A stretch of 64,000 nucleotides of DNA from Serpentinicella alkaliphila. GTDB taxonomy: Bacteria; Bacillota; Clostridia; Peptostreptococcales; Natronincolaceae. The translations under genes were made by a program, and so were the position numbers. Shown here in pieces: positions 1-64,000 of the stretch (position 1 is its first letter; each line of letters opens with the position of its first letter). The stretch covers positions 139,001 through 203,000 of the forward strand of contig NZ_CP058648.1 in NCBI RefSeq assembly GCF_018141405.1. The letters are read 5' to 3'. The notes beneath the pieces were generated by a model. It made no database searches and was not told where the DNA came from. It saw nothing but the letters and a program-made list of their open reading frames with translations.

Positions 1-887
1 ATAACAGACATCAGCATAACATTAATAATTCCCAAGCATCCCACAATTAGCGCAATAAGAGCAATACTAATAACAACAGCTTGGATTATAAGTGTTACCA
101 TACCTACCTGATCTACTACACTTTGTGCTGCAACAGCCGTAGTTAATCCGCTTACGCCATGTACTTGATCTAATATGTCTTCAATTTCTTCTTTAATTTC
201 ATAGACTCGGTTTAAATCATTAACTTTCGCTAACATAAGCATGACATTCTCCGAATCTGTAATTTCTTTTACAATCTCTTTGTTCATCAATAATCGATGG
301 CTAACCTCTACTCCAGCAAGATCATAAGCCATAACTCCAACAATAGTGACCTCAACCCCATTTATATTTAATACATCGTTAACTTTCAGATCAGCATTAA
401 GCCATCTATTTATATGTTCAAGTGTAGAGGTGCTAAGTATTGCTTCTGGATTAGCCCCCTCTTTAATTAATCTTCCCTCCTTAAGCTCAACACTCCCTCC
501 TAAAAATTCTCGGATGTCAGATGGGTTACCTCCCATTACCTCAACAGGAGCAGACTTCCCTTCATATTCTGCTATGGCAATTTCAACCATCCAGGTAGAA
601 GTTGCTTCTACACCTCTAATTTTCTCCACTTCATTTGCAGACTCTTCTGTAAAAGATCCATAGGGAACAAAGTCTCTGCCTGGGACTACGTGTCCTGGAA
701 GTACCCTGATAACATCTACTGTTCCACCAAGTCTTTCGCCTACAGCACGCTCCATACTTTGGCTAATAATAATTAGGGATACTAAAGTGGCAATACCCAC
801 CGCAATACTCATAAGGGTTAAAAAAGAACGCAGCTTATACTCCCTCAGATTCTTTAAAGCAATTTTAATCCTGTTTTTCCCTGTCAT
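1..887 (-). CDS. ABC transporter permease, MacB/FtsX type (3' end cut by window)
   Basis: The minus-strand frame is open from an ATG at 887 to the window edge (about 295 codons), so the C-terminus is missing. An AGGAGG ribosome site lies just upstream (893-898). The protein starts with a membrane segment rich in Leu/Ile/Ser (LRSFLTLMSIAVGIATL), followed by a long extracytoplasmic region containing VRVLPGH-type and GG-rich stretches (MacB periplasmic core-like). A second hydrophobic segment begins near residue 265 (VVISIALIALIVGCLGIINVMLMSV). This layout is typical of MacB/LolC-type permeases that export peptides, antibiotics or lipoproteins together with a LolD-like ATPase. The ATPase gene ends 2 nt upstream, so the two form an operon. 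Substrate unknown. Confidence 0.85.
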   Translation of the reverse strand, partial: MTGKNRIKIALKNLREYKLRSFLTLMSIAVGIATLVSLIIISQSMERAVGERLGGTVDVIRVLPGHVVPGRDFVPYGSFTEESANEVEKIRGVEATSTWMVEIAIAEYEGKSAPVEVMGGNPSDIREFLGGSVELKEGRLIKEGANPEAILSTSTLEHINRWLNADLKVNDVLNINGVEVTIVGVMAYDLAGVEVSHRLLMNKEIVKEITDSENVMLMLAKVNDLNRVYEIKEEIEDILDQVHGVSGLTTAVAAQSVVDQVGMVTLIIQAVVISIALIALIVGCLGIINVMLMSV

Positions 888-889
888 CT

Positions 890-1573
890 CTACGCCTCCT
901 GCCCTGATTGATTATCAATAAACTGTCCATCTTTTATATGCATCACTCTATCAGCCATATTTGCAACCACAGAATCATGAGTAACAATAAGGATTGTTCG
1001 ACCCTCTTTGTTGAGTTTTACCAACATTTCCATCACCGCACTGCCAGTCTTACTATCAAGATTACCCGTTGGTTCATCGCCAATAATAAGTAGTGGATCA
1101 TTAATTAGTGCTCTAGCAACAGCCACTCTTTGTTGCTCGCCACCACTTAGCTCCGCTGGCTTATGATTCATTCTATTTTGCATACCTACCATTTCAAGTA
1201 ACATGGTTGCTCGAGCAGTCATTATTTTATCGTCTTTCCCAGCAAACATCATAGGAAGCATTACATTCTCAAGGGCACTCATGGTTGGTATTAAGTTATA
1301 ACTTTGAAATATAAAACCTATTTTATCTCGCCTGATTTCAGCCAGCTTATCATCGTCTTGATCTGCTATATCTATGTTATCTATTATGATTTTCCCATTT
1401 GTTGGCTTTTCAAGGCAACTTATTATATTTAAGAGTGTAGATTTTCCACAACCAGAGGGTCCTTGTATAGACACAAATTCTCCTTTTTTTACACTTAAAT
1501 TAATACCATTTAAAGCATTTACTTCTGTGTTTCCTTCTCCATAGGTCTTTATGAGATTTTTAGCTTCAATCAT
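890..1573 (-). CDS. ABC transporter ATP-binding protein, LolD/MacB family
   Basis: A 227-residue ATPase subunit. Walker [10 protein letters not shown] is at about residues 38-46, the Q-loop at FIFQSYNL, the signature [10 protein letters not shown] at 141-150, Walker [11 protein letters not shown] at 161-170, and the switch His in IVTHD. Length and sequence fit the LolD/MacB/YknY group, which energises FtsX-type permeases. The permease gene starts 2 nt after the stop codon, so the pair forms one exporter at the cytoplasmic membrane. No regulator is adjacent. Substrate cannot be deduced. A plain start at 1573 is preceded by a GGGGATATCC stretch acting as a weak ribosome site. Confidence 0.93.
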
Positions 1574-1698
1574 TTGGATATCCCCTTTTTAACTATATAT
1601 TAATGGTCATATAAATTGTTTATGATGCATTTATCCACCTAATTTTGATAATATACTTTATCAGGAAATTCCCGCCAAAGTATAACTCAATGGTTTTA

Positions 1699-3615
1699 TT
1701 AAATATCAACACTTGAATAGGCTTCAGTATAAGAATTCACTTGAGGATAGTTATGATCACTCGTGAAATTTAAGAGAAATGAAGAGTTAATAATTACAAC
1801 AACTGAACCCACATTGTGTACCAATGCACCAAGAACTGGTCCTAAAACACCTGACATTGCTAATATAATTGCTACAAAATTCAGAACTAAAGACAATACA
1901 ATATTTCTTCTTATTGTTGTCATAGTTTTCTGAGATAAACTTATTAAGTGAGGGATATATTTTATGTCGTCACTGACTAGTACAATGTCCGCTGCATCAA
2001 CTACAATATCACTACCTATACTACCCATTGCGACACCTACATAGGCTTTTTTTAGAGCAGGCGCATCATTAATTCCATCACCTACCATACAAATCAGCTC
2101 ATTCTTCTGATACTCTTCTATTGCTAACAACTTATCTTCTGGTAAGCATTCCGAGTGAATATTTCTAATTCCGGCAGCTTTAGCAATATATGAAGCTGCT
2201 TGCGGGTTATCTCCTGTCAGCAATATGCTTTCTACATTGAGTCCTTGAAGCTTTCTAACCATTTCTTCGGTATCCTTACGTAATGTATCAGATAAAGACA
2301 CAAAGCCAATAGCAGAGTTATTAACAGATACATAGATAATAGTACAACCGTCATTTCTATATGTATAAGCTTTTTTCAATATATCTTCTGGTATTACAAT
2401 AGCGTTTTCATGAAGCAGTTCAACAGTTCCTGCAAGAACTACATCCTTTGAAACAGCTGCTTTAACCCCACGACCTATAAGCATAGTGAAATCTTGTGGT
2501 TCCTGAAGAGCTGTATTTGATGTATTTCTAAAATGAGAAACTATTGCTTTACCCAATGGATGCTCAGAGCGCAGTTCAGCAGAAGCTATCAGTTCTAATA
2601 ATTTCTCTGAACTAATATAATCATTAAAGCTTTGAACTCCTACAACTACAGGCTTTCCGTATGTAATGGTACCGGTTTTGTCAAATACAATCTTGCTTAT
2701 CTTTGATAGTCTTTCAAGAGCATCTCCTTGCCTAACAAGAATACCATATTTTGTTGCATTGCCAATACCAGCTATAATAGCCGTAGGCGTTGCTAACACT
2801 AAAGCACAGGGGCAGAATACTATAAGAATTGTAACAGCGCGAATAACTTCCCGTGAAATAATCCATGTGCCAACTGCAGAAATTAATGCAATTACAACAA
2901 TCCATGTAGCCCATCTATCCGCTAGCCTAACTATTTTAGCCTTACTTGCATCAGCAGATTCTACTAGTTTAATCATTCTTTGTAACGAACTGTTTTCTCC
3001 CACTTTGGAGGCTTCCATATCAAAGGTTCCAAATTGATTCACAGTTCCACTGAAAACTTCGCTTCCAATTCCTTTATCTACAGGCAAAGATTCTCCTGTC
3101 ATCACAGATTGGTCAATAGATGTTTGCCCAGAAATAATGAAACCATCCACACCTACTGTTTCACCGGCAAGTACCCGTAGTATATCTCCAACCTGAACTT
3201 GTTCTGCAGGTATAATACTTTCTGCTCCATTTTGAATAACTCGGACAGTACGAGGTGTAAGATTTACAAGTTTCTCAATTCCGGCACGTGCTTTTGCAAC
3301 TGTACGTTCCTCCAATAATGCACCAAGTGCCATTATAAAAGCAACTTCACCTGCAGCGAATATTTCACCAATAAAAACTGCGGCAACAAGTGCAATAGAC
3401 ACCAAAACATCTGCCTTAATATCGAATTCATGTATAAGCCCCTCAATAGCGCCCTTAATAATAGGAGTACCGCAAAGAATAATTGCTATCCAGGCTCCAT
3501 CAAAAATAAAATTCCCTACACGAAAAAAGCTAATCAGCAATGATGTAAAAGATATTATTAGAAATAATGGTGTACGTTTTTCTTCATCTTTAAATAAGTC
3601 TAATATCCTATTCAT
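1699..3615 (-). CDS. Heavy-metal translocating P1B-type ATPase
   Basis: A 638-residue metal pump of the cytoplasmic membrane. It has the TGES actuator motif (173-176), the membrane CPC metal motif at 268-270 (IVFCPCALVLATP), the phosphorylated aspartate D312 in DKTGT, the SEHPLGKA nucleotide-domain HP motif and GDGINDAPAL. It lacks an N-terminal CxxC metal-binding (HMA) domain; the first residues go straight into membrane helices. The last transmembrane region reads HNVGSVVVIINSS, which differs from the classical copper (YN...MSS) and ZntA-type motifs, so the metal is uncertain. It lies 8 nt downstream of a CsoR-family gene and is probably induced by the metal that protein senses. Cu(I) is suggested by the regulator, Zn/Cd/Mn remain possible. 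Confidence 0.93.
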   Translation of the reverse strand: MNRILDLFKDEEKRTPLFLIISFTSLLISFFRVGNFIFDGAWIAIILCGTPIIKGAIEGLIHEFDIKADVLVSIALVAAVFIGEIFAAGEVAFIMALGALLEERTVAKARAGIEKLVNLTPRTVRVIQNGAESIIPAEQVQVGDILRVLAGETVGVDGFIISGQTSIDQSVMTGESLPVDKGIGSEVFSGTVNQFGTFDMEASKVGENSSLQRMIKLVESADASKAKIVRLADRWATWIVVIALISAVGTWIISREVIRAVTILIVFCPCALVLATPTAIIAGIGNATKYGILVRQGDALERLSKISKIVFDKTGTITYGKPVVVGVQSFNDYISSEKLLELIASAELRSEHPLGKAIVSHFRNTSNTALQEPQDFTMLIGRGVKAAVSKDVVLAGTVELLHENAIVIPEDILKKAYTYRNDGCTIIYVSVNNSAIGFVSLSDTLRKDTEEMVRKLQGLNVESILLTGDNPQAASYIAKAAGIRNIHSECLPEDKLLAIEEYQKNELICMVGDGINDAPALKKAYVGVAMGSIGSDIVVDAADIVLVSDDIKYIPHLISLSQKTMTTIRRNIVLSLVLNFVAIILAMSGVLGPVLGALVHNVGSVVVIINSSFLLNFTSDHNYPQVNSYTEAYSSVDI

Positions 3616-3623
3616 TTTGTCAC

Positions 3624-3899
3624 CTACCCCATCCTAGAAAAATGCTCTACGGCTTTGGCAAACTCAGCGATTGTTCTGTCTGCATCTCCATGCTCTATAC
3701 CATCTCGTACACAGTGTTGCAAATGACCTTCTAAAACTACCTGACCAACTTTATGAAGCGCACTTTTAGCTGCATTTCTTTGTATTAAAATATCTTCACA
3801 AGGAATATCTTTGTCTACCATTTCTGAAATAGCTCTTAGCTGCCCTTCAATTTTTTTAATCCTAGATTGAACTTTTTTAGTATCAATACATTGACGCAT
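3624..3899 (-). CDS. csoR: CsoR-family metal-sensing repressor
   Basis: A 91-residue all-helical repressor of the CsoR/RcnR family. The family's copper ligands are present in the expected places: C34 (IPCEDIL), H59 and C63 (EGHLQHC), the Cys-His-Cys pattern of Cu(I)-sensing CsoR rather than the Cys-Cys-only CstR or His-rich RcnR pattern. A strong AGGAGG site precedes the ATG. It is followed 8 nt later by the P-type ATPase gene it presumably controls, and preceded by a perfect inverted repeat (3921-3948) that is the likely operator. In this family metal binding releases DNA and derepresses the exporter. Ligand assignment is by motif only. Confidence 0.92.
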   Translation of the reverse strand: MRQCIDTKKVQSRIKKIEGQLRAISEMVDKDIPCEDILIQRNAAKSALHKVGQVVLEGHLQHCVRDGIEHGDADRTIAEFAKAVEHFSRMG

Positions 3900-3920
3900 A
3901 ATTTTATCCTCCTAAAGAAA

Positions 3921-3948
3921 ATTATACCCAAAGGGGTATGGGTATAAT
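3921..3948. promoter_or_regulatory. Putative CsoR operator, perfect 9-bp inverted repeat
   Basis: ATTATACCC at 3921-3929 and GGGTATAAT at 3940-3948 are exact reverse complements separated by 10 nt that include a GGGGTA. This is 22 nt upstream of the csoR start codon. CsoR operators are G/C-tract inverted repeats of this TACCC...GGGTA kind, so autoregulation of csoR and the ATPase is likely. Confidence 0.7.
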
Positions 3949-4255
3949 TTATCAGTCTACACAAATTTTGTCAATATTTAGTTATGTCTATAGGAGAATT
4001 GATTTACTTACTTTTAGCTTTCTCTATGTGAGTTTTTTCACATCTACGTAACGAGTACGTTTTTAACCTACTCGACTCTACTAATTCCCCTCTCAAGCAA
4101 AATCTCTTAAACCTATCATTTAGGATTGACTGTAAATGTAAAGCCCTTAAAACATTAAATAATAAATAGGAACTAGTACACTTTTCACCTATTTATTCTT
4201 AGCTTACAGATAGTGATCATCATTTTAGATAATATAATTACTGGTATATTGCGGG
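3949..4255. other. Intergenic stretch without recognisable gene
   Basis: No open frame with a ribosome site was found on either strand. It must hold the csoR promoter region at its left end. The rest is AT-rich with a few short hairpins and leads into a decayed substrate-binding-protein remnant. Confidence 0.5.
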
Positions 4256-4711
4256 TGGTACAAAGTGGATAATTATACGACATTTTTTGAGTCTACAGCA
4301 TCAGTTCTTGAAAAAGAAGGTAAAGGCTTTGTTGTAGCTTCTGTTGGAGCAGCAGTTGGATATATTCCTTATACAGTTTACTCAGGTAGAAAAAGCTATA
4401 TAGAGCAAAATCCAGAAATAATTCAAAGCTTTACAAATGCTATTTATAAAGCAATGCTTTGGGTAGAAGATCATAGTGCATAGGAAGTTGGTAAATCCTT
4501 AGCTCCTCACTTTCAAGATGCTGATCTAGGAATTTTAACTAACGTGGTAGAAAGATATAGATCATTTGGAGCATGGGAACCTAACCCAGTTCTAACTGTA
4601 GAAGGATTAAATAGACTTCAAGATATTATGACAGAAGCTCGTGAATTAGATAAGAGAGTACCACATAGTACTATAGTAAATACTGAGTTTGCTAAAAAAG
4701 CTATTGAATAA
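4256..4711 (+). pseudogene. Remnant 1 of an NMT1/SsuA-type ABC substrate-binding protein (C-terminal part)
   Basis: The plus-strand frame reads a C-terminal third of a NitT/TauT-type substrate-binding protein (GKGFVVASVGAAVGYIPYT, then IIQSFTNAIYKAMLWVEDHSA). It hits an in-frame TAG at 4481-4483 and then continues in the same frame (EVGKSLAPHFQDADLGIL ... VNTEFAKKAIE) to a TAA at 4709-4711. The N-terminal two thirds, including signal peptide and first lobe, are missing. Two further, more decayed copies of the same C-terminal region lie at 5350-5552 and 11350-11736. A strong terminator hairpin follows. Family assignment rests on pattern recognition of the C-terminal lobe. The fragment is unlikely to be functional. 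Confidence 0.7.
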
Positions 4712-4720
4712 GATAAATCA

Positions 4721-4766
4721 AAAACAGGAATAGGGATATGTGTAACCATATCCCTATTCCTGTTTT
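4721..4766 (+). terminator. Strong hairpin terminator after the substrate-binding-protein remnant
   Basis: A perfect 20-bp stem (4721-4740 with 4747-4766) with loop TGTAAC, ending in a TTTT run. It would stop plus-strand transcription of the lost transporter gene and, because the stem starts with AAAA, may work in both directions. Confidence 0.75.
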
Positions 4767-4872
4767 AAACTTAATCATAAATTATTCTACATTACATATG
4801 CTTGGTTCTTATAAGTAGCTAGATTTAATATCTTAACGTGAAAATTCTTAATTAATTGCCTATATACTTTTC

Positions 4873-5349
4873 CTAGCATATTATACCTCGTTGCTTAAAA
4901 ATCAGTTCCTGACCTACATACAGCATATTTGGATTATTTGTATTATTTGTCTTAATAATATGATCCACTTAAACATTATATTTTTGTGATATCAACCATA
5001 GACTCTCAACTACAGTAACCGTATGCATAATCTTTGTATTCTCTTGAGGTTTTCCATGAATAATCAACTTTTACCCTACATGCAATACATTTGGGTTACT
5101 AAAGTTATTCGCATTAATAACTTTCGTCATTTCAACTTTATATTAAGTCGATATCATCCATAGGGTCTAACCAGCTTTAACGATATGTTCAGTGTTTGAA
5201 GACACAGGTGGAGCAAAATTCGTTGTTTTTGCAGGTACATTTAATACTTAACCTACATGTATGACGTTTGAATTGCTAGGATTATTAAGCTTTACTAAGT
5301 GATCAATAGTAGTAGAAAATTTGTTAGCAATTATCCACAAAGTATCCAA
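4873..5349 (-). pseudogene. Decayed LysM-repeat protein
   Basis: Read on the minus strand, three successive LysM modules are visible: TLWIIANKFSTTIDHLV ... NPSNSNVIHVG, then VKAG-stop-TLWMIS ... NPNVLHVG, then VVESLWLISQKYNV ... NPNMLYVGQELIF. Each carries one or more in-frame stops, several at positions where LysM repeats usually have Gln or Glu (HVG-stop, KAG-stop-TLW). LysM modules bind peptidoglycan or chitin-like glycans, and the intact gene would have encoded a spore or cell-wall protein. The beginning of the gene is lost where it meets the second substrate-binding-protein remnant at about 5350. Confidence 0.65.
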
Positions 5350-5552
5350 AACCCAGAAATCATTCGAAGCTTCACAAACGCTATATATAAAGTATGTTTA
5401 GGGTAGAAGAGCATAGTACTGAAGAGTTTGCTCAGCCCCTAGCTCCTCATTTCCCATATGCTGCTTTAGAAGCATTAGTTAATGTAGCAGAAATATATTG
5501 GTCTAATGGCGCTTGGATAAAAGAGATAGATATCCAGAGACGATGTATTTAA
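5350..5552 (+). pseudogene. Remnant 2 of the substrate-binding protein
   Basis: Shows NPEIIRSFTNAIYK, then a frameshift near 5397, then VEEHSTEEFAQPLAPHF and VNVAEIYWSNGAW before a TAA. It matches remnant 1 (4256-4711) motif for motif (PEIIQSFTNAIYKA, WVEDHSA, SLAPHFQDADL). It is shorter at both ends and abuts the LysM remnant head-on. Not functional. Confidence 0.65.
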
Positions 5553-5558
5553 TATAAA

Positions 5559-5598
5559 GGCACCCATTAAGACTGATAAGCAGTATTAACAGGTGCCC
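5559..5598 (-). terminator. Terminator of mgtE
   Basis: GGCACC/GGTGCC outer stem (5559-5564 with 5592-5597), with an inner ACTG/CAGT helix, followed on the minus strand by TTTATATT. It lies 14 nt after the mgtE stop codon. Confidence 0.65.
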
Positions 5599-5611
5599 AA
5601 ATTTAGCTTGA

Positions 5612-6946
5612 TTAAATTAAAAAAGTAATCATAATGGTAGCAAGCCCTAAGAAAAAGAAAAAGCCTAAAACATCTGTGACCGTTGTAACAAATACAGCTG
5701 ATGCTAATGCTGGGTCAATGCCTATTTTTTTTAATATAACAGGAACATAGTAACCGGACACAGTAGCAACAATCAGATTTAAAAACATCGCTAAACCAAT
5801 GACAAATCCAAAAGCAATGCTTCCCACCCAAAAATACCCTAGACAAGCAACCACCAGACCAAGGCAGAATCCATTGATTAAGCCAATAAAAATTTCTTTA
5901 TATAATATTTCCTTTTGGTTCTCATAGCTTAATTCTCCTAACGCAATACCTCTGATAATCAATGTAAGTGTCTGTGTCCCAGCATTTCCTCCCATCCCAG
6001 CCACAATAGGCATAAATGTCGCTAGAGCAACTATTTGCGCAATGGTATTTTCAAATAGCCTTACGGTTGCAGCTGCAAGTATAGCTGTGACAAGGTTGAC
6101 AAGTAACCATGGTAACCGGGATTTAATAGCGCTTGAAACAGATCCAGAGATTTTTTCCTCTTCATCAAGACCAGCAAGTCTGAACATATCTTCTGTGTAT
6201 TCTTCTTTCATGATTTCCATCACATCGTCAACGGTTACAATACCTAATATCACGCCTTTATGATCAATTACAGGCACTGCCATAAAGCCGTATTTTTCAA
6301 AAATGTTACTGACCTCTTCTTGATCCATGTCAACGGGTGCACTTATTATCTTTTCTATCATAATTTCTTTCACTAGTGTATTGGGATTAGAAATTATAAT
6401 CTCTCTTAATGGAACAACTCCCTTTAATACATCAAACGCATCAACCACATAGATGTAATATGGTGTTTCTGAACCGGGTGCCATAGTTCGTAAATACTCT
6501 ATGGTTTGACTAACAGTAAGTGATTCCTTAATGGCAATAAACTCAGTAGCCATTATCCCTCCTGCTGATTCAGGATCGTAGGAGAGGAGCTCTTTCACCT
6601 CTTGAACATCATCAACGTTCATATTGTTGATAATATTGATTTTATCGTCTTCATCAAGACTGCCAAGTAAATCTACAAGTTCATCAGATGACATCTCTGA
6701 AATGATTTGACCTTTTCTTTTTTCAGAAAAAAGTGAAAGCAGTTTAAATTTTTCATCGTCTTCAGCATAGTCAAGTAAAAGCCCCACATATTCATCAGGT
6801 AATTTCGTAAGTATGAGTAGAGGGTCTTCTTCAAATTCTGCAAGAGCTTCTAAAAAGTCAACGGGATGAATTTCATCGATTTGATCCAGAATTGTTTCAA
6901 AGGTACTGTTTAGTATGAAATTGAGTATCTTATTTTTATACACCAT
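5612..6946 (-). CDS. mgtE: Magnesium transporter MgtE
   Basis: A 444-residue Mg2+ channel of the MgtE family. Domains are in the usual order: an acidic helical N domain (residues about 1-130), a CBS pair (about 130-255) and five membrane helices (about 285-444) with the family's PxxxGMGGNAGTQ signature (MPIVAGMGGNAGTQTLTLIIRG) and the final TTVTDVLGFFFFLGLA segment. In this family the cytosolic domains close the pore when Mg2+ is plentiful. I looked for an M-box riboswitch in the 410 nt upstream and did not see its conserved core. A second mgtE begins at the right edge of the window. Confidence 0.96.
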   Translation of the reverse strand: MVYKNKILNFILNSTFETILDQIDEIHPVDFLEALAEFEEDPLLILTKLPDEYVGLLLDYAEDDEKFKLLSLFSEKRKGQIISEMSSDELVDLLGSLDEDDKINIINNMNVDDVQEVKELLSYDPESAGGIMATEFIAIKESLTVSQTIEYLRTMAPGSETPYYIYVVDAFDVLKGVVPLREIIISNPNTLVKEIMIEKIISAPVDMDQEEVSNIFEKYGFMAVPVIDHKGVILGIVTVDDVMEIMKEEYTEDMFRLAGLDEEEKISGSVSSAIKSRLPWLLVNLVTAILAAATVRLFENTIAQIVALATFMPIVAGMGGNAGTQTLTLIIRGIALGELSYENQKEILYKEIFIGLINGFCLGLVVACLGYFWVGSIAFGFVIGLAMFLNLIVATVSGYYVPVILKKIGIDPALASAVFVTTVTDVLGFFFFLGLATIMITFLI

Positions 6947-7358
6947 TATTAAACCTTCTTTTCTTTTTTTAAGCTTTTTTATTTAATTATAACATTTTTG
7001 AGTCATGACCATGGGAACGTTTTGTCCATTATTCTAAATTCCTTACACACTTTTTTCTTTTGGATAATTGTAATTTTATACCACACACTGTCATCCTAGT
7101 ACATCTGCATTTCAACCAACTTCTTGATCGAGCCTTTCGATACCTTTCTTTTCAATATGGTAATCTTCACAAGTTTGTATCTTCACCTCTTTACTGACCT
7201 TCGACTTTCTTAACATGAAAAAATACCTTCCTAATAGATCAATAATTTTAATTAAATTACTTTATCTACTTTGAAGGTATAATATCATTGACCTATTTCT
7301 ATTTTAAAGAAGATATAGGGGTAAACTCTACTCTTCATACTTTTTTATTTCTTTAATA
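6947..7358. other. Intergenic region with a probable transposase relic
   Basis: No intact gene. On the minus strand about 7081-7225 reads KVSKEVKIQTCEDYHIEKKG followed by stops, which resembles the N-terminal helix-turn-helix of IS3-family OrfA proteins (KxSxEFKxKxCEDY). The remainder shows nothing recognisable. The relic call is tentative. Confidence 0.35.
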
Positions 7359-9323
7359 TTACTTTATTTTTCTCAACAAATAAAGTAAATAAGGTGCTCC
7401 TATTAAAGCCACTACCAAACCTGATGGAATTTCCTTCGGTGCTATTATCACTCTACCAATAAAGTCAGCTAAGCTAAGTAACAATCCTCCTAACATCATA
7501 CTTACTATCATTAATGGAAAGTGGAAGTAACCGACTAATCTCCTGGCAATGTGAGGTGCCAGTAGTCCAATAAAACCAATAGTACCTACAATAGAGACAG
7601 CAGATGCACTCAATACTACTCCAATAATTAATGACCAAGCACGAGTATGTGATACATTCAAACCATGACTAGTAGCAATTTCATCTCCAAAGGCTAATGT
7701 ATTAAGGTGGCGAGTAAAGTAAATAGCTACTGGTACTAGAAGTATAAATAAAATTGATGCAAGATACAAGTCATTCCACCCTTTGGCATAAGTACTTCCA
7801 GATAACCATACAAGAGCGGCAGCTACAACCAACCTGGATTTCACCACTAATATCTGAATGATTGCAGACCCAAAAGCTGAAACTGAAATCCCAATTAATG
7901 CCAGTAAAATTGGTTGAAATCCAGTTTTCCATGAAGTAAGAAAAATAATAAGCATAGCTATTATAGCCCCTAACATAGCACCTATAGGCATCCAGGTTAC
8001 TGGTATCGATGGTAAAATTACTAGAAAAATCATCGCTCCGGCTCCTGACATTGAAGTAATTCCTAAAATACTTGAATCTGCTAAAGGATTTCGTAATACT
8101 CCTTGCAATAAAACACCACTTATTGCTAACATTGCTCCAATGATAAAAGTAATGAGAACTCGAGGTATACGGAAATTCCAAATAATCATTGATGTCCATT
8201 GAGATACAGGTGTCCAGGTTGTTCCGTTATATGAAAATGATATATACATAGCACCTATAATTAAAGATATGATAACAGGGACAAGCCACCTAAGAGAAAT
8301 AGGCTTTTTAGTCCCCCCTAAACTTCTATCCCCTCGCTTTTGTGTTTTTGCTGTGCGATATGCTAGATACATCAACCACGGTCCACCAATTAAAGCTGTC
8401 ATCGCTCCTACGGGAATCTCCTGAGTCGGTTGAATAAAGCGTGCTATTACATCCGCAGAAATCAACAAAACACTCCCCCATAGAAACGAATGGCTTAATA
8501 ATTTCCTATGGCCTTTAATTCCTATTAGTCTAACAATATGTGGTGCCATTAATCCAATGAATCCTATAGCCCCTACAACACTTACAGTGATGGCCGATAA
8601 AATGATTGAAAGGGTCCATGCAATCAACTTAACTTTAACAACAGATTGCCCTAATGAGGTTGCTAACTCTTCTCCTAAAGAGAAGGTATCTAATGCCTTT
8701 CCTGACATGATTGATGTTACTAGAGCTATGAAAACCAATGGGAATGCAAACTTAACTCCTGACCAATTAAGTTGTACTAGAGTACCAGAGCCCCATAAAA
8801 ACAAACCACTGGTTTCATTTTCGTACAATAATTGTAACGCCCCAGTTATAGATGAAAATAGTAGTGAAATAATCATTCCTGTTAAAGCAACTCGTACAGG
8901 ATTCAGCTCTCTACCTGCAAGACTTAAAACAAGTAAGGTTGCGAAAACTGCCCCTATTACCGCTACAATAAAAGAGTATTGACCAAGTGCAGTTGGAAAA
9001 AAAACCATAGACACAACAACTGCAAAAAATGCACCGGCATTTATTCCAAGGGTACTGGCAGAGGCAAGCGGGTTATGGGTTAAGGTTTGAAGAATACCAC
9101 CTGCTACTGCTAATGCACCACCAGCTATTATACCTATAGCTAGTCGCGGCAAACGCATACCAAGTACTATATCCTGTACTCTTCCTTCAATCCATACTTC
9201 AGTAAAAAGCTGCTGCACAGAGTATCCTGCTTGACCTTGAGTTAGGTGGACCAAACTAACTATGATTAGTAATAAGAAGCCCCCTGAAAAAGATATAAGG
9301 GACTTCTTACGTAAAGTATCCAT
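7359..9323 (-). CDS. fhuB: Iron-siderophore ABC transporter permease, fused double-domain FhuB type
   Basis: A 654-residue membrane protein made of two tandem FecCD permease domains. The first spans about 1-325 and the second about 345-654. Each ends with the family motif pattern (SVVGAIGFIGLMAPHIVRL and SIVGTIGFIGLLAPHIARR, then IPVGAMTALIGGPWLMYL and IPSGLVVALIGAPYLLYLL). Most Firmicutes use two separate permeases, so the fusion is FhuB-like. It starts 2 nt after the stop of the binding-protein gene. The ATPase gene is divergent across a Fur-box region. Together they import a ferric siderophore or related chelate; the actual ligand cannot be read from sequence. Confidence 0.92.
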   Translation of the reverse strand: MDTLRKKSLISFSGGFLLLIIVSLVHLTQGQAGYSVQQLFTEVWIEGRVQDIVLGMRLPRLAIGIIAGGALAVAGGILQTLTHNPLASASTLGINAGAFFAVVVSMVFFPTALGQYSFIVAVIGAVFATLLVLSLAGRELNPVRVALTGMIISLLFSSITGALQLLYENETSGLFLWGSGTLVQLNWSGVKFAFPLVFIALVTSIMSGKALDTFSLGEELATSLGQSVVKVKLIAWTLSIILSAITVSVVGAIGFIGLMAPHIVRLIGIKGHRKLLSHSFLWGSVLLISADVIARFIQPTQEIPVGAMTALIGGPWLMYLAYRTAKTQKRGDRSLGGTKKPISLRWLVPVIISLIIGAMYISFSYNGTTWTPVSQWTSMIIWNFRIPRVLITFIIGAMLAISGVLLQGVLRNPLADSSILGITSMSGAGAMIFLVILPSIPVTWMPIGAMLGAIIAMLIIFLTSWKTGFQPILLALIGISVSAFGSAIIQILVVKSRLVVAAALVWLSGSTYAKGWNDLYLASILFILLVPVAIYFTRHLNTLAFGDEIATSHGLNVSHTRAWSLIIGVVLSASAVSIVGTIGFIGLLAPHIARRLVGYFHFPLMIVSMMLGGLLLSLADFIGRVIIAPKEIPSGLVVALIGAPYLLYLLRKIK

Positions 9324-9325
9324 GT

Positions 9326-10312
9326 TTAATTAGTTACCAGGATGTTAACAATTCGATCAACTACTACTTTAGCTGATAGCGGTCCACCAAATAGCCAAGC
9401 ATCTCCACCCAATGGGAAAGTACGATTTTCCTTAACGAATTCTAATCCATTCCAAACCTTATTATCCTTTAATTGATTTTCATATATGTTGTCGTTGTCC
9501 TGAACCACATATAGATAATTTGCCTCTTCATATATTGTTAATGCCTCTACGTTCACTGTACTGAATCCATATATTTCTAATACCTCAGAAGTATGCACAT
9601 TATTTAATCCAATTTTTTCAAGAATAACAGATGCAAGAGCATTTGGCGTAAATAAACGAATTTGAGGTGCTTGATTTGCGCTAAAGGCCTGAGTTAATAT
9701 AACATCCTTCGTTGTCAAACTAGCACTATCAATAGCTGCCTTTGCTTCTACATATGTATCCTCTAATTCTGCAAGTACTTGTTCTGCTTCGCTACTCTTT
9801 CCTACTGCCTTTGCAATTTCTCTGAAGGTTGATTCCATCTCATCATACTGATTGAAGTTTTCATCAGTTGGATACGGGTCAAAGAAAACTGTTGGTGCAA
9901 TTGATTCAAGTTGAGATTTAATTGCTTCATGACGGAATTTAATTGCAATTATTAAATCCGGTTGAAGTTCTGCAATTTTTTCTAAACTAGGTTCTTGGCG
10001 AGTTCCTACATCAACAACATTATCATCAAACTTTTCTTCAATTTGAACCCAATTATTATAGTTTTGAATATCTGTAACACCTATAGGTTGTACACCTACA
10101 GCTAACAAATTCTCAGCATAAGTCCATTCTAAAGCAACAACTCTTTGAGCAGGTCCTTCTAACTCTACATCTCCTAACACACCAGCTATAGTGATTGCTT
10201 CAGCAACCTCTGAGCCGCCTTTAGTTCCATTGGCTGTATCTGTCGGTTGTGAGCAAGCTACTAGTCCAAGTGCTAGCATAAAAATACATAAAATAGCGAT
10301 TAATTTTTTCAT
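9326..10312 (-). CDS. Iron-siderophore ABC transporter substrate-binding lipoprotein
   Basis: A 328-residue lipoprotein with a lipobox at about residues 17-20 (LVAC, Cys20 lipidated) and a low-complexity linker. It then has a class III (FecB/FhuD-type) binding fold, shown by RVVALEWTYAENLLAVGVQPIGV, the KIAELQPDLII motif and the C-terminal GGPLSAKVVVDRI helix. FhuD/YfiY-like proteins with VALEW and PxGV motifs bind citrate- or hydroxamate-type ferric chelates. It leads the fhuB-like gene and diverges from the ATPase. A Fur-box-like sequence sits 36 nt upstream of its start codon, so iron repression is expected. Confidence 0.92.
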   Translation of the reverse strand: MKKLIAILCIFMLALGLVACSQPTDTANGTKGGSEVAEAITIAGVLGDVELEGPAQRVVALEWTYAENLLAVGVQPIGVTDIQNYNNWVQIEEKFDDNVVDVGTRQEPSLEKIAELQPDLIIAIKFRHEAIKSQLESIAPTVFFDPYPTDENFNQYDEMESTFREIAKAVGKSSEAEQVLAELEDTYVEAKAAIDSASLTTKDVILTQAFSANQAPQIRLFTPNALASVILEKIGLNNVHTSEVLEIYGFSTVNVEALTIYEEANYLYVVQDNDNIYENQLKDNKVWNGLEFVKENRTFPLGGDAWLFGGPLSAKVVVDRIVNILVTN

Positions 10313-10347
10313 AAAACATTGCTCCTCTTTAATATTAATTGTATAAT

Positions 10348-10366
10348 GAAATTAATTATCATTATC
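10348..10366. promoter_or_regulatory. Putative Fur box between iron transporter genes
   Basis: GAAATTAATTATCATTATC matches 15 of 19 positions of the classical Fur consensus. It lies in the divergent region between the binding-protein gene (minus) and the ATPase gene (plus), so one site could control both halves of the transporter. Confidence 0.65.
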
Positions 10367-10445
10367 TTAAATCATTATAGGTTTACATTAATATAATTGC
10401 AAGATATTTTTATAGTTTTAATAAATTTTATTGGAGGAACTTTCG

Positions 10446-11249
10446 ATGAGTAATTCAATTGCCACAAAATCTTTATCACTAGGATACAATGATACTTTGA
10501 TTATAAAAGATTTAAACTTAAAGATTCCCAAAGGAGAAATTACAGTTTTTATTGGTGGAAATGGATGCGGAAAGTCAACACTTTTACGTTCAATTGCCCG
10601 TTTATTGAAGCCAAAGACTGGGGCTGTAATGCTTAACGGAAAGGAAGTTGCCACTTTAGCTTCTAAAGATATAGCAAAAAAGTTAGCCATTTTGCCTCAA
10701 TCACCTACGGCTCCTGAAGGTTTAACCGTTTATCAATTGGTGAAGCAAGGTCGCTATCCTCATCAATCATGGCTAAAGCAATGGACAAAAGAAGATGAAG
10801 AAAAAGTCGAAAATGCACTTTCTGTTACTAAACTATCAAATCTAAGGCACAGATCTATCGATGAACTGTCAGGAGGACAACGCCAACGAGCTTGGATTGC
10901 CATGACCCTAGCACAAAATACCGAGATAATTCTATTAGATGAGCCTACTACATATTTAGATATGACCCACCAAATTGAAATATTAGACTTATTATTTGAA
11001 CTTAATGAAAAAGAGCAACGGACAATTATTATGGTTCTACATGACTTAAATCTGGCCTGTAGGTATTCTCATAATCTTGTCGCCATTAAAGATGGTAGGA
11101 TATATGCACAAGGCAAACCAGAAGAAATTATTAAAAGTGATGTTGTTCGACAGGTATTTAATATGGAGTGTGAGATAACAACTGATCCTTTATTTGGTAC
11201 CCCTTTATGTATTCCTTTTGGAAAAGGAAGAATAGTTAGATCTGCATAA
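10446..11249 (+). CDS. fhuC: Iron-siderophore ABC transporter ATP-binding protein (FepC/FhuC type)
   Basis: A 267-residue ATPase. Walker A is GGNGCGKST, the signature ELSGGQRQRAWIAM, Walker B IILLDEPTTYLD and the switch region VLHDLN. The DEPTTYLDMxHQ sequence is characteristic of the FecE/FhuC group. The ATG at 10446 is chosen over an upstream TTG at 10431 because GGAGG at 10433-10437 is the ribosome site. It is the only plus-strand member of the iron transporter and is separated from the binding-protein gene by a 133-nt region carrying a Fur box. C-terminal residues include a DPLFGTP stretch common in this group. Confidence 0.94.
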   Translation: MSNSIATKSLSLGYNDTLIIKDLNLKIPKGEITVFIGGNGCGKSTLLRSIARLLKPKTGAVMLNGKEVATLASKDIAKKLAILPQSPTAPEGLTVYQLVKQGRYPHQSWLKQWTKEDEEKVENALSVTKLSNLRHRSIDELSGGQRQRAWIAMTLAQNTEIILLDEPTTYLDMTHQIEILDLLFELNEKEQRTIIMVLHDLNLACRYSHNLVAIKDGRIYAQGKPEEIIKSDVVRQVFNMECEITTDPLFGTPLCIPFGKGRIVRSA

Positions 11250-11349
11250 GTAATATAGTTTAAGTTAATGCTTAGATAGTACATTAATTATATTTAGACT
11301 TTTACAAAGGTCCTAGGATACACTTGCCTTTATACGACCTTACATTGAG

Positions 11350-11736
11350 TGGTACAAAGCAGACGAATACACTACCCCATTCTCACCACTGCATCAGTTC
11401 TTGAAAAATAAGGAAAAGGTTATGTGGTAGCTTCAGTTGGAGCAGAATGTGGATATATTCCTTATAGAGTATATTCTACTGAAATATTTCAAAACTTTAC
11501 AAATGATCTATAAAGCAATACTTTGGATAGAAGAGCGCAGTGCAAAAAAAGTTGCTAAATCATTAGCTCCTCACTTCCAGATGCTGATTTAGAAATTTTA
11601 GCTAATGTAGTTTATAAAGAAATTTAAGCATATGCACCAAATCCAATCCTAACGGCCGAAGGCTGGTGAATTAAATCAAAGAGTACCTCATAGTGATATA
11701 GTAAATACTGAGTTTGCTAAAAGAGCTCTGGAATAA
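11350..11736 (+). pseudogene. Remnant 3 of the substrate-binding protein
   Basis: Another decayed copy of the C-terminal region seen at 4256-4711. It starts with the same TGGTACAAAG stretch and shows YVVASVGAECGYIPY, a deletion, FQNFTND, WIEERSAKKVAKSLAPHF and NTEFAKRALE before a TAA, interrupted by several frameshifts. It sits on the plus strand immediately after the iron ABC ATPase but is unrelated to that transporter's binding protein. A hairpin terminator follows. Confidence 0.65.
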
Positions 11737-11739
11737 TAT

Positions 11740-11796
11740 AAAAGGGACTGTATCAAAACGATTTGATTAATCGTTGGAAAAGATTATCCCTTTTTC
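11740..11796 (+). terminator. Hairpin terminator after substrate-binding-protein remnant 3
   Basis: Outer stem AAAGGGA/TCCCTTT with an inner AACGATT/AATCGTT helix (11757-11776 region), ending in a T-rich tail on the plus strand. Confidence 0.6.
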
Positions 11797-11958
11797 TTAA
11801 TCTTACTCTACACTGCAACTTAACCTAGAAAAAAACCTTACTTCTAATGGTATTTGGACATAGCATAAGGATACTGATAGATATTTTAATAAGTATATTA
11901 TAATTAGTTAAATTCACGCTTATATATAATATAATGAAATGCAATAACTGCAGTAAAA

Positions 11959-12432
11959 TTACTCAACAGCATACTTTGTACACATGGCTGCACAGTATCC
12001 TATAATCTGCTGGCAGTTTTTCTTCCGTATCTTCCCTTCAAAATCCCCATAGGGATCGGACAACTCGCTACATATAAGAGTACCATATTCATTCTCTATC
12101 TCAATAACCATTTTTCCGAAATCTTCATATACACCCTTTAATTCTTTAACACGTTCAGATGGAGTTTCTAGTGCAAAGGGATTGCTCCTACCTTTTATTG
12201 TACCGAGTGCAAGAACAGCACCTGTAATAGCACCACAAGTATTTTTTGTATGACCCAAACCACCACCGAATCCAGTAGAAAGCGCAATTATCTCATCTGG
12301 TAAATTAATGTCATGCATATCCATAAAACTACGCATAACACATTCAGCACAATTAAGGCCTTCTCTAAAATAATTCTTACTTTTTTCTTCAGCTTCCTTC
12401 ATTTTCTGTTCAATGGTTTTTTCAGTTTTCAC
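11959..12432 (-). CDS. C_GCAxxG_C_C family protein (putative redox protein)
   Basis: A 157-residue protein of the C_GCAxxG_C_C family. The diagnostic cysteines are present: REGLNCAECVMRSF near the N-terminus, GFGGGLGHTKNTCGAITGAVLALG in the middle, and C-terminal Cys residues in KNCQQIIGYCAAMC. Members are common in anaerobes and are thought to bind an Fe-S cluster or act in redox chemistry, often beside permeases or oxidoreductases, but no reaction is established. It stands alone here; the nearest genes are a transporter remnant and a small spore-type gene. Confidence 0.85.
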   Translation of the reverse strand: MKTEKTIEQKMKEAEEKSKNYFREGLNCAECVMRSFMDMHDINLPDEIIALSTGFGGGLGHTKNTCGAITGAVLALGTIKGRSNPFALETPSERVKELKGVYEDFGKMVIEIENEYGTLICSELSDPYGDFEGKIRKKNCQQIIGYCAAMCTKYAVE

Positions 12433-12938
12433 ACCAACACTTCCTTCAACTGATTTTTAGATTATTATATAACAACAAATACTAATATACAATATTTGTA
12501 ATATTTGAAACAAAATATCTAAAACTTTATCTTCCTTACACATTCTAAAGAAATCCTTAGGTAATGTAACTAAAAATAACCTAAAAATAAACGCTACACA
12601 CATATACAATAAATCTTAATTTGCTCATTCCAAATGCTTTTTACATTTCTCCTGCATCTTTAAATAATGTGTACATATTCTTTAACACATCAAGTTTCTA
12701 TCAATTAAAATATTTTGAAACTTATTTCGTTAAACTCAATCAAATAGTAATATATTTACAATGAGTAGTAAAATTTTAATTAGCTATAGAGAAAATGTTC
12801 CACACCTATTCTACATCATTCTCTTTAAACTTGATGCCTCTTATCTAAAAATAAAATAATTATTGCCAGGAATAAAACTAGGGTAATAAAACAAAAAATA
12901 ACTAAGAGCATTAAATAATAAAGTGGAGGAATAAAGCT
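12433..12938. other. Intergenic region without recognisable gene
   Basis: AT-rich, no frame with a ribosome site on either strand. It contains the promoter of the DUF3787 gene at its right end. I recognise nothing else. Confidence 0.5.
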
Positions 12939-13106
12939 ATGGCAAATAATAATTATAAAGAAAAACATCAAGCGATGCCTATTGAAAATCATGATACTGC
13001 GGCATGGGCAAATACAAGTGAAATGAAAGCCGTATCCCAAGTAAATATCCCTGATGAAATTCAAGTTAGAAATGCGAAAGAATATGTTGACACTAATCAA
13101 AAATAA
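12939..13106 (+). CDS. DUF3787 / CDIF630_02480-family small spore protein
   Basis: A 55-residue protein too short for most gene calls. It starts at an ATG preceded by TGGAGGAATAAAGCT, a good ribosome site, and ends at TAA 13104-13106. The sequence has the family hallmarks: HDTAAWAN, KAVSQVNIPDE and a NAKEYVDTNQK end. Related proteins occur across spore-forming clostridia and one was found on Clostridioides difficile spores; function unknown. It is followed by a very strong terminator, which supports a real monocistronic gene. Confidence 0.8.
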   Translation: MANNNYKEKHQAMPIENHDTAAWANTSEMKAVSQVNIPDEIQVRNAKEYVDTNQK

Positions 13107-13111
13107 TCTTT

Positions 13112-13150
13112 AAGTAAGAAAACAGGATACCTTATCCTGTTTTCTTACTT
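13112..13150 (+). terminator. Strong terminator of the DUF3787 gene
   Basis: An 18-bp perfect stem (13112-13129 with 13133-13150) around a CCT loop, six bases after the stop codon, with T-rich right arm. Confidence 0.8.
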
Positions 13151-13228
13151 TATGATCTATATTTTTAACTTTTCTACATATTATTTATGATCTAATATCA
13201 TAAAAAAATCCCCTGACGGGGACTGTGT

Positions 13229-13507
13229 TTAAAAAGGAATACACTCATCATCTTCTTCTAGGTATGAGTGTTTTTCTTCTTTTTGTTCACCAAAATAATA
13301 AAAATCCTCATTACAATTAGGGCATACCATAATCGGCATACCTTTTCTATTTTTATTTTGTTCTTCGTCGTACTCTTCGTCACAGTAGGTATCCAAATCT
13401 GCAAACTCATCCACAATATCTGCGGGAGCCCACTCCAAATACTTACACTTCAAACAATGATATTTGTACAACTTTTCTTTGTAATGGCGCTCTACTAATG
13501 GGCTCAT
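13229..13507 (-). CDS. 92-residue zinc-ribbon-like passenger ORF of IS91-like copy A
   Basis: Starts with ATG at 13507 behind a GGAGGAAATATTAT ribosome site inside the end of the transposase gene (65-nt overlap, different frame). The protein has two cysteine pairs, CLKC near residue 18 and CPNC near residue 62, plus an acidic C-terminus (EEDDECIPF). This suggests a small zinc-binding protein. Identical or nearly identical copies occur at 14795-15073 and 18548-18826, and all three are intact although all three transposases are broken. I do not recognise the family; a role in transposition or target choice is only a guess. Confidence 0.6.
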   Translation of the reverse strand: MSPLVERHYKEKLYKYHCLKCKYLEWAPADIVDEFADLDTYCDEEYDEEQNKNRKGMPIMVCPNCNEDFYYFGEQKEEKHSYLEEDDECIPF

Positions 13508-14709
13508 ATAATATTTCCTCCATATCCCTAGATTCTCTTATATCATATATCACCCCATAGTCTTTATGCCATATTCTCCATAAAATTTTTTCAGTGGTAC
13601 ATTTTACACATAAAAGTGGATTTCTTCCGAAATTCTCTATAATCCTCTCTTTCCAGGTCTTTTTCTTTTCAAAACTTTTTCTCTTATCCCTAAGCAATTT
13701 TTCTATAGACTTTTCCTTCATAAAATTATATAGATGCACTATATCCTTGGATATCTTATTTCTTCTCCTTGAATACAGTCCATATCTTCTTACTGTCTTG
13801 AATCCTTTAGGTACTATATGTTGTGTTATTTTTCCTATAAATTCTAACACATCCATAGTTATCTTTACTTTTTTTCCATCGTTATGATCTTCATACCAAA
13901 ACGTAACCTTTTCTCCATCATATTCCTCTATTCTATATTCTGCTATATTTGCTCTAGCAAGATATCTTCCTATGTACTTTACTGCTTGTCTTGTATCATT
14001 CAGTTTTCTCTTTGCATTAACATAAAACCCATTTGGATATCTTTTATACATCTCACTTATTAGCTGCCTGGTTTCATAACTATTAAAATATTTCTTAATT
14101 ATTTCTAGTAGCACCTTCTGCCATGCTTTCTTCAAAAATGGATATGGTATATATTCAACACTCTTCCACCAATTATTATTTCTATCTATTGCTCCCTCTG
14201 TTACTAATGCATGTATATGTGGGTTCCATTTCAAATCTCTTCCAAAGGTGTGCACTACAGCTATTATACCTACTTCATAATCACATTTCCTATTATTTTT
14301 ATACCAATATGAAATTACGTTGTATACTGCATCCTGCAATTCTTTTAATAATTCTCTCCTTGCATAAAAGAAGTTTCTCAGTTCCTTAGGCATTGTAAAT
14401 ACACTATGTCTATGCCCTACCCTTAACATGTTCTGTTCTTTGCTTTTCAGCCCATTTTAGTGTATATACTCTTCCGCATTTATTGCAAAACTTGCTTTTA
14501 CATGTAAATGGTACTTTCGTTACACTAAAACAATCCTCACATATATATTCGGCATATCCATTTTTAACATCGCTACAATTTATAGCCTTATTTACTAGAT
14601 CATCTATATGTTCTCTCATAACCTTAGGAACTCTAGACCAGTATGTGTTTTTAAAGTCCTCATATCTATCTACCAATATCTCTTTAACTGTTATCTTTTT
14701 TCTATTCAT
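13443..14709 (-). pseudogene. IS91-family (Y2/HUH) transposase, copy A, frameshifted
   Basis: The N-terminal zinc-finger part (CEDC ... CKSKFCNKCG) ends prematurely and the catalytic part continues in another frame. Compared with the other copies, CTGTTCTTTGCTT replaces CTGTTGCTGCTT near 14433, one extra base. The catalytic part has the HUH motif in KWNPHIHALVTEG and a YIGRYLARA segment that can supply the active tyrosine. Domains are those of the zinc-binding transposase N-terminus plus Y2 transposase. About 420 residues if repaired. Confidence 0.8.
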
Positions 14710-14794
14710 ATCTCAATCATACCATATGTTATCCACAGATTTTTAATTTTATAATTTCCTATAGAATAAAAAAATCCCCTGACGGGGACCGTGT

Positions 14795-15073
14795 TTAAAA
14801 AGGAATACACTCATCATCTTCTTCTAGGTATGAGTGTTTTTCTTCTTTTTGTTCACCAAAATAATAAAAATCCTCATTACAATTAGGGCATACCATAATC
14901 GACATACCTTTTCTATTTTTATTTTGTTCTTCGTCGTACTCTTCGTCACAGTAGGTATCCAAATCTGCAAACTCATCCACAATATCTGCGGGAGCCCACT
15001 CCAAATACTTACACTTCAAACATTGATATTTGTACAACTTTTCTTTGTAATGGCGCTCTACTAATGGGCTCAT
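14795..15073 (-). CDS. 92-residue zinc-ribbon-like passenger ORF of IS91-like copy B
   Basis: Same protein as 13229-13507 with two substitutions visible (H to Q near residue 17, P to S near residue 58). It retains both Cys pairs, the ribosome site and the overlap with the transposase end. Still intact although its transposase is frameshifted and interrupted. Confidence 0.6.
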   Translation of the reverse strand: MSPLVERHYKEKLYKYQCLKCKYLEWAPADIVDEFADLDTYCDEEYDEEQNKNRKGMSIMVCPNCNEDFYYFGEQKEEKHSYLEEDDECIPF

Positions 15074-15828
15074 ATAATATTTCCTCCATATCCCTAGATT
15101 CTCTTATATCATATATCACCCCATAGTCTTTATGCCATATTCTCCATAAAATTTTTTCAGTGGTACATTTTACACATAAAAGTGGATTTCTTCCAAAATT
15201 CTCTATAATCCTCTCTTTCCAGGTCTTTTTCTTTTCAAAACTTTTTCTCTTATCCCTAAGCAATTTTTCTATAGACTTTTCCTTCATAAAATTATATAGA
15301 TGAACTATACCTTGGATATCTTATTTCTTCTCCTTGAATACAGTCCATATCTTCTTACTGTCTTGAATCCTTTAGGTACTATATGTTGTGTTATTTTTCC
15401 TATAAATTCTAACACATCCATAGTTATCTTTACTTTTTTTCCATCGTTATGATCTTCATACCAAAACGTAACCTTTTCTCCATCATATTCCTCTATTCTA
15501 TATTCTGCTATACCTGCTCTAGCAAGATATCTTCCTATGTACTTTACTGCTTGTCTTGTATCATTCAGTTTTCTCTTTGCATTAACATAAAACCCATTTG
15601 GATATCTTTTATACATCTCACTTATTAGCTGCCTGGTTTCATAACTATTAAAATATTTCTTAATTATTTCTAGTAGCACCTTCTGCCATGCTTTCTTCAA
15701 AAATGGATATGGTATATATTCAACACTCTTCCACCAATTATTATTTCTATATATTGCTCCCTCTGTTACTAATGCATGTATATGTGGGTTCCATTTCAAA
15801 TCTCTTCCAAAGGTGTGCACTACAGCTA

Positions 15829-15919
15829 TTATACCTACTTCATAATCACATTTCCTATTATTTTTATACCAATATGAAATTACGTTGTATACTGCATCCT
15901 GCAATTCTTTTAATAATTC
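15829..15919. repeat. Long direct repeat (left copy) flanking the IS1634-family element
   Basis: The transposase segment from TTATACCTACTTC to TTTTAATAATTC (90-91 bp) occurs here and again at 18018-18108, once on each side of the inserted element. Copies A and C contain this segment only once, so it is a target duplication made on insertion. Confidence 0.85.
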
Positions 15920-18017
15920 CTGACTTTGGAACATCATTCATAAGAAAAAGTGCTGTAATCGTCTGTCTATAGAAGTTTCAGCACTTTTTATTGTTGTTTT
16001 ACGTTCACTACATCTTTTTAATTATATTGGGGATTTCATTACTTAGCAGAACATTCTTTTCAATCTTAAATATGTCTTTGTTTATTTTACTATTAAGTAA
16101 TTTGTCTGACATTATATATAATTTGTCTACTTTGTAATCAATTTCATCTATTATAAATCCTTCTAGTCCATTGATTATTTCATAGGTAGATAATTCAACT
16201 TTATTCACTGCTAACTTATACTCTAATATTCTTTGCATTACTAAGGCTAAATAACAAATTAAAAAATGCGACCTAATTCTTCGTTCTTTAAAGTGATATA
16301 CTGGTCTTGTTTTTAAATTTGTTTTTAATATTCTAAAGGATTCTTCAATTTTATATAGAGATTTATAAGCTACCATTATATCTGCTGGGTTCATATCCAC
16401 TTTATTTGTAACAATGTAAAAATATCCGAAATTTTCTTGCTCTTGTTTAATTATTTCCTCATCAATTTCAATATTTATTTTTTCTTTAGGGTTTTCAACT
16501 GCTTTATAATACTTGCTTTTAGATTTGGTTGTTGCATTAATTGTAAAATCCTTTATATTTTTTTTAGCTCTTTCAATCATTTTATCTTGTTTATACATCT
16601 CACGTTCTTTGTAGATATCTGAATATTTTTTTATGATTAATTCGTCATAGGTTTCATCATTCTGACTCACCTTTCTCTTACTGGTTATATATCCGCTTTT
16701 ATATTTAGCTTCTGCATTAGAAGTTATGTTCCAAGATGAATTATATTTCTTCTCTTTTAGATCTTTAGGCACTGCACTGCCCTTAGAACCTACAATGTAA
16801 CTAAGCCCTTTACCTCGAATCATCTCTAAGTTAGCCCTTAAATTTAAGCCCCTATCAGCCACTATTATGATTTCTTTTATGGTGTAATTATTTAATATAT
16901 CGTCAATGACTTCTTCCATGGTATGTAATTCATGTTTGTTGCCTTTAAAAAGCCTATAAGAAATAGGTATCCCATTGGTGTCTATTAGTAAGCCCATAAC
17001 AACTTGTGTTTCATTTCTTTTATTATCCTTACTCATACCTCTTTCTCTAAATCCGTCTTCATCAAAAGACTCAAAGTAATAGGTTGTACAGTCATAAAAT
17101 GCTAATGACATATTTCTATCTGGAATAATCTTTTCTATATGATCATTTAAATGTTTGAAAAGTTTATTTTCATTCATTTCAAAATTTTTATCATAGGTAG
17201 CTATATTTTGTTCCAATTCATCAGAAGTGTTTTTAATGTTATATTCTAATATTTTTTAGCCTCTGAATCAACGGTATCTAAAAGGTCTTCCATGTTTTTT
17301 GATTTGAACTCCATCTGTTAATTCTTTAGATTTATGTTTATTAAAGCCAGAAAAAACATCCAGGGAAGAATAAATGTTATCGCTATTCACAAAACTAAAA
17401 TCATATAGGAAATCTTCTTTTCTAGAAGCCACTTCAAGCTTACTCGAAGGATTAAATAATCTACCAAGTACCTGATAGAACATCAAGTCACTAAAGGAAT
17501 AATCTAGTTTAGTATCTCTCACCATCTTAGAAAAAAAGTTCCGCAATTTCAATTGGTTAAAGATTTTTAGATATGGAAGATAACCTAAGTTTTTATGATT
17601 AAGAGAAAGCTTATCTTTTGACAAGGATACAATAAAATCTTCAAAGTTTTCAAACCCTCGAGAAGCTTCATCTAGTCTAATCATTTCTTTTAGCTCTGCT
17701 TCAGCTTGAGCAAGGGCTTTCTTACCTGATTTAGAATCTAAATCATGAGTACCAAAACCTTTAATCTGAATTTTTTTTGATTTCTTAGTCTTAGGATCTC
17801 TAATCCCCTTAGCAATTGATATAAAATATTTACCATTTGGTCTTTTAGATTTACTAATATACATGCTATTCCTCCATAAAAACCTTCTAACTACATTATA
17901 CATCATATTTTACACCACGCCAAGTCGTGAGCGTTAATGAATAAAAAAAATAATGAGCAATGTTAAAATTTAGACGTTTACTCATTATTTGTTATTAATT
18001 TATGTTCTGAAGTCAGG
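15919..18017 (-). mobile_element. IS1634-family insertion sequence
   Basis: About 2.1 kb with imperfect terminal inverted repeats: CCTGACTTTGGAACAT at the left and, reading inward from the right, CCTGACTTCAGAACAT (14 of 16 identical). It carries one transposase gene, now frameshifted. The 90-91-bp flanking duplication agrees with the long, variable-length target duplications reported for IS1634. The first base is ambiguous by one position because the duplicated target and the element both have a C there. Confidence 0.82.
16008..17864 (-). pseudogene. IS1634-family DDE transposase, frameshifted
   Basis: The start is the ATG at 17864 (MYISKSKRPNGKYF) behind GGAGG. The N-terminal part runs to about 17268 and the catalytic part from about 17216 to 16008. 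Around 17217-17300 the reading frame changes at least twice (a middle segment reads NMEDLLDTVDSEAKK). Catalytic features are YDCTTYYFES (first Asp), IIIVADRGLNLRAN (second Asp) and the KIEESFRILKTNLKTRPVYH region (Glu with YREK-like motif). About 600 residues when intact, usual for the family. Probably dead at this copy. Confidence 0.8.
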
Positions 18018-18108
18018 TTATACCTACTTCATAATCACATTTCCTATTATTTTTATACCAATATGAAATTACGTTGTATACTGCATCCTGCAATTCTTTT
18101 AATAATTC
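18018..18108. repeat. Long direct repeat (right copy) flanking the IS1634-family element
   Basis: Second copy of the 90-91-bp target duplication described at 15829-15919. It begins TTATACCTACTTCATAATC directly after the GTCAGG end of the element. Confidence 0.85.
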
Positions 18109-18547
18109 TCTCCTTGCATAAAAGAAGTTTCTCAGTTCCTTAGGCATTGTAAATACACTATGTCTATGCCCTACCCTTAACATGTTCTGTTGCTGCTTTT
18201 CAGCCCATTTAAGTGTATATACTCTTCCACATTTATTGCAAAACTTGCTTTTACATGTAAATGGTACTTTCGTTACACTAAAGCAATCCTCACATATATA
18301 TTCGGCATATCCATTTTTAACATCGCTACAATTTATAGCCTTATTTACTAGATCATCTATATGTTCTCTCATAACCTTAGGAACTCTAGACCAGTATGTG
18401 CTTTTAAAGTCCTCATATCTATCTACCAATATCTCTTTAACTGTTATCTTTTTTCTATTCATATCTCAATCATACCATATGTTATCCACAGATTTTTAAT
18501 TTTATAATTTCCTATAGAATAAAAAAATCCCCTGACGGGGACTGTGT

Positions 18548-18826
18548 TTAAAAAGGAATACACTCATCATCTTCTTCTAGGTATGAGTGTTTTTCTTCTT
18601 TTTGTTCACCAAAATAATAAAAATCCTCATTACAATTAGGGCATACCATAATCGGCATACCTTTTCTATTTTTATTTTGTTCTTCGTCGTACTCTTCGTC
18701 ACAGTAGGTATCCAAATCTGCAAACTCATCCACAATATCTGCGGGAGCCCACTCCAAATACTTACACTTCAAACAATGATATTTGTACAACTTTTCTTTG
18801 TAATGGCGCTCTACTAATGGGCTCAT
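18548..18826 (-). CDS. 92-residue zinc-ribbon-like passenger ORF of IS91-like copy C
   Basis: Translation identical to the copy A protein (13229-13507), with both Cys pairs and the GGAGG site. Overlaps the end of its transposase by 65 nt. Confidence 0.6.
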   Translation of the reverse strand: MSPLVERHYKEKLYKYHCLKCKYLEWAPADIVDEFADLDTYCDEEYDEEQNKNRKGMPIMVCPNCNEDFYYFGEQKEEKHSYLEEDDECIPF

Positions 18827-20028
18827 ATAATATTTCCTCCATATCCCTAGATTCTCTTATATCATATATCACCCCATAGTCTTTATGCCATATTCTCCAT
18901 AAAATTTTTTCAGTGGTACATTTTACACATAAAAGTGGATTTCTTCCGAAATTCTCTATAATCCTCTCTTTCCAGGTCTTTTTCTTTTCAAAACTTTTTC
19001 TCTTATCCCTAAGCAATTTTTCTATAGACTTTTCCTTCATAAAATTATATAGATGCACTATATCCTTGGATATCTTATTTCTTCTCCTTGAATACAGTCC
19101 ATATCTTCTTACTGTCTTGAATCCTTTAGGTACTATATGTTGTGTTATTTTTCCTATAAATTCTAACACATCCATAGTTATCTTTACTTTTTTTCCATCG
19201 TTATGATCTTCATACCAAAACGTAACCTTTTCTCCATCATATTCCTCTATTCTATATTCTGCTATATTTGCTCTAGCAAGATATCTTCCTATGTACTTTA
19301 CTGCTTGTCTTGTATCATTCAGTTTTCTCTTTGCATTAACATAAAACCCATTTGGATATCTTTTATACATCTCACTTATTATTTTGCCTGGTTTCATAAC
19401 TATTAAAATATTTCTTAATTATTTCTAGTAGCACCTTCTGCCATGCTTTCTTCAAAAATGGATATGGTATATATTCAACACTCTTCCACCAATTATTATT
19501 TCTATCTATTGCTCCCTCTGTTACTAATGCATGTATATGTGGGTTCCATTTCAAATCTCTTCCAAAGGTGTGCACTACAGCTATTATACCTACTTCATAA
19601 TCACATTTCCTATTATTTTTATACCAATATGAAATTACGTTGTATACTGCATCCTGCAATTCTTTTAATAATTCTCTCCTTGCATAAAAGAAGTTTCTCA
19701 GTTCCTTAGGCATTGTAAATACACTATGTCTATGCCCTACCCTTAACATGTTCTGTTGCTGCTTTTCAGCCCATTTTAGTGTATATACTCTTCCGCATTT
19801 ATTGCAAAACTTGCTTTTACATGTAAATGGTACTTTCGTTACACTAAAACAATCCTCACATATATATTCGGCATATCCATTTTTAACATCGCTACAATTT
19901 ATAGCCTTATTTACTAGATCATCTATATGTTCTCTCATAACCTTAGGAACTCTAGACCAGTATGTGTTTTTAAAGTCCTCATATCTATCTACCAATATCT
20001 CTTTAACTGTTATCTTTTTTCTATTCAT
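18762..20028 (-). pseudogene. IS91-family transposase, copy C, frameshifted
   Basis: The N-terminal part 19372-20028 includes zinc finger and HUH motif (WNPHIHALVTEG). The C-terminal part is 18762-19397. The break is near 19380-19386, where TTATTATTTTGCC replaces TTATTAGCTGCC of copies A and B (one extra base). Each of the three copies thus carries a different lesion. Confidence 0.8.
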
Positions 20029-20099
20029 ATCTCAATCATACCATATGTTATCCACAGATTTTTAATTTTATAATTTCCTATAGAATAAAAAAATAATTA

Positions 20100-20121
20100 A
20101 GGGAGAGCTAATGCCCTCCCT
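20100..20121 (-). terminator. Terminator of nifJ
   Basis: AGGGAG (20100-20105) pairs with CTCCCT (20116-20121). The minus-strand tail continues to a TTTTTTT run at 20087-20093. Copy C of the IS91-like array begins exactly past that run. Confidence 0.7.
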
Positions 20122-20129
20122 ATTATTAA

Positions 20130-23100
20130 CTAAAACAATCCATTTTCTGCTAAGTTCTTATATCTTCTATATCTTTCAATTGCATGTTGTTCAGCAGTAT
20201 CGTACATTTTATCTGCAATTTCTGGGAATACGTTTTTAAGTTGTGAGTATCTTATCTCTCCGTTAATGAAATCTTTAAAACTGCCACTAGGTTCTTTAGA
20301 ATCAAGAACAAATGGATTTTTTCCTTCGTCTCTTAGTTCAGGATTGAATCTATATAGATGCCAATATCCAGCCTCTACTGCCCTTTGTGATTCCATAATA
20401 CTAGTTCCCATACCTGTCTTAATACCATGACTTACACAAGGTGAATATGCAATTATTAAAGATGGGCCTTTGTAACTTTCAGCCTCTCTAATAGCTTTAA
20501 TTGTCTGATTCATATCAGCTCCCATAGCGATTTGAGCTACATAAACATGACCATATGTCATTGCAATAAGGCCTAAATCTTTCTTTCTAACTCTTCTTCC
20601 ACCTGCAGCTAGTTTTGCTACAGAGGCTACTGGAGTTGATTTAGAGCTTTGTCCACCGGTATTTGAATAGATTTCAGTATCCATTACAAATATATTTACG
20701 TCTTCTCCCATAGCGAGGACGTGATCTACTCCACCAAAGTCAATATCATATGACCATCCATCTCCTCCAATTGCCCAGAAAGATGATTTTATTAGATAGT
20801 CTTTCTTACTAACGATTTCCTCTATACTACTATTGCCTTTGTAATCGTAGTTTTCTAATGCCTTAAGTATTTTCTTAGTAGCACGTTTTGATCCTTCTCC
20901 ATCGTACATATTGTCTATCCACTCTTTAAATGCTTCTTTTACAGTTGATTCTATTGAACCACTTAATGCTTCCTCCATCAATTGACGTAGCTTTTCTCTT
21001 ATTTGAGTTGCACCAAGGTACATACCATATCCAAATTCTGCCGCATCTTCAAATAATGGGTTAATCCATGCAGGACCCTTACCTTCTTCGTTAGTAGTAT
21101 AAGCTACGGATGGTGCATATGCTCCCCAAATCGAAGAACAGCCTGTTGCATTAGATATCATCATTCTATCTCCGAATAATTGAGTAAGTAGCTTAATATA
21201 TGGTGTTTCTCCGCAACCAGGACAAGCTCCATTGAATTCTAATAGGGGTCTTACAAATTGACTACCTTTAACAGTGCTAATATCTACTAAGTGACCCTTA
21301 TCCGTAACTGTTGTTGCAAATTCCCAGTTTTCGGACTCTTTTTCAATTTCTTGCTCATTAGGTTTCATTATTAAGGCTTTACCTTTTGCTGGACATATAT
21401 CTGCACAGTTAGCACATCCTGTACAATCTAATGGAGCAACTTGTATACGGTAATGTAAATGTTCTATTTCTTTTCCAACAGCCTTCTTAGTTTTGAATGT
21501 ATCAGGTTTTTTAGCATATTCCTCTTCATTCAATAGGAAAGGTCTAATGGTTGCATGAGGACAAATATATGAACATCTGCCACATTGTATACATTTATCA
21601 ATCTGCCATTCTGGTATCATTGGAGCTATACCACGTTTTTCGTAGGAAGTAGTTCCTAGTGGGAAAGTACCATCCTCCATACCTATAAATGTACTAACAG
21701 GTAATTCATCACCCTCATGTCTTGCCATTGGCCTTTGAATATTCTTAACATAATCTGGTTCATCTTTTACCGGTAAGTTTTCTTCTTTAGCATCCTTCCA
21801 AGAAGAAGGCACTTCAATTTTCACAAGGTTTTCTATTGATTTGTCGATAGCTTTTGCATTCATATCAACAATAGTTTGACCTTTTTTACCATACATCTTC
21901 TCAATAGATTCTTTAAGATAATTCAATGCATCCTCTACTGGGATAATATTAGCTAATTTAAAGAAGGTTGCTTGCATTATCATATTAATTCTATTTCCTA
22001 AGCCAAGCTCTGAAGCAATTGCCATAGCATTGATTGTATAAAATTGAATATCGTTTTGCGCTATATATTTTTTTATTGTAGTAGGTAGCTTTTCTTCTAG
22101 TTCATCTTTGCTCCAAGTACACGTAAGTACAAAGGTACCATTCTTTTTTAATCCTTTTAATATATCATATTGATAAATGAATGAACTATTGTGACAAGCT
22201 ACATAGTCTGCGTTATATACAAGATAAGGTGATCTAAGAGGTTTAGGACCAAATCTTAAATGGGAAATAGTTGTCCCACCGGATTTCTTACTATCGTAAG
22301 AAAAATATGCTTGTACTTCTTTGTCTGTATTGTCTCCTAAAATCTTAATTGCAGTCTTGTTAGCTCCAATAGTTCCGTCAGAACCAAGACCCCAAATTCT
22401 ACAGCTAATAGTGCCCTCAGGTGTAGTATCTATTATACCTTCTTCAGGTAAAGATGTATGAGTTACATCATCTACGATACCAATAGTGAATCCGTCTTTA
22501 GGTTTATCCGCTTTAAGATTATTAAATACAGATAGTATTTGTGAAGGCCTTGTGTCTTTAGATGAAAGACCGTATCTTCCTCCGATAATTAAAGGAGCAT
22601 TTCCTGTATAGTCTTTAAAAGCTTTAAGTACGTCTAAATATAACGGTTCCGCTAAGGATCCAGATTCTTTAGTTCTATCTAATACAGCTATTCTCTTAAC
22701 AGTTTTAGGAATAGCGTTAAGGAAATGGGTTTCAGAAAACGGTCTATATAATCTTACTCTTATAGTTCCCACCTTTCCTCCCTTGCTATTTAAATAGTCT
22801 ACAGTTTCATATATAGTATCACTAGCTGATCCCATTGCAATAATAACATGTTCGGCATCCTCTGCCCCGTAGTATTCAAACAATTTGTAATTTCTTCCAG
22901 TAGCTTTACCTACTTTATCCATGTAGTCCTGTACAATACCTGGTATAGCATTGTAGAATGGATTAGTTCCTTCTCTTTGTTGGAAATATATATCTGGATT
23001 TTGTGTTGTCCCTCTAGCCACAGGATGTTCAGGACTTAAAGCCCTATTTCTAAATTCTTCTATAGCCTTATAATCAACCAAACTTTTAATCGTATCATAA

Positions 23101-23657
23101 TCTAAAACACCTATCTTTTGATATTCATGAGAAGTCCTAAACCCATCGAAAAAGTGTATAAATGGAACTCTGGAACTAATAGCGGATAGATGGGATATCA
23201 CTCCTAGATCCATTACTTCTTGAACGTTTGAAGATGCAAGTAACGCAACACCTGTTTGGCGGCATGCCATAACATCTTGATGGTCTCCATAAATAGATAA
23301 TGCATGAGTTGCTACAGATCTTGCAGCAACATGTAGAACGCCTGGTAAAAGTTCTCCAGCCATTTTATAAAGACTTGGGATCATCATAAGTAGTCCCTGA
23401 GCTGATGTGTATGTTGCAGCCAAAGCACCAGATTGAAGAGCTCCTCTCATTGATGACACAGCCCCTGCTTCTGATTGCATCTGTACAACCTTTACCGGTT
23501 GATCAAAGATATTTTTCATTCCATGAGCTGACCACTCGTCAACCCCTTCTGCCATTGATGTTGATGGTGTTATCGGATATATTGCCGCGACCTCAGTCAG
23601 TGCATAAGATGCGTAAGCAGCAGCCTGATTACCATCCATAGTTTCGGTTCTCTGCAT
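20130..23657 (-). CDS. nifJ: Pyruvate:ferredoxin (flavodoxin) oxidoreductase
   Basis: A 1175-residue single-chain enzyme that converts pyruvate and CoA to acetyl-CoA, CO2 and reduced ferredoxin, the central carbon and electron step of clostridial fermentation. Domains follow the usual order: pyrimidine-binding part (ITPSTSMAEGVDEW) and CoA-binding domain II. Next comes a two-cluster ferredoxin domain near residues 685-755 (CIQCGRCSYICPH and CTGCANCADICPAKGK). The thiamine-diphosphate domain has GDGWSYDIDFGG near 970 and CPGCGETPYIKLL, with a proximal-cluster Cys set. Length is normal. AAGGAGAGAG precedes the ATG. Monocistronic, with its own terminator that now borders the transposon array. 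Confidence 0.97.
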   Translation of the reverse strand: MQRTETMDGNQAAAYASYALTEVAAIYPITPSTSMAEGVDEWSAHGMKNIFDQPVKVVQMQSEAGAVSSMRGALQSGALAATYTSAQGLLMMIPSLYKMAGELLPGVLHVAARSVATHALSIYGDHQDVMACRQTGVALLASSNVQEVMDLGVISHLSAISSRVPFIHFFDGFRTSHEYQKIGVLDYDTIKSLVDYKAIEEFRNRALSPEHPVARGTTQNPDIYFQQREGTNPFYNAIPGIVQDYMDKVGKATGRNYKLFEYYGAEDAEHVIIAMGSASDTIYETVDYLNSKGGKVGTIRVRLYRPFSETHFLNAIPKTVKRIAVLDRTKESGSLAEPLYLDVLKAFKDYTGNAPLIIGGRYGLSSKDTRPSQILSVFNNLKADKPKDGFTIGIVDDVTHTSLPEEGIIDTTPEGTISCRIWGLGSDGTIGANKTAIKILGDNTDKEVQAYFSYDSKKSGGTTISHLRFGPKPLRSPYLVYNADYVACHNSSFIYQYDILKGLKKNGTFVLTCTWSKDELEEKLPTTIKKYIAQNDIQFYTINAMAIASELGLGNRINMIMQATFFKLANIIPVEDALNYLKESIEKMYGKKGQTIVDMNAKAIDKSIENLVKIEVPSSWKDAKEENLPVKDEPDYVKNIQRPMARHEGDELPVSTFIGMEDGTFPLGTTSYEKRGIAPMIPEWQIDKCIQCGRCSYICPHATIRPFLLNEEEYAKKPDTFKTKKAVGKEIEHLHYRIQVAPLDCTGCANCADICPAKGKALIMKPNEQEIEKESENWEFATTVTDKGHLVDISTVKGSQFVRPLLEFNGACPGCGETPYIKLLTQLFGDRMMISNATGCSSIWGAYAPSVAYTTNEEGKGPAWINPLFEDAAEFGYGMYLGATQIREKLRQLMEEALSGSIESTVKEAFKEWIDNMYDGEGSKRATKKILKALENYDYKGNSSIEEIVSKKDYLIKSSFWAIGGDGWSYDIDFGGVDHVLAMGEDVNIFVMDTEIYSNTGGQSSKSTPVASVAKLAAGGRRVRKKDLGLIAMTYGHVYVAQIAMGADMNQTIKAIREAESYKGPSLIIAYSPCVSHGIKTGMGTSIMESQRAVEAGYWHLYRFNPELRDEGKNPFVLDSKEPSGSFKDFINGEIRYSQLKNVFPEIADKMYDTAEQHAIERYRRYKNLAENGLF

Positions 23658-24022
23658 ACTAACTCTCTCCTTAATATTATTTATATTTTTTTGAAAATAT
23701 AATAATATTATTACACTATATATTTACAATCATACAATATAACTTGAATTACCTAACTTAAATATATAGTTATTTTTTAAAAAATCTATATAGTAACTTT
23801 TTCTTTTCTATAACTAATTAATTTAGACTACTCATACCGATTTCGAATGAAGTTATAAAATTAATTAAGATAGGAATATGCAAAAATTGCGTATTCCTAT
23901 TTCAGTGCCATTAATTATTTATTTTTACATATAAGCCATCATCCACTTTTGCATGATTTGATTATTCTTATACATCAGTAAACATATTTTTTAGTTTTCT
24001 ATGAATGATATTAATAATATCA
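23658..24022. other. Intergenic region with one hairpin
   Basis: Holds the nifJ promoter region (AT-rich, next to 23657) and a 12-bp hairpin at 23870-23881/23889-23900 (ATAGGAATATGC with GCGTATTCCTAT, loop AAAAATT). The hairpin may end transcription of the UPF0316 gene, although the T-run is weak. No gene seen. Confidence 0.5.
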
Positions 24023-24562
24023 TTAAACTACTTTCGCTCTCGTAATAGTCATTTTACCCTCTACTTTATTTATATTTTTAATCTTTAAAGTTGGGTTAGT
24101 AACACCGCACTCATCCATAATACCTTCTAGTATTTTAAACTCTTTTCTTCTTATAACAACCTCTATTTTATATCTTCTATCTCCATTATTTCCTCTTGCT
24201 AAATAATTATTTACTGTGTAACCTTCATCTCTAAGTTTTTCTGCTACTTCTATCATTTTTGTTTTATTACTTAAAAATAAATCTACCTCTAATATGCCCA
24301 GTCCAAGCTGTTCCTCAATTTTGTTTCCTATAAATACTCCTAAAGTTTTTCCTAAAGCATAGGCTATAGCAAAATTTATCCCATCTGAATTAGCAACTTT
24401 GCTAAAAACTGCTGCAAATATCATTGCATCTGCGAACACTAAGAAGTACACTGGGTTCATAATCTTCTTAGCAAGTAGTATACTCTTTAATGTTGCGAAA
24501 ATATTTGTGATTACTGTTATTAAAAAAAGCCCAATAAGTGTTAATAATATATTTTGTGTCAT
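24023..24562 (-). CDS. UPF0316 membrane protein with DUF2179 domain
   Basis: A 179-residue protein with three hydrophobic helices in the first 75 residues (LLTLIGLFLITVITNIFATL, MNPVYFLVFADAMIFAAVF and FAIAYALGKTLGVFIG). A soluble DUF2179 domain follows (GYTVNNYLARGNNGDRRYKIEVVIRRKE). UPF0316 proteins are widespread in Firmicutes; DUF2179 folds like a small regulatory domain, but no biochemical role is known. GAGGAGG ribosome site 8 nt before the ATG. Appears monocistronic. Confidence 0.88.
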   Translation of the reverse strand: MTQNILLTLIGLFLITVITNIFATLKSILLAKKIMNPVYFLVFADAMIFAAVFSKVANSDGINFAIAYALGKTLGVFIGNKIEEQLGLGILEVDLFLSNKTKMIEVAEKLRDEGYTVNNYLARGNNGDRRYKIEVVIRRKEFKILEGIMDECGVTNPTLKIKNINKVEGKMTITRAKVV

Positions 24563-24617
24563 AAAGACACCTCCTCATAAAATATTTCAGTGTTAAGTTT
24601 TTAGAATGATTATGCCT

Positions 24618-24650
24618 ACAAAAAAAGCTAACATAATATTATATGTTAGC
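24618..24650 (-). terminator. Terminator-like hairpin upstream of the UPF0316 gene
   Basis: GCTAACATA (24627-24635) pairs with TATGTTAGC (24642-24650) and is followed on the minus strand by TTTTTTT. It sits 56 nt before the UPF0316 start, so it could end a lost upstream transcript or attenuate this gene. Confidence 0.55.
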
Positions 24651-24960
24651 AATAACCCGTTATTCATAAATTCACATTTTATATAATTAATAATTTTATT
24701 TTTCCTTGCTTAAATAAAAAAATATATTATAATGGAAATCTTTCTATTAATAAGGAAGGCATCGATATCCTTATATCTTCAACAATAAAAGTTCATTTAG
24801 GCAGTTTATATCTATTCAAAAAGTAATAAAACTATCCTACTTTCAATAACTTTTGTTTAATTAACTCAACTAACTTTTAAAGTATACCATATCTTGTAAA
24901 TATTTGCAAACTCAACTAAATTGCCTTTAGAATGTCCTCATACAATCCCAATAATTAGAT

Positions 24961-24992
24961 AGGGGTAGATATTTCTCAGAATATCTACCCCT
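24961..24992 (-). terminator. Hairpin after the acetate-transporter remnant
   Basis: AGGGGTAGATATT (24961-24973) pairs with AATATCTACCCCT (24980-24992). It lies 28 nt beyond the stop of the truncated acetate transporter. The following T-run is poor. Confidence 0.5.
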
Positions 24993-25020
24993 GTATCTTA
25001 TAACCCCTCATTTAGTTTAA

Positions 25021-25268
25021 CTATGCAACGGCCTTTGTATATGTATCTCTATTTTTGTAAAATATGCCTAAAGGCTTTCCAACAGGCAAGAAAACTCTTC
25101 TAAATTGAGCATTTAGCATTATTGCAGCTGAACCATAGAAACCAAGCATAGATATAACTAATTCTGTATATGCAGCCATCTTATGTCCAAGCTCTGGCAT
25201 AAAACCAAAAGTACTCATGATCAACCCAATAAATAAAAAGTCTATTAAAAATACAATATTACTCAGAT
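25021..25268 (-). pseudogene. Truncated acetate uptake transporter (GPR1/FUN34/YaaH, SatP family)
   Basis: Only the last third remains. The frame reads NIVFLIDFLFIGLIMSTFGFM, then LGFYGSAAIMLNAQFRRVFLPVGKPLG, the conserved C-terminal membrane helix and tail of SatP/AceTr acetate transporters, which are normally about 190-200 residues. The N-terminal helices with the NPAPLG signature are absent. Upstream sequence is instead the start of a transposase remnant on the opposite strand (25358), which probably caused the truncation. Confidence 0.7.
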
Positions 25269-25357
25269 TCCGCTTAAATCATAATAAAAATTGGCAAAAA
25301 ATGAGTTTACAATTTAATGTCGAATACTAGTAGTATAAACGCATTGGAGGTCCTTAA

Positions 25358-25789
25358 ATGTCTATTAATCTTAAAAATATAAAAACTTATACTGATGATA
25401 AAGCCACTTTTTTAGTCGGTTTATTGGAACAAATGGGTTTGCCACAAATTATCGATAATCATATGGCTAGTGACTTTGGGCGTCCTCTTGAGATTCCTTA
25501 CAGTGTACTGGCACAGATGATACTTGTTAGCTGCTAATGGAGTTTTAGTTTATGCTAAAGTCTTATCAGAAAACATGGACGATAAAACTTACAATAAAGA
25601 ACAGTTAGATGATGTAGAAGACCTTTTAAAACTACCTAAAAATAAACCCTGATACCTTCTATTACATTGCCGATAGCGCATTGTTTTCCCTAGAAAATAT
25701 ACTTAAAGCTAATGAAAGAAACATTAATCTCATTACCAGGATACCCGATAATACCAAAACTCATCAAGTTTCTATTTATATAATTCACT
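25358..25789 (+). pseudogene. Fragment of an IS1634-like (DUF4277) transposase
   Basis: The start has a GGAGG site and reads SINLKNIKTYTDDKATFLVG and VLAQMILVS. It then loses frame repeatedly, with later pieces DDKTYNKEQLDDVEDLLKL and YYIADSALFSLENILKAN, INLITRIPDNTKTHQV. These are N-terminal and first-catalytic-region signatures of IS1634-type transposases. The element ends abruptly against the ferritin-like gene, so its right half is deleted. It is a different element from the one at 15919-18017. Confidence 0.7.
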
Positions 25790-26231
25790 TTAAGTCATGA
25801 AGTATCTTTAGAATGTAATACATATGTGCACGTTCTCCCTTAGCTAGTTTAATAAATTCCTTCATCTCAACTGTATCAGGTTCATAGTGACGAGCTATTT
25901 CTTCATAAAGCTCGATACTATTTTTTTCGATTTGTAAAGCATATTGAAATAGTTGTTTTCGGGAGGCTCCTTCTAATTCAAAAGTAGGGTCTTCCCCTTT
26001 CCCACTGTTCTTCTTTAGCAGCAACACTACCTCCTCTGGCACTGGATTTTCCAATCCTTCAATTACCTCTGAAAGATATTGAATTACCTTGGTATGTTTT
26101 TTTTCTTCCTTTGCAAAAATCAGTGTAGTTTTAGCTATATCACCCTCGTTAACCTCAGCAATCTTTTCATAGGTCTGACTGCCCAGTTCTTCTGCCAACA
26201 CTAATTCTTCTAATAATTCACGAAGTAACAT
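25785..26231 (-). CDS. Ferritin-like (rubrerythrin-type) diiron protein
   Basis: A 148-residue four-helix protein. Iron-ligand-type motifs are repeated: LAEELGSQTYEKIAE, then AKEEKKHTKVI (ExxH), then QIEKNSIELYEEIARHY and KGERAHMYYIL (ExxH). This is the ferritin-like/rubrerythrin pattern without a rubredoxin domain. The start at 26231 is preferred over an ATG at 26252 because GAGAGGA lies 9 nt upstream of the former. Such proteins reduce peroxide or store iron in anaerobes. The downstream end nearly touches a transposase remnant, so its terminator may have been lost. Confidence 0.75.
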   Translation of the reverse strand: MLLRELLEELVLAEELGSQTYEKIAEVNEGDIAKTTLIFAKEEKKHTKVIQYLSEVIEGLENPVPEEVVLLLKKNSGKGEDPTFELEGASRKQLFQYALQIEKNSIELYEEIARHYEPDTVEMKEFIKLAKGERAHMYYILKILHDLK

Positions 26232-26287
26232 TATACGACATCCTCTCTTCATTAAGTACTTTAATTTATCATTCTAATATTTTTTGT

Positions 26288-27688
26288 TTATATATTTTTA
26301 TTATTAAAGTGTTTTCTATCAATAGTTCCCCAACGCTTGCTACTTTTTTTGTAGTTGAAAAAAGCGCTTACACGCCAGACTACTGTTAGCTGCCTGTAAA
26401 TAAACTGTTCTATCAGGCTAACCCCAAATAAGACTACTATATCCCCAATTCCATTGTATCTTCGGTAAGCCAGCTCTTCCATAAAAATGCCAGAAAAAGA
26501 AAAAAAGATTCCAAATAAATACGCCATCAGAAAAATATAAATCATGTCTAAAGATGTAGACCCATGGAAAAACCCTATGGCCATAATCACATAGCCAATG
26601 AGTTCAATTACTGGACCTAATAGTTCTACAAAGAAAAAATACGGCATGGCCAGCATTCCTACAGTTCCATATCTAGGATTAAACAGCATTTTTATGTTCT
26701 TTAGCAGAGCATCTGCCAGTCCCCGATGCCAACGAATACGCTGTCCCCTTAAATCTTTTAAGTTATCCGGAGCCTGAGTCCAGCAGACAGCATCCGAAAC
26801 AAAATCAATTCGATAGGCTTTCTTTAATCTACGAAAATGTTCATGCATCCTCACTGTGAGTTCCATGTCTTCCCCTATGGTTTTTCGATATCCTCCCACT
26901 TCAACCACAGCATTTTTACTAAAAAGACCAAAGGCTCCGGAGATAATCAGCAATGCGTTAACTCTTTGCCAGCCAACTCGGCTTGTTAGAAATGCACGGA
27001 AATACTCTATGATTTGAAACTTTTCGATTAATTTTTTTGGAATACCTACCGCTCTCACTGATCCCTCATGGATATGACACCCATTGGCAATGCGAACTAT
27101 CCCACCCACTGCAATGGTATCAGAATATTTCAAAAAAGACTTTACTAAACGGAATAAAGCATCTTTTTCAATGATACTGTCAGCATCTACAGCGCAAAAC
27201 AGGGGGTAACGCGAAACATTGATTCCAGCATTTAAGGCATCTGCTTTTCCTCCATTAGCTTTATCTATGACCACTAGCTCTGGTCTTTGAAAAGATGAAT
27301 AGATTCCTCGAATTTCTTCACAGGGTATATTTGAATTTACTTCAAAGTTAATCTTTCGTAGCCCAAAGTGACGAATTACTTCTTTTAATGTATCATCTTT
27401 TGATCCGTCATTTATAACCACCACTTCAAACTGGGGATAATCCAAATCCAGCAACGATTGAATATTGTCTACTATGGTTGTCACCTCATTATAGGCTGGT
27501 ACCAACAATGAGACAGGCTTTGTGTAACCACTAAATGCAGTCTGATCTGCCCTGACAATTTTTATAAACTCATTCAACCTACTCCAGGAAAGTGCAATCA
27601 AACTAACATACATGGTGTTTACCACTACAAAGTAGCCAAATAGGAAGTATGTATAGATGTAGATTACTTGTTGTAGAATATTAGTCAT
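26288..27688 (-). CDS. Processive family 2 glycosyltransferase (PgaC/IcaA-like)
   Basis: About 466 residues. An N-terminal membrane helix is followed by a GT2 catalytic domain with VSLLVPAYNE, INDGSKDD, the metal-binding DADS, the GED acceptor motif and QRIRW (the QxxRW signature of processive beta-glycosyl synthases such as poly-N-acetylglucosamine, cellulose and hyaluronan synthases). Three or four membrane helices follow. The start is the ATG at 27688 behind GAGGAGGG, overlapping the end of the HEAT-protein gene by 8 nt, so translation is coupled. With the two upstream genes it probably makes or exports an extracellular polysaccharide; the sugar is unknown. Confidence 0.88.
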   Translation of the reverse strand: MTNILQQVIYIYTYFLFGYFVVVNTMYVSLIALSWSRLNEFIKIVRADQTAFSGYTKPVSLLVPAYNEVTTIVDNIQSLLDLDYPQFEVVVINDGSKDDTLKEVIRHFGLRKINFEVNSNIPCEEIRGIYSSFQRPELVVIDKANGGKADALNAGINVSRYPLFCAVDADSIIEKDALFRLVKSFLKYSDTIAVGGIVRIANGCHIHEGSVRAVGIPKKLIEKFQIIEYFRAFLTSRVGWQRVNALLIISGAFGLFSKNAVVEVGGYRKTIGEDMELTVRMHEHFRRLKKAYRIDFVSDAVCWTQAPDNLKDLRGQRIRWHRGLADALLKNIKMLFNPRYGTVGMLAMPYFFFVELLGPVIELIGYVIMAIGFFHGSTSLDMIYIFLMAYLFGIFFSFSGIFMEELAYRRYNGIGDIVVLFGVSLIEQFIYRQLTVVWRVSAFFNYKKSSKRWGTIDRKHFNNKNI

Positions 27689-28781
27689 TATTTCCCTCCT
27701 CGAATATCCCCAAACTTTCATTGACAGCAGAATTGGCATCTAGTATGTAAAAAGCTAAGTCCGAGGCCTCTTTATCTTCAGAGTTTAGTGAAATATCCAC
27801 TAGGGCATCAATGCCAGCTAGTCCTTTACGGGCCAATACTTCCGCTGCATTAAACCGTACCCACCAGTTACTATCGTACATCATCTCTTTTAAAATATTG
27901 ATTTTATCTCTTGAAATATGCTCCGTGTATTTATTAAGTACCTTTGCAACAGCGGCTCGTACTTCCCAAGCCTCCTCACGTCGATAATGATTCAGTAGTA
28001 TTTGCTCATAATTCTCATTTTGCGTAGCTGCCAATGCTACTACTGACGCAATTCGAATCTCTTTTGAACTTTGAGGATCTTTCAAGAAATCTGCCACGGC
28101 ATCCATTATTTTGGGATCTGCTTTATGAAATCGATCCTCCAATGCCCTGAGCAATACAACTTTTCCCAGCTCAGTCTTTTGTGATAATAATAATCTCCAG
28201 TAAACTTCTATACTTAATGAAAGGTTTTTTATCATCTCAATCATTCGATCACGTAAAATATTGGTATGTTGCAACACTGTTATATACTCTTCGGCCTCTT
28301 GCTCCCCCATCGGAAGTAAGGAAAGGGCATAGCAGCTTTGGTAGACAACTTCAAAATCATCCTTTACCGTTCCTTTTCTAAGTATTGGAAAAGCTTTCGG
28401 TGAACCCATTACTCCCAATTGTTTAATTTTGTTCAGTGTTAGCTTTTTCTCCGCTTTTTCAATTACCCCATCAACATACCCTAAATCCTCAAATGCTTGA
28501 CGAGCAGTGATCAAAGTGGACTGGGCATTTGTATTAATTAAATTTATTATCACATCGGTTTTTAATTCACTGCCGTCATATAGAAGGTCATTATGCTCCA
28601 AATCCTGTAGTTTCAAATAATTTATTACGTCTGGTTCTAATGAGTCATACATTTTTTTATAAGCCTTTTCCCGCTGTACTTCCTTTCTTTTTATAAGAAT
28701 GGTTACCCAAAAAATGAGCCCATTAATAAGAAGTAGTAAGTAAATACTGATGAGTGCTATCCATATAAGATTCTTATCCAC
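27681..28781 (-). CDS. Membrane-anchored HEAT-repeat protein
   Basis: A 366-residue protein. One N-terminal membrane helix (WIALISIYLLLLINGLIFWV) is followed by a cytoplasmic helical-repeat domain. Repeats include IRIASVVALAAT, VRAAVAKVLNKY and WWVRFNAAEVLARKGLAGID, typical HEAT/armadillo units. HEAT domains of this kind occur beside GT2 synthases in several Firmicutes and Bacteroidetes exopolysaccharide loci and are likely scaffolds. It sits 4 nt after the glycosidase-like gene and overlaps the synthase gene by 8 nt. Function beyond scaffolding is not predictable. Confidence 0.8.
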   Translation of the reverse strand: MDKNLIWIALISIYLLLLINGLIFWVTILIKRKEVQREKAYKKMYDSLEPDVINYLKLQDLEHNDLLYDGSELKTDVIINLINTNAQSTLITARQAFEDLGYVDGVIEKAEKKLTLNKIKQLGVMGSPKAFPILRKGTVKDDFEVVYQSCYALSLLPMGEQEAEEYITVLQHTNILRDRMIEMIKNLSLSIEVYWRLLLSQKTELGKVVLLRALEDRFHKADPKIMDAVADFLKDPQSSKEIRIASVVALAATQNENYEQILLNHYRREEAWEVRAAVAKVLNKYTEHISRDKINILKEMMYDSNWWVRFNAAEVLARKGLAGIDALVDISLNSEDKEASDLAFYILDANSAVNESLGIFEEGNND

Positions 28782-28785
28782 ATTC

Positions 28786-31700
28786 CTACTCCTTTCTAAT
28801 TCTTTTCATATTTTCAAAATAACGTTGTAAAATATAATAGCTTTCTTTCAAACGTTTTTTATACCTAGGCTCACTCCAACTTTCCCATTTGAACGGCTCC
28901 GGTTCAACATCGAATGTACTGGGTAGCATATCAACCAGATCATCTTCCTTATTCAATAGGAGTGTTGTAACACGGAATCCTTCTGTAACTGCTGTTTTAA
29001 AAGTATCTCTAGGTGGGTAATCAAAAAATTCACGGGGATCGTCTAGTACCTGGTAAGTAGTAGGATCAGTAACGTTCAATCTCCCCCATGGTATTCGAAT
29101 GTAAATAACATTCTCCTCTTGATACCAATGATTTGACTGACCAAACCATGGTCCCTGCCTCAATAGACTTGCTTCTTCTCGAATCTGATCAATCTTCCTT
29201 CCATCTTTCGTCACTCGTTGGCTATTGATAATTGGGTTCATAGTTTCAAAGGGTCCTTGACTATTCGGAACTGAGGCAAAGTTGTACCGTTCTATGTTAT
29301 ATTCTGGAATAACTTCTAAACTGCCTTTTTTGCCTGCTAAGGTCACCAGAAACTCCAAGCCAGAAGGAGCTCTGAGGTCAATGTTTTCTCTATATTTACG
29401 TATTCCTTTTTTTGCGTCATATGTATCCAAACCAATAAGTAACTGTTGCTTCTCTAGGTCTAATGGCCCATCAGTGTACAAACTTAAGTATAGGTAGGAC
29501 TCGTTCCCTGATAGTTCTAATCGCTGCAGTATTCTATTGCCTCGCAAAACTGCTTGCGGTTTTTCTGGTCTGATGGCTTCCATAGCCAAAATTCCGTAAT
29601 TTTGCTCAGGATCAATAGTATTGTGCCAAAAAACATTGTGTTCATAAGGTACCATAAAAGCTTCTGTCGTCCAGGTTTTCTTAGCCCATTCATCCATCCA
29701 TTCAAATATGACGCCGCCAGCATATCCTTCACGATGAATCGCTTCCATCATTCTAACAACACCATAACCCTGTTCCTCTTCTGTCATTCCCCCATGATTA
29801 TAACCATCTGGGTTTTCATGAGCATTACCCATACCAGTAGCTAACCCAAATTCAGCTACTAACGCAGGATATCCCGCATGATGCTCCATGAAATGCCTTA
29901 AATACCCACCATAACGAAACACACCTTTATCATCAGTATAATTAGAGTAGCCCAAGGTATTGTTCATAAAATCCGGATAATTCGGATAAATATGGTAGGC
30001 TCCAAAAAAGCCTGCTTTCATTCTTGCTCCCATAAAAAAATGTCTTATGTCGATGGATACTCTATCGTTATACTCCAGTTGTTTATCCCCGGCTTCATTC
30101 CACTCCCCATCATGTTCCATAACATCTAGTGTCGGCCAGCTGACAAATGCCACAGGATGCTGCCAACCATAGACCTCATCCTGGTATGCTAAGACATGTT
30201 CACAACTTTTAGCCAACCACACCTCCGTCGGGCTTCCTTCAGAAATAACAAGGTATTTACCCTCAAAAGCTGTTACATTATTGTTTTCATCAGTGGCAAT
30301 CACTTCTTCTGGCTCTAGCTCACGTCCCACCAAAAATCCTAAAATATATGGGGATACATCTGCATCATACCGACCATATGCTCTATCACTACGATGAGGA
30401 ATTTGTATATTTCCGTGTACTGCGTCAATCGTATGCTCGATTTCTTTAAAAAATTCTTTAGTGTAAGCTTCTCTTAGATAGTCATTCCCTGGTGGATGCT
30501 CTTCTGGCCAAATTTCTTGCAAAAGCCAAATAGGCGATTCTGCATGCTGTACGTTATATCTAAGTAGTGCCCTGTAAAAAGAAGGATCCATCAAAGTATA
30601 TACACGTATGGTATTGACATTCATCTTCCCAATATCTTCGAACCATTCCAAATATAGAGACTCTTGTTTAGGAAAATTTGTGAACCATCTACCAGGAAGT
30701 GCGATGCCTAAGTTCACACCTTTGACAAAAAAATCTTGCCATTGCCCATTATTAAAGATTTGTAGATGTTCTCCATGGGTTCTAGATACTAGCTTTGTTC
30801 CTTCTTGCTCATCTTTTTCCCTCTCACTAGGCAATATAAAACCTTTTGGTATATCTCTTTCACTAGGGCCTAGACTAGCCTCAGCAATTATTTTTTTAAC
30901 TAATGGCACATATGCCTTCCAAAAAAAAGCATCTGTCTTACCTAGAATAGTTTTTTCCATAAATGTTGTCAAACCTGCAACTTTGTAAAAAGCGGGTGTA
31001 TTTTCATTGTCTGCATAATCTCCAGCAAAATAGTAGGTGGAATATAAGCCTGTATTATTTTGAATCACTGCAGGAAATACTTGAGGTATCCCTTCAGCCT
31101 CCAGTTTTTTCTTGCCTGATTCTGTGAGACTTAGATCGTATTCTGCTAATACTGTACTAGTACCCGCTGGTTCGATAATATCAAACCAATAGTGATAAGG
31201 ATAACTTCCAGATTTACCAATAAAATCTTCTCCCTCTGTTGTCCAGCAAAAATCCACCCCTTGTTTTTCGTTATCTTCTTCTTTTATTACGACTACCTTA
31301 TCATCACTACTTACGAATATAAATCCGCCACTATAATAGGACCAAGGTCTACCTTGCTGAGACTCATAATTTGACACAGCCCAGTCAGGGACTTCCCCGT
31401 CAGGGGATAAATCCTGGAAATATCGTCCAATCCAACCCGTCCACCTTAAACCCAACAAGTCATAAAGAGCTTCCTTAGCCTCAGTACCAGTTGGACTTCC
31501 AAATGTATTGAATTCTGCAACTACAATGGTTCCCTTGTAGGCTGCTCTTCTCAGAATTTCAACTTCATTCATGTTGATTCCACCGTAAATTAGCTCAGAT
31601 CGCTTTCCAGCTATATTTTGTCCCTCAATGTCTTCCTCATAGACTCCGTAAGTGTCGGCTACGTATATAAGATCAAACTTTTGATCTTCAATTTGAAGCT

Positions 31701-31971
31701 TTCTAATTCTGTTCTCCTGTTCCTGATCCGGAAAATAACCATAATAGTCTTCATGTTTTTGATAAAATTCACCAGATTTAGGCTTTGTAATTTTCTGATT
31801 ACTTAGCAACCAAACTAAGGCTTTGTGTTCTCGATAGGTATTATCCGGCACAGTCTTATCTATAATTACTACATTTAGCTCCTGTGTTTCGCCTAAATGC
31901 CACAATATCAGAGGAAATAGTAGTAATAGTAAAGTAAATAAGATCGGTATAATATGTTTATTTTTATTCAT
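28786..31971 (-). CDS. Large membrane-anchored extracellular glycoside-hydrolase-like protein
   Basis: A 1061-residue protein with one N-terminal membrane anchor (IIPILFTLLLLLFPLILWHL) and the rest predicted outside the cell. A first domain (about 30-400) is of unknown type. A TIM-barrel region (about 415-790) has the look of GH2/GH5-clan enzymes: FFVKGVNLG, MNVNTIRVYTLMDP, and candidate catalytic glutamates in GFLVGRELE (near 548) and LVAEFGLATG (near 705), with GVIFEWMDEWAKKTW after it. The C-terminal region is beta-rich. First gene of the glycosidase/HEAT/GT2 operon, so it probably trims or modifies the polymer the synthase produces. AGAGG ribosome site. Exact family not certain. Confidence 0.75.
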   Translation of the reverse strand: MNKNKHIIPILFTLLLLLFPLILWHLGETQELNVVIIDKTVPDNTYREHKALVWLLSNQKITKPKSGEFYQKHEDYYGYFPDQEQENRIRKLQIEDQKFDLIYVADTYGVYEEDIEGQNIAGKRSELIYGGINMNEVEILRRAAYKGTIVVAEFNTFGSPTGTEAKEALYDLLGLRWTGWIGRYFQDLSPDGEVPDWAVSNYESQQGRPWSYYSGGFIFVSSDDKVVVIKEEDNEKQGVDFCWTTEGEDFIGKSGSYPYHYWFDIIEPAGTSTVLAEYDLSLTESGKKKLEAEGIPQVFPAVIQNNTGLYSTYYFAGDYADNENTPAFYKVAGLTTFMEKTILGKTDAFFWKAYVPLVKKIIAEASLGPSERDIPKGFILPSEREKDEQEGTKLVSRTHGEHLQIFNNGQWQDFFVKGVNLGIALPGRWFTNFPKQESLYLEWFEDIGKMNVNTIRVYTLMDPSFYRALLRYNVQHAESPIWLLQEIWPEEHPPGNDYLREAYTKEFFKEIEHTIDAVHGNIQIPHRSDRAYGRYDADVSPYILGFLVGRELEPEEVIATDENNNVTAFEGKYLVISEGSPTEVWLAKSCEHVLAYQDEVYGWQHPVAFVSWPTLDVMEHDGEWNEAGDKQLEYNDRVSIDIRHFFMGARMKAGFFGAYHIYPNYPDFMNNTLGYSNYTDDKGVFRYGGYLRHFMEHHAGYPALVAEFGLATGMGNAHENPDGYNHGGMTEEEQGYGVVRMMEAIHREGYAGGVIFEWMDEWAKKTWTTEAFMVPYEHNVFWHNTIDPEQNYGILAMEAIRPEKPQAVLRGNRILQRLELSGNESYLYLSLYTDGPLDLEKQQLLIGLDTYDAKKGIRKYRENIDLRAPSGLEFLVTLAGKKGSLEVIPEYNIERYNFASVPNSQGPFETMNPIINSQRVTKDGRKIDQIREEASLLRQGPWFGQSNHWYQEENVIYIRIPWGRLNVTDPTTYQVLDDPREFFDYPPRDTFKTAVTEGFRVTTLLLNKEDDLVDMLPSTFDVEPEPFKWESWSEPRYKKRLKESYYILQRYFENMKRIRKE

Positions 31972-32559
31972 ATATTTTTCCTCTCAATCTTTATATTTCC
32001 TATCAATCTTTGACGTTTTTTCATATTTTTACATTACTCCCTTGATAGTACGACTCCTGGCTCTTTCACTTGACTTATATCTTTACATATTATATTCAGC
32101 GATTTAAGGATTTTCATTTATAATCCAAGTTATTGATACTAGTATGGTAATGTTATCTATATTCCAGTTTCCCATATTCTCATCTTTTCTGAGAAGTCTA
32201 ATAAACTAACAGTACATTCAGTACATTTTTTAGCAGTACATTTTTTAGCACAATGTTCATTCTCTTTGTAAAATCTACAGAATTTATTGAATTTTGTTTT
32301 TTCAACGAAGGTTTTTCTATTCTCCGTATTTTTGTTTAATATCATTTAAATATTTTAAATTTTTTAATATACATATATATCAACCTCTTTACATATAATA
32401 CTTTTATTACTGACTGACTATTAATTTTTTTAAAGTATTAAATAAACCTTCTGTAAAATTTAAAAATATGTAAAATTTCCACACTTATTCTTTCAAGAAG
32501 ATGGTATAGAGATATTTTTTAAATCTTGCTAAGTAGCGTGCATTTTCGTTATCCTAACT
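31972..32559. other. Intergenic region without a convincing gene
   Basis: Holds the promoter of the exopolysaccharide-type operon at its left end. A 62-codon frame (32157-32345, minus) with a Cys-rich CAKKCTAKKCTEC stretch has no ribosome site and is not called. Otherwise AT-rich and featureless. Confidence 0.45.
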
Positions 32560-33087
32560 TTAAGAGTTATAAAGAGTATAAAAGCGTTTTATATTCTGCT
32601 CTGCCGTTGTTTTGGTTTAACATCCCATAGAAATAGAAACAACAACTTGATTTATTTTCTGTTGTTCAATAGCTTTATAAATCCTATTTACAATACGCTC
32701 AGTATCTGTGTATGATGTTTTAGGGAGCAATATAACAAATTCATCTCCACCAACTCTAGCAATGATGTCATCATTTGTGCATCCTAACTTTAATTGTTCT
32801 GAAATACTTTTCAGTAGCATATCTCCAACTTCATTACCAAATGCATCATTTGTAAGCTTTAGTTCATTTACATCAACCATTACAATCGATATTGGCAAAT
32901 TTCTTTCAACGTCAAGGCGTTTTAACTTTTCTTGAAAAAAATATCGATTGTAATGTCCAGTGAGCTGATCATAGTAATAACCGTATAATACAAAGATTCT
33001 AAAGCCTGAAATAGTATTCCACTTGTTATCTTTTTAGTTATATCCATTATCATCTCTCATAATTACTCTTGCTGTTTTAAACGACAT
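32560..33087 (-). pseudogene. Decayed PAS-GGDEF (diguanylate cyclase) fragment
   Basis: Minus-strand frames show the end of a PAS-type domain (SFKTARVIMRDDNG, then stops and a frameshift). A GGDEF domain follows: YYDQLTGHYNRYFFQEKL, ISIVMVDVNELKLTNDAFG, IIARVGGDEFVILLP and VVSISMGC, where a TAA (32617) interrupts an otherwise continuing TKTTAEQNIKR. Diguanylate cyclases make the second messenger c-di-GMP. The signature is intact but the N-terminal sensor is missing and stops are present, so this copy is most likely dead. Confidence 0.7.
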
Positions 33088-33261
33088 CTCTTGATATCCC
33101 TTTTTAAATTAACTAATATGTTAATAATATCCGATTCTATGTCTAATCTAGTTTTTAACTAAATTAGTATAAGTCATTATATAATACTACATTAACATTT
33201 AAATTTCCTTTAAATGAGCTTTATTAAAAATTTCATCCTCAAATAAATACATTTACACAAT

Positions 33262-33322
33262 AAAGGGTTCCTCCTTTGATAAATGTTTTGTAGTAAATAC
33301 ATTATCAAAGTAGAACCCTTTT
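33262..33322. terminator. Large imperfect hairpin, probably a bidirectional terminator
   Basis: AAAGGGTTC (33262-33270) pairs with GAACCCTTT (33313-33321), with an inner CTTTGATAA/TTATCAAAG helix, and a TTTTT run on the plus side. It lies between the GGDEF fragment and the DUF2512 gene. Confidence 0.5.
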
Positions 33323-33386
33323 TAAACTTTCTTTTAAGTTTTTTTGAAAAACTACGATAATAATGGTTTAGTTCAGATACTGATTA

Positions 33387-33743
33387 TTACTTTGGTGTAA
33401 CTTTATCATCATTCTGTATGAATATATGAAAATAAAATTCTGACACTGCCACAATTGCTGCATAAATAGCCAATGCACTAAAAGTAGTATTAAAGTTACT
33501 TATGAACATAGCTACAATATAAGCAAGCACTGCCGCTAGAATCCCATCACCTAGGGATGCCACTAGATTACTTTGATTAGGTAATACAACTAAATCTCCA
33601 AATATATAATTTGCTGCGGTTCCCACCAGGGCTATAATTGCAATCCATAATAAGGGGTTACCGTTCATAAGTCCTAAAGTTATCCATGCTGCAATTAAAG
33701 TCATACCAAATTTAAAAATTAAAGCTATTGCTGTATTACTCAT
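33387..33743 (-). CDS. DUF2512 (YndM-like) four-helix membrane protein
   Basis: A 118-residue protein with four hydrophobic helices (ALIFKFGMTLIAAWITLGL, LLWIAIIALVGTAANYIFGDL, GDGILAAVLAYIVAMFI and TFSALAIYAAIVAVSEFYFH). It has the FGDLVVLPNQSN loop typical of DUF2512 proteins found in Bacillus and clostridia. The ATG at 33743 is chosen because AGGGGTG precedes it; an upstream ATG at 33764 has no site. No function is known for the family. Confidence 0.82.
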   Translation of the reverse strand: MSNTAIALIFKFGMTLIAAWITLGLMNGNPLLWIAIIALVGTAANYIFGDLVVLPNQSNLVASLGDGILAAVLAYIVAMFISNFNTTFSALAIYAAIVAVSEFYFHIFIQNDDKVTPK

Positions 33744-33896
33744 TTGCCCACCCCTTAGTCTCAAATTTATATAATATCTTTCCTTGTATTTCTAGTAAAG
33801 TTTCTTGTCAACCTATATAAATCCTATCGTCTCATTAATAGTATAACTCTGCGAATTCTATTTTATGTAGAACTCTTATTTTCATAGGTATAAATG

Positions 33897-33938
33897 AAAA
33901 AAACAGCTAAAGTCCGTTGACACGGTTAAAAGCTGATA
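33897..33938 (-). terminator. Terminator of dinB
   Basis: CAGCT/AGCTG ends (33904-33908 with 33931-33935) with an inner CCG/CGG helix, followed on the minus strand by seven Ts. It lies 20 nt after the dinB stop. Confidence 0.65.
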
Positions 33939-33955
33939 TATTTTAACTTAAGGTT

Positions 33956-35143
33956 TCATTTGTCTTTTATAAATATAGCTCTACTAATTTTTGAATTACC
34001 ATATTTATTCCTAATAGAGTCTATAGTTTTCTCAAGTTTTTCTTCTTTTTTCAATAATTTTTTTTCCTTGCAAAGGTCAAATAAAGAAATTTGTTCCAGC
34101 TTTTCATCCTCTGCAAATCCGCTTAGGCTTATACCTAAAAGTCGAATTGGTAACTTAGATCCCCAATTCTTTTCTAGTAACCTAATTCCATAAGAAGCTA
34201 TTTGTTTAGTTAAGTTTGTGGGTGATACTGTAATCTGTCGTGTTATTGTTTCAAAATTTGAATACTTAATTGTTATTTGAATCGTAGATCCCTTTTTATC
34301 ATATTTTCTTGCGGTCATTCCCACCTCTTCAGCTAGTTTCTTCAGAACATGTTTAGCTATATCAATTTCACTAATATCCTGAGCTAACGTAATAGATTTA
34401 CCTATGGATTTCATATTAGTTTCTGAAATAGGTTTTACAGGTTCAAAATCTACCCCTTTAGCTTTTTGATAGATTTCTAACCCTAATTTTCCAAAATGCT
34501 TTATTATAAAAGATTGATCTAGTTTTATTAAATCCCCAATTGTCTCAATTCCCATGTTGTTAAGCTTTACTGCTGTCTGTTTGCCAATTCCGTAAATCTC
34601 TCTGACAGGAAGTGGCCACAGTTTTGTTTCAATGTCTTTAACCCAAAGTTCAGTAATTCCTAAGGGCTTTTTCATTTCTGCTGCCATTTTGGATAGAAAT
34701 TTATTTTCAGAGATCCCAATAGAACATGGCAACCCCACTTCTTTTTTCAAGTGATTCATAATTCTTTCAGCTGATTGCAATGGTTTTCCAAATAATCCTT
34801 CGCAGCCCGTCATGTCTAACCAGGCCTCATCAATGCTATTCTTCTCTAAAACTGGAGTATAGTCAGATAGAATCTCAAAAACCTCATTGGATTTTTGTGA
34901 ATAGAACTTATGATCAGGATGAACTAACTTCATGTGTGGACAACACTTAAGGGCTTCGTGAAGAGTCATAGCAGTTTTCACTCCGAATTTTCTTGCTTCA
35001 TAATTTGCAGCCAAAATAATCCCTGTGCGTTTCTTTGGATCCCCCGCCACTGCTGCAGGTACACCAACTAGCTCAGGATATCTTGTCATTTCACAAGATA
35101 TAAAAAATGCATTCATGTCAACAAGAAAAATGACCCTTTTCAT
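33956..35143 (-). CDS. dinB: DNA polymerase IV (Y-family translesion polymerase)
   Basis: A 395-residue error-prone polymerase that copies past damaged bases. Catalytic acidic residues are in FLVDMNAFFISCE and KNSIDEAWLDMTG, the palm and helix-hairpin-helix thumb follow (YGIGKQTAVKLNNMG), and a little-finger domain. A C-terminal beta-clamp-binding motif is visible (QISLFDL). MNAFF instead of the more usual MDAFFASVE is seen in a clostridial subgroup. Length is slightly above DinB average (about 350) because of the C-terminal tail. Monocistronic, with a terminator 20 nt downstream. No LexA-type operator was recognised. Confidence 0.95.
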   Translation of the reverse strand: MKRVIFLVDMNAFFISCEMTRYPELVGVPAAVAGDPKKRTGIILAANYEARKFGVKTAMTLHEALKCCPHMKLVHPDHKFYSQKSNEVFEILSDYTPVLEKNSIDEAWLDMTGCEGLFGKPLQSAERIMNHLKKEVGLPCSIGISENKFLSKMAAEMKKPLGITELWVKDIETKLWPLPVREIYGIGKQTAVKLNNMGIETIGDLIKLDQSFIIKHFGKLGLEIYQKAKGVDFEPVKPISETNMKSIGKSITLAQDISEIDIAKHVLKKLAEEVGMTARKYDKKGSTIQITIKYSNFETITRQITVSPTNLTKQIASYGIRLLEKNWGSKLPIRLLGISLSGFAEDEKLEQISLFDLCKEKKLLKKEEKLEKTIDSIRNKYGNSKISRAIFIKDK

Positions 35144-35302
35144 TATTTCATTCCTTTCAATAAATTGTGGAGTTTTGATAGTAAATATTTTTAAATTCTA
35201 GTTTATTAATATTGTTATACTTATCTTATTTTTTATTAGGTATATTATACCACGTATGCTACACATGCATATATCTAATTACAAGCTATCCATGAATGGG
35301 AA

Positions 35303-35341
35303 GGGGGCCTCAAATCAGAAAAAACTCCGAATGAAACCCCC
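35303..35341 (-). terminator. Hairpin downstream of the CBS protein gene
   Basis: GGGGG (35303-35307) pairs with CCCCC (35337-35341) around a long loop. It is the only hairpin between the CBS gene and dinB and probably ends the CBS transcript, though the T-run is not adjacent. Confidence 0.4.
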
Positions 35342-35392
35342 ATAAAAAATTTCAATTATATAAATATTTAATATTTAAGGTATGTTAATTCA

Positions 35393-35875
35393 TTAATATG
35401 AAGTAGCGCTTTCCATTGATGCAAAGTAATTTATAAGATCTGCCCTAGTTATTATACCAATAAGAATTCCATCATCATCTGTGATTGGTACACGATTTAC
35501 GTTTTTTTTCTTCATCAATCTCACTATTTCCTCACCTGAAGTGTTCTCTTTTGCGCTCACTACATTTTTTGTCATAACTTTCTCAACAATTGTTGAAGCA
35601 AGTAGCTCAACTCCCTTTTTATATGATGCAATCATTGAAATATCTAAATGAGGTGATATCCAGGCAGAGGAGTTTATCAACCGTATCGAATGCAACTGGC
35701 TTGAATAATCAACAATATCTTTTTCTGATATCACACCTACTAATTTGTTCTCAGAGTCGACAACAGGAAGCCCACTTATTCTTTTTTCTGCCAATATTTG
35801 TACTACCTCTTGAAGAGTATTATCAGATCTAGCGCTAATAACTGGAGTTGTCATAATATCTATAGCATTGAACAT
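35393..35875 (-). CDS. CBS-domain pair protein
   Basis: A 160-residue protein composed of two CBS domains: IMTTPVISARSDNTLQEVVQIL with GLPVVDSENKLVGVISEKDIV, and VMTKNVVSAKENTSGEEIVRLM with RVPITDDDGILIGIITRADLI. CBS pairs bind adenine nucleotides and act as energy or ligand sensors. The segment between the two domains (about 60 residues, HLDISMIASYKKG) is longer than usual. The ATG at 35875 follows AGGAGGG. Stand-alone, so the regulated partner is unknown. Confidence 0.9.
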   Translation of the reverse strand: MFNAIDIMTTPVISARSDNTLQEVVQILAEKRISGLPVVDSENKLVGVISEKDIVDYSSQLHSIRLINSSAWISPHLDISMIASYKKGVELLASTIVEKVMTKNVVSAKENTSGEEIVRLMKKKNVNRVPITDDDGILIGIITRADLINYFASMESATSY

Positions 35876-36004
35876 ATACAATCCCTCCTGAACAATTTTT
35901 TATAAAGCTTTTATATGTATCTAGACTTTTTCAAGAACTCTTACAATACTCATTAATCATTTATTTAAAAATATCTAATATTTTTTTCCTACAGTTAACC
36001 CAAA

Positions 36005-37657
36005 TTAGTTTACCTGTTTTAATGAATTCCTTAAATCCTCATCGGCTGTACTAATTGGTGTGATATTAAAAATGTCAACTAAATACTGTAGTACATTAGG
36101 AGATAAAAATGCCGGAAGGCTAGGTCCTATATACATATCTTTTATGCCTAGTGATAGTAGGGCTAGTAAGTCTGCAACCGCCTTTTGTTCATACCAGGAT
36201 AGTACAATTGTAAGAGGTAAAGAATTAACATCTGTTTCAAAAGCATCAGCTAATGTTGTTGCAATCTTAACTGCAGAATACGCATCATTACATTGACCAA
36301 TATCTAATAACCTAGGTAATCCCGCTACTGTCCCAAAATCTAAATTATTAAATCTATATTTACCACAGGCCAGTGTTAAAATCACACAGTCTTGAGGTAT
36401 TTTTTCTGCAAATTCAGTATAATAGTTTCTACCTGGCTTCGCTCCATCACATCCACCAATTAGGAAAAAGTGTCTTAATTTCCCTTCTTTCACCGCCTCT
36501 ACGATAGCTCCTGCCCGCGACAAAGTGGAGTTATGGCCAAAACCTACTAATATTTCCTTTTCCTCTACGTCCTCTTTATATCCTCCTAGCTCTAAAGACT
36601 TATTTATTATTTCACTAAAATCCTTAGTTCCATCTTCCTTAAGATTCACATGCCTTACTCCGTCCCAACCTACAACATTTGTAGTAAATATCCTATCTTT
36701 ATAAGTGTCCCTAGGTTTCATTAAACAATTTGTAGTCATTAATATACATCCTGGTATATTGTCAAACTCCTTTTGTTGATTCTGCCAAGCAGTACCAAAG
36801 TTCCCTACAAGATGTTTATACTTATTAAGTGATGGATATCCATGGGCAGGGAGCATTTCTCCATGAGTATAGATATTTATACCTTTGCCCTCTGTTTGCT
36901 CAAGTAACATTTCTAAATCCCTTAGATCATGACCTGATATTATAATAAATGGCCCTTTTTTTATATTTACATTTACTTTTTGTGGGGATGGATGACTATA
37001 AGTAGTGGTATTTGCATCGTCTAGTGTTTTCATCACTTCTACACTCATCTCTCCAGTTCTCATTGTTATCTTAATCAAATCCTCTACAGTTAAAGCATCA
37101 TTTGTTGTTGCTTCTAACCCTAAGAAGTAGAAATTATCAACTAAATTGCTATTATAATTTATAAATCTTGCCTGATGACCATAGGCACTTATACCCTTTA
37201 GACCAAATAATATGGTGGATCTCAAAGACCTTATATCAGCATCTAAACTTTGATCATACATAATTCCTGCCTTCACGGCATCCCTTAGCATTTCATCCTT
37301 TGTTCCACTTAGGTTATATGTGGCGCACTCTGGATAATGTCCTTCAGGTGCTTGGTCTCTAAGCTTTTGCTTTATTTTTTGCGATTCCTCTAGTAAATTT
37401 AGATGTGATTCAACATCAAAGTTTACATTTGTAAGAGTCGTAAATAGAGAATTTTCTACGAATTCAACAACTTCTTTATCAATTAATTGTTTATTAAAAA
37501 TGAGTTCTTTAGCGTAGCAAGAAATACCCTTTAATTGATAGATTAGTAAATCTTGTAAATTTGCTATTTCTGGAGTTTTACCACATACACCACTTCTAGT
37601 TCAGCCCTTTCCACCAAGTGTTTGCTCACATTGATAACAAAACATTGCGTTTTCCAT
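36005..37657 (-). CDS. hcp: Hybrid cluster protein / hydroxylamine reductase with an in-frame UGA at a cluster-cysteine codon
   Basis: From the ATG at 37657 (AGGAGG site) the frame reads MENAMFCYQCEQTLGGKG-UGA-TRSGVCGK and then runs open for more than 530 codons to 36005, about 550 residues, the normal Hcp length. In Hcp the N-terminal cysteines (here C7, C10, codon 19 and C25) hold a [4Fe-4S] cluster; codon 19, which should be Cys, is TGA at 37603-37601. Hybrid-cluster motifs further on include YTHGEMLPAHGYP, HLVGNFGTAWQNQ, LVGFGHNSTLSRAG and GGCDGAKPGRNYY. Hcp reduces NO or hydroxylamine in anaerobes. The UGA means either a nonsense-mutated gene (a start at 37291 would drop the cluster) or a selenocysteine protein. 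No strong SECIS element is apparent. Confidence 0.85.
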
Positions 37658-37844
37658 ATTACCAATACCTCCTATATGTATTTGTACCTTATGAGATGCT
37701 ATTGATTTTTCTGCAGTTTTATACTTTTTTTCTACTAAGCGCATGTTTTCTTTAATTATTATGTATATCTCATTAGTCTAATATATACCGCAATTTTTTT
37801 ATTTATAATCACCTTTATATCTTTTACATAGTTTTCTCCCAATA

Positions 37845-37880
37845 AAAATAAGGATAGGAAAATTTACCTATCCTTATTTT
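37845..37880. terminator. Bidirectional terminator between the transporter operon and hcp
   Basis: Perfect 14-bp stem AAAATAAGGATAGG (37845-37858) with CCTATCCTTATTTT (37867-37880), loop AAAATTTA. T-rich tails in both directions. It ends the ABC operon read leftwards and isolates the hcp promoter. Confidence 0.75.
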
Positions 37881-37949
37881 TACTATGATAATTCGAAAAG
37901 TTTAAAGTTTTTTATCTACATTATTAAGCAATTTTTTAACATTAATTTT

Positions 37950-38936
37950 TTACTTTATATTAACTATTAAATCTTCTATATTAATAGTATTGTCTAACAT
38001 GCCATTAGATTTTAGGAAATTCTGTGTTGTTTTTAATTCTTCAATATCTGATGGTTTTATAGTTGGATCAAAATCATACCATTCATACATCATTTTTACA
38101 TCATCAATAGTCAATCCTGTTTCTTCTGCAGTTATTCTATACGCTTCATCTAAATTATTGTGAATAAATTCTAGACTTTCTTGATGTATTTTAGAAAATC
38201 TCTTGACCAAGTCAGGGTATTTGTTTAAAAACTCGCCTCTAACTGAAACTACAATTGTTCCTTCTACTAATCCTTCGCCAGTTGTAACAGTTTTTGCACC
38301 GGCCTTTATCGCATTTAAGGCAGCTGGCCCAGCTAAAAGGGCTGCATCGATACTACCATTCGTTAATGCTGCTAAAGCACTAGGAATATCCATAGCTATG
38401 TATTCTACCTCATCCTGACTTAAATTATTTACATCTAAGGCAGTTATTAAGAGTTGATGTAAAACAGTCCCTTTTGGACCGCCTACTTTCTTTCCTTTTA
38501 AGTCTGCGGGATTTTTGATTTCATCTGAATTTGTCAAAATCATAAATGCCTTAGGGGCTCTACTGTAAATACTCAATATTTTTAGATCTACTCCATTAGC
38601 CGCTGCTAAGATTACAGAAGTTCCACCAACGGCATTTAGAAAATCTAACTCACCTGCTGCTAATGCTTGAGTTTGATCTGGGCCAGATGTAATTTCTAGT
38701 AGGTTAACTTTAATATTATCTTTATTGAATTCATTATCAAATAATTGTTGATTCTTTTGTATTATCGAAGGTACATTAAGTGGGGCCTTCACGTAAGTTA
38801 AGTTTATTTGATTAACTTGTTCATTATTTTGGGTGGTTGTTTGTTGTTTATTACTACAACCACTTAAAATCAATGATACCATAATACTTGCTAGTATAAT
38901 GCTAAACACTTTTTTATTTTTTCTTATAATATTCAT
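37950..38936 (-). CDS. NitT/TauT-type ABC transporter substrate-binding lipoprotein
   Basis: A 328-residue lipoprotein (signal IILASIMVSLILSGCS with Cys lipidation site) of the NMT1/SsuA fold: GELDFLNAVGGTSVILAAA, NPADLKGKKVGGPKGTVLHQLL, ALTNGSIDAALLAGPAAL and FSKIHQESLEFIHNN. Relatives bind sulfonates, nitrate, thiamine precursors or other small anions, so the ligand is open. Last gene of an operon with permease, ATPase and an H-cluster-like protein, under a Fur-box-like sequence. It is only distantly similar to the three substrate-binding-protein remnants elsewhere in the window. Confidence 0.9.
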   Translation of the reverse strand: MNIIRKNKKVFSIILASIMVSLILSGCSNKQQTTTQNNEQVNQINLTYVKAPLNVPSIIQKNQQLFDNEFNKDNIKVNLLEITSGPDQTQALAAGELDFLNAVGGTSVILAAANGVDLKILSIYSRAPKAFMILTNSDEIKNPADLKGKKVGGPKGTVLHQLLITALDVNNLSQDEVEYIAMDIPSALAALTNGSIDAALLAGPAALNAIKAGAKTVTTGEGLVEGTIVVSVRGEFLNKYPDLVKRFSKIHQESLEFIHNNLDEAYRITAEETGLTIDDVKMMYEWYDFDPTIKPSDIEELKTTQNFLKSNGMLDNTINIEDLIVNIK

Positions 38937-38953
38937 TTAAATACCTCCCAAAA

Positions 38954-39718
38954 TTATAATGTATAAAGACTTTGTGTTTGTTTTCCAGTAATAGCATTAA
39001 GAATTTCCTCCTGTATGTTAATAAATTCTACGCCACTCTGTCTTGGATAAGATAAAGGTACAGAACGCTCCATAACCACCTCCCCTTCATTGAAGACTAT
39101 AACTTTTTCCCCTAAGTAAACTGCTTCCTCCACGTTATGAGTAACAAAAACTATTGTTTTATGTTGTGCAAGAAATATATTAACCATTTCCTCCTGGAGA
39201 TTTTTTCGGGTAAAATAATCTAATGCAGCAAAAGGCTCATCCATTAATATAATATCCGGATTATAACACAAAGTACGCCCAACAGCTGTCCTTTGAGCCA
39301 TCCCACCAGAAATTTGAGATGGATATGCGTCTTTAAATTTCTTCAATCCCATAATGTGCAAATATTTGTCTACGGTTTTTTCAATCTCTAATTTATTCTT
39401 AAGCTTAAACAATGGAAAAGCCATGTTTTCCTTAACCGTTAGCCAAGGAAATAATCTAGACTCTTGAAAAACTATTCCGACTGGCCTTTTTTCGGCCCTA
39501 TTATCGTTATTAGTAAATGTAAATTCTATTTCCCCCGCTGATTGTTTTTCTAGTCCACTCAATAACCTTAGCAGAGTTGTTTTTCCACAACCGCTTTTAC
39601 CAACAATTGTAGTAAAGCTACCATCAAGAATATGTAAATCTATATTTTTTAATGCGTGTATAGTTTCAGCCCCTATTGAGAATTGTTTACTTAAGTTTGA
39701 TAGCTTAATTCCAGCCAT
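38954..39718 (-). CDS. NitT/TauT-type ABC transporter ATP-binding protein
   Basis: A 254-residue ATPase with Walker A GKSGCGKTT, signature QISGGMAQRTAVGRTL, Walker B DIILMDEPFAALD and switch VTHNVEEAV. The DEPFxALDxxTR pattern is diagnostic of the SsuB/TauB/NrtD group. The ATG at 39718 follows GGAAGGTGG and overlaps the permease gene by 14 nt, indicating translational coupling. Pairs with the permease and binding protein on either side. Confidence 0.93.
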   Translation of the reverse strand: MAGIKLSNLSKQFSIGAETIHALKNIDLHILDGSFTTIVGKSGCGKTTLLRLLSGLEKQSAGEIEFTFTNNDNRAEKRPVGIVFQESRLFPWLTVKENMAFPLFKLKNKLEIEKTVDKYLHIMGLKKFKDAYPSQISGGMAQRTAVGRTLCYNPDIILMDEPFAALDYFTRKNLQEEMVNIFLAQHKTIVFVTHNVEEAVYLGEKVIVFNEGEVVMERSVPLSYPRQSGVEFINIQEEILNAITGKQTQSLYTL

Positions 39719-40469
39719 GACTTTTTCCACCTTCCTTTAATAGGGTAAAAGATTCAGTTATTTTAATTACTATAAGGTCTATTAAAGAACCTAATATTCC
39801 GATAGTAAATATTCCAACTAAAACTACATCTGTTCTCGATAATTGCTGAGCATCTAAGATCATATATCCAATACCAGAAGAAGCAGCAACTAGCTCCGCT
39901 CCAATTAAAGCTCTCCAACTATACCCAAGACCTAGCCTTATACCAATAAAAATATATGGTAATGTAGCTGGAAAAATAATTTTACAAAACTTTTCAAAGC
40001 CTGTTAATCCAAAGGAATCCCCTACTTCTAGTAACTTTTTATCACAATTTAAAACACCATTTAATGTGTTTAAGAAAATAGGGAAAAACGAAGCTAGCAC
40101 AATAATAACAATTTTTGATTTTTCTCCTATACCAAACCAGAGTATAAGCATAGGAACAGTAGCAAGTGGTGGTACATGTCTTATAAATTCGAGAGTAGGA
40201 TTAAAATAGTCAATCAGTCTATTTCTCATTCCAAGTGCTATTCCTGAAGGAAATGCTAAACAGAAGGCTATTAGAAAACCTAAAAACACTCTGTTTAAAC
40301 TTGCTAGTATATGTCTAAGTAACATTCCATTTTGTAAAACCTTCATTGCAACTTGCAGTGTTCTTATAGGCGTTGGGATAATATATGGATTCAATACTTG
40401 AAAGTTTGACCCTATAATCCAAAACAAAATCATAATAGCCGGAATGTAAAGCCCCTTAATTTTTTTCAA
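39705..40469 (-). CDS. NitT/TauT-type ABC transporter permease
   Basis: A 254-residue membrane protein with the BPD permease signature of SsuC/TauC proteins: HVPPLATVPMLILWFGIGEKSKIVI, the EAA-like loop DSFGLTGFEKFCKIIFPATLPYIFIG and ALIGAELVAASSGIGYMI. Starts at a TTG (40469) with GAGGTGAGAAGAG in front. Six hydrophobic segments. It lies between the H-cluster-like gene (17 nt upstream) and the ATPase gene (14-nt overlap). Confidence 0.92.
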   Translation of the reverse strand: MKKIKGLYIPAIMILFWIIGSNFQVLNPYIIPTPIRTLQVAMKVLQNGMLLRHILASLNRVFLGFLIAFCLAFPSGIALGMRNRLIDYFNPTLEFIRHVPPLATVPMLILWFGIGEKSKIVIIVLASFFPIFLNTLNGVLNCDKKLLEVGDSFGLTGFEKFCKIIFPATLPYIFIGIRLGLGYSWRALIGAELVAASSGIGYMILDAQQLSRTDVVLVGIFTIGILGSLIDLIVIKITESFTLLKEGGKSHGWN

Positions 40470-40486
40470 CTCTTCTCACCTCGCAT

Positions 40487-41128
40487 CTATACACCATCAC
40501 CATTATGGCAACCATCTTTACAAAAAAGCAACTCACAAAGTTCTACTTCTTTACTACATTTTTTTAAAAAAATATTATCAAGTATATCTTCTATCTCCGC
40601 TTCTCCACTTACTTTTTCAATCTTCATATTCAGGCTATCGAAAAAACCAAGGGGAATAGGGGATGCGGATAATTTATTATTTTTTTTGTTATAATCTATC
40701 TGCTTCTTAAATAAATTCCACGTAATAAATTCGATTCTGGGATTACTAAAAACAATGTTTCCACAGTCCACCAGCTGACTACATGGAGTGACAATCGTTA
40801 AAGTACAGTTTTGCTCATTTTCTTTAATATAAATATCATACAGCTCTTTAGCACAGGAGATTAGTATTGGATAAATAGGTGCAATATTATCATTTGCTAG
40901 AGGATATTTGTTTTTTATTAATTCAACTACAGCAGGACACCTAGCGTCTAATACTGGCTTATTTTTTGTGTTCAACACATGTTTCAGATAATCTTCCTGC
41001 ACTTTATCTGCTTGATTACTACAGTAAACAATTCTATAACCTTTATTCTCAATAAACTCTATTACCGAGTTGTATTCCTCTTCAACGATTTTCTCAACGA
41101 CTGGATTAAGCCATGTGTATTTCTGCAA
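40487..41128 (-). CDS. H-cluster-domain-like protein (truncated [FeFe]-hydrogenase large-subunit relative)
   Basis: About 213 residues from a TTG at 41128 (AGAGGAAG site); in-frame ATGs at 41149 and 41164 lack a site. In numbering from 41164, four motifs echo the H-cluster domain of iron-only hydrogenases: LDARCPAVVELI (C76; compare TSCCP), IVTPCSQLV (C128; compare MPC) and CELLFCKDGCHNGDG (C215, C219; compare ACPGGCxNGGG). All four cysteines that would hold the [4Fe-4S] part are kept, but the proton-transfer Cys of TSCCP is Arg and the Lys and Glu of MPCxxKxxE are gone, and the ferredoxin domains are absent. A hydrogenase reaction is therefore unlikely; Fe-S sensing, binding or handling is inferred. 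First gene of a Fur-boxed ABC transporter operon. Confidence 0.7.
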   Translation of the reverse strand: MQKYTWLNPVVEKIVEEEYNSVIEFIENKGYRIVYCSNQADKVQEDYLKHVLNTKNKPVLDARCPAVVELIKNKYPLANDNIAPIYPILISCAKELYDIYIKENEQNCTLTIVTPCSQLVDCGNIVFSNPRIEFITWNLFKKQIDYNKKNNKLSASPIPLGFFDSLNMKIEKVSGEAEIEDILDNIFLKKCSKEVELCELLFCKDGCHNGDGV

Positions 41129-41191
41129 TACTATCTTCCTCTCATACATTAATATACAAAACAAATAAATTACATATCAACAGGGTTAATT

Positions 41192-41210
41192 CGTAATGAT
41201 TATCATTTTC
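41192..41210. promoter_or_regulatory. Putative Fur box of the H-cluster-like/ABC transporter operon
   Basis: CGTAATGATTATCATTTTC matches 15 of 19 positions of the Fur consensus and lies 64 nt upstream of the TTG start, in promoter position. Suggests iron-repressed expression of the whole operon. Confidence 0.6.
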
Positions 41211-41434
41211 AGTAGTACGTTATAATACTAGCATAATTTTAGTATTTATGCTATATATTTAAAAATTTTTTTAATTTATCTAATATACCACAAACATAAA
41301 TTTGCTAAACAAACATAGTAATTTGTTAAGAAAAGGCTTCTGTTGTATATTAATGGATAATTTATTTTAAAGAAAATATTAGTAAAACTTCGATATACTG
41401 CTTTTACTTAATTTCTATCAAAATAAGCTTCTAT

Positions 41435-41453
41435 GATAGAAATTATCATTATA
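41435..41453. promoter_or_regulatory. Second Fur-box-like sequence
   Basis: GATAGAAATTATCATTATA matches 14 of 19 consensus positions, about 225 nt further from the operon. It could be a second operator or a relic tied to the decayed neighbour. Confidence 0.35.
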
Positions 41454-41520
41454 TTAAATAAAATAAAAATAGTAATGTGTCAGTTATGTACATTACTATT
41501 TTTTGCATCTTTATAGCTAT

Positions 41521-42346
41521 TTATTTTATAAAACGCCCTTGCTCAGGTTTTGCAATTTCATTAAAGTGGTTGACCAGCAAATCTAAATGACGTGTTAGTT
41601 CTTCACCTTTCATTGGTTTTACATGGCTTGGTATTACTAAGGAAGGCTTTAATTTCTTTAGAGTTCAATTGAGAATTCTGCTGAATTCCAATCTGTAGTT
41701 AAGTACTTTGGAGGCCCACTTATCTGTTCTCTATGCAGTATAACCGATAATAGAGACTCCTGTTTTGTGGTTGTAAAAGCATCTACTACAATAAGAACAC
41801 CATCTTTCTCACGGAATAAAGAAATATGCCCTACAGTATGCCCAGGTGTGTGCACCCATTTCCAACCTGGCATCCCCGGAATACTGCCATCATCTGGTAG
41901 AGGTACCGCTTGGAAACCAATATCTATACTCCTATGTGGGAAGGTTGGAGATAACTTTGCAACCATGCCCTCATCAACAGTAGGGTCTGCTAATGGATAG
42001 TCTCTCTTACCTGTAACATATGGCATTTCTAACTTGTGGATATACACTGGAACATCCCATAAAATACAGAGTTTAATAACTGAACCAACATGATCGAAAT
42101 AGCCATGGGTAAGAATAATTGCTTGAGGTCGACTATTTTTTCCTAATCGTTTTCAGCAGTCTCTATTATAAGATTTGCTGAATTTTCTAGTCCCGTGTCT
42201 ACTAGCACCCATTCACTCTTTCTATCATCTGGCTTTCAGACGAGGCATGCGGTTACAACTGTAAAATCCATAACTAATATATCTGAAGTAACTTCTTCAT
42301 ATGACGAAGTCATAGCCGACAATCCTTCAATAATTTTGTTACCCAT
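41521..42346 (-). pseudogene. Decayed metallo-beta-lactamase-fold hydrolase
   Basis: From an ATG at 42346 with GGGAGG the frame shows MDFTVVTACLV-TGA-KPDD, WVLVDTGLEN, a frameshift near 42150, and a piece with the mutated metal motif ILTHGYFDHVGSV (HxHxDH with the second His replaced by Tyr). It continues with HTPGHTVGHISLF and VDAFTTTKQESL, then another frameshift near 41660 and the tail LVIPSHVKPMKGEEL to a TAA at 41521. At least three lesions plus a lost metal ligand make it a pseudogene. Family members hydrolyse thioesters, lactones and similar substrates; none can be assigned. Confidence 0.8.
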
Positions 42347-42446
42347 TTGAATATCCTCCCTATCTCGTTAAATAGTTTATCTTTAAACAATAGCATTATT
42401 TAGTTTGTCTAAATCTATATTTCCTATGTGCTTCTACTAACTAAAA

Positions 42447-42489
42447 AACACTATAAAACAGGTACTCGCTGCATCTATTTTACAGTGTT
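42447..42489 (-). terminator. Terminator of arsA
   Basis: AACACT-TAAAA (42447-42457) pairs with TTTTA-AGTGTT (42478-42489), followed on the minus strand by TTTTTTAG. About 24 nt after the arsA stop. Confidence 0.65.
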
Positions 42490-42512
42490 CCACTAAATGT
42501 AAGTTTTTCCAT

Positions 42513-44258
42513 TTAGTTTATAATGTCTTCTATTTTCGAAAGCTTTACTTCTCCAGGCATCCATTTTACAATAGCAAAATTACCATTTGATATTTCATTT
42601 ACTTTATTAATCCATTGAATTTCATTGCTTGCCTTTGCTTTTAAAATAGTATTTGTAGTATCTACTGCATAAAAACTTGAATTAATCACCCACCATTTAT
42701 TATTAATATGAGCACGACTCAAATCAGCTTGTAGTCTTAATGCTTCATAAACAGGTGTTGTTTCAGCTAATGTTATAATTATAACCTCTGTTTCATTTTC
42801 ATTTCTCAATCTAGGTAAAAGCTTCTTAACAGACTCAGGTATATCTCCTTGGGAGCGCTCAATTTCTTTATGATAACTTTGAGTTGCATCTAAAAGCAAT
42901 AAAGTATGCCCTGTTGGTGCCGTATCAATTACTACAACTTCATTCTCTGACCTTTCTACTATTTTAGCAAAAGCTCTAAATACAGCAATCTCCTGAGTAC
43001 ACGGGGATTTTAAATCTTCTTCTATATAAGCTAGGTCATGTTCACCAAGAGTTTTTCTAGCCTTAATTAAAACTTCTTCTTTGTACTTTTCAAACTCTTG
43101 TTTTTCATCAATTCGACTAATAGTAATTCCGTAGCTCTCATCTAAGACAAACTGTATATGAGCAGCTGGATCTGTAGTTGTTAAATGTACCTTTTTGCCT
43201 TTTTTGGCTAGCCCTAGGGCTATAGCCGCTGCTATAGTAGTTTTACCAACCCCACCTTTACCCATTGTAAAAATTACTTTTTTTCCACTCTCATTTAAAT
43301 CTTCTATTATATCTTTTACTTTAGGTATTACATCTAAATTTAGAATTTCAGAAGTATTTTTGATAGTTTTATCATTTAAAAATGCTCTTACATTTTCTAC
43401 TCCTGTCACATTATAAGGTCTTAATGGAATATAGAAAGTTTCCAGGTGCTTAATTGCCTCTGGTATATCCCTTAATGCATTATGTTGTTTTTCAAAAATA
43501 GCAGTCGACAGATAATCATCCTGGCCCTCAAGAACACCATTAATAATTAAAACTTGATTATTTACTCCTATGTCCTGAAGTTCTTTTGAAGCTCTCTCAG
43601 CTTCTTTTAATGGAGATATCTCTGGTCTAGATACAAGAATTAATGTGGTTTTTTCAGAATCTGATAAGTTTTCAACCGCGTTTTTATATATATTTTTTTT
43701 ATCTTCAAGCCCAGATAGTTGACCTAAGCAGGATGAACCATGAGTATTTTCATTAATAAAGTTATTCCATGCTGAAGGTAGTTGAAGCATTCTTAGTGTA
43801 TGTCCTGTTGGGGCTGTATCAAATATAATATGATCATACTCGATAGCAGTGCTTTCATCTGTAATAAAGGTTGAGAATTCATTAAATGCTGCAATTTCAA
43901 CAGTACATGATCCCGAAAGCTGTTCTTCCATGTTTTTTAACACTACATCTGGCAATTTCCCTCTATATGGTCCAATCACACTTTCTCTATACTCCGCAGC
44001 AGCTTCCTCTGGATCGAAATTCGCTACTACCAAGCCAGGAACCTCTTTTATGGCAACTCCTTTATTATTTAGCTTTGTATTAAAAACATCTTGTAGGTTG
44101 GAAGCTGGATCGGTACTAATTAGCATTATTTTTTTTCCTTGGTCAGCTAAAGCTACTGCAGTAGCACATGCCGTAGATGTTTTGCCTACTCCACCTTTTC
44201 CAGTGAAAAATAAATATTTAGTTAGGTTTAATTTGTTGACATCAAAAATATTATTCAT
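42513..44258 (-). CDS. arsA: ArsA-type arsenite-stimulated ATPase
   Basis: A 581-residue protein of two homologous ATPase halves, each with a deviant Walker A: FTGKGGVGKTSTACA near residue 18 and FTMGKGGVGKTTIAAA near 330, each followed by a switch STDPAS or TTDPAA. The second DTAPTGHTLR(L) motif appears in both halves. Metalloid-site cysteines are present at the equivalent places: SGSCTVEIAAF, HGSSCLGQL and KSPCTQEIAVF. In other bacteria ArsA energises the ArsB pump for As(III)/Sb(III) export and is helped by the chaperone ArsD. Neither arsB, arsD nor arsR is adjacent here, so the partner must be elsewhere or the role is different. Confidence 0.93.
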   Translation of the reverse strand: MNNIFDVNKLNLTKYLFFTGKGGVGKTSTACATAVALADQGKKIMLISTDPASNLQDVFNTKLNNKGVAIKEVPGLVVANFDPEEAAAEYRESVIGPYRGKLPDVVLKNMEEQLSGSCTVEIAAFNEFSTFITDESTAIEYDHIIFDTAPTGHTLRMLQLPSAWNNFINENTHGSSCLGQLSGLEDKKNIYKNAVENLSDSEKTTLILVSRPEISPLKEAERASKELQDIGVNNQVLIINGVLEGQDDYLSTAIFEKQHNALRDIPEAIKHLETFYIPLRPYNVTGVENVRAFLNDKTIKNTSEILNLDVIPKVKDIIEDLNESGKKVIFTMGKGGVGKTTIAAAIALGLAKKGKKVHLTTTDPAAHIQFVLDESYGITISRIDEKQEFEKYKEEVLIKARKTLGEHDLAYIEEDLKSPCTQEIAVFRAFAKIVERSENEVVVIDTAPTGHTLLLLDATQSYHKEIERSQGDIPESVKKLLPRLRNENETEVIIITLAETTPVYEALRLQADLSRAHINNKWWVINSSFYAVDTTNTILKAKASNEIQWINKVNEISNGNFAIVKWMPGEVKLSKIEDIIN

Positions 44259-44577
44259 TATTTATAACCTCTCTTCCTAAATACAACAAAGGCTTAATTA
44301 ATTATTCATTTTACTATCACATAACATTTTCAAAAAATAGTCATTTTTTATTAATATACTCTTATTAATATTTTGTTTCATTTATTATTAAAAAAACACA
44401 GGTTTTTAAGCCTTATTTTATTCCAGTCTTTAGCCGCCAAGAAGTAATTACCAGTAAAACAAGTAGTTAAATTTAAATATAGATAACTATCTATGTATTT
44501 AATATATACCTTCTTCTACATATAGTCAATACTACATAATTAACATAAAAAAAGAGACAGGCATAAGTCACATGTCC
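44259..44577. other. Intergenic region without recognisable gene
   Basis: Contains the arsA promoter side. I see no reading frame with a ribosome site, and no clear operator such as an ArsR palindrome. Confidence 0.5.
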
Positions 44578-45992
44578 TTAAAAACTAACCTGATTATGCT
44601 CCAACAATCTTACTAACATAGCTATTGCCTGCTCTCTAGATGTATTTCCTCTAGGGTTAATTATATTTTTGCCTACTCCACTAATCACTCCGAGTTTATT
44701 CATTAGCTGTACTGAGCTTTTAGCATCGTCTGCTATTTCATCCTCATCACTAAAATATCTATACTCCTTCGTAACTACTGGATAAATCTCTAAAGAAGTT
44801 AGTACTCTTTCTAACATACAAGCCATCTGTTGCCTTGTAATCTTACCCTTAGGATCAAACTTACCGTCACCTATCCCATTTACTATACCCACTGAATATG
44901 CTTGCAAAATTGCAAGGTTTTGAGTATCCTTAAATATGTTTGAATTAGCCTTAATTTCAATTTTTCCACCTAGAATCCTATACAATTGTAAAGATAGCTC
45001 TGCAAATTCTTCCCGAGTAATGTCTGCTGTAAAATTACTTAGTATCTTCTGTGTAACTAGTTCATATGTTATAGCTTTCTCTATTTCTATCTTTGCCCAA
45101 TTTGAATAAGTATCATCTGGTGCATAGGTTATTTTATGGATTGGTGTTAATTTATTACTTTTAAATTCTGTTAAATGTGTATAACTTGAGTTCTTAGCCT
45201 TAGGATAATCTGCAGCATTCCAAGTATGGGTATTCCTCATAAAATTATCGTCTTTAAGGAAATACTTATATATAACTCTGCCCTTTACATCTGGAAGTGG
45301 GTCATTCCACGTTATATCTAAATGATACCATTCATCTGATATTTTAACTAAATTCCAAAGATGTGATTCATTTAGCCCACTACCTAAAATTAGCATATTA
45401 TCAATACCTAGCTCTTCAAACATTAAGTGGGCCAACAGAGATACCCTTGACATACTCCCTGACCTTTAAACATTACAGTGTGAGGACTATATGGATTTCC
45501 TGCATAATCCAAATTATACTCTGTATTCAATACAATAAAATTATTTACCGCTTTAATTTTTTCAATATCACTCATGTTATCAGTTATGATTTCCTTTAAC
45601 ACTCTCTTTACTGCTTCAGCAAGATCTCTTTCCTGTTCAGGTGTTGTCATGTATCCAATGGTATATTTAACTGTTATTCTATCAGTAAATCCATCTAAAC
45701 CATATTCTAATGTTGAATAACTGTATAAATTGTACGGGCTTTTAGCTATTGCACGATTGACAGTATCTAGTAATAACTCTGCTTTTTCACCTGCTATAAT
45801 TTGTGAAATTAGATCACTGCTAATAATATCAAATTCACTAATCGGATTTCGTTCACTCAATTGTGACACTATATATCGCTCAATGCTATCAAGACTTTTA
45901 AACTTAGGATTTATATTTTCTGCTGCGTATGTAAAGTTTCCTATAGACCCTACTAGTATACAAACTATTACTATGAGAATTCTTTTTAACAT
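44578..45992 (-). pseudogene. Secreted transglutaminase-like protein with S-layer homology domains, frameshifted
   Basis: The first part (45423-45992) has a signal peptide (MLKRILIVIVCILVGSIGNFTYA) and runs into a transglutaminase core up to KGQGVCQGY, the catalytic Cys. One base appears to be missing near 45440 and the frame resumes as LLAHLMFEELGIDNMLIL (start used at 45453). His (ESHLWNLVKI) and Asp (YHLDITWNDP) of the triad follow. Two to three SLH modules then anchor the protein to the cell wall (AILQAYSVGIVNGIGDGKFDPKG, ITRQQMACML, VISGVGKNIINPRGNTSREQA). Intact homologues would be about 465 residues. A single-base lesion could be natural or a sequencing error. Confidence 0.8.
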
Positions 45993-46122
45993 TCTTTATG
46001 CTCTCCCCCATCTTTAATTTCTGATTTATAGATTTCTAGTGACAAATTTATATCTTACTTATAATTAGTATAAATATAATATTTTTTACGTTACCTTTGT
46101 TTTCCTCTTTATAAAAAGATAA

Positions 46123-46149
46123 CGCCAATCGTCATTTAAACAATTAGCG
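46123..46149 (-). terminator. Terminator of the queuosine-precursor operon
   Basis: CGCCAATCGT (46123-46132) pairs with ACAATTAGCG (46140-46149), 10 bp with two G-T wobbles, followed on the minus strand by TTATCTTTTTAT. It lies 8 nt after the queC stop. Confidence 0.65.
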
Positions 46150-46156
46150 CTAGTAT

Positions 46157-46813
46157 CTACTTATACTTGTTCTTAAAGTCTACATATCCATTTTTTCTTA
46201 ATTTACAGGCTGGACACTCTCCACAACCGTTACCCTTTATACCATTATAGCAGGTTAAGGTCTCTTCTTTTACGATATCTAATACACCTAAGTCATCAGC
46301 TAATTTCCATGTTTCTTCCTTATTTATCCACATTAATGGTGTTAATATTTCAAACTCATATGCCATTGCAAGGTTAAGTGTCACATTCAGAGATTTAATA
46401 AACACATCTCTGCAGTCTGGATAACCGCTAAAATCACTTTGGGATACTCCAGTAACGATAGCATTTATATCTCTTTGTTTTGCAAATATTCCAACAAAAG
46501 TTAAAAATAGAAGATTTCTCCCATCAACAAAGGAATTAGGTAATCCCTCTGTAGGTGCATTTTTATCCACACTTATATCCTGTCTAGTTAGGGAATTTGG
46601 TGCCAGCTGATTTAATAAATTCAAATCTAAAATGTGATGTTCAATATTATGCTTTTTACATATATCTTTTGCACATGCCAATTCTAATTTATGTTTTTGA
46701 TTATAGTCAAAAGATACTGCAATAACCTCTTTATATCTTTTCTTTGCCCAGAACAAACAAGTTGTACTATCTTGTCCACCACTAAACACAACTATAGCTT
46801 TATCCTTATTCAT
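46157..46813 (-). CDS. queC: 7-cyano-7-deazaguanine synthase QueC
   Basis: A 218-residue enzyme that converts 7-carboxy-7-deazaguanine plus ammonia and ATP to preQ0. The ATP-pyrophosphatase loop is [15 protein letters not shown] at the N-terminus. The zinc site is at the C-terminus in [19 protein letters not shown] (four Cys). [14 protein letters not shown] is the substrate-binding signature. Last gene of the operon that begins with the dehydratase-like pair at 50304, and starts 17 nt after folE. GGTGAGGG ribosome site. Confidence 0.96.
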
Positions 46814-46830
46814 ACCCTCACCGCCTTAAT

Positions 46831-47421
46831 TTATTTAGTATATAGAATCATAAGCTTATTATTTAAAACTGGATCACTATTAAATCTTCCCCTAGTTGTA
46901 ATTGTTATCGTTTTACTTCCCGGCTTTTCTATTCCTCTAGTAGTCATACATCCATGCTCCCCTTGAATAATAACAGCTACATCCTCTGATTCCGTTATTT
47001 TTTGTAGGATTTCTGCGATGTCACTACCAATCCTTTCCTGTAATTGTAACCTTCGGCCTACTAAATCCGCTATCCTTGCCATTTTACTTAAACCAATAAT
47101 CTTTTTGTTAGGAATATATGCTATTGCAACCTTCATGTTATACATAAGTGCTAAGTGATGCTCACAATGGCTAAATATTTCTATATCCTTCATAAACACT
47201 ATATCGTTAAAATTATCCTGTATATATATGTCTTCCTCAAATGTAGTATCATGCATTTGGGCTATTTCATCGTTTGTATAGCACATACCTTTAAACACTT
47301 CTTCAAACATTTTAGCTGCCCTTTTTGGTGTATCTTTTAAACCTTCCCGGTCAGGATTATCTCCTATGGCTATTAAAATACCTCTTATATGTTGTTCAAT
47401 TGCTTTTAAATCAATTGACAT
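46831..47421 (-). CDS. folE: GTP cyclohydrolase I
   Basis: A 196-residue type I GTP cyclohydrolase that makes 7,8-dihydroneopterin triphosphate, the shared precursor of folate and 7-deazaguanines. The zinc ligands are in [16 protein letters not shown] and [16 protein letters not shown] (Cys-His-Cys), and [11 protein letters not shown] is the usual substrate loop. Start with AAGGAGTG. It lies 2 nt after queE and supplies substrate to QueD in the same operon. Presence of a folE copy here suggests it serves queuosine rather than folate. Confidence 0.96.
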
Positions 47422-47423
47422 AA

Positions 47424-48089
47424 CTATACACTCCTTTTGTCTGGATCCCAGATAATCTTATGAAGCTGTACTTGTAATGTAACTCCATTCATATTGTTAT
47501 TTTTCATAAATTCCACTATTTCATCTAATGCAATTTTTCCAAATACAGAGCTTATATAGACATTTGTTTTATTTACTAAATCGTACTCCTCAATTAGCTC
47601 CTTTACCCTGTTTAAGTCCTCAATACTTCCAGAAACAAATTTAATTGTATCGTTTTTACTTATATATTTAAAATTCTCCAAAGCCATTTTATTTTCCATC
47701 CCACTCGAAGGGAGCTTATAGTCCATAGTAAAACTTGGGCAGTTTTTAATACTAACAAATTTGTCTATTAATACACTACCATTAGTTTCAATTTCTATAT
47801 AAAGCTCTGTATCACTAGAAAGTGTTTTTAGTAAATTTACTATTCCTTCTTGTAAAAGTGGTTCACCACCAGTTAAAGTTATATTATTAACTCCTGAAGA
47901 TTTAATATATTTATATATTTCTTCAATAGACATTATTTCATAAGAAACATCCTCTTCATTTGCCCAAGCTGTATCACAATAGCTACAGTTTAAATTACAA
48001 CCAGCAAATCTTATAAATACTGCAAGTTGGCCACAACGACGACCTTCTCCATTAATACTTACAAATTTCTCTACTACATTGAAACTCAT
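47424..48089 (-). CDS. queE: 7-carboxy-7-deazaguanine synthase QueE (radical SAM)
   Basis: A 221-residue radical SAM enzyme that contracts 6-carboxytetrahydropterin to 7-carboxy-7-deazaguanine. The SAM-cluster cysteines are C31, C35 and C38 in [29 protein letters not shown] is the QueE N-terminal signature and [10 protein letters not shown] the SAM-binding GGE motif. The ATG at 48089 with AGAGGTAATT is preferred; earlier starts would overlap queD by 50 nt. It follows queD within 2 nt. Confidence 0.95.
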
Positions 48090-48090
48090 T

Positions 48091-48522
48091 TTAATTACCT
48101 CTACTTTCTTCATAAGTGGCGCTATTAGTAGGAGTTTCATAAACAGTAGACCTTTTTACATTATAGCCTTTGTCCTTCATTGAGTTATAGAAAAACAATG
48201 AAAAATTTTCTGCTGTAGGCCTAAAATCAACCTCGATTATCGTAAAACCATCTTCCTTAAGACAAAGTAGAGTCTCTTCCCTCATAGTTCCACTTTGAAT
48301 TATTAATGCATGGTCAAAATAGTCTACCATTTCCTTTACATCCCTTTTTAAATCCCCAAAATCTACAACCATTCCATCTAATTGACCACCTGCTACCAAT
48401 GCTTCCGACTGTACTTCTATAACTACGTTCCATCTATGTCCATGAATATTGCTACATTTACCTTCGTAATTATGAAGAAAATGGGCACTATCAAAATGGT
48501 GTTCTGTCTTTAATATAAACAT
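48091..48522 (-). CDS. queD: 6-carboxy-5,6,7,8-tetrahydropterin synthase QueD
   Basis: A 143-residue member of the 6-pyruvoyltetrahydropterin synthase fold. Zinc-binding histidines H14, H27 and H29 lie in FDSAHFLHN and SNIHGHRW, with catalytic Cys23 in GKCSN. It turns the FolE product into carboxy-tetrahydropterin and acetaldehyde, the first committed step of queuosine precursor synthesis. AGGAGGAAAG site. It begins 10 nt after the activator-like gene 48533-49300, so all six genes are one transcription unit. Confidence 0.95.
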   Translation of the reverse strand: MFILKTEHHFDSAHFLHNYEGKCSNIHGHRWNVVIEVQSEALVAGGQLDGMVVDFGDLKRDVKEMVDYFDHALIIQSGTMREETLLCLKEDGFTIIEVDFRPTAENFSLFFYNSMKDKGYNVKRSTVYETPTNSATYEESRGN

Positions 48523-48532
48523 TTCTTTCCTC

Positions 48533-49300
48533 CTAGTCCTCTCTTAAAAATCGACTCCCATAATAACAGCAGCCTATTGCACCATTAAACTGGGGTTCCT
48601 CTATCGATATTATTTCTGAATAATCATTCTGTAAATATTCTCTTATAGCTAGGTTATTAGCTACTCCACCAGCTAGAATTAATTGCTTCCCTTTAAACTT
48701 ACTTAAAAGTGGCCGGAGCCTTTTATATAAAGAGTAATTTACTCCTGCATATAATTTTTCTACAGACACACCCTCTGCAATACTTCCAATCAACTCTGAC
48801 TCAGAAAATACCGCACAAGTTGAATTTAACTCTACCGGATCTTTATAATGCTTACTCATTTCATCTAAGGATACTTCAAGTACATTGGCCATGTTTTCTA
48901 AATACCTGCCACAGGATGCAGCACATTTTTCATTTAGCTCTAAATCTGTAGTGATGCCCTTTTCTACTTTTATAACTTTAACATCCTGTCCACCAACATC
49001 TAAGAGTATAAAATCCTTCAAACCAGTTTGATACATTGCTCCATAAACATGAGCCTTTATTTCATTTATTTGAGTAAAGAGCTTAAGATTAGTATTATTT
49101 TTTCCATAGCCTGTAGATACTGCTCTATCAATTTCACCAATGTCTAATTTTCCTAGATCAACAATAACCTTGCCATCGAAACTACAGTAGTCCCTATAAA
49201 ACTTCATTGTACTTATTTTTTTCTTAATAACTATCTTATCCTTTTCCATTACTACAATTTTAACTTCTCTACTACCTAAATCTATGCCTAAGATTCTCAT
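48533..49300 (-). CDS. 2-hydroxyacyl-CoA dehydratase activator-like ATPase (BadF/HgdC family)
   Basis: A 255-residue ASKHA-fold ATPase. Nucleotide-binding motifs are ILGIDLGSREVKIVV, FILLDVGGQDVKVI and LILAGGVANN. The cysteines that in HgdC bridge one [4Fe-4S] cluster between two subunits are at about C126 (NEKCAASCGRYLENMA) and C162 (LNSTCAVFSESEL). Proteins of this family use ATP to push an electron to very low potential into a partner Fe-S enzyme. The partner-type gene lies 2 nt upstream and queDE-folE-queC follow 10 nt downstream. No fermentation gene (CoA-transferase, amino-acid enzymes) is nearby, so a link to queuosine rather than amino-acid fermentation is inferred. Confidence 0.85.
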   Translation of the reverse strand: MRILGIDLGSREVKIVVMEKDKIVIKKKISTMKFYRDYCSFDGKVIVDLGKLDIGEIDRAVSTGYGKNNTNLKLFTQINEIKAHVYGAMYQTGLKDFILLDVGGQDVKVIKVEKGITTDLELNEKCAASCGRYLENMANVLEVSLDEMSKHYKDPVELNSTCAVFSESELIGSIAEGVSVEKLYAGVNYSLYKRLRPLLSKFKGKQLILAGGVANNLAIREYLQNDYSEIISIEEPQFNGAIGCCYYGSRFLRED

Positions 49301-49302
49301 TA

Positions 49303-50304
49303 TTAATTAGCCTCCTTTAAGTCTGATAACATATCAATAAAGGCTTCTAATCTAAGCTTTGTTCTTGCATCTAGTACATTTAGTTTATCCCCTTCAATAT
49401 TTAAAATAGGAATATCTAACTGTTTCTTTAACACTATATCCTCAACAGCTCTATAACAAAAAGCTTGGGTATAGTGTATAATTGCATCTATTTTTCTTTC
49501 CTCTATTTGCTTCTTTAGTTCGTTTATTCTAAATGTAGTATTATATGGATATGTGTAATCATAATATTGCTCAAATATATTTTTTGCAGTAATCGCCCTT
49601 GGGAAAGCAAATTCTCGTTGCACCTCATTATATACAAAATGAGCATCTAGACTTTCAACGAACTCATATATATCCCCTGTCATAGGTGGCACTCCTATAT
49701 ATCCAAGTCTTACTTTTCTATTTATTGGCTTCCTTTGTTTGATCTCTGATATAGCATCTTTAAGGGAGTTCTCAAAATTATCTACATTTCCATTAAAATC
49801 ACTAAGGCTTATCTGATATATATGATTTTCAAAGCCATTAACCTTATTTTCTAAATAAGTAAGTTCATCTATTTCCTTTGCTAGCTCTCTCAATTTATTT
49901 AGTCTCTGTCTTGTTTGCTCAACGCTTTCTTCAGTAACATTAAATATATTCATAAATTTTCTTATTTCAATCTCTACATCTTTTAAATTATGACTATGTG
50001 GAAATGAGAAAGGATACACTTTTATACCTTTTAGCTGTAACACTTCGATAAGTGCCCTTGTATTTGAACAATCACCTTCAACTACTCCAACTATTTCTTT
50101 TATATCATTCTCTAAACATGCACCATAAATTCCTTTAATCCAGGCACATAAACTTTTGGGGAATCCATCTCTTTCAGCTATATCTATATATTTTAAATAA
50201 TCTTCTGAAGTTATAAATATATTATTTAAATCTACCGGTGAATAGCCAGCCGTAACAAGGACTTCCACAGGTACAGTTGTTGTTAAACCAATTTTTTTCA
50301 ACAT
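49303..50304 (-). CDS. 2-hydroxyacyl-CoA-dehydratase-like Fe-S protein (HgdB-type)
   Basis: A 333-residue protein related to the D-component/beta subunit of 2-hydroxyacyl-CoA dehydratases. It keeps candidate cluster cysteines C53, C63, C79 (VVEGDCSNTRAL) and C283 (HYTQAFCYRAVED) and the family's IGYIGVPPMTGD-like fold region near 200. Real dehydratases have two such subunits plus an activator, while here there is a single subunit and one activator, as in some non-dehydratase members (benzoyl-CoA-like or double-cubane cluster proteins). First gene behind a preQ1 riboswitch and followed by queDE-folE-queC. Substrate unknown; a deazaguanine or epoxyqueuosine is inferred from context. GAGGAG site. 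Confidence 0.8.
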   Translation of the reverse strand: MLKKIGLTTTVPVEVLVTAGYSPVDLNNIFITSEDYLKYIDIAERDGFPKSLCAWIKGIYGACLENDIKEIVGVVEGDCSNTRALIEVLQLKGIKVYPFSFPHSHNLKDVEIEIRKFMNIFNVTEESVEQTRQRLNKLRELAKEIDELTYLENKVNGFENHIYQISLSDFNGNVDNFENSLKDAISEIKQRKPINRKVRLGYIGVPPMTGDIYEFVESLDAHFVYNEVQREFAFPRAITAKNIFEQYYDYTYPYNTTFRINELKKQIEERKIDAIIHYTQAFCYRAVEDIVLKKQLDIPILNIEGDKLNVLDARTKLRLEAFIDMLSDLKEAN

Positions 50305-50335
50305 TATTTCTCCTCGATCCTATGTTTTTGGCAAC

Positions 50336-50354
50336 AAAAAAAGGGCATATGCCC
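50336..50354 (-). terminator. Second terminator hairpin of the preQ1 leader
   Basis: A perfect 12-bp palindrome GGGCATATGCCC (50343-50354) followed on the minus strand by seven Ts (50342-50336), 32 nt before the first start codon of the operon. Confidence 0.65.
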
Positions 50355-50360
50355 ATAAAC

Positions 50361-50386
50361 AAAAAAAGACTACACGAACTCGTAGT
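50361..50386 (-). terminator. First terminator hairpin of the preQ1 leader
   Basis: ACTACG...TGTAGT hairpin (50369-50386), directly followed on the minus strand by seven Ts (50367-50361). It starts just 5 nt after the riboswitch aptamer, the usual position of the expression platform. Confidence 0.7.
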
Positions 50387-50391
50387 TCTTA

Positions 50392-50431
50392 TCCTAGTTT
50401 TGTTTATAGACAGGATGGTCACGAACTGTCT
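50392..50431 (-). ncRNA. preQ1-I riboswitch aptamer
   Basis: In RNA sense the leader reads AGACAG, a loop UUCGUGACCAUC, CUGUCU, then the A-rich tail AUAAACAAAACUAGGA. This matches the preQ1 class I architecture: one hairpin followed by an adenine-rich tail whose end folds back on the loop as a pseudoknot. The tail is almost the same as in the well-studied Thermoanaerobacter aptamer (UUAACAAAACAAGG). It lies about 90 nt upstream of the first gene of the que operon, so preQ1 should terminate transcription of the operon. An upstream 8-base stretch (50461-50468) can pair with the tail (50395-50402) as an alternative fold. Confidence 0.85.
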
Positions 50432-50434
50432 GGG

Positions 50435-50460
50435 CTTAATCACGACTATTCATGACTAAG
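50435..50460 (-). other. Leader hairpin upstream of the preQ1 aptamer
   Basis: In the RNA, CUUAGUCAUG pairs with CGUGAUUAAG (10 bp with two wobbles) around loop AAUAGU. Together with the flanking UAGUUUUG at 50461-50468, which can pair with CAAAACUA in the aptamer tail, it may take part in switching. Confidence 0.4.
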
Positions 50461-50493
50461 CAAAACTATTGATTTTTCAATAAATCTATTTTT

Positions 50494-50523
50494 ATTTAAT
50501 CATACTTTTTCACCTTTTGTCAA
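50494..50523 (-). promoter_or_regulatory. Probable promoter of the que operon
   Basis: A -35 TTGACA (50518-50523) and a -10-like TTAAAT (50494-50499) with an 18-nt spacer on the minus strand. The predicted start would give a leader of about 180 nt carrying the riboswitch. Confidence 0.5.
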
Positions 50524-50688
50524 CATTAGATTAGCAAAAGAATAGCAGTTTGATATTTAGACTTTAATCTTCTATAAGTCCCTAGTATTTTCATATATAG
50601 TCTATACAAAAATATAAACCTCTATACTCATTTCAAATACAGAGGCTATATCTACAATTATCTTTAGTCATTAAGTAAATATAATATT

Positions 50689-51564
50689 CTAATACTTATA
50701 TGGATGATAATGTGATTCCGGCTCTAAGTGAATAGTAGTTCTGACAGCTGGAATATTTTGATGAATATCTAACTCTATGCTATTTGATATATTGTGAGCC
50801 TCTAATAAACTATAACTAGTAGGAAAAATCAAGTGGAAATCTACTTGTTTAGCTTGACCTACCCGTCGTGTTCTAAGATGATGATACTCTAACACAGGCG
50901 GACTATGTTTCTCAATTATTTCTCCTATTAATTTTGTCTCCTCTGTACTAAGACTTTTATCTAATAACTGAGCGATTGATTCTTTTCCAATGTCATAGCC
51001 GGTCTTTATTATTATCAATGCAACAACTATTGCAGCTATTGGGTCAATAATCTTAAGACCAGTAAAGTTTATAATTATTAATCCCACTATAACTCCAATA
51101 GAAGTTATTACATCAGAAAGTAGATGTAGTGCATTGGCTCTAAGGGCTATGGAGCCTTCTTTTTTTGCAGACTTTAACATAATAAATACAGTTACTGAGT
51201 GTAATGTAATGGAGACTAGCATCACAAAAATACCTGGTAGAGTGTCTGTAATAAGATTTTGGTTAATTATTCTAGAAGCCGCCTGAGTAATTATTGTTAC
51301 TGAGACTATAAAAATTAGTATACTCTGGGTTGCAGCCGCTAAATCCTCATATTTACCATGCCCATAGTTATGACATTTGTCCTCTGGTGTTTTTGCAAGC
51401 TTCATAGCAATTAAAGTCAGCGTAGATGCTATAACATCCATAGATGAATGCATGGCATCGGATATTATACTTATAGAATTAGTTAAAATTCCTATTGAAA
51501 CCTTAAATATAACTAAAAACATACTAACTCCTATTGCCATATAAGCTGCTTTGAACTTATCCAT
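50689..51564 (-). CDS. Cation diffusion facilitator (CDF) family metal exporter
   Basis: About 291 residues with six membrane helices and the C-terminal cytoplasmic metal-binding domain. The paired metal sites of the family are seen as ISDAMHSSMDVIAS (DxxHxxxD-like) and ANALHLLSDVITS (HxxxD), and a C-terminal HYHPYKY. In CDF proteins these bind Zn, Fe, Mn or Cd for proton-driven export. The ATG at 51564 follows AGAGG. Divergent from an mntR gene 260 bp away, so a role in manganese efflux is the simplest guess. A paralogue with zinc or iron preference is the alternative. Confidence 0.9.
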   Translation of the reverse strand: MDKFKAAYMAIGVSMFLVIFKVSIGILTNSISIISDAMHSSMDVIASTLTLIAMKLAKTPEDKCHNYGHGKYEDLAAATQSILIFIVSVTIITQAASRIINQNLITDTLPGIFVMLVSITLHSVTVFIMLKSAKKEGSIALRANALHLLSDVITSIGVIVGLIIINFTGLKIIDPIAAIVVALIIIKTGYDIGKESIAQLLDKSLSTEETKLIGEIIEKHSPPVLEYHHLRTRRVGQAKQVDFHLIFPTSYSLLEAHNISNSIELDIHQNIPAVRTTIHLEPESHYHPYKY

Positions 51565-51826
51565 ACTTTTAATCACCTCTTTATAGATCTATTACTTTCA
51601 TACCTTATTAAATATTTGTAAAAACCATCTACTTTTCTCTATCAACTAATTTAATAAAGTTTACTTACTCATTTTTTGTATTTTTAATTTTATTTAATTA
51701 TTTTAGTCACGTGAAAAACATCTTCCCATGACCAATATATGAAAATATATATAAAGTGTTCCGCATATAATGGTATGAACGTACTAAAGTTATTAAAATA
51801 CAATAAAATATAAGGTTGTGATATAT

Positions 51827-52294
51827 ATGAAAAATAAAGAGAAATACACAACTGTTAGAGGATATGAGCTTCAAAAAAGGGATAATAAACAATTAACTGA
51901 TAGTATGGAAGATTATATGGAAATGATTTATAGACAATGCCTAGAGGATAACTATACTAGAATTAACACCTTATCTAAGGAACTTAACGTTAAAGCTTCT
52001 TCCGCCTCTAAAATGGTACAAAAACTTACTCATCTCGGTCTACTAAATTATGAGAAATATGGTATTATCCGATTAACTGAAAAAGGTAAATCAGTTGGGG
52101 AATTTCTGTTATATAGACATAATACAATTAAAGATTTTTTAATGTTATTAAATACAAATATGAATTTGCTATCTCAAACTGAAGCACTTGAGCATTCCAT
52201 AGACTTTGATACATTAAAAAAGATTGATCTATTAATACACTTCTTTCAAGATGATCCAGAATTACAAAAAAGACTTCAAGATTATCTTAAATAG
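51827..52294 (+). CDS. mntR: MntR/DtxR-family manganese-responsive regulator
   Basis: About 155 residues. A winged-helix N-terminus (LTDSMEDYMEMIYRQ, INTLSKELNVKASSASKMVQKL) is followed by a dimerisation domain. The metal ligands of Bacillus MntR are matched: Asp and Glu in SMEDYMEMIY, His in LYRHNTIKD, and Glu/Glu/His in QTEALEHSID. There is no SH3-like domain, consistent with MntR rather than DtxR/IdeR. Divergent from a CDF exporter. A weak AAGG site precedes the ATG; a GTG three codons upstream is the alternative start. Confidence 0.88.
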   Translation: MKNKEKYTTVRGYELQKRDNKQLTDSMEDYMEMIYRQCLEDNYTRINTLSKELNVKASSASKMVQKLTHLGLLNYEKYGIIRLTEKGKSVGEFLLYRHNTIKDFLMLLNTNMNLLSQTEALEHSIDFDTLKKIDLLIHFFQDDPELQKRLQDYLK

Positions 52295-52322
52295 TGATTT
52301 GAAATGTTAACTATTTTTAAAA

Positions 52323-52348
52323 AATAGGCATTGAATTCAACACCTATT
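52323..52348. terminator. Terminator between mntR and the YciI gene
   Basis: AATAGG...CCTATT hairpin with inner TTGAATTCAA, followed on the minus strand by TTTTTT. It sits between the converging 3' ends of mntR and the YciI gene. Confidence 0.6.
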
Positions 52349-52362
52349 CTTGTCTTTTCATA

Positions 52363-52668
52363 TTATTTATATAGCCCCATAAACAATGGTGCAACCTTAT
52401 AAGGTTTAACCTCTATTTTTTGCCATACATTTCCTATTACATATGGTTCAACTTTTAAATACTCATCTAAAGCTGCCCTAGATTCAAAATCAACAATTAC
52501 ACATGATCCTATCATTTTCTCATTTTCATCAAGAATAGCACCACCATATAGGCATTTTTTCTGTTGAAACATCTCTTTTGCTAGTTTTAAATGCTCTTCC
52601 CTAACTGCTAGTCTCCTGTCAAGAGCGTTCTCATCTGTACCATCGTAACCAGTTATCATAAATTGCAT
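52363..52668 (-). CDS. YciI-family protein
   Basis: A 101-residue protein of the YCII fold (dimeric ferredoxin-like). ALDRRLAVREEHLKLAKEM and IVDFESRAALDEYLKVEPYVIGNVW carry the family's conserved His and Asp pair. Most members have no proven reaction; some are lyases or dehalogenase-like. GGGAGGAATTT ribosome site before the ATG. Probably monocistronic. Confidence 0.88.
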   Translation of the reverse strand: MQFMITGYDGTDENALDRRLAVREEHLKLAKEMFQQKKCLYGGAILDENEKMIGSCVIVDFESRAALDEYLKVEPYVIGNVWQKIEVKPYKVAPLFMGLYK

Positions 52669-52756
52669 TTTAAATTCCTCCCTATAATAATATACTTTTT
52701 ATATTAGTTATTTCTACAATACTCTCCTATATCCTTTTATTATAGATAATTATAAA

Positions 52757-52796
52757 AAAGAATTAGGACATGTTAAGACATATACCTAATTCTTTA
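52757..52796 (-). terminator. Terminator of nrdG
   Basis: AAAGAATTAGG (52757-52767) pairs with CCTAATTCTTT (52785-52795), and the minus strand then has six Ts. Confidence 0.7.
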
Positions 52797-52831
52797 AAGT
52801 ACTATCAAAATTATTACTCTCAAAATTATAT

Positions 52832-53515
52832 TTATTTAATACGAAACAATTCAAAATAATCCTTCAATATAGCTTCTAACTCTTCTAGCTCTTCTTTATC
52901 ATATGGTGTTAAACAGTTCTTACCATATAAAACTGTGTCACCATCCCTAAAGTTTTGTAGAAAATAGCTTTTACTACCCTTTAGCATATTTGCAATATCT
53001 ACTATATCCTTTATAGTAATAAGCTCTCTACATATAGTTGTTCTAAACTCATAATCAATATTAGAACCTTTAATGATATCTATACTTTTTTTAATTAAAT
53101 TTACATCTATCTTGACCCCTGCTATTTTTTCATATGCATATAAAGGCCCCTTTATATCCATAGCAATGTAATCAAGCATTTCATCTTTAATTAAAGATTC
53201 TAGTATATCAGGACTATATCCATTTGTATCTAGCTTTACAAAGAATCCTTCACTCTTTAGCTTAGATATGAATTTATATAGGTCTTTCTGTAAAGTTGGT
53301 TCTCCACCGGAAATACAAACAGCGTCTATAAACTTTTTTCTTTTTAGTAAGAATGAAAATATTTCATCTTCAGAAAACTTTGTTCCTATACTATTAACAA
53401 GATCCTTATTATGACAGTATGGACATTTAAAATTGCATCCACCTGTAAAATATACAGTTGAAATTTTATTTGGGTAATCAATAAAGGATGATTTTTGTTG
53501 TCCAAGTATATTCAT
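52832..53515 (-). CDS. nrdG: Anaerobic ribonucleotide reductase activating enzyme
   Basis: A 227-residue radical SAM protein that installs the glycyl radical on NrdD. The SAM-cluster Cys set is FTGGCNFKCPYCHNKDLV, followed by CISGGEPTLQ. The ATG at 53515 is preceded by AGGTGG; a GTG 9 nt earlier is part of that site. It starts 19 nt after the nrdD stop. Longer than the E. coli enzyme (154 residues), like other clostridial NrdG forms. Confidence 0.94.
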   Translation of the reverse strand: MNILGQQKSSFIDYPNKISTVYFTGGCNFKCPYCHNKDLVNSIGTKFSEDEIFSFLLKRKKFIDAVCISGGEPTLQKDLYKFISKLKSEGFFVKLDTNGYSPDILESLIKDEMLDYIAMDIKGPLYAYEKIAGVKIDVNLIKKSIDIIKGSNIDYEFRTTICRELITIKDIVDIANMLKGSKSYFLQNFRDGDTVLYGKNCLTPYDKEELEELEAILKDYFELFRIK

Positions 53516-53534
53516 ATAATCCACCTAACTTTAA

Positions 53535-55667
53535 TTATATAGCTGCTTCTTCATGGTTTTCTAAGTTTTCTAGATGACTTAGGCTCTTTTGAGCAGAAAA
53601 TTCCTTTCTATCTTTAAATTCTTCTCTTTTACCTCTATTCCAGGATTGAACAGGTCTATGGAATCCTACTACTCTAGTCCATACTTCTGTTTCTTTTCCA
53701 CATGTAGGACAACTAAATTGCTCACCTTTTATATATCCATGATCTACGCAAATAGAGAATGTAGGAGTAATTGTTACGTATGGTATTTTACTGTTTTTCA
53801 TTACATTTTTAATTAACATTTTGCAAGTCTCTACACTATCTATTTCTTCACCTATAAATCCGTGAAGTACAGTTCCACCCGTGTATAAGGTTTGAAGGTT
53901 CTCTTGAAGAGCTATAGCTTCAAATATATCCTCTGTATGGCCAACTGGAAGCTGAGTTGAATTTGTATAATATGGCTCATCTGTTCCCTGGGCAATAATT
54001 TTTGGATACATTTTTTTATCTAACCTAGCAAATCTATATGCAGTACCTTCTGCCGGTGATGCCTCTAAATTCCAAAGACTTCCTGTCTCTTCTTGGAAAA
54101 TTTGTATTACTCTATTCATAAACTCCATTATTTCAACTGCGAAAGCATTACCTTCCTCAGTTGTAATATCTTGCCCTAATAGGTTAAGACACGCCTCATT
54201 CATACCATTAAGTCCAATTGTAGAGAAATGATTTTTAAAGTATTCTCCTGTAGCATCCTTTACATCCTGTAAATAAAAACGAGAGTAAGGGTATAGCCCT
54301 ACATCCATATATCTTTCTAATACTTCTCTTTTAGCTTCACAAATTTCCTTTGCTAGCTCCATAAGCTCTCTAACTCTCTTTTTAAATTCCTCTACTGAAT
54401 TAGAGATATATCCTATTCTAGGCATATTTAAAGTAACAACGTTAATAGAACCAGTTAGCGGATTAGCCCCAAATAGTCCTCCACCTCTTTTACGAAGCTC
54501 TCTATTATCAAGACGTAGTCTACAACACATACTTCTTATATCCTCTGGAGATAAATCAGAATTCAAGAAGTTTGCAAAGTATGGAGTACCGAATTTTCTT
54601 GTCATTTCCATTACTGAATTTACAACATCTGATTGCCATGGGAAATCATCAGTAATATTTACTGTTGGTATTGGGAAGCTAAATGCTCTACCTGCCCCGT
54701 CACCCTCCATCATAACTTCACAAAATGCCATATTAAATAAATCCATTTCCTTTTGGAACTCTCCATAAGTCTTATCCATATGTTTACCACCAATTATTGC
54801 TGGGACATTTTTAAGCAGTTGATGTGGAGTTATATCTAAAGTTATATTTGTAAACGGCGTTTGGAATCCAACTCTCGTTGGAACATTTAAATTAAATACA
54901 AATCTTTGTAATGCCTTTTTAACCTGTTCATAAGTTAATCCATCATAGTAAATAAACGGTGCTAAATATGTATCAATACTTGAAACAGCCTGTGCTCCAG
55001 CAGACTCACCCTGAAGTGTATATAATAGGTTTACTAGTTGGCCTAAGGCAGATTCGAAATGTTTAGGTGGCTTTGATTCTATCTTTCCCTTTGCCCCTTT
55101 AAATCCACTTCTTAAAAATGCTTCTAAATCCCATCCACAACAGTACGGTGCTAAAAGCCCTAAATCGTGTATATGTAAATCCCCTCTTATATGGGCGTCT
55201 CTTAAATTCTTATTATATATTTTATTTAACCAATATTTTGATGTAATGCTTTCAACTATATGATTGTTTAGCCCTTGTAAGGAAAAGCCCATATTTGCAT
55301 TTTCATTTACACGCCAATCCTCTAAACTAACATATTCCTCTATCATTTTTTCTGCATCCATAAATAAATTCTTTATTTCTCTTATCTCTTCGTGCTTTTG
55401 TCTATATAATATGTACGCCTTAGCTGTTTTAGCATGACCTTCTTCTATTAAAACCTTCTCTACTATATCTTGTATATCCTCTACTGATGGGATACTTGCA
55501 CTGTAGCTTTCACTAATGATATCAACTACTATTTTAGATAGCTTTACAGCTCTCATTTCATCTGTTCCACCAACAGATTTAGCAGCAGCAAAAATAGCAT
55601 CCTTAATTTTCATGGCATTAAACTCTACTATTTCCCCATTTCTTTTCTGTACCTTAGTAACTCCCAT
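53535..55667 (-). CDS. nrdD: Anaerobic ribonucleoside-triphosphate reductase
   Basis: A 710-residue class III reductase that makes deoxynucleoside triphosphates without oxygen. An ATP-cone domain is at residues about 3-90 (VQKRNGEIVEFNAMKIKDAI). The catalytic barrel has GSINVVTLNMPRIGY and NEACLNLLG. The C-terminal zinc site is CPTCG plus an upstream Cys, and the glycyl-radical region is RVVGFHRPVQSWN (Gly as radical site, His in place of the more usual Tyr after it). Coupled to nrdG 19 nt downstream. An NrdR-like box lies 37 nt upstream. Confidence 0.96.
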   Translation of the reverse strand: MGVTKVQKRNGEIVEFNAMKIKDAIFAAAKSVGGTDEMRAVKLSKIVVDIISESYSASIPSVEDIQDIVEKVLIEEGHAKTAKAYILYRQKHEEIREIKNLFMDAEKMIEEYVSLEDWRVNENANMGFSLQGLNNHIVESITSKYWLNKIYNKNLRDAHIRGDLHIHDLGLLAPYCCGWDLEAFLRSGFKGAKGKIESKPPKHFESALGQLVNLLYTLQGESAGAQAVSSIDTYLAPFIYYDGLTYEQVKKALQRFVFNLNVPTRVGFQTPFTNITLDITPHQLLKNVPAIIGGKHMDKTYGEFQKEMDLFNMAFCEVMMEGDGAGRAFSFPIPTVNITDDFPWQSDVVNSVMEMTRKFGTPYFANFLNSDLSPEDIRSMCCRLRLDNRELRKRGGGLFGANPLTGSINVVTLNMPRIGYISNSVEEFKKRVRELMELAKEICEAKREVLERYMDVGLYPYSRFYLQDVKDATGEYFKNHFSTIGLNGMNEACLNLLGQDITTEEGNAFAVEIMEFMNRVIQIFQEETGSLWNLEASPAEGTAYRFARLDKKMYPKIIAQGTDEPYYTNSTQLPVGHTEDIFEAIALQENLQTLYTGGTVLHGFIGEEIDSVETCKMLIKNVMKNSKIPYVTITPTFSICVDHGYIKGEQFSCPTCGKETEVWTRVVGFHRPVQSWNRGKREEFKDRKEFSAQKSLSHLENLENHEEAAI

Positions 55668-55703
55668 AATCTTCCCCCTATTGTGTGTTCAATTTATTAC
55701 TCA

Positions 55704-55717
55704 ATACTATATATTGT
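55704..55717 (-). promoter_or_regulatory. Possible NrdR box upstream of nrdD
   Basis: ATACTATATATTGT differs from the ACACTATATATTGT-type NrdR consensus at one position and lies upstream of the nrdD start. A clear second box at the usual spacing is not seen, so this is a weak call. Confidence 0.4.
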
Positions 55718-55849
55718 ATATAATACAATAATATACCCCATTTTTACAATAAGACTATAGGCACAAAAACTAAACTTTTTATTAATATTCTTCGCCTAAC
55801 ATCGTAATTCTCTCTTATTCATAGGTTACAAAAAAATGATTTAACATCT

Positions 55850-55876
55850 AAAAAAGATGCCTATAGTAGACATCTT
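55850..55876 (-). terminator. Terminator of the YkoF-like gene
   Basis: AAGATG (55854-55859) pairs with CATCTT (55871-55876), and the minus strand runs on into six Ts. Confidence 0.6.
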
Positions 55877-55895
55877 CTAATTTATAATTATATAA

Positions 55896-56135
55896 TTAAT
55901 CTGCTGCATTAGTAATAGTAACCACTAAGCTTACTTCCCCACCTGATTGTTTAGGTTGATCAAATAGATTTTTCAGACTATTCCATACATCATCTTCATT
56001 ACCATGAATATGTGTAGCCATTGGTCCAACGGAATATTCTATTTTTTCTTGCTTTAAAGCATCAATTGATCTATTTATTACTTGACTTGCATTTGATGTC
56101 TTTAGTGGATATAAAGTTGCTTCTGCATGAATCAT
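55896..56135 (-). CDS. Thiamine-binding-type (UPF0045/YkoF-like) small protein
   Basis: A 79-residue protein with the MTH1187/YkoF fold: IHAEATLYPLKTSNASQVINRSIDAL, SVGPMATHIHGNEDDVW and VVTITNA. In this fold dimers or tetramers bind thiamine or related compounds, but most bacterial members are uncharacterised. The start at 56135 (GAGGTGTT) is preferred to one at 56165. Its 5' side abuts an IS607 recombinase remnant. Confidence 0.8.
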   Translation of the reverse strand: MIHAEATLYPLKTSNASQVINRSIDALKQEKIEYSVGPMATHIHGNEDDVWNSLKNLFDQPKQSGGEVSLVVTITNAAD

Positions 56136-56170
56136 AACAACACCTCGACACTGTGAGATTTGCAATATTC

Positions 56171-56617
56171 TTATATATATCTATAACCAAGTCTCGCAAG
56201 TCTATCTTTATACTCTATTATTAAATAATTAATTTCTGAACTTTTAATATCTTCAAGTAACTTTATTAATTCTTTCCTGTTTTCATTAATTCCACTAGCT
56301 ACTTCTTTATAAATGTTTGATATGTGGAATTTATTTAATACTGCATACTCCATCAACCTGTTTATTTGCCTGTCTAGATTTCCTGATTCTTGCTGTTTTT
56401 TTGTTGAAACTCTAGCATATATTAAGCAATTCTTAAGCGTATGATGTGTGTATTTCTTATTTAACATCCTATCCAAGTCTTCTATTTTATATCTTCTATG
56501 TTTTCCAGCTGTTCTTATAGGGCTAAAAACACCCTAATCTTCCCACCTAAGAATTGTGGTTCTTGAAACATTTAAATATTCACAAGCTTCTTTCTGAGTC
56601 ATTATTTTATCAGACAT
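56171..56617 (-). pseudogene. IS607-type serine recombinase (TnpA), truncated
   Basis: From the ATG at 56617 the frame has a MerR-like helix-turn-helix (MTQKEACEYLNVSRTTILRW). It meets a TAG at 56536-56534, continues with GKHRRYKIEDLDRMLNKKY, and enters the resolvase domain (NCLIYARVSTKKQQESGNLDRQ with catalytic Ser; YLIIEYKDRLARLGY). It ends about 60 residues short of the family length. IS607 elements transpose with no target duplication. No linked tnpB is present, so this is a relic. Confidence 0.75.
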
Positions 56618-56790
56618 AAAATCATCTCCTTATATCTAATAATAGCATATTTAAAGATGAATAAAATACTTTTTATTGTGTTTTAATACTATTTAATGCT
56701 ATTTTTCCAAACTGTTTTTACCTCCTAATATATTTAGTAATAGTCTGTTTATGTTATAGCTACAATATCCACATCAGAAGTCAGTTTTTT

Positions 56791-57618
56791 TTATACATAT
56801 TTTATTGACCCGCTCCAACCTAAAAGATTTAGCTGCTTCTCTAATAGTTCCTTACTTAAGTCTAGCATTCTTAAATCTTTGCTTGAGTTCACAATTTTTA
56901 TCTCTGTATTCACTTTAGCTTTATTCTTACTATGTTGTTCCTCTAATAATTTATATAGGTGGTTTGTTGTACCTCTATTTCCATCTATTAACTCAATACT
57001 ATCTCCTACTAATTCCCGTATCGAATCCTTTATGAATATATAATGAGTACAGCCCAATACTATTGCACCTACATTAGCTAAATTAAAGGGTGCAAATTGA
57101 TTTTTTAAATAATTTTTAATCTCCTCGCTTTGCCCACCACTAGCTTCTATCAATTCTACTAATCCTGGACAAGGAAGTTTAATTATGTTTTCTGGTCTAT
57201 TAAACTGTTGTATTAAATTATTGAACTTTTTTTCTCTTAGGGTAACTGGTGTTGCCATAACAATAATATCCTTAGACTGATATTTTTCAACCGCAGGCTT
57301 TAACGCAGGCTCCATACCAATTATTGGAATATCGTACAAATTTCTTAATTCATTTATTGCAGCACTTGTTGCAGTATTACAGGCCACAACTAGGGCCTTA
57401 ATATTATATTTTATTAAGTTATCAACTACTTTAAAAGTTAAGTCCTTTACCTCATCTGTACTTCTAACACCATAGGGGGCATTAGCTGAATCACCATAAT
57501 ATATGTACTTTTCTTCAGGCATACATGCAACTAACTGGGCTAAAACACTGATTCCACCAAGTCCAGAGTCAAAGACCCCTATTGGTGACTCATTTAAAGT
57601 ATTTTCCACAATACTCAC
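56791..57618 (-). CDS. murI: Glutamate racemase
   Basis: A 275-residue cofactor-independent racemase making D-glutamate for peptidoglycan. The catalytic cysteine pair is in VVACNTATSAA and VLGCTHYIF, the N-terminal motif is IGVFDSGLGG, and YYGDSANAPYG is also conserved. Length is normal. Neighbours are unrelated and it looks monocistronic. Confidence 0.95.
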   Translation of the reverse strand: MSIVENTLNESPIGVFDSGLGGISVLAQLVACMPEEKYIYYGDSANAPYGVRSTDEVKDLTFKVVDNLIKYNIKALVVACNTATSAAINELRNLYDIPIIGMEPALKPAVEKYQSKDIIVMATPVTLREKKFNNLIQQFNRPENIIKLPCPGLVELIEASGGQSEEIKNYLKNQFAPFNLANVGAIVLGCTHYIFIKDSIRELVGDSIELIDGNRGTTNHLYKLLEEQHSKNKAKVNTEIKIVNSSKDLRMLDLSKELLEKQLNLLGWSGSIKYV

Positions 57619-57685
57619 CTACTTCTACAAATTAGCAATATTATATTAAAATTATATCATCCAAATTTGTTTTTATCTATAAAAT

Positions 57686-57713
57686 AAAACCCTTAATATA
57701 TATTAAGGGTTTT
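57686..57713 (-). terminator. Terminator of the Fe-S protein gene
   Basis: AAAACCCTTAATA and TATTAAGGGTTTT form a palindromic stem, followed on the minus strand by ATTTTAT. It lies 9 nt after the stop codon. Confidence 0.65.
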
Positions 57714-57722
57714 ACTATAATA

Positions 57723-58505
57723 TTATCCTATTCTTTGACCTTTTATCCCTATTTTTACTTTGTTAACCTTTACATCTGATTTGGCATTTGCTACAGCTTG
57801 ATCAACTGCCATTACAATTCCCATACAACATGGCACTTCCATATATGCTACTGTAATAGATTTTAAATTATTGTTTTTTATTATTTGTGTTAGCTTTTCA
57901 ATATAGTGATTTACATCATCAAGCTTTGGACAACCAATTGCCAGCGCTTTTCCTTTTAATAAATCTATATGGTAATTTGGATATGCAAAAGGCACACAGT
58001 CTGCCGTAACTAATAGATCGGCATTTTCGAAATAAGGTGCGTTTACTGGCACCAAGTTTAACTGCACAGGCCATTGTCTTAATTGAGGTTTAATACTTAC
58101 TTCAATATCCTCTGAACCTATAGATACTTTTTCTGTATTTTTTGGTTCCTCATTAAAATTCATCATTCTACTACCTGGACAACCATGTCCGTGATGATGT
58201 GGTGTATGAGGTACTTGTGGAGTATTTTTTTGAGTCTCATGCTGTGGTTTAAATGTTTTACCCTGACTAGCTAATAATTTCTCAACAGCTACTTCATCAA
58301 ATTCATCTGCTTCCCTTTCAACAATATTTAATGCTCCTTGTGGGCAGTGACCTAAGCAGGCACCTAACCCGTCACAATAAATATCACTTACTAGTTTAGC
58401 TTTTCCTTCAATAATTTGAATAGCACCCTCTTCACATCCTGGTACGCAAAGTCCACATCCGTCACATTTATTTTCATCTATTTCGATTATTTTTCTAATT
58501 GCCAT
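57723..58505 (-). CDS. 4Fe-4S ferredoxin-domain protein of anaerobes
   Basis: About 260 residues. A two-cluster ferredoxin domain is at the N-terminus (CDGCGLCVPGCEEGAI and CDGLGACLGHCPQGAL). It is followed by a linker with a His-rich stretch (HTPHHHGHGCPG), then a C-terminal domain with TADCVPFAYPN, AIGCPKLDD and MEVPCCMG. Proteins of this architecture are common in strict anaerobes and uncharacterised; they look like electron-transfer or redox-sensing proteins. The ATG at 58505 follows GGAGAG. A CRP/FNR-type palindrome is centred about 41.5 nt upstream of the predicted transcription start. Confidence 0.88.
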   Translation of the reverse strand: MAIRKIIEIDENKCDGCGLCVPGCEEGAIQIIEGKAKLVSDIYCDGLGACLGHCPQGALNIVEREADEFDEVAVEKLLASQGKTFKPQHETQKNTPQVPHTPHHHGHGCPGSRMMNFNEEPKNTEKVSIGSEDIEVSIKPQLRQWPVQLNLVPVNAPYFENADLLVTADCVPFAYPNYHIDLLKGKALAIGCPKLDDVNHYIEKLTQIIKNNNLKSITVAYMEVPCCMGIVMAVDQAVANAKSDVKVNKVKIGIKGQRIG

Positions 58506-58540
58506 AATAAGCACTCTCCTTATCTATTTATCTTAAGTTA

Positions 58541-58583
58541 ATTATACTGTGAAAACATATATAGGTATGTGACAATTCTCACA
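58541..58583 (-). promoter_or_regulatory. CRP/FNR-family operator and -10 element of the Fe-S gene
   Basis: TGTGACAATTCTCACA (58568-58583) is a perfect TGTGA-N6-TCACA palindrome. TATAAT on the minus strand lies at 58546-58541. The centre of the palindrome is about 41.5 nt upstream of the start predicted from that -10, the spacing used by class II CRP/FNR activators. Confidence 0.55.
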
Positions 58584-58605
58584 GGTCCTAAATTTTTTAA
58601 TAAAT

Positions 58606-58974
58606 TTAATTATTTTTTATATACTTTCCACATATAGGACAATAGGAAACATCTCTCTCAAATACTTCTTTACAATAATCACAGGTTCGAAAATCTTGCA
58701 TTTTAAATACGAGTTTCTCTAAAGTGTCTACATCATTCTTTAAATAGTCTATTCTATTTAGTAATCCTTGTATATCTTCAATAGATATATTTCCCCTGCC
58801 TCTCATCTGATTATAAATGAATTCACCAATTTCCATAAATAGGCTTTCGATTTCTTTTTCTCTTTTACGTATACTTAAATTCATTTTACTTATCTCTACC
58901 ATATTTGATGACTTGCTTGAAATCATCTTTACAGATTCTGAAACTGCTTCTGAAAATTTCTCAACAAAACTCAT
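58606..58974 (-). CDS. Coiled-coil protein with C-terminal zinc ribbon
   Basis: About 122 residues. A helical N-terminal part (MSFVEKFSEAVSESVKMIS; IRKREKEIESLFMEIGEFIYNQ) forms a likely coiled coil. It is followed by a zinc ribbon with four cysteines (CDYCKEVFERDVSYCPICG). The ATG at 58974 is behind GGGAGGAATAG. Similar small proteins in clostridia are unassigned. Stand-alone between the Fe-S gene and a divergent DUF805 gene. Confidence 0.75.
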   Translation of the reverse strand: MSFVEKFSEAVSESVKMISSKSSNMVEISKMNLSIRKREKEIESLFMEIGEFIYNQMRGRGNISIEDIQGLLNRIDYLKNDVDTLEKLVFKMQDFRTCDYCKEVFERDVSYCPICGKYIKNN

Positions 58975-59165
58975 GGCTATTCCTCCCAACAAAAATCCCT
59001 TTCTATATACTTATTCTAAAAGTGTATTTTGGGAAACAGTTTTTCTACAAAAAAACAACTATTTTAGACATTAACCATTGACACTTTAAATTGTTATTGA
59101 CATAGAATATGTAGAGGTTTTTTATAAGTGATTGTTGAATATATTTATTAGGAGGAGGGAAGTGG

Positions 59166-59543
59166 ATGTATTGGTATTTTGAGGTTCTAAAAAAATATTC
59201 CGATTTCGAAGGAAGAGCAAGAAGAAAAGAGTATTGGATGTTTGTATTAATCGATGCTTTAATACGTTTAGCCCTATCTATAGTAGATTTTAATTTGTTT
59301 GGTACCCCTATGGATAAGTTTGGACCAATAATAGCTTTATACAGCATTATATTATTTCTTCCAAGTCTTGCGGTATCTATTAGAAGGCTTCATGATGTAG
59401 GTAAAAGTGGATGGATGCTATTAGTTCTATTAATCCCTATAATAGGCATTATTTGGATATTTATATTAGATATTATGGATAGTGAACCAGACGATAACAA
59501 ATATGGGCCAAATCCAAAGGAATTTTACGATAGTGCTATCTAA
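59166..59543 (+). CDS. DUF805 membrane protein
   Basis: A 125-residue protein with the DUF805 pattern: an N-terminal FSFRGRA-like motif (YSDFEGRARRKEYWMF), three or four membrane helices (ALIRLALSIVDF, IIALYSIILFLPSLAVSIRRLHDVGKSGW, LLVLLIPIIGIIWIFI) and the SIRRLHDVGKSGW signature. It ends with EPDDNKYGPNP, also typical. GGAGGAGGG before the ATG. Widespread inner-membrane protein of unknown role. Confidence 0.9.
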   Translation: MYWYFEVLKKYSDFEGRARRKEYWMFVLIDALIRLALSIVDFNLFGTPMDKFGPIIALYSIILFLPSLAVSIRRLHDVGKSGWMLLVLLIPIIGIIWIFILDIMDSEPDDNKYGPNPKEFYDSAI

Positions 59544-59558
59544 AAAGTTAGATACATC

Positions 59559-59582
59559 CAAAAAAGCCTAATTTCATAGGCT
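59559..59582 (-). terminator. Terminator of the CBS-GGDEF gene
   Basis: AGCCTA (59565-59570) pairs with TAGGCT (59577-59582), followed on the minus strand by six Ts. Converges with the end of the DUF805 gene and may serve both. Confidence 0.6.
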
Positions 59583-59604
59583 ATAATAAATATTACACTA
59601 AACA

Positions 59605-60564
59605 TTAAAAAATGCCATCTATACAGTAGCAGCTTCCGATTATGGATTTGCATTTTTCCTTAGTAGTCACAGCTTCTTTAATAATTTCATCAACAGAATA
59701 AAACTCTTTAGATTTATTTGTAACCACTGCTATTGATAAAGATAGCAGTGGAAACTTTTGTTTTGTTCCCTTTCGGTTTTTTGAAATTATATATCCACTT
59801 TTTAGATGTTCTTCCTTGTAAAATATATTTATTATAGCATGGAACTGTTCGATTATATCCATACATATAGAATCAACTTCATGGCATTTTAAAATTGAAA
59901 TAAAATCATCTCCACCTATATGGCCTGCAAAGGCATTTCCATTTCCAATCTTTTGTATAGCAGAGGTTATTAAATGTGCTGTATTACGAATAACCTCATC
60001 GCCGTCTTTAAATCCATAAACATCGTTAAATGCCTTAAAATTATCCAAATCAAAATAAAGTACAGAAAACTCTTCGCTTTTTAATATTTCCGTAAGCTTT
60101 TCCTTTATAACTATATTACCCGGTAGTCCCGTAAGAGGATTTTCAAACCTAGCAATTGATACTTGTATTTCAGTAATTTTTAATAATAAATCTTTAATAC
60201 TAACAACACCTGAATATATATCATCTCTTGTAACAATTATATAATCATAAAGCTTTTCCTGTTTTCTACTCATTGCCAAATTACTTACCTCTAAAATTGA
60301 CTTAAAGTTGTCTACAATTAAAGGTTGCTCATCCATTAGTAGATTGATTGGACGCTGCATGTAAAGGTCATATCCATATCTTGTTCCTAATTTTTGATAA
60401 AATTGTGTACGTGTAATTAATCCTTGAGGTTTAAAGTCCTTGTCTATTGTAACTATACCTTCTAGATTTTTATTCATTTCAAACAGCTCATTTGCATCCT
60501 TACCAATACTACTAATGAATAGAGTACGTATTGGTTTTGATATATCACCAATGAATATTTCCAT
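59605..60564 (-). CDS. CBS-domain GGDEF protein (c-di-GMP turnover, GGDDF variant)
   Basis: About 319 residues. An N-terminal CBS-like pair (GIVTIDKDFKPQGLITRTQFYQ; YDYIIVTRDDIYSGVVSIKDLL) is followed by a GGDEF domain from about residue 145 (ENPLTGLPGNIVIKEKL, LYFDLDNFKAFNDVYGF). The signature reads GHIGGDDF, so the usual Glu is Asp. GG(D/E)EF needs the Glu for catalysis in most cyclases; the variant may be weak or non-enzymatic. No RxxD inhibitory site is upstream. ATG at 60564 after GGGGTGATT. Regulator of unknown input. Confidence 0.85.
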   Translation of the reverse strand: MEIFIGDISKPIRTLFISSIGKDANELFEMNKNLEGIVTIDKDFKPQGLITRTQFYQKLGTRYGYDLYMQRPINLLMDEQPLIVDNFKSILEVSNLAMSRKQEKLYDYIIVTRDDIYSGVVSIKDLLLKITEIQVSIARFENPLTGLPGNIVIKEKLTEILKSEEFSVLYFDLDNFKAFNDVYGFKDGDEVIRNTAHLITSAIQKIGNGNAFAGHIGGDDFISILKCHEVDSICMDIIEQFHAIINIFYKEEHLKSGYIISKNRKGTKQKFPLLSLSIAVVTNKSKEFYSVDEIIKEAVTTKEKCKSIIGSCYCIDGIF

Positions 60565-60651
60565 AGAAATCACCCCATCTAAGGTATTATCTTATATTAT
60601 AGAGGATTTTTTTACATATTTTGTTAAGCCCATATTAATTTTAAAAAGAAT

Positions 60652-61539
60652 TTATTTAACAATATTAATCAAAGTACCAATTTTATCTATATGACATTCC
60701 ACTATATCCCCGATTTTTAATAATTTAGGTGGATTAAAACCCTTGCCCACCCCAGCTGGAGTACCAGTAGCTATAATATCTCCAGGTTTTAATGTTAAGC
60801 CTTTAGAAATATCACTTATAATATAAGGAATATCAAACATCATATATTTAGTATTTGAATTCTGTCTCATTTCTCCATTTACCTTAGAATATAAATCTAA
60901 GCTCAATGGCAATGGTAGTTGACTTTTATGTACAATTGCAGGCCCCATAGCAGTAAAAGTATCTAAGCCCTTTCCTCTAGTCCACTGTGTATGTTTTTTT
61001 TGTAAATCTCTAGCTGTTATATCGTTTAAAATTGAGTAACCAAAAATGTACTCCTCTACCTTATCTTTTTCAATATTAATACCTTCTTTTCCTATTATTA
61101 CTGCAAGCTCCACCTCGTAATCTACTTCATCGGTAATTTCCTTATGGCTATTTATATATTCATTGGACCCAATAATTCGATTAGCCACTTTACTAAAATA
61201 TACAGGGTAATCTGGTACCTTTCTTTCATTTCCTAGACTATCCTTAAGCTCAATAACATGAGCATGATAATTTAGCCCTAAACAAATAACACTTCTTATT
61301 GGTACCGTTATTGGTGCACAAAGCTTTACACTATCTGTACTAATTCCTTCTATATTATCACTATGAATAATATTATGAATTTTATTTATCAACTCATCAT
61401 TACAAATACTAATAAATTCATTCATTGTTGTAAAAGAACCGAATCCTAATACTTGGTTTAAATTAAGTACAATATTCTCTTCAGAATTTAATACCCCTAT
61501 CTCTTCAATACCATTATGAATATATGTAACAAATTTCAT
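60652..61539 (-). CDS. Fumarylacetoacetate hydrolase (FAH) family protein
   Basis: About 295 residues. The metal-binding glutamates and aspartate of the FAH fold are in VDYEVELAVIIGK and GYSILNDITARDLQ, with LGLNYHAHVIEL and ATGTPAGVGKGFNPP marking the core. Members hydrolyse or decarboxylate acylpyruvates and oxo-acids (YisK- or YcgM-like); specificity cannot be read here. The ATG at 61539 follows AGGGGAAATGAGAAT. Monocistronic, unrelated to neighbours. Confidence 0.9.
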   Translation of the reverse strand: MKFVTYIHNGIEEIGVLNSEENIVLNLNQVLGFGSFTTMNEFISICNDELINKIHNIIHSDNIEGISTDSVKLCAPITVPIRSVICLGLNYHAHVIELKDSLGNERKVPDYPVYFSKVANRIIGSNEYINSHKEITDEVDYEVELAVIIGKEGINIEKDKVEEYIFGYSILNDITARDLQKKHTQWTRGKGLDTFTAMGPAIVHKSQLPLPLSLDLYSKVNGEMRQNSNTKYMMFDIPYIISDISKGLTLKPGDIIATGTPAGVGKGFNPPKLLKIGDIVECHIDKIGTLINIVK

Positions 61540-61620
61540 ATTCTCATTTCCCCTCAAAAGTATTTCTTTCTATTGTACAAAATCACTGTTTAACCTTCAA
61601 GTACTAAAATCAGAGGTAAA

Positions 61621-61657
61621 AATAAAAACCTACTCATAGGAAGTAGATTTTTATTTT
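61621..61657 (-). terminator. Terminator of the sleB-ypeB operon
   Basis: AATAAAAACCTACT pairs with AGTAGATTTTTATT (one mismatch), 12 nt after the ypeB stop, followed on the minus strand by a T-run. Confidence 0.65.
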
Positions 61658-61668
61658 TATTATTTATT

Positions 61669-63024
61669 CTAAATTACTAATGTTCCATCTTCCTGTTCTA
61701 CCATTAAAAGTATTTTTCTCTCATCCCCTGTTTTTGCATCAATGTAAATCAGGAATCTATCTTCACCAAAGGTAACCCTAAATTCATAGCAAAGTAATTC
61801 ATGATCACCGGCAGTAGGAATTATTACTAGTCTAACATTTTCTACTTCAACAGCACTAGATAATCTTTCCATTGCTTGTTCTTCAGATATTTCTGGGTCT
61901 GGTATATCTCTTTCATGGTGACTCATTAAAAAACCATGAGCTTCATATCCGATTATTTCTCCGTTATCTAAAGCAACCTTAACTTTTATTAAATCTGGAT
62001 ATACAATAACATTATCCTGCTTATATGCAAAGTTTATAAGTATTTGTCCCTCATATGCAATAGTATATGTTGGTACCATATGTTCATAGCCTGTATCGTT
62101 TAAAAACTGTTGAGCTATTTCAATTGCTTCATCTTTATCTAGACGACTCTGATTTATTATTCTAGGGTTAATATACCATAATAGTTTTCCACCTTGTCTA
62201 GTAACAACAGCAGAAATATTATCACCATTTCTATTTCCTGGTTTTTGCGCTCTGATATAATAACCAGTAAATACTGTGTTTTGTACATCACCTGCTATTT
62301 CTATATTAGTCAAATCTTCTTTTATTGTATTACGAAGAACATCTATTGCTTGCTTTTCATCAATCTCCTTTCCAGTAAGCCTAGATTTTCTATCTGTCAT
62401 ATGTTCAGAAAATGGTCCGTCATAAATTAACTCAGGATATTCCTGCATTCTCTCTTCCATATTTATTAATCCATTAAAAGTTTCCATTCTTTTATTTAAA
62501 GCTTGTAAATTTCTATTCGCATTTCTTCTTAGATCCCCAAAGTTTACACCATCTTTTACAATTTGTTGTTGAAGTACAATAAGCTCTTGAGCTAATAGAT
62601 TTACATAACTATGTAGATCTGTTAAAGTTCCCATTTCATCATCAGTTAAAACAACGCCATCTAAACTTTTATTCACCATTGCAGTGGAGTAATCACCCAA
62701 TTGACTTAAAAACTTTTCAACTCTCCTAATGGCTAAATGGTCTAATGGAAGCTGGGTCAATTTATTTTGCGCCATATAGCTTTGGTAAACTGTGTCATTC
62801 AAATACTTGGCTGTATCAGTAGTTGATCCCGCAACCATTGCCTTAGCCAAATCAACTTGAGCATTTTTAACATGCCCTATTAACTCATAAAATTGTCTTT
62901 GAAATTGTAAATCTAAATATGTATGATAGTCAATTTTTTGATTATACTGATGTGCTCCCCAGCCAATGGATACTAGTAAAGCAAGTCCTAGGGCTATAGG
63001 TAGTGTATATCTTCTCCAGTTCAT
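61669..63024 (-). CDS. ypeB: Germination protein YpeB
   Basis: A 451-residue spore-coat/inner-membrane protein required to localise or protect the cortex-lytic enzyme SleB. An N-terminal membrane anchor (LPIALGLALLVSIGWGAH) is followed by a helical region (residues about 30-230) and three C-terminal PepSY-like domains (IDVLRNTIKEDL, DEAIEIAQQFLNDTGYEHM, EEQAMERLSSAVEVENVRLV). It follows sleB by 15 nt, the standard germination operon of Bacillus and clostridia, so the organism forms spores. Confidence 0.95.
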   Translation of the reverse strand: MNWRRYTLPIALGLALLVSIGWGAHQYNQKIDYHTYLDLQFQRQFYELIGHVKNAQVDLAKAMVAGSTTDTAKYLNDTVYQSYMAQNKLTQLPLDHLAIRRVEKFLSQLGDYSTAMVNKSLDGVVLTDDEMGTLTDLHSYVNLLAQELIVLQQQIVKDGVNFGDLRRNANRNLQALNKRMETFNGLINMEERMQEYPELIYDGPFSEHMTDRKSRLTGKEIDEKQAIDVLRNTIKEDLTNIEIAGDVQNTVFTGYYIRAQKPGNRNGDNISAVVTRQGGKLLWYINPRIINQSRLDKDEAIEIAQQFLNDTGYEHMVPTYTIAYEGQILINFAYKQDNVIVYPDLIKVKVALDNGEIIGYEAHGFLMSHHERDIPDPEISEEQAMERLSSAVEVENVRLVIIPTAGDHELLCYEFRVTFGEDRFLIYIDAKTGDERKILLMVEQEDGTLVI

Positions 63025-63039
63025 TATTTACTCACTCCT

Positions 63040-63729
63040 TTACACTCCAAATACGTGACGGCCGATTCTCAATGTAATTCTTCTTGTCCATATCCATGGA
63101 CTTGTTGCTGTTGCAGGATTCCAGAAGTATAATGCTCCTCCAGTCGGATCCCATCCATTTAAAGCATCTCTTGCAGCCCTATATGCACTTTCTCCTGGTT
63201 CTTGATTTATAGCACCGTTTTTAACTGGTTCAAAGGCACATGGTTGATAAACTACCCCTGCTAGTGTATTTGGAAACTGAGGACTTCTAACCCTGTTTAA
63301 TATAACAGCTCCCACTGCAACTTGTCCTTCATAGGGTTCCCCTCTTGACTCAGAGTGGATAGTTCTAGCTAGTAAATGGACATCATCACTTCGTGATACA
63401 CCTCTACTGGCAGGTGTAGTTGTGCCACCTGTACGAGTTGGTAATCCAATTGCTACCCTAGTCTGAGGGCCCACAATACCATCTGCAGCTAATCCATTTG
63501 CCCTTTGAAATCTAACAACCGCATCATAGGTTTGTTGACCAAAAATACCACTGATCGGTCCATCATAGAAGCCCCAATTTCTAAGTCTAGTTTGCATAAG
63601 CGTAACATCCTCTCCCTGGGACCCCCAAGAAAGAGTTTGTCCATGTACTAGCTCTGCTCCCATATAGCCAAAAACAGAGAATAGTATTATAGTTATAAGA
63701 AAAATAGAAATATTTTTAGTTCTACTCAT
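63040..63729 (-). CDS. sleB: Spore cortex-lytic enzyme SleB
   Basis: A 229-residue lytic transglycosylase that degrades the muramic-lactam cortex during germination. A signal peptide is followed by a peptidoglycan-binding domain (GSQGEDVTLMQTRLRNWGFYDG, YDAVVRFQRANGLAADGIVG). A catalytic Hydrolase_2 domain (about 120-229) includes ARTIHSESRGEPYEGQVAVG, with the catalytic Glu, and AVILNRVRSPQFPNTL. The C-terminal WIWTRRITLRIGRHVFG is conserved. First gene of the sleB-ypeB pair. Confidence 0.96.
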   Translation of the reverse strand: MSRTKNISIFLITIILFSVFGYMGAELVHGQTLSWGSQGEDVTLMQTRLRNWGFYDGPISGIFGQQTYDAVVRFQRANGLAADGIVGPQTRVAIGLPTRTGGTTTPASRGVSRSDDVHLLARTIHSESRGEPYEGQVAVGAVILNRVRSPQFPNTLAGVVYQPCAFEPVKNGAINQEPGESAYRAARDALNGWDPTGGALYFWNPATATSPWIWTRRITLRIGRHVFGV

Positions 63730-63806
63730 TTTTATCCTCCTTAGAAATTAATTTCAATTAACATTATTTTTATCAAAAGGATAAATTTTATCCCAAAAAA
63801 GTAGAA

Positions 63807-63829
63807 AATCTACGTGTAACACGTAGATT
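63807..63829 (-). terminator. Terminator of the second mgtE
   Basis: AATCTACGTG (63807-63816) pairs with CACGTAGATT (63820-63829), loop TAA. The minus strand then reads TTCTACTTTTTTGGG. Confidence 0.75.
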
Positions 63830-63837
63830 ATATAATA

Positions 63838-64000
63838 CTAAAAACCTATTAATGCACCAGCAATATTGAAATATACAAGTAAAGCCATTACATCCACTAT
63901 TGTAGTAATTAGTGGACCTGCCATAATTGCAGGGTCTAATTTTAATTTTTTTGCAATAATTGGAAGGGTACCTCCAACCATCTTGGCCATCATTATGGTT
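63838..64000 (-). CDS. mgtE: MgtE-type magnesium transporter, C-terminal end (window edge)
   Basis: Only the last 53 codons are inside the window. The frame reads MAKMVGGTLPIIAKKL and LDPAIMAGPLITTIVDVMALLVYFNIA, matching the end of MgtE (compare PALASAVFVTTVTDVLGFFFFLG in the gene at 5612-6946). The aspartate of the pore region (TIVDV) is kept. Upstream sequence is outside the window. Confidence 0.85.
   Translation of the reverse strand, partial: TIMMAKMVGGTLPIIAKKLKLDPAIMAGPLITTIVDVMALLVYFNIAGALIGF

Follow-up and report, generated by a model that had tools for sequence, protein, structure and literature searches.

A minimal [FeFe]-hydrogenase-like domain protein encoded with an SsuA/TauA-type importer in Serpentinicella alkaliphila

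What does a hydrogenase domain do when it is encoded by itself, with the residues of proton transfer replaced, in front of an ABC importer? The question is raised by a gene on the minus strand of a 64,000-nucleotide stretch of the S. alkaliphila genome (the window). A first-pass annotation had described its product as a short H-cluster-like protein and had proposed a repurposed hydrogenase domain, perhaps a sensor, carrier or assembly factor, tied to the uptake of an iron-linked compound. Here we analysed the protein, its family, its operon and the regulation of that operon.

A minimal H-domain that keeps the four cluster cysteines

The open reading frame spans 40487-41164 in full. The TTG codon at 41128 is the likeliest start, because it is preceded by GAGAGGAAGATAGTA, with a Shine-Dalgarno-like GAGGAAG, and because relatives begin at the same place. 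The gene (40487..41128, minus strand, stop codon included) thus encodes 213 aa, in agreement with the size of about 213 residues given earlier; the cysteines numbered C76, C128, C215 and C219 from 41164 stood as such, and their numbers become C64, C116, C203 and C207. The product was characterised by Pfam and profile searches, an AlphaFold model, structure searches and a family alignment. It matched Fe_hyd_lg_C at 37.6 bits (cut-off 22.1), the profile against which the first-pass annotation had suggested it be checked. A phmmer search against the PDB returned one weak match and nothing else. With a five-sequence family profile, the next family matched consisted of ordinary HydA-like proteins (best E 7e-9, most 1e-6 to 1e-4), and hhalign of 18 family members against 12 HydA-like proteins gave a full-length alignment (probability 98.9%, E 2.6e-17) in which all four cysteines aligned with H-cluster cysteines. 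By homology, the protein belongs to the Fe_hyd_lg_C/HydA superfamily.

AlphaFold2 with the family alignment produced a model with a pLDDT of 88.9 and a pTM of 0.84. The top Foldseek matches were all [FeFe]-hydrogenases (E 3e-6 and up), and VIA-align gave Z scores of 13.9 to CbA5H and about 13 to CpI; model residues 1-213 fell on CpI 223-509, and the alignments covered about 205 residues at 3.4-3.7 Å. Because this superposition spans residues 1-213, the whole protein appears to be one compact H-domain. Superposition and alignment together predict that the four cysteines form one site. Hence the hydrogenase profile match is significant and the cysteines come together by fold in a confident model superposed over its full length on real H-domains, the two points on which the earlier proposal had been made to depend. 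Pfam and the model revealed no DNA-binding, PAS, kinase or other output domain in the 213 aa. The protein starts at the H-domain; a Nar1-type N-terminal four-cysteine site is absent.

CpI residue numbers were assigned through a fixed offset to HydA of the host itself (L006), and the roles of these positions are those generally known for [FeFe]-hydrogenases. As judged by hhalign, N8-P9 corresponds to A230-P231, C64 to C300, C116 to C355 and C203/C207 to C499/C503, and R63, Y47, A83 and L119 stand at C299, E279, S319 and K358, respectively; the E282 position falls in a gap. The [4Fe-4S]H-ligating cysteines C64, C116, C203 and C207 were invariant in all 18 members, the proton-donor cysteine (C299) was replaced by arginine (R63) in all 18, and the MPCxxK lysine (K358) was leucine in 17 and phenylalanine in one. 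The S319 position held Ala, Pro or Gly across the family. C299, E279 and K358 are therefore replaced throughout the family, and the relay formed by C299, E279, E282 and S319 is not kept (R63, Y47, gap, A/P/G). The residues invariant in 18/18 members were N8, P9, Y47, D61, R63, C64, P65, P87, P115, C116, W137, S156, P157, P159, G161, F163, E199, C203, G206, C207, N209, G210 and G212. These results bear out three observations of the first-pass annotation, namely the retention of counterparts of the four cluster cysteines and the loss of the TSCCP cysteine and of the MPCxxK lysine.

The description as a repurposed domain stood, with one correction: group C/D hydrogenases lack all proton-relay residues, yet hold an H-cluster with low activity (PMC8163306), so that relay loss alone is not diagnostic. 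The loss of the K358-position lysine and the HydEFG result are the stronger arguments. Searches for HydE, HydF and HydG gave no match above cut-off in the single-contig host genome, in which masked stretches could hide genes; the three were present in most other carriers examined. One masked stretch would not readily hide all three, because hydEF and hydG lie at two separate places in the related genome G403. Since the lysine is lost in 18/18 members and HydEFG were not found in the host, a bound 2Fe subcluster is unlikely; judging from these sequence data, so is a full H-cluster in the host protein. The host also encodes two full HydA proteins (L005 and L006), one with TSCCPAW beside a NuoF-like gene and one with TSCSPGW, in which serine replaces a ligand cysteine. 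Two further HydA-like proteins were seen in the host, one fused to a methyl-accepting-type domain (L007:1264-3186) and one group D-like, of 412 aa, with a C-terminal Fe-S motif (L008:1234-2472).

In a profile search that covered more than a thousand genomes, family members were rare, occurring in four of 391 genomes in the class (the host included) and 15 of 247 in the order, and were found in all eight genomes of the genus that holds C. difficile. The distant members L001-L004 fell individually below the Pfam cut-off and would be missed by single-sequence Pfam searches. In the tree, the family formed a single clade with a long branch (local support 0.735), lying among group C/D-kind HydA and not among group A enzymes, a placement that the long branch makes uncertain; profile scores likewise preferred group C/D-kind over group A HydA. 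The H-domain proteins are thus a monophyletic, rare clostridial family. Within Clostridioides and a neighbour, dN/dS was 0.10-0.15, indicating purifying selection. We rejected the possibility of a truncated pseudogene on the grounds of open frames and this dN/dS, with one exception: L082:5200-5500 holds a C-terminal remnant of an H-domain protein whose gene is otherwise broken.

The importer operon and its predicted control by Fur

The H-domain gene is followed on the same strand, after a gap of 17 bp, by genes for an ABC permease (39705..40469; BPD_transp_1, SsuC/TauC-like, conserved beside the H-domain gene), an ABC ATPase (38954..39730; SsuB/TauB-like, at a conserved operon position) and a lipoprotein substrate-binding protein (SBP; 37950..38936). 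The ATPase and SBP genes overlap or abut their neighbours. The SBP belongs to the SsuA family TIGR01728 (177.2 bits, cut-off 163.5). The same four-gene order was seen in nearly every locus read, in several families (L002-L004, L052, L053, L055, L056, L072, L077-L081 and L083). In L001 the operon ends after the ATPase gene at the contig end; the 7.8-kb contig L054 contains the H-domain gene, and the importer is absent from it. The linkage to the importer, for which a neighbourhood analysis had been suggested, therefore recurs across several families; the co-transcription stated earlier is suggested by spacing and conservation.

A search with the SBP profile located the same importer in eight further loci without the H-domain gene, and genome G301 carries one copy with and one copy without it. 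A replacement gene was sought in these operons and none was there in the eight loci. Because the importer stands without the H-domain gene elsewhere, the H-domain protein probably acts downstream of transport.

Several other genes were observed around the importer. A gene of about 180 aa follows the SBP gene in L083:926-1459, L080:8767-9312, L002:9314-9874 and L003:9027-9560; its product is weakly FmdE-like (E 0.039, in one member only). DUF3793-type genes lie next to the operon or importer in L056 and L100 (by eye in L100), with a flavodoxin in L056, and a HypB/UreG-like GTPase gene beside an ABC ATPase gene lies near the importer in two families (L056:921-1628 and L106:1482-2183). In the window, an MBL-fold hydrolase gene just upstream of the operon (41210-42500, minus strand) is split into several frames. 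The hcp gene, which encodes the hybrid cluster protein, adjoins the operon in the window and in L106. In the window it lies directly downstream (36005-37657, minus strand) and is open except for one in-frame TGA, exactly at the conserved N-terminal cluster cysteine (CYQCEQTLGGKG-TGA-TRSGVCGK). This TGA is a nonsense change, a sequencing error or a selenocysteine codon; a SECIS-like hairpin was sought at it and none was found (z +0.54).

Upstream of the operon, the candidate Fur box GAAAATGATAATCATTACG (41192..41210, written on the minus strand) matched GATAATGATAATCATTATC at 16/19 positions, one more than the 15/19 counted in the first-pass annotation, and this score was not attained in any of 500 Markov shuffles of the 300 bp upstream. 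The only other 16/19 site in the window, at 10348, served as a positive control, as it lies between divergent Fe-siderophore ABC genes; these siderophore-type iron ABC genes occupy 7359-11249. Orthologous upstream regions in several families scored 15-17/19 (17/19 in L055, L056 and L083; 16/19 in L053, L079 and L080; 15/19 in L081), and four families had loci with a Fur box ahead of the operon. The eight Clostridioides genomes all share a candidate site of 14-15/19 that is 36 bp upstream of the start and closely follows a TTGACA-type promoter. In L001-L004 and L054, no Fur box stood out from the shuffles.

The family includes a C. difficile protein with published expression data. CD630_29920 (CDIF630erm_03276) is encoded by the first gene of the ssu2 operon CD2992-CD2989, which has the same operon order and motif set. 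A 40-nt SigH promoter has been printed for CD2989 (PMC7438776) and occurs exactly inside the SBP gene of L078. Given the shared operon order and this exact match, the sequence link between CD630_29920 and the H-domain protein as orthologs is firm. The gene was induced in low iron (log2 +2.93 for RNA and +1.07 for protein) and in a fur mutant (log2 +4.38 and +5.83, respectively; PMC6311696). The same study annotated the product as 'iron hydrogenase-like' and called the effect of iron indirect for want of a Fur site (PMC6311696); the operon was published as iron- and fur-regulated without a Fur box, in contrast to the 14-15/19 candidate found here. Because this -36 site is conserved, the effect of Fur on the C. 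difficile operon may be direct. In the host, the operon likewise appears to be under Fur control, as judged from the predicted box and the iron response of the ortholog. Iron regulation was thus upheld by the Fur boxes and by the induction of the ortholog; the protein could no longer be regarded as unknown, since CD630_29920 had already been annotated.

The solved SBPs nearest to the host protein were TauA (84.5 bits), SsuA (76.7) and the X. citri alkanesulfonate binder (65.7), and Foldseek agreed. TauA holds the sulfonate by Gln30 and the main-chain NH groups of Gly61, Gly79 and Thr132, and the amine by Glu106 (PMC6906117). In alignments at low identity (22-23%), Gln30 was replaced by Ala, Ser or Leu in the SBP family and Glu106 by Phe131, both glycines were kept, and Gly-Thr occupied the third site. 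Because the glycines and Gly-Thr are kept and Gln30 and Glu106 are replaced, a small anion other than taurine is the probable substrate.

Possible functions of the H-domain protein

We regard the structural and regulatory part of this account as highly probable, that is, the H-domain fold, the four cysteines, the relay loss, the operon, the Fur sites and the induction of the ortholog in low iron. For an Fe-S protein, induction by a lack of iron suggests a role in acquisition or assembly, and in our preferred, tentative explanation the product is a [4Fe-4S] protein to which the imported compound is delivered, or on which it acts, when iron is scarce. It would bind one [4Fe-4S] cluster via the four invariant cysteines and would not be a hydrogenase, its diiron pocket being left free or differently occupied. 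Iron starvation would relieve repression by Fur, and the protein and the SsuA/TauA-type importer would be made together. As the cytosolic partner of the importer, the protein would accept the small iron- or sulfur-linked anion in the emptied pocket next to the cluster, where the invariant R63 stands in place of the catalytic cysteine; cluster electrons could then open the anion, and iron or sulfur would reach the Fe-S pathway. The maturases not found in the host genome, the importer copies that lack the H-domain gene and the two loci with hydE and hydF beside the importer (below) also speak for this reading. We infer here the cluster type, the substrate, the redox role and the target pathway. 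The protein would be an anaerobic counterpart of FhuF, a Fur-controlled Fe-S ferri-siderophore reductase that is likewise a small cytosolic Fe-S protein made in iron starvation; we compare how the two would work and claim no homology, and cluster type and fold are expected to differ. Some observations count against such a reductase or acceptor: the four cysteines would ligate the cluster fully and leave no open iron site, L001-L004 and L054 lack a significant Fur box, and L054 lacks the importer. In addition, the closeness of the SBP to sulfonate binders favours sulfur over iron, although it does not keep the TauA ligands Gln30 and Glu106.

A Nar1-like factor for Fe-S or H-cluster assembly, passing a labile cluster or ligand to clients while the importer supplies a building block, seems rather unlikely to us. 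Nar1, which is homologous to HydA, has the [4Fe-4S]H site but neither the 2Fe subcluster nor hydrogenase activity, and has been proposed to carry clusters (PMC12621388). The rise of the ortholog under iron starvation would suit this role, and so would the maturase genes in two lineages. In L004, hydE (539 bits, cut-off 254.6) and hydF (552.6, cut-off 325.55) share the strand of the H-domain gene and directly precede it; in L104, where the importer lacks an H-domain gene, hydE is 43 bp upstream of the permease gene and hydF faces the SBP gene in convergent orientation. Two such hydE-importer adjacencies in about two dozen genomes are above chance (rough estimate 0.002 for two within 5 kb), suggesting that the importer is tied to an iron or H-cluster pathway. 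However, hydE lies elsewhere, away from the importer, in the other genomes and thus in most family carriers; the Nar1 N-terminal ferredoxin-like site is missing, and a tie to one importer would be unusual for a general carrier. We judge it unlikely, and a little more so, that the protein is an anaerobic desulfonation or sulfur-releasing enzyme, which would cleave an imported organosulfonate without O2 and supply sulfur when iron and sulfur metabolism are co-regulated. In both sequence and structure the SBP most resembles SsuA and TauA, operons of this type usually include a partner enzyme (SsuD/TauD), and the C. difficile operon is named ssu2, the ssu operon being co-regulated with sulfur metabolism (PMC6311696). 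The replacement of the TauA residues Gln30 and Glu106 speaks against this role, as does the apparent control of the operon by iron via Fur in several lineages.

A non-enzymatic role, as an Fe-S sensor or a regulator of the importer, appears improbable. The closest tree relatives of the protein are group C/D-like, putatively sensory HydA proteins, but an output domain is lacking in the 213 aa and Fur already explains the regulation. It is very improbable that the protein is a genuine, if minimal, [FeFe]-hydrogenase or an H2 sensor that holds a complete H-cluster: although group C/D enzymes without C299 carry an H-cluster and most carriers encode HydE and HydF, the K358-position lysine is lost in 18/18 members, ferredoxin-like relay domains are absent and the maturases were not found in the host genome (masked stretches aside). 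It would be similarly far-fetched, in our estimate, for the importer to take up a ready-made H-cluster component, organometallic or iron-sulfur in nature (such as an iron-carbonyl-cyanide synthon released by neighbours), with the minimal H-domain protein as its intracellular receiver; if true, the host, with HydA present and HydEFG not found, could live on an imported precursor. Returning to our preferred reading, the role of the H-domain protein is probably to assist the acquisition of iron or sulfur, and not that of a hydrogenase.

Relation to known systems and significance

Like the H-domains of CpI and CbA5H, the protein has the full-length fold, the four [4Fe-4S] cysteines and an NP loop at the A230-P231 position, and it shares the loss of C299 with group C/D hydrogenases such as TamHydS. 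It differs from [FeFe]-hydrogenases in its length of 213 aa, in the absence of ferredoxin domains, in being about 57 residues shorter between the second and third cysteines, and in having Arg at 299 and lacking K358, E279 and E282. Nar1/IOP1/NARFL, also homologous to HydA, has the [4Fe-4S]H site without a 2Fe subcluster, as proposed here, but is eukaryotic and larger, has a second, N-terminal cluster site and has no importer partner. SsuABC/TauABC with SsuD/TauD resembles the operon in the SBP, permease and ATPase families and in having a cytosolic partner; here that partner is an H-domain protein and not an O2-dependent desulfonase, Fur control is predicted, and the TauA ligand residues are not kept.

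The fold, the annotation of the C. difficile ortholog and its iron induction (PMC6311696) are already known. Literature searches for hydrogenase-like proteins with ABC transporters, or HydE/HydF with transporters, yielded nothing on the H-domain/importer system; a search on ultraminimal archaeal hydrogenases yielded no relevant paper, and a functional study of CD630_29920 was not found. New here are the definition of the family, the candidate Fur site missed in Clostridioides, the importer copies that lack the H-domain gene, and the immediate proximity of hydE/hydF to the importer in two lineages. The family is a bacterial branch of the hydrogenase fold in which the cluster cradle appears to be kept and the chemistry dropped, tied by gene order and predicted Fur control to one importer, and in C. 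difficile the operon is one of those that respond clearly to low iron. The substrate of the importer would show whether a hydrogenase domain has been recruited for iron or for sulfur acquisition, as a bacterial parallel to Nar1.

Follow-up and report, generated by a model that had tools for sequence, protein, structure and literature searches.

A probable ATP-powered replacement of the nitrile reductase QueF in queuosine operons of anaerobic bacteria

Why should two genes that resemble a 2-hydroxyacyl-CoA dehydratase and its activator stand at the head of an operon that otherwise makes preQ0? The question is raised by a stretch of Serpentinicella alkaliphila DNA (the window, 64,000 nucleotides in full), in which a preQ1-I type I leader is followed by an HgdB-like gene, an HgdC-like gene, queD, queE, folE and queC. 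Here, we combine the layout of this locus with family and fold comparisons and with the distribution of the pair across other genomes.

The operon and its preQ1-I leader

The features of the locus are as follows, in order of transcription.

50393..50430, minus strand: preQ1-I type I aptamer with P1 GACAG/CTGTC and an A-rich tail, AAACTAGG (RF00522, 21 bits, below cut-off; assigned by motif features)
50361..50386, minus strand: first terminator-like hairpin, ACTACGAGTTCGTGTAGT, then T7 (read from the sequence)
50336..50354, minus strand: second terminator-like hairpin, GGGC-ATAT-GCCC, then T7 (read from the sequence; a hairpin in the predicted fold)
49303..50304, minus strand: HgdB-like [4Fe-4S] reductase component, 333 aa (PF06050); proposed as the catalytic subunit in an ATP-dependent reductase of preQ0
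48533..49300, minus strand: HgdC-like activase, 255 aa (TIGR00241, PF01869); proposed ATP-driven electron donor to the HgdB-like protein
48091..48522, minus strand: queD, 6-carboxytetrahydropterin synthase (TIGR03367, 95.6 bits, cut-off 89.25)
47424..48140 as called, with a likelier start at 48089, minus strand: queE (TIGR03963, 350.9 bits, cut-off 260)
46831..47421, minus strand: folE, GTP cyclohydrolase I (TIGR00063, 183 bits, cut-off 181.6)
46157..46813, minus strand: queC, preQ0 synthase (TIGR00364, 271.9 bits, cut-off 150.3; PF06508)

The original prediction of a six-gene operon on one strand is borne out, with a clear family assignment for every gene. The intergenic gaps are 2, 10, 2 and 17 nt. 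The called frames of queD and queE share 50 nt, and would lie 1 nt apart if queE begins at the internal ATG at 48089. The place of the pair behind the switch had been judged hard to explain as chance, and the pair likewise precedes que genes at 58 of 80 loci in other genomes, so the arrangement is not accidental. The HgdC-like gene follows the HgdB-like gene in all 80. The expected co-occurrence with preQ1-I switches is also present, the aptamer motif heading 59 of the 69 relatives that were examined; the same motif heads queF operons.

Both hairpins lie between the aptamer and the start codon, each with seven T after it. Rival pairings compete with the first hairpin in the predicted fold, and a simple terminator scan flagged neither. 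The Rfam score of the window aptamer falls short of the gathering score of 39 for RF00522, and none of eight relatives gave a match at that level. The window copy nevertheless carries UU after the 5′ strand of P1, UC before its 3′ strand and the conserved tail C, which are the marks of preQ1-I type I (PMC11625349). Its core of 22 nt has a single occurrence in the window and none in 100 shuffles. P1 reads GACAG/CTGTC in 61 of 61 true aptamer copies, and because it is invariant, covariation is uninformative there. Judged by its motif, the leader is a real preQ1-I type I aptamer and a predicted sensor of preQ1, as had been claimed, and the two claimed terminators can be read from the sequence as hairpin-T7 elements.

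Family, fold and cysteine pattern of the pair

The sole family found in the HgdB-like protein was PF06050 (HGD-D), at 137 bits against a cut-off of 28.4. An AF2 model of the protein (pLDDT 89) has the HGD-D fold, aligning with other members at Z values of 25-32 over 313-329 residues, and the nearest solved folds are DCCP, HAD and BzdNO. Three cysteines, C53, C79 and C283, are invariant in 28 HgdB-like sequences and common to the paralogue groups as well, a pattern that suits a single [4Fe-4S] cluster in which one site is open. At three positions where double-cubane proteins have cysteines, the HgdB-like family has invariant T8, N27 and Q229. In BzdO, the space of the lost sub-cluster is filled by Trp46 and the substrate ring (PMC11971306).

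The partner scores 161.7 bits against TIGR00241 (curated cut-off 125.4) and also matches PF01869. C126, C162 and the ASKHA motifs GIDLGSR, LDVGGQD and GGVA are invariant in eight activase sequences. Each subunit would contribute two cysteines to a shared [4Fe-4S] cluster, and the protein belongs to the HgdC type. An apparent in-frame TGA in relatives suggested selenocysteine; this was rejected, as the TGA is the true C-terminal stop. Among 50,697 phage records, no relatives were found.

Three known systems invite comparison. DCCP with its reductase DCCP-R (6ENO, 7YYL, 7YZM) is the nearest solved sequence (E 4.5e-14), has the same fold at a Z of about 31 and, like the pair, joins a single HGD-D gene to an HgdC-type ATPase; reduction of small molecules (acetylene, hydrazine, azide) is reported for it, and it has no known physiological substrate. 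The HgdB-like protein differs in keeping three of the six double-cubane cysteines, in its length (333 vs 421 aa) and in scoring 53.7 bits against NF040772, where the cut-off is 350. The 2-hydroxyacyl-CoA dehydratases (HadBC or HgdAB with HadI or HgdC) share the fold (Z about 30), the activase family TIGR00241 and the three-Cys [4Fe-4S] cluster, but have two different HGD-D subunits, whereas the locus and its relatives have one HGD-D gene and do not lie beside fermentation genes. S. alkaliphila does encode fermentation-type paralogues elsewhere in its genome; these form a separate clade. The best structural match is the class I benzoyl-CoA reductase BzdNO (8s02_B of 8S02, Z 32.5), which uses ATP to drive a true reduction at an open [4Fe-4S] cluster, as we propose for the pair. 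It is, however, a heterodimer acting on a CoA substrate, and for the pair we propose one subunit and a substrate that resembles a purine.

Mutual exclusion with QueF and competing explanations

We surveyed 391 Clostridia-class genomes, 52 of them QueC-positive. Among these 52, 27 had QueF and no pair, 24 had the pair and no QueF, none had both and one had neither (Fisher P = 6 × 10−14); the exception has a partial QueC match in an assembly that is 84% complete. Kinship inflates the Fisher value, and permutation within families gave P = 0.013, a value that is no lower because the two types occur together in one sampled family only. QueF was scored as absent by the PF14489 profile, which an unrecognised QueF-like enzyme may escape. 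By this measure, QueF was found in none of 50 named pair-bearing genomes, including Fusobacteria and Geobacter; two weak PF14489 matches there are FolE-sized (196-197 aa), like other marginal matches. QueA, whose substrate is preQ1 in tRNA and which requires preQ1, is present in 47 of the 50.

The exchange can be followed within genera. In one (g84), two operons read preQ1 motif-queD-queE-folE-queC-queF (L122, L123) and two read preQ1 motif-HgdB-HgdC-queD-queE-folE-queC (L126, L127); a second genus (g65) repeats the swap (L128 vs L129). Stand-alone queF (L124, L133, L134) and stand-alone pairs (L131, L136, L140) both lie behind this aptamer. Elsewhere, the pair is followed not by que genes but by YhhQ (L009, L074) or QueT (L080, L085), and the YhhQ of E. 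coli transports preQ0 (PMC5372724). A further QueT, apparently beside queG at L034, was rejected as a general ECF S-component (PF12822). As far as sequence can tell, the gene context points to a deazaguanine rather than a CoA ester as substrate.

Taking together the gene content, the exclusion of QueF, the shared riboswitch, the salvage contexts, the cysteine pattern and the fold, all directly observed, we consider it highly likely (probability roughly 0.86) that the pair replaces QueF non-orthologously, as an ATP-dependent two-component preQ0 reductase making preQ1. The activity itself is a prediction from the pattern of replacement with QueF. Members from Geobacter, Pelotomaculum and Syntrophomonas count against this reading: they are 47-50% identical, have neither que neighbours nor an aptamer and mostly adjoin murI and rph. 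The broader claim of the original prediction, that the pair carries out a reductive step devoted to deazaguanines, is supported by the co-inheritance of the pair with queDE-folE-queC and the preQ1 switch.

Four other explanations were weighed. There is a slim chance that the pair reduces the nitrile of preQ0 already placed in tRNA by Tgt. Such an enzyme would show the same complementarity with QueF, and bacterial Tgt takes preQ0 in vitro, but the buried active-site cleft of the superfamily and a riboswitch predicted to sense free preQ1 suit the free base better. The salvage pairings with YhhQ and QueT are compatible with reduction at either level.

The specific example put forward in the original prediction, an alternative epoxyqueuosine reductase that removes the epoxide oxygen in the last queuosine step, has fared poorly and now seems very improbable. 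Enzymes of the HGD-D/activase type do remove oxygen groups reductively, and 34 of 76 pair-bearing genomes gave no QueG match. The other 42 have one, however (39 above cut-off), so QueG and the pair do not exclude one another; the exclusive partner is QueF. S. alkaliphila itself encodes QueG; a suspected internal stop was rejected, the reading frame being intact at 304 aa. QueH is absent from all 20 family genomes, pair-bearing and pair-free alike, and the QueF gap in the 24 QueC-positive genomes would be left unexplained.

Equally hard to credit is some other deazaguanine task, such as electron supply or repair for QueG or QueE, with preQ1 coming from an unrecognised QueF. Related activating enzymes that depend on ATP reactivate corrinoid proteins (PMC6739815), and QueG is a corrinoid enzyme (PMC4646009), but many pair-bearing genomes have no QueG match, the pair is missing from QueF-positive genomes of the same genus and the exclusion is specific to QueF. 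Direct reduction of 7-carboxy- or 7-amido-7-deazaguanine towards preQ1, skipping preQ0, would suit a pair encoded in the same operon and the ketyl chemistry by which HGD-D enzymes activate carbonyl groups, but it is scarcely probable, since QueC is kept in nearly all pair-bearing operons and preQ0 is therefore made, and salvage versions join the pair to YhhQ, a family in which the E. coli protein transports preQ0.

Proposed reaction and its meaning

For the replacement of QueF, we infer the substrate, product, ATP use, cluster state and pocket as follows. FolE, QueD, QueE and QueC of the operon would make preQ0, 7-cyano-7-deazaguanine. The HgdC-like homodimer, its single [4Fe-4S] cluster bound by C126 and C162 from each subunit and probably charged by ferredoxin, would spend ATP to pass low-potential electrons singly into the HgdB-like subunit. 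There, C53, C79 and C283 would hold a [4Fe-4S] cluster with one iron open, next to a pocket lined by T8, N27 and Q229, where relatives have the second half of the double-cubane cluster. At the open iron, the nitrile of preQ0 may be reduced to the imine and then to the aminomethyl group in four one-electron/proton steps. The preQ1 so formed would pass to Tgt and QueA and would also shut the operon through the type I riboswitch.

QueF (PF14489, EC 1.7.1.13) matches the pair in the proposed reaction, place in the pathway, preQ1-I control and operons. The two are unrelated in sequence and fold (PF06050 vs PF14489), no PF14489 homology being found in the HgdB-like protein, and QueF works through NADPH and a thioimide intermediate, in contrast to the one-electron Fe-S/ATP chemistry proposed here. 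QueF spends only NADPH, and the ATP cost of the proposed reaction counts against replacement; low flux and anaerobic life are offered only as suggestions for why it might be borne.

QueF has been described as the sole biological nitrile reductase known. In the open-access literature, which was the scope of our search, no earlier link of the pair family with queuosine was found. We think it likely that the pair represents a second class of nitrile reductase, Fe-S enzymes that are driven by ATP, work in one-electron steps and turn a nitrile into a primary amine with four electrons at an open [4Fe-4S] cluster, and that this class is widespread in Clostridia and reaches Fusobacteria and Geobacter.

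If so, there would be a second nitrile reductase unrelated to QueF, and the BCR/HAD superfamily would gain a biosynthetic substrate other than a CoA ester, as well as a physiological role near a branch whose DCCP relatives have none assigned. A gap in queuosine reconstructions would be filled, since genomes with the pair and without QueF would otherwise be misread as preQ1-dependent (rules in PMC6593275 and PMC5372724). Many anaerobic bacteria lack QueF in their queuosine pathway and have an unrelated Fe-S/ATPase pair in its place, which probably provides a second way, powered by ATP, of making an amine from a nitrile.

Operon, leader and relatives of the pair

The original prediction of an HgdB/HgdC-like pair followed by queD-queE-folE-queC was borne out, as family scans backed each of the six genes. 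By the gene calls they form one tight operon on the minus strand (46157-50304).

50430-50393, minus strand: preQ1-I type I aptamer, GACAGTTCGTGACCATCCTGTCTATAAACAAAACTAGG, upstream of the operon
49303-50304, minus strand: HgdB-like HGD-D protein, 333 aa, first gene
48533-49300, minus strand: HgdC-type activase, 255 aa, second gene
After the pair, minus strand: queD, queE, folE and queC, in that order

The aptamer scores 21 bits with the Rfam PreQ1 model, below the cut-off of 39, and none of the loci scanned for this leader type reached the RF00522 cut-off. In type I aptamers, the 5′ strand of P1 is followed by UU, its 3′ strand is preceded by UC, and the tail has a conserved C (PMC11625349); the window leader carries all three marks. 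Two hairpins, each with a T7 stretch, lie between aptamer and start codon, the second present in the predicted fold, which points to probable control of the operon through transcription termination. The P1 stem was GACAG/CTGTC in all 61 distinct true leader copies from Clostridia and Fusobacteria (L036-L137), whether they preceded the pair, queF, queC, or queD, an odd invariance since the stem need only pair. Elsewhere in the window, two overlapping ORFs (44578-45992, minus strand; 189 and 291 aa) resemble parts of a single transglutaminase-like, SLH-domain protein broken by a frameshift, which is either a natural lesion or a sequencing error.

An alignment-based scan of genome contigs confirmed 462 relatives. 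Only the 80 best were retained; these are the closest relatives, and fractions from them are no census. Among these best 80 of 462, HgdC follows the HgdB-like gene in all 80, and 58 have queD, queE, folE, or queC downstream on the same strand (55 of them within 300 nt), so the pair does co-occur with que genes and is not a stray. The HgdB-like protein occurs in 8 of 20 Natronincolaceae genomes; queD was nearby in six of seven relatives from this family, and queC as well in five of those six. At four loci, precursor import replaces synthesis, with YhhQ (PF02592; L009, L074) or QueT (PF06177; L080, L085) behind the pair. Two regions contain separate aptamer copies ahead of the pair and of queD (L044, 5108 and 8955; L067, 7915 and 11567). 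In an Alkaliphilus MAG (L011), an extra 677-aa ORF separates HgdB and HgdC (3916-5949, minus strand), and a second aptamer copy at 3859 precedes HgdC. The HgdB-like protein of Ruminiclostridium sufflavum and a near-identical genome (L098, L135) has an insertion of about 36 aa.

Distribution against QueG, QueH, and QueF

We tested each reductive step of the queuosine pathway: QueH (PF02677), QueG (TIGR00276), and QueF. The original prediction had named an alternative epoxyqueuosine reductase as an example. QueH was found in none of the 20 family genomes. QueG matched in all 20 (an intact 304-aa ORF in the organism itself) and in 42 of 76 pair-bearing genomes; the pair is therefore no stand-in for QueG.

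QueF gave a different picture. In a class sample of 391 genomes, QueC occurred in 52, the pair in 26, and true QueF in 38, counting only matches with E < 1e-29, as weaker ones were FolE-sized and the QueF and FolE families are related. The 52 QueC-positive genomes had QueF only (27), the pair only (24), both (0), or neither (1; Fisher P = 6 × 10−14), with absence calls resting on one profile per family. The single exception is 84% complete, with a partial QueC match. A stricter shuffle within families gave P = 0.013, because just one sampled family holds both types. Within Natronincolaceae, QueF occurred in only two genomes, both lacking the pair. QueA requires preQ1 in tRNA; it was present in 47 of 50 named pair-bearing genomes, and QueF was found in none of these 50.

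Exchange among close relatives is the most telling pattern. In one genus (g84), two genomes carry aptamer-queD-queE-folE-queC-queF and two others aptamer-HgdB-HgdC-queD-queE-folE-queC; a second genus (g65) shows the same exchange. The same aptamer also precedes stand-alone queF and the stand-alone pair. These swaps and the common aptamer indicate, at the level of sequence, that pair and queF behave like exchangeable modules.

Members in Geobacter, Pelotomaculum, and Syntrophomonas are 47-50% identical and have neither que neighbors nor an aptamer. QueF is missing from their genomes as well, and QueA is present in nearly all of them; these members probably do the same job, though our confidence here is lower. 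There the pair mostly lies near murI and, in several, also fumarase, rph, and rdgB (L105, L107, L109, L113, L115, L119).

Protein features and proposed reaction

Profile, fold, and cysteines place the pair in the BCR/HAD superfamily. For the HgdB-like protein, the AlphaFold2 model (pLDDT 89) matches DCCP, 2-hydroxyisocaproyl-CoA dehydratase, and benzoyl-CoA reductase BzdNO (Z 25-32). The activase shares with HgdC its ATPase motifs and a conserved pair of cysteines. Among solved proteins, the closest in sequence to the HgdB-like one is the double-cubane protein DCCP, a small-molecule reducer with the same type of machinery. DCCP requires six cysteines, however, and the HgdB-like protein is therefore not a DCCP: C53, C79, and C283 are invariant and common to all groups compared, whereas at the positions of three more cysteines, fixed in double-cubane-type paralogues, it has T8, N27, and Q229, themselves invariant. 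Aligned HadB-like paralogues have Glu at the N27 position, probably equivalent to BzdO Glu65. The subunit pair of 2-hydroxyacyl-CoA dehydratases is absent at the window locus. In the tree, que-linked proteins form one group (support 91/99) on a long branch apart from paralogues, including the organism's own fermentation-type pairs at 1.82 Mb. Of those tandem HGD-D genes (together at 1817340-1823180 of their contig), one is seemingly broken, with TGA and TAA inside.

We found no paper linking queuosine with the HgdB/HgdC-like family among the open-access papers searched; earlier knowledge is possible. As judged from sequence, the pair would carry out a putative new reaction, for which free preQ0 is a likelier substrate than preQ0 in tRNA. 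BzdO has a [4Fe-4S] cluster bound by three cysteines, its fourth iron carrying water; where the sub-cluster was lost, the space is taken up by Trp46 and the ring of the substrate (PMC11971306). By analogy, preQ0 would bind in that space of the HgdB-like protein and present its nitrile to the open iron. Multiple-bond reduction by such machinery has precedent in DCCP, which acts on acetylene, hydrazine, and azide. Conversion of nitrile to amine would take four electrons; if each electron costs at least one ATP, this step would be expensive, and may be tolerable only because the flux is small.
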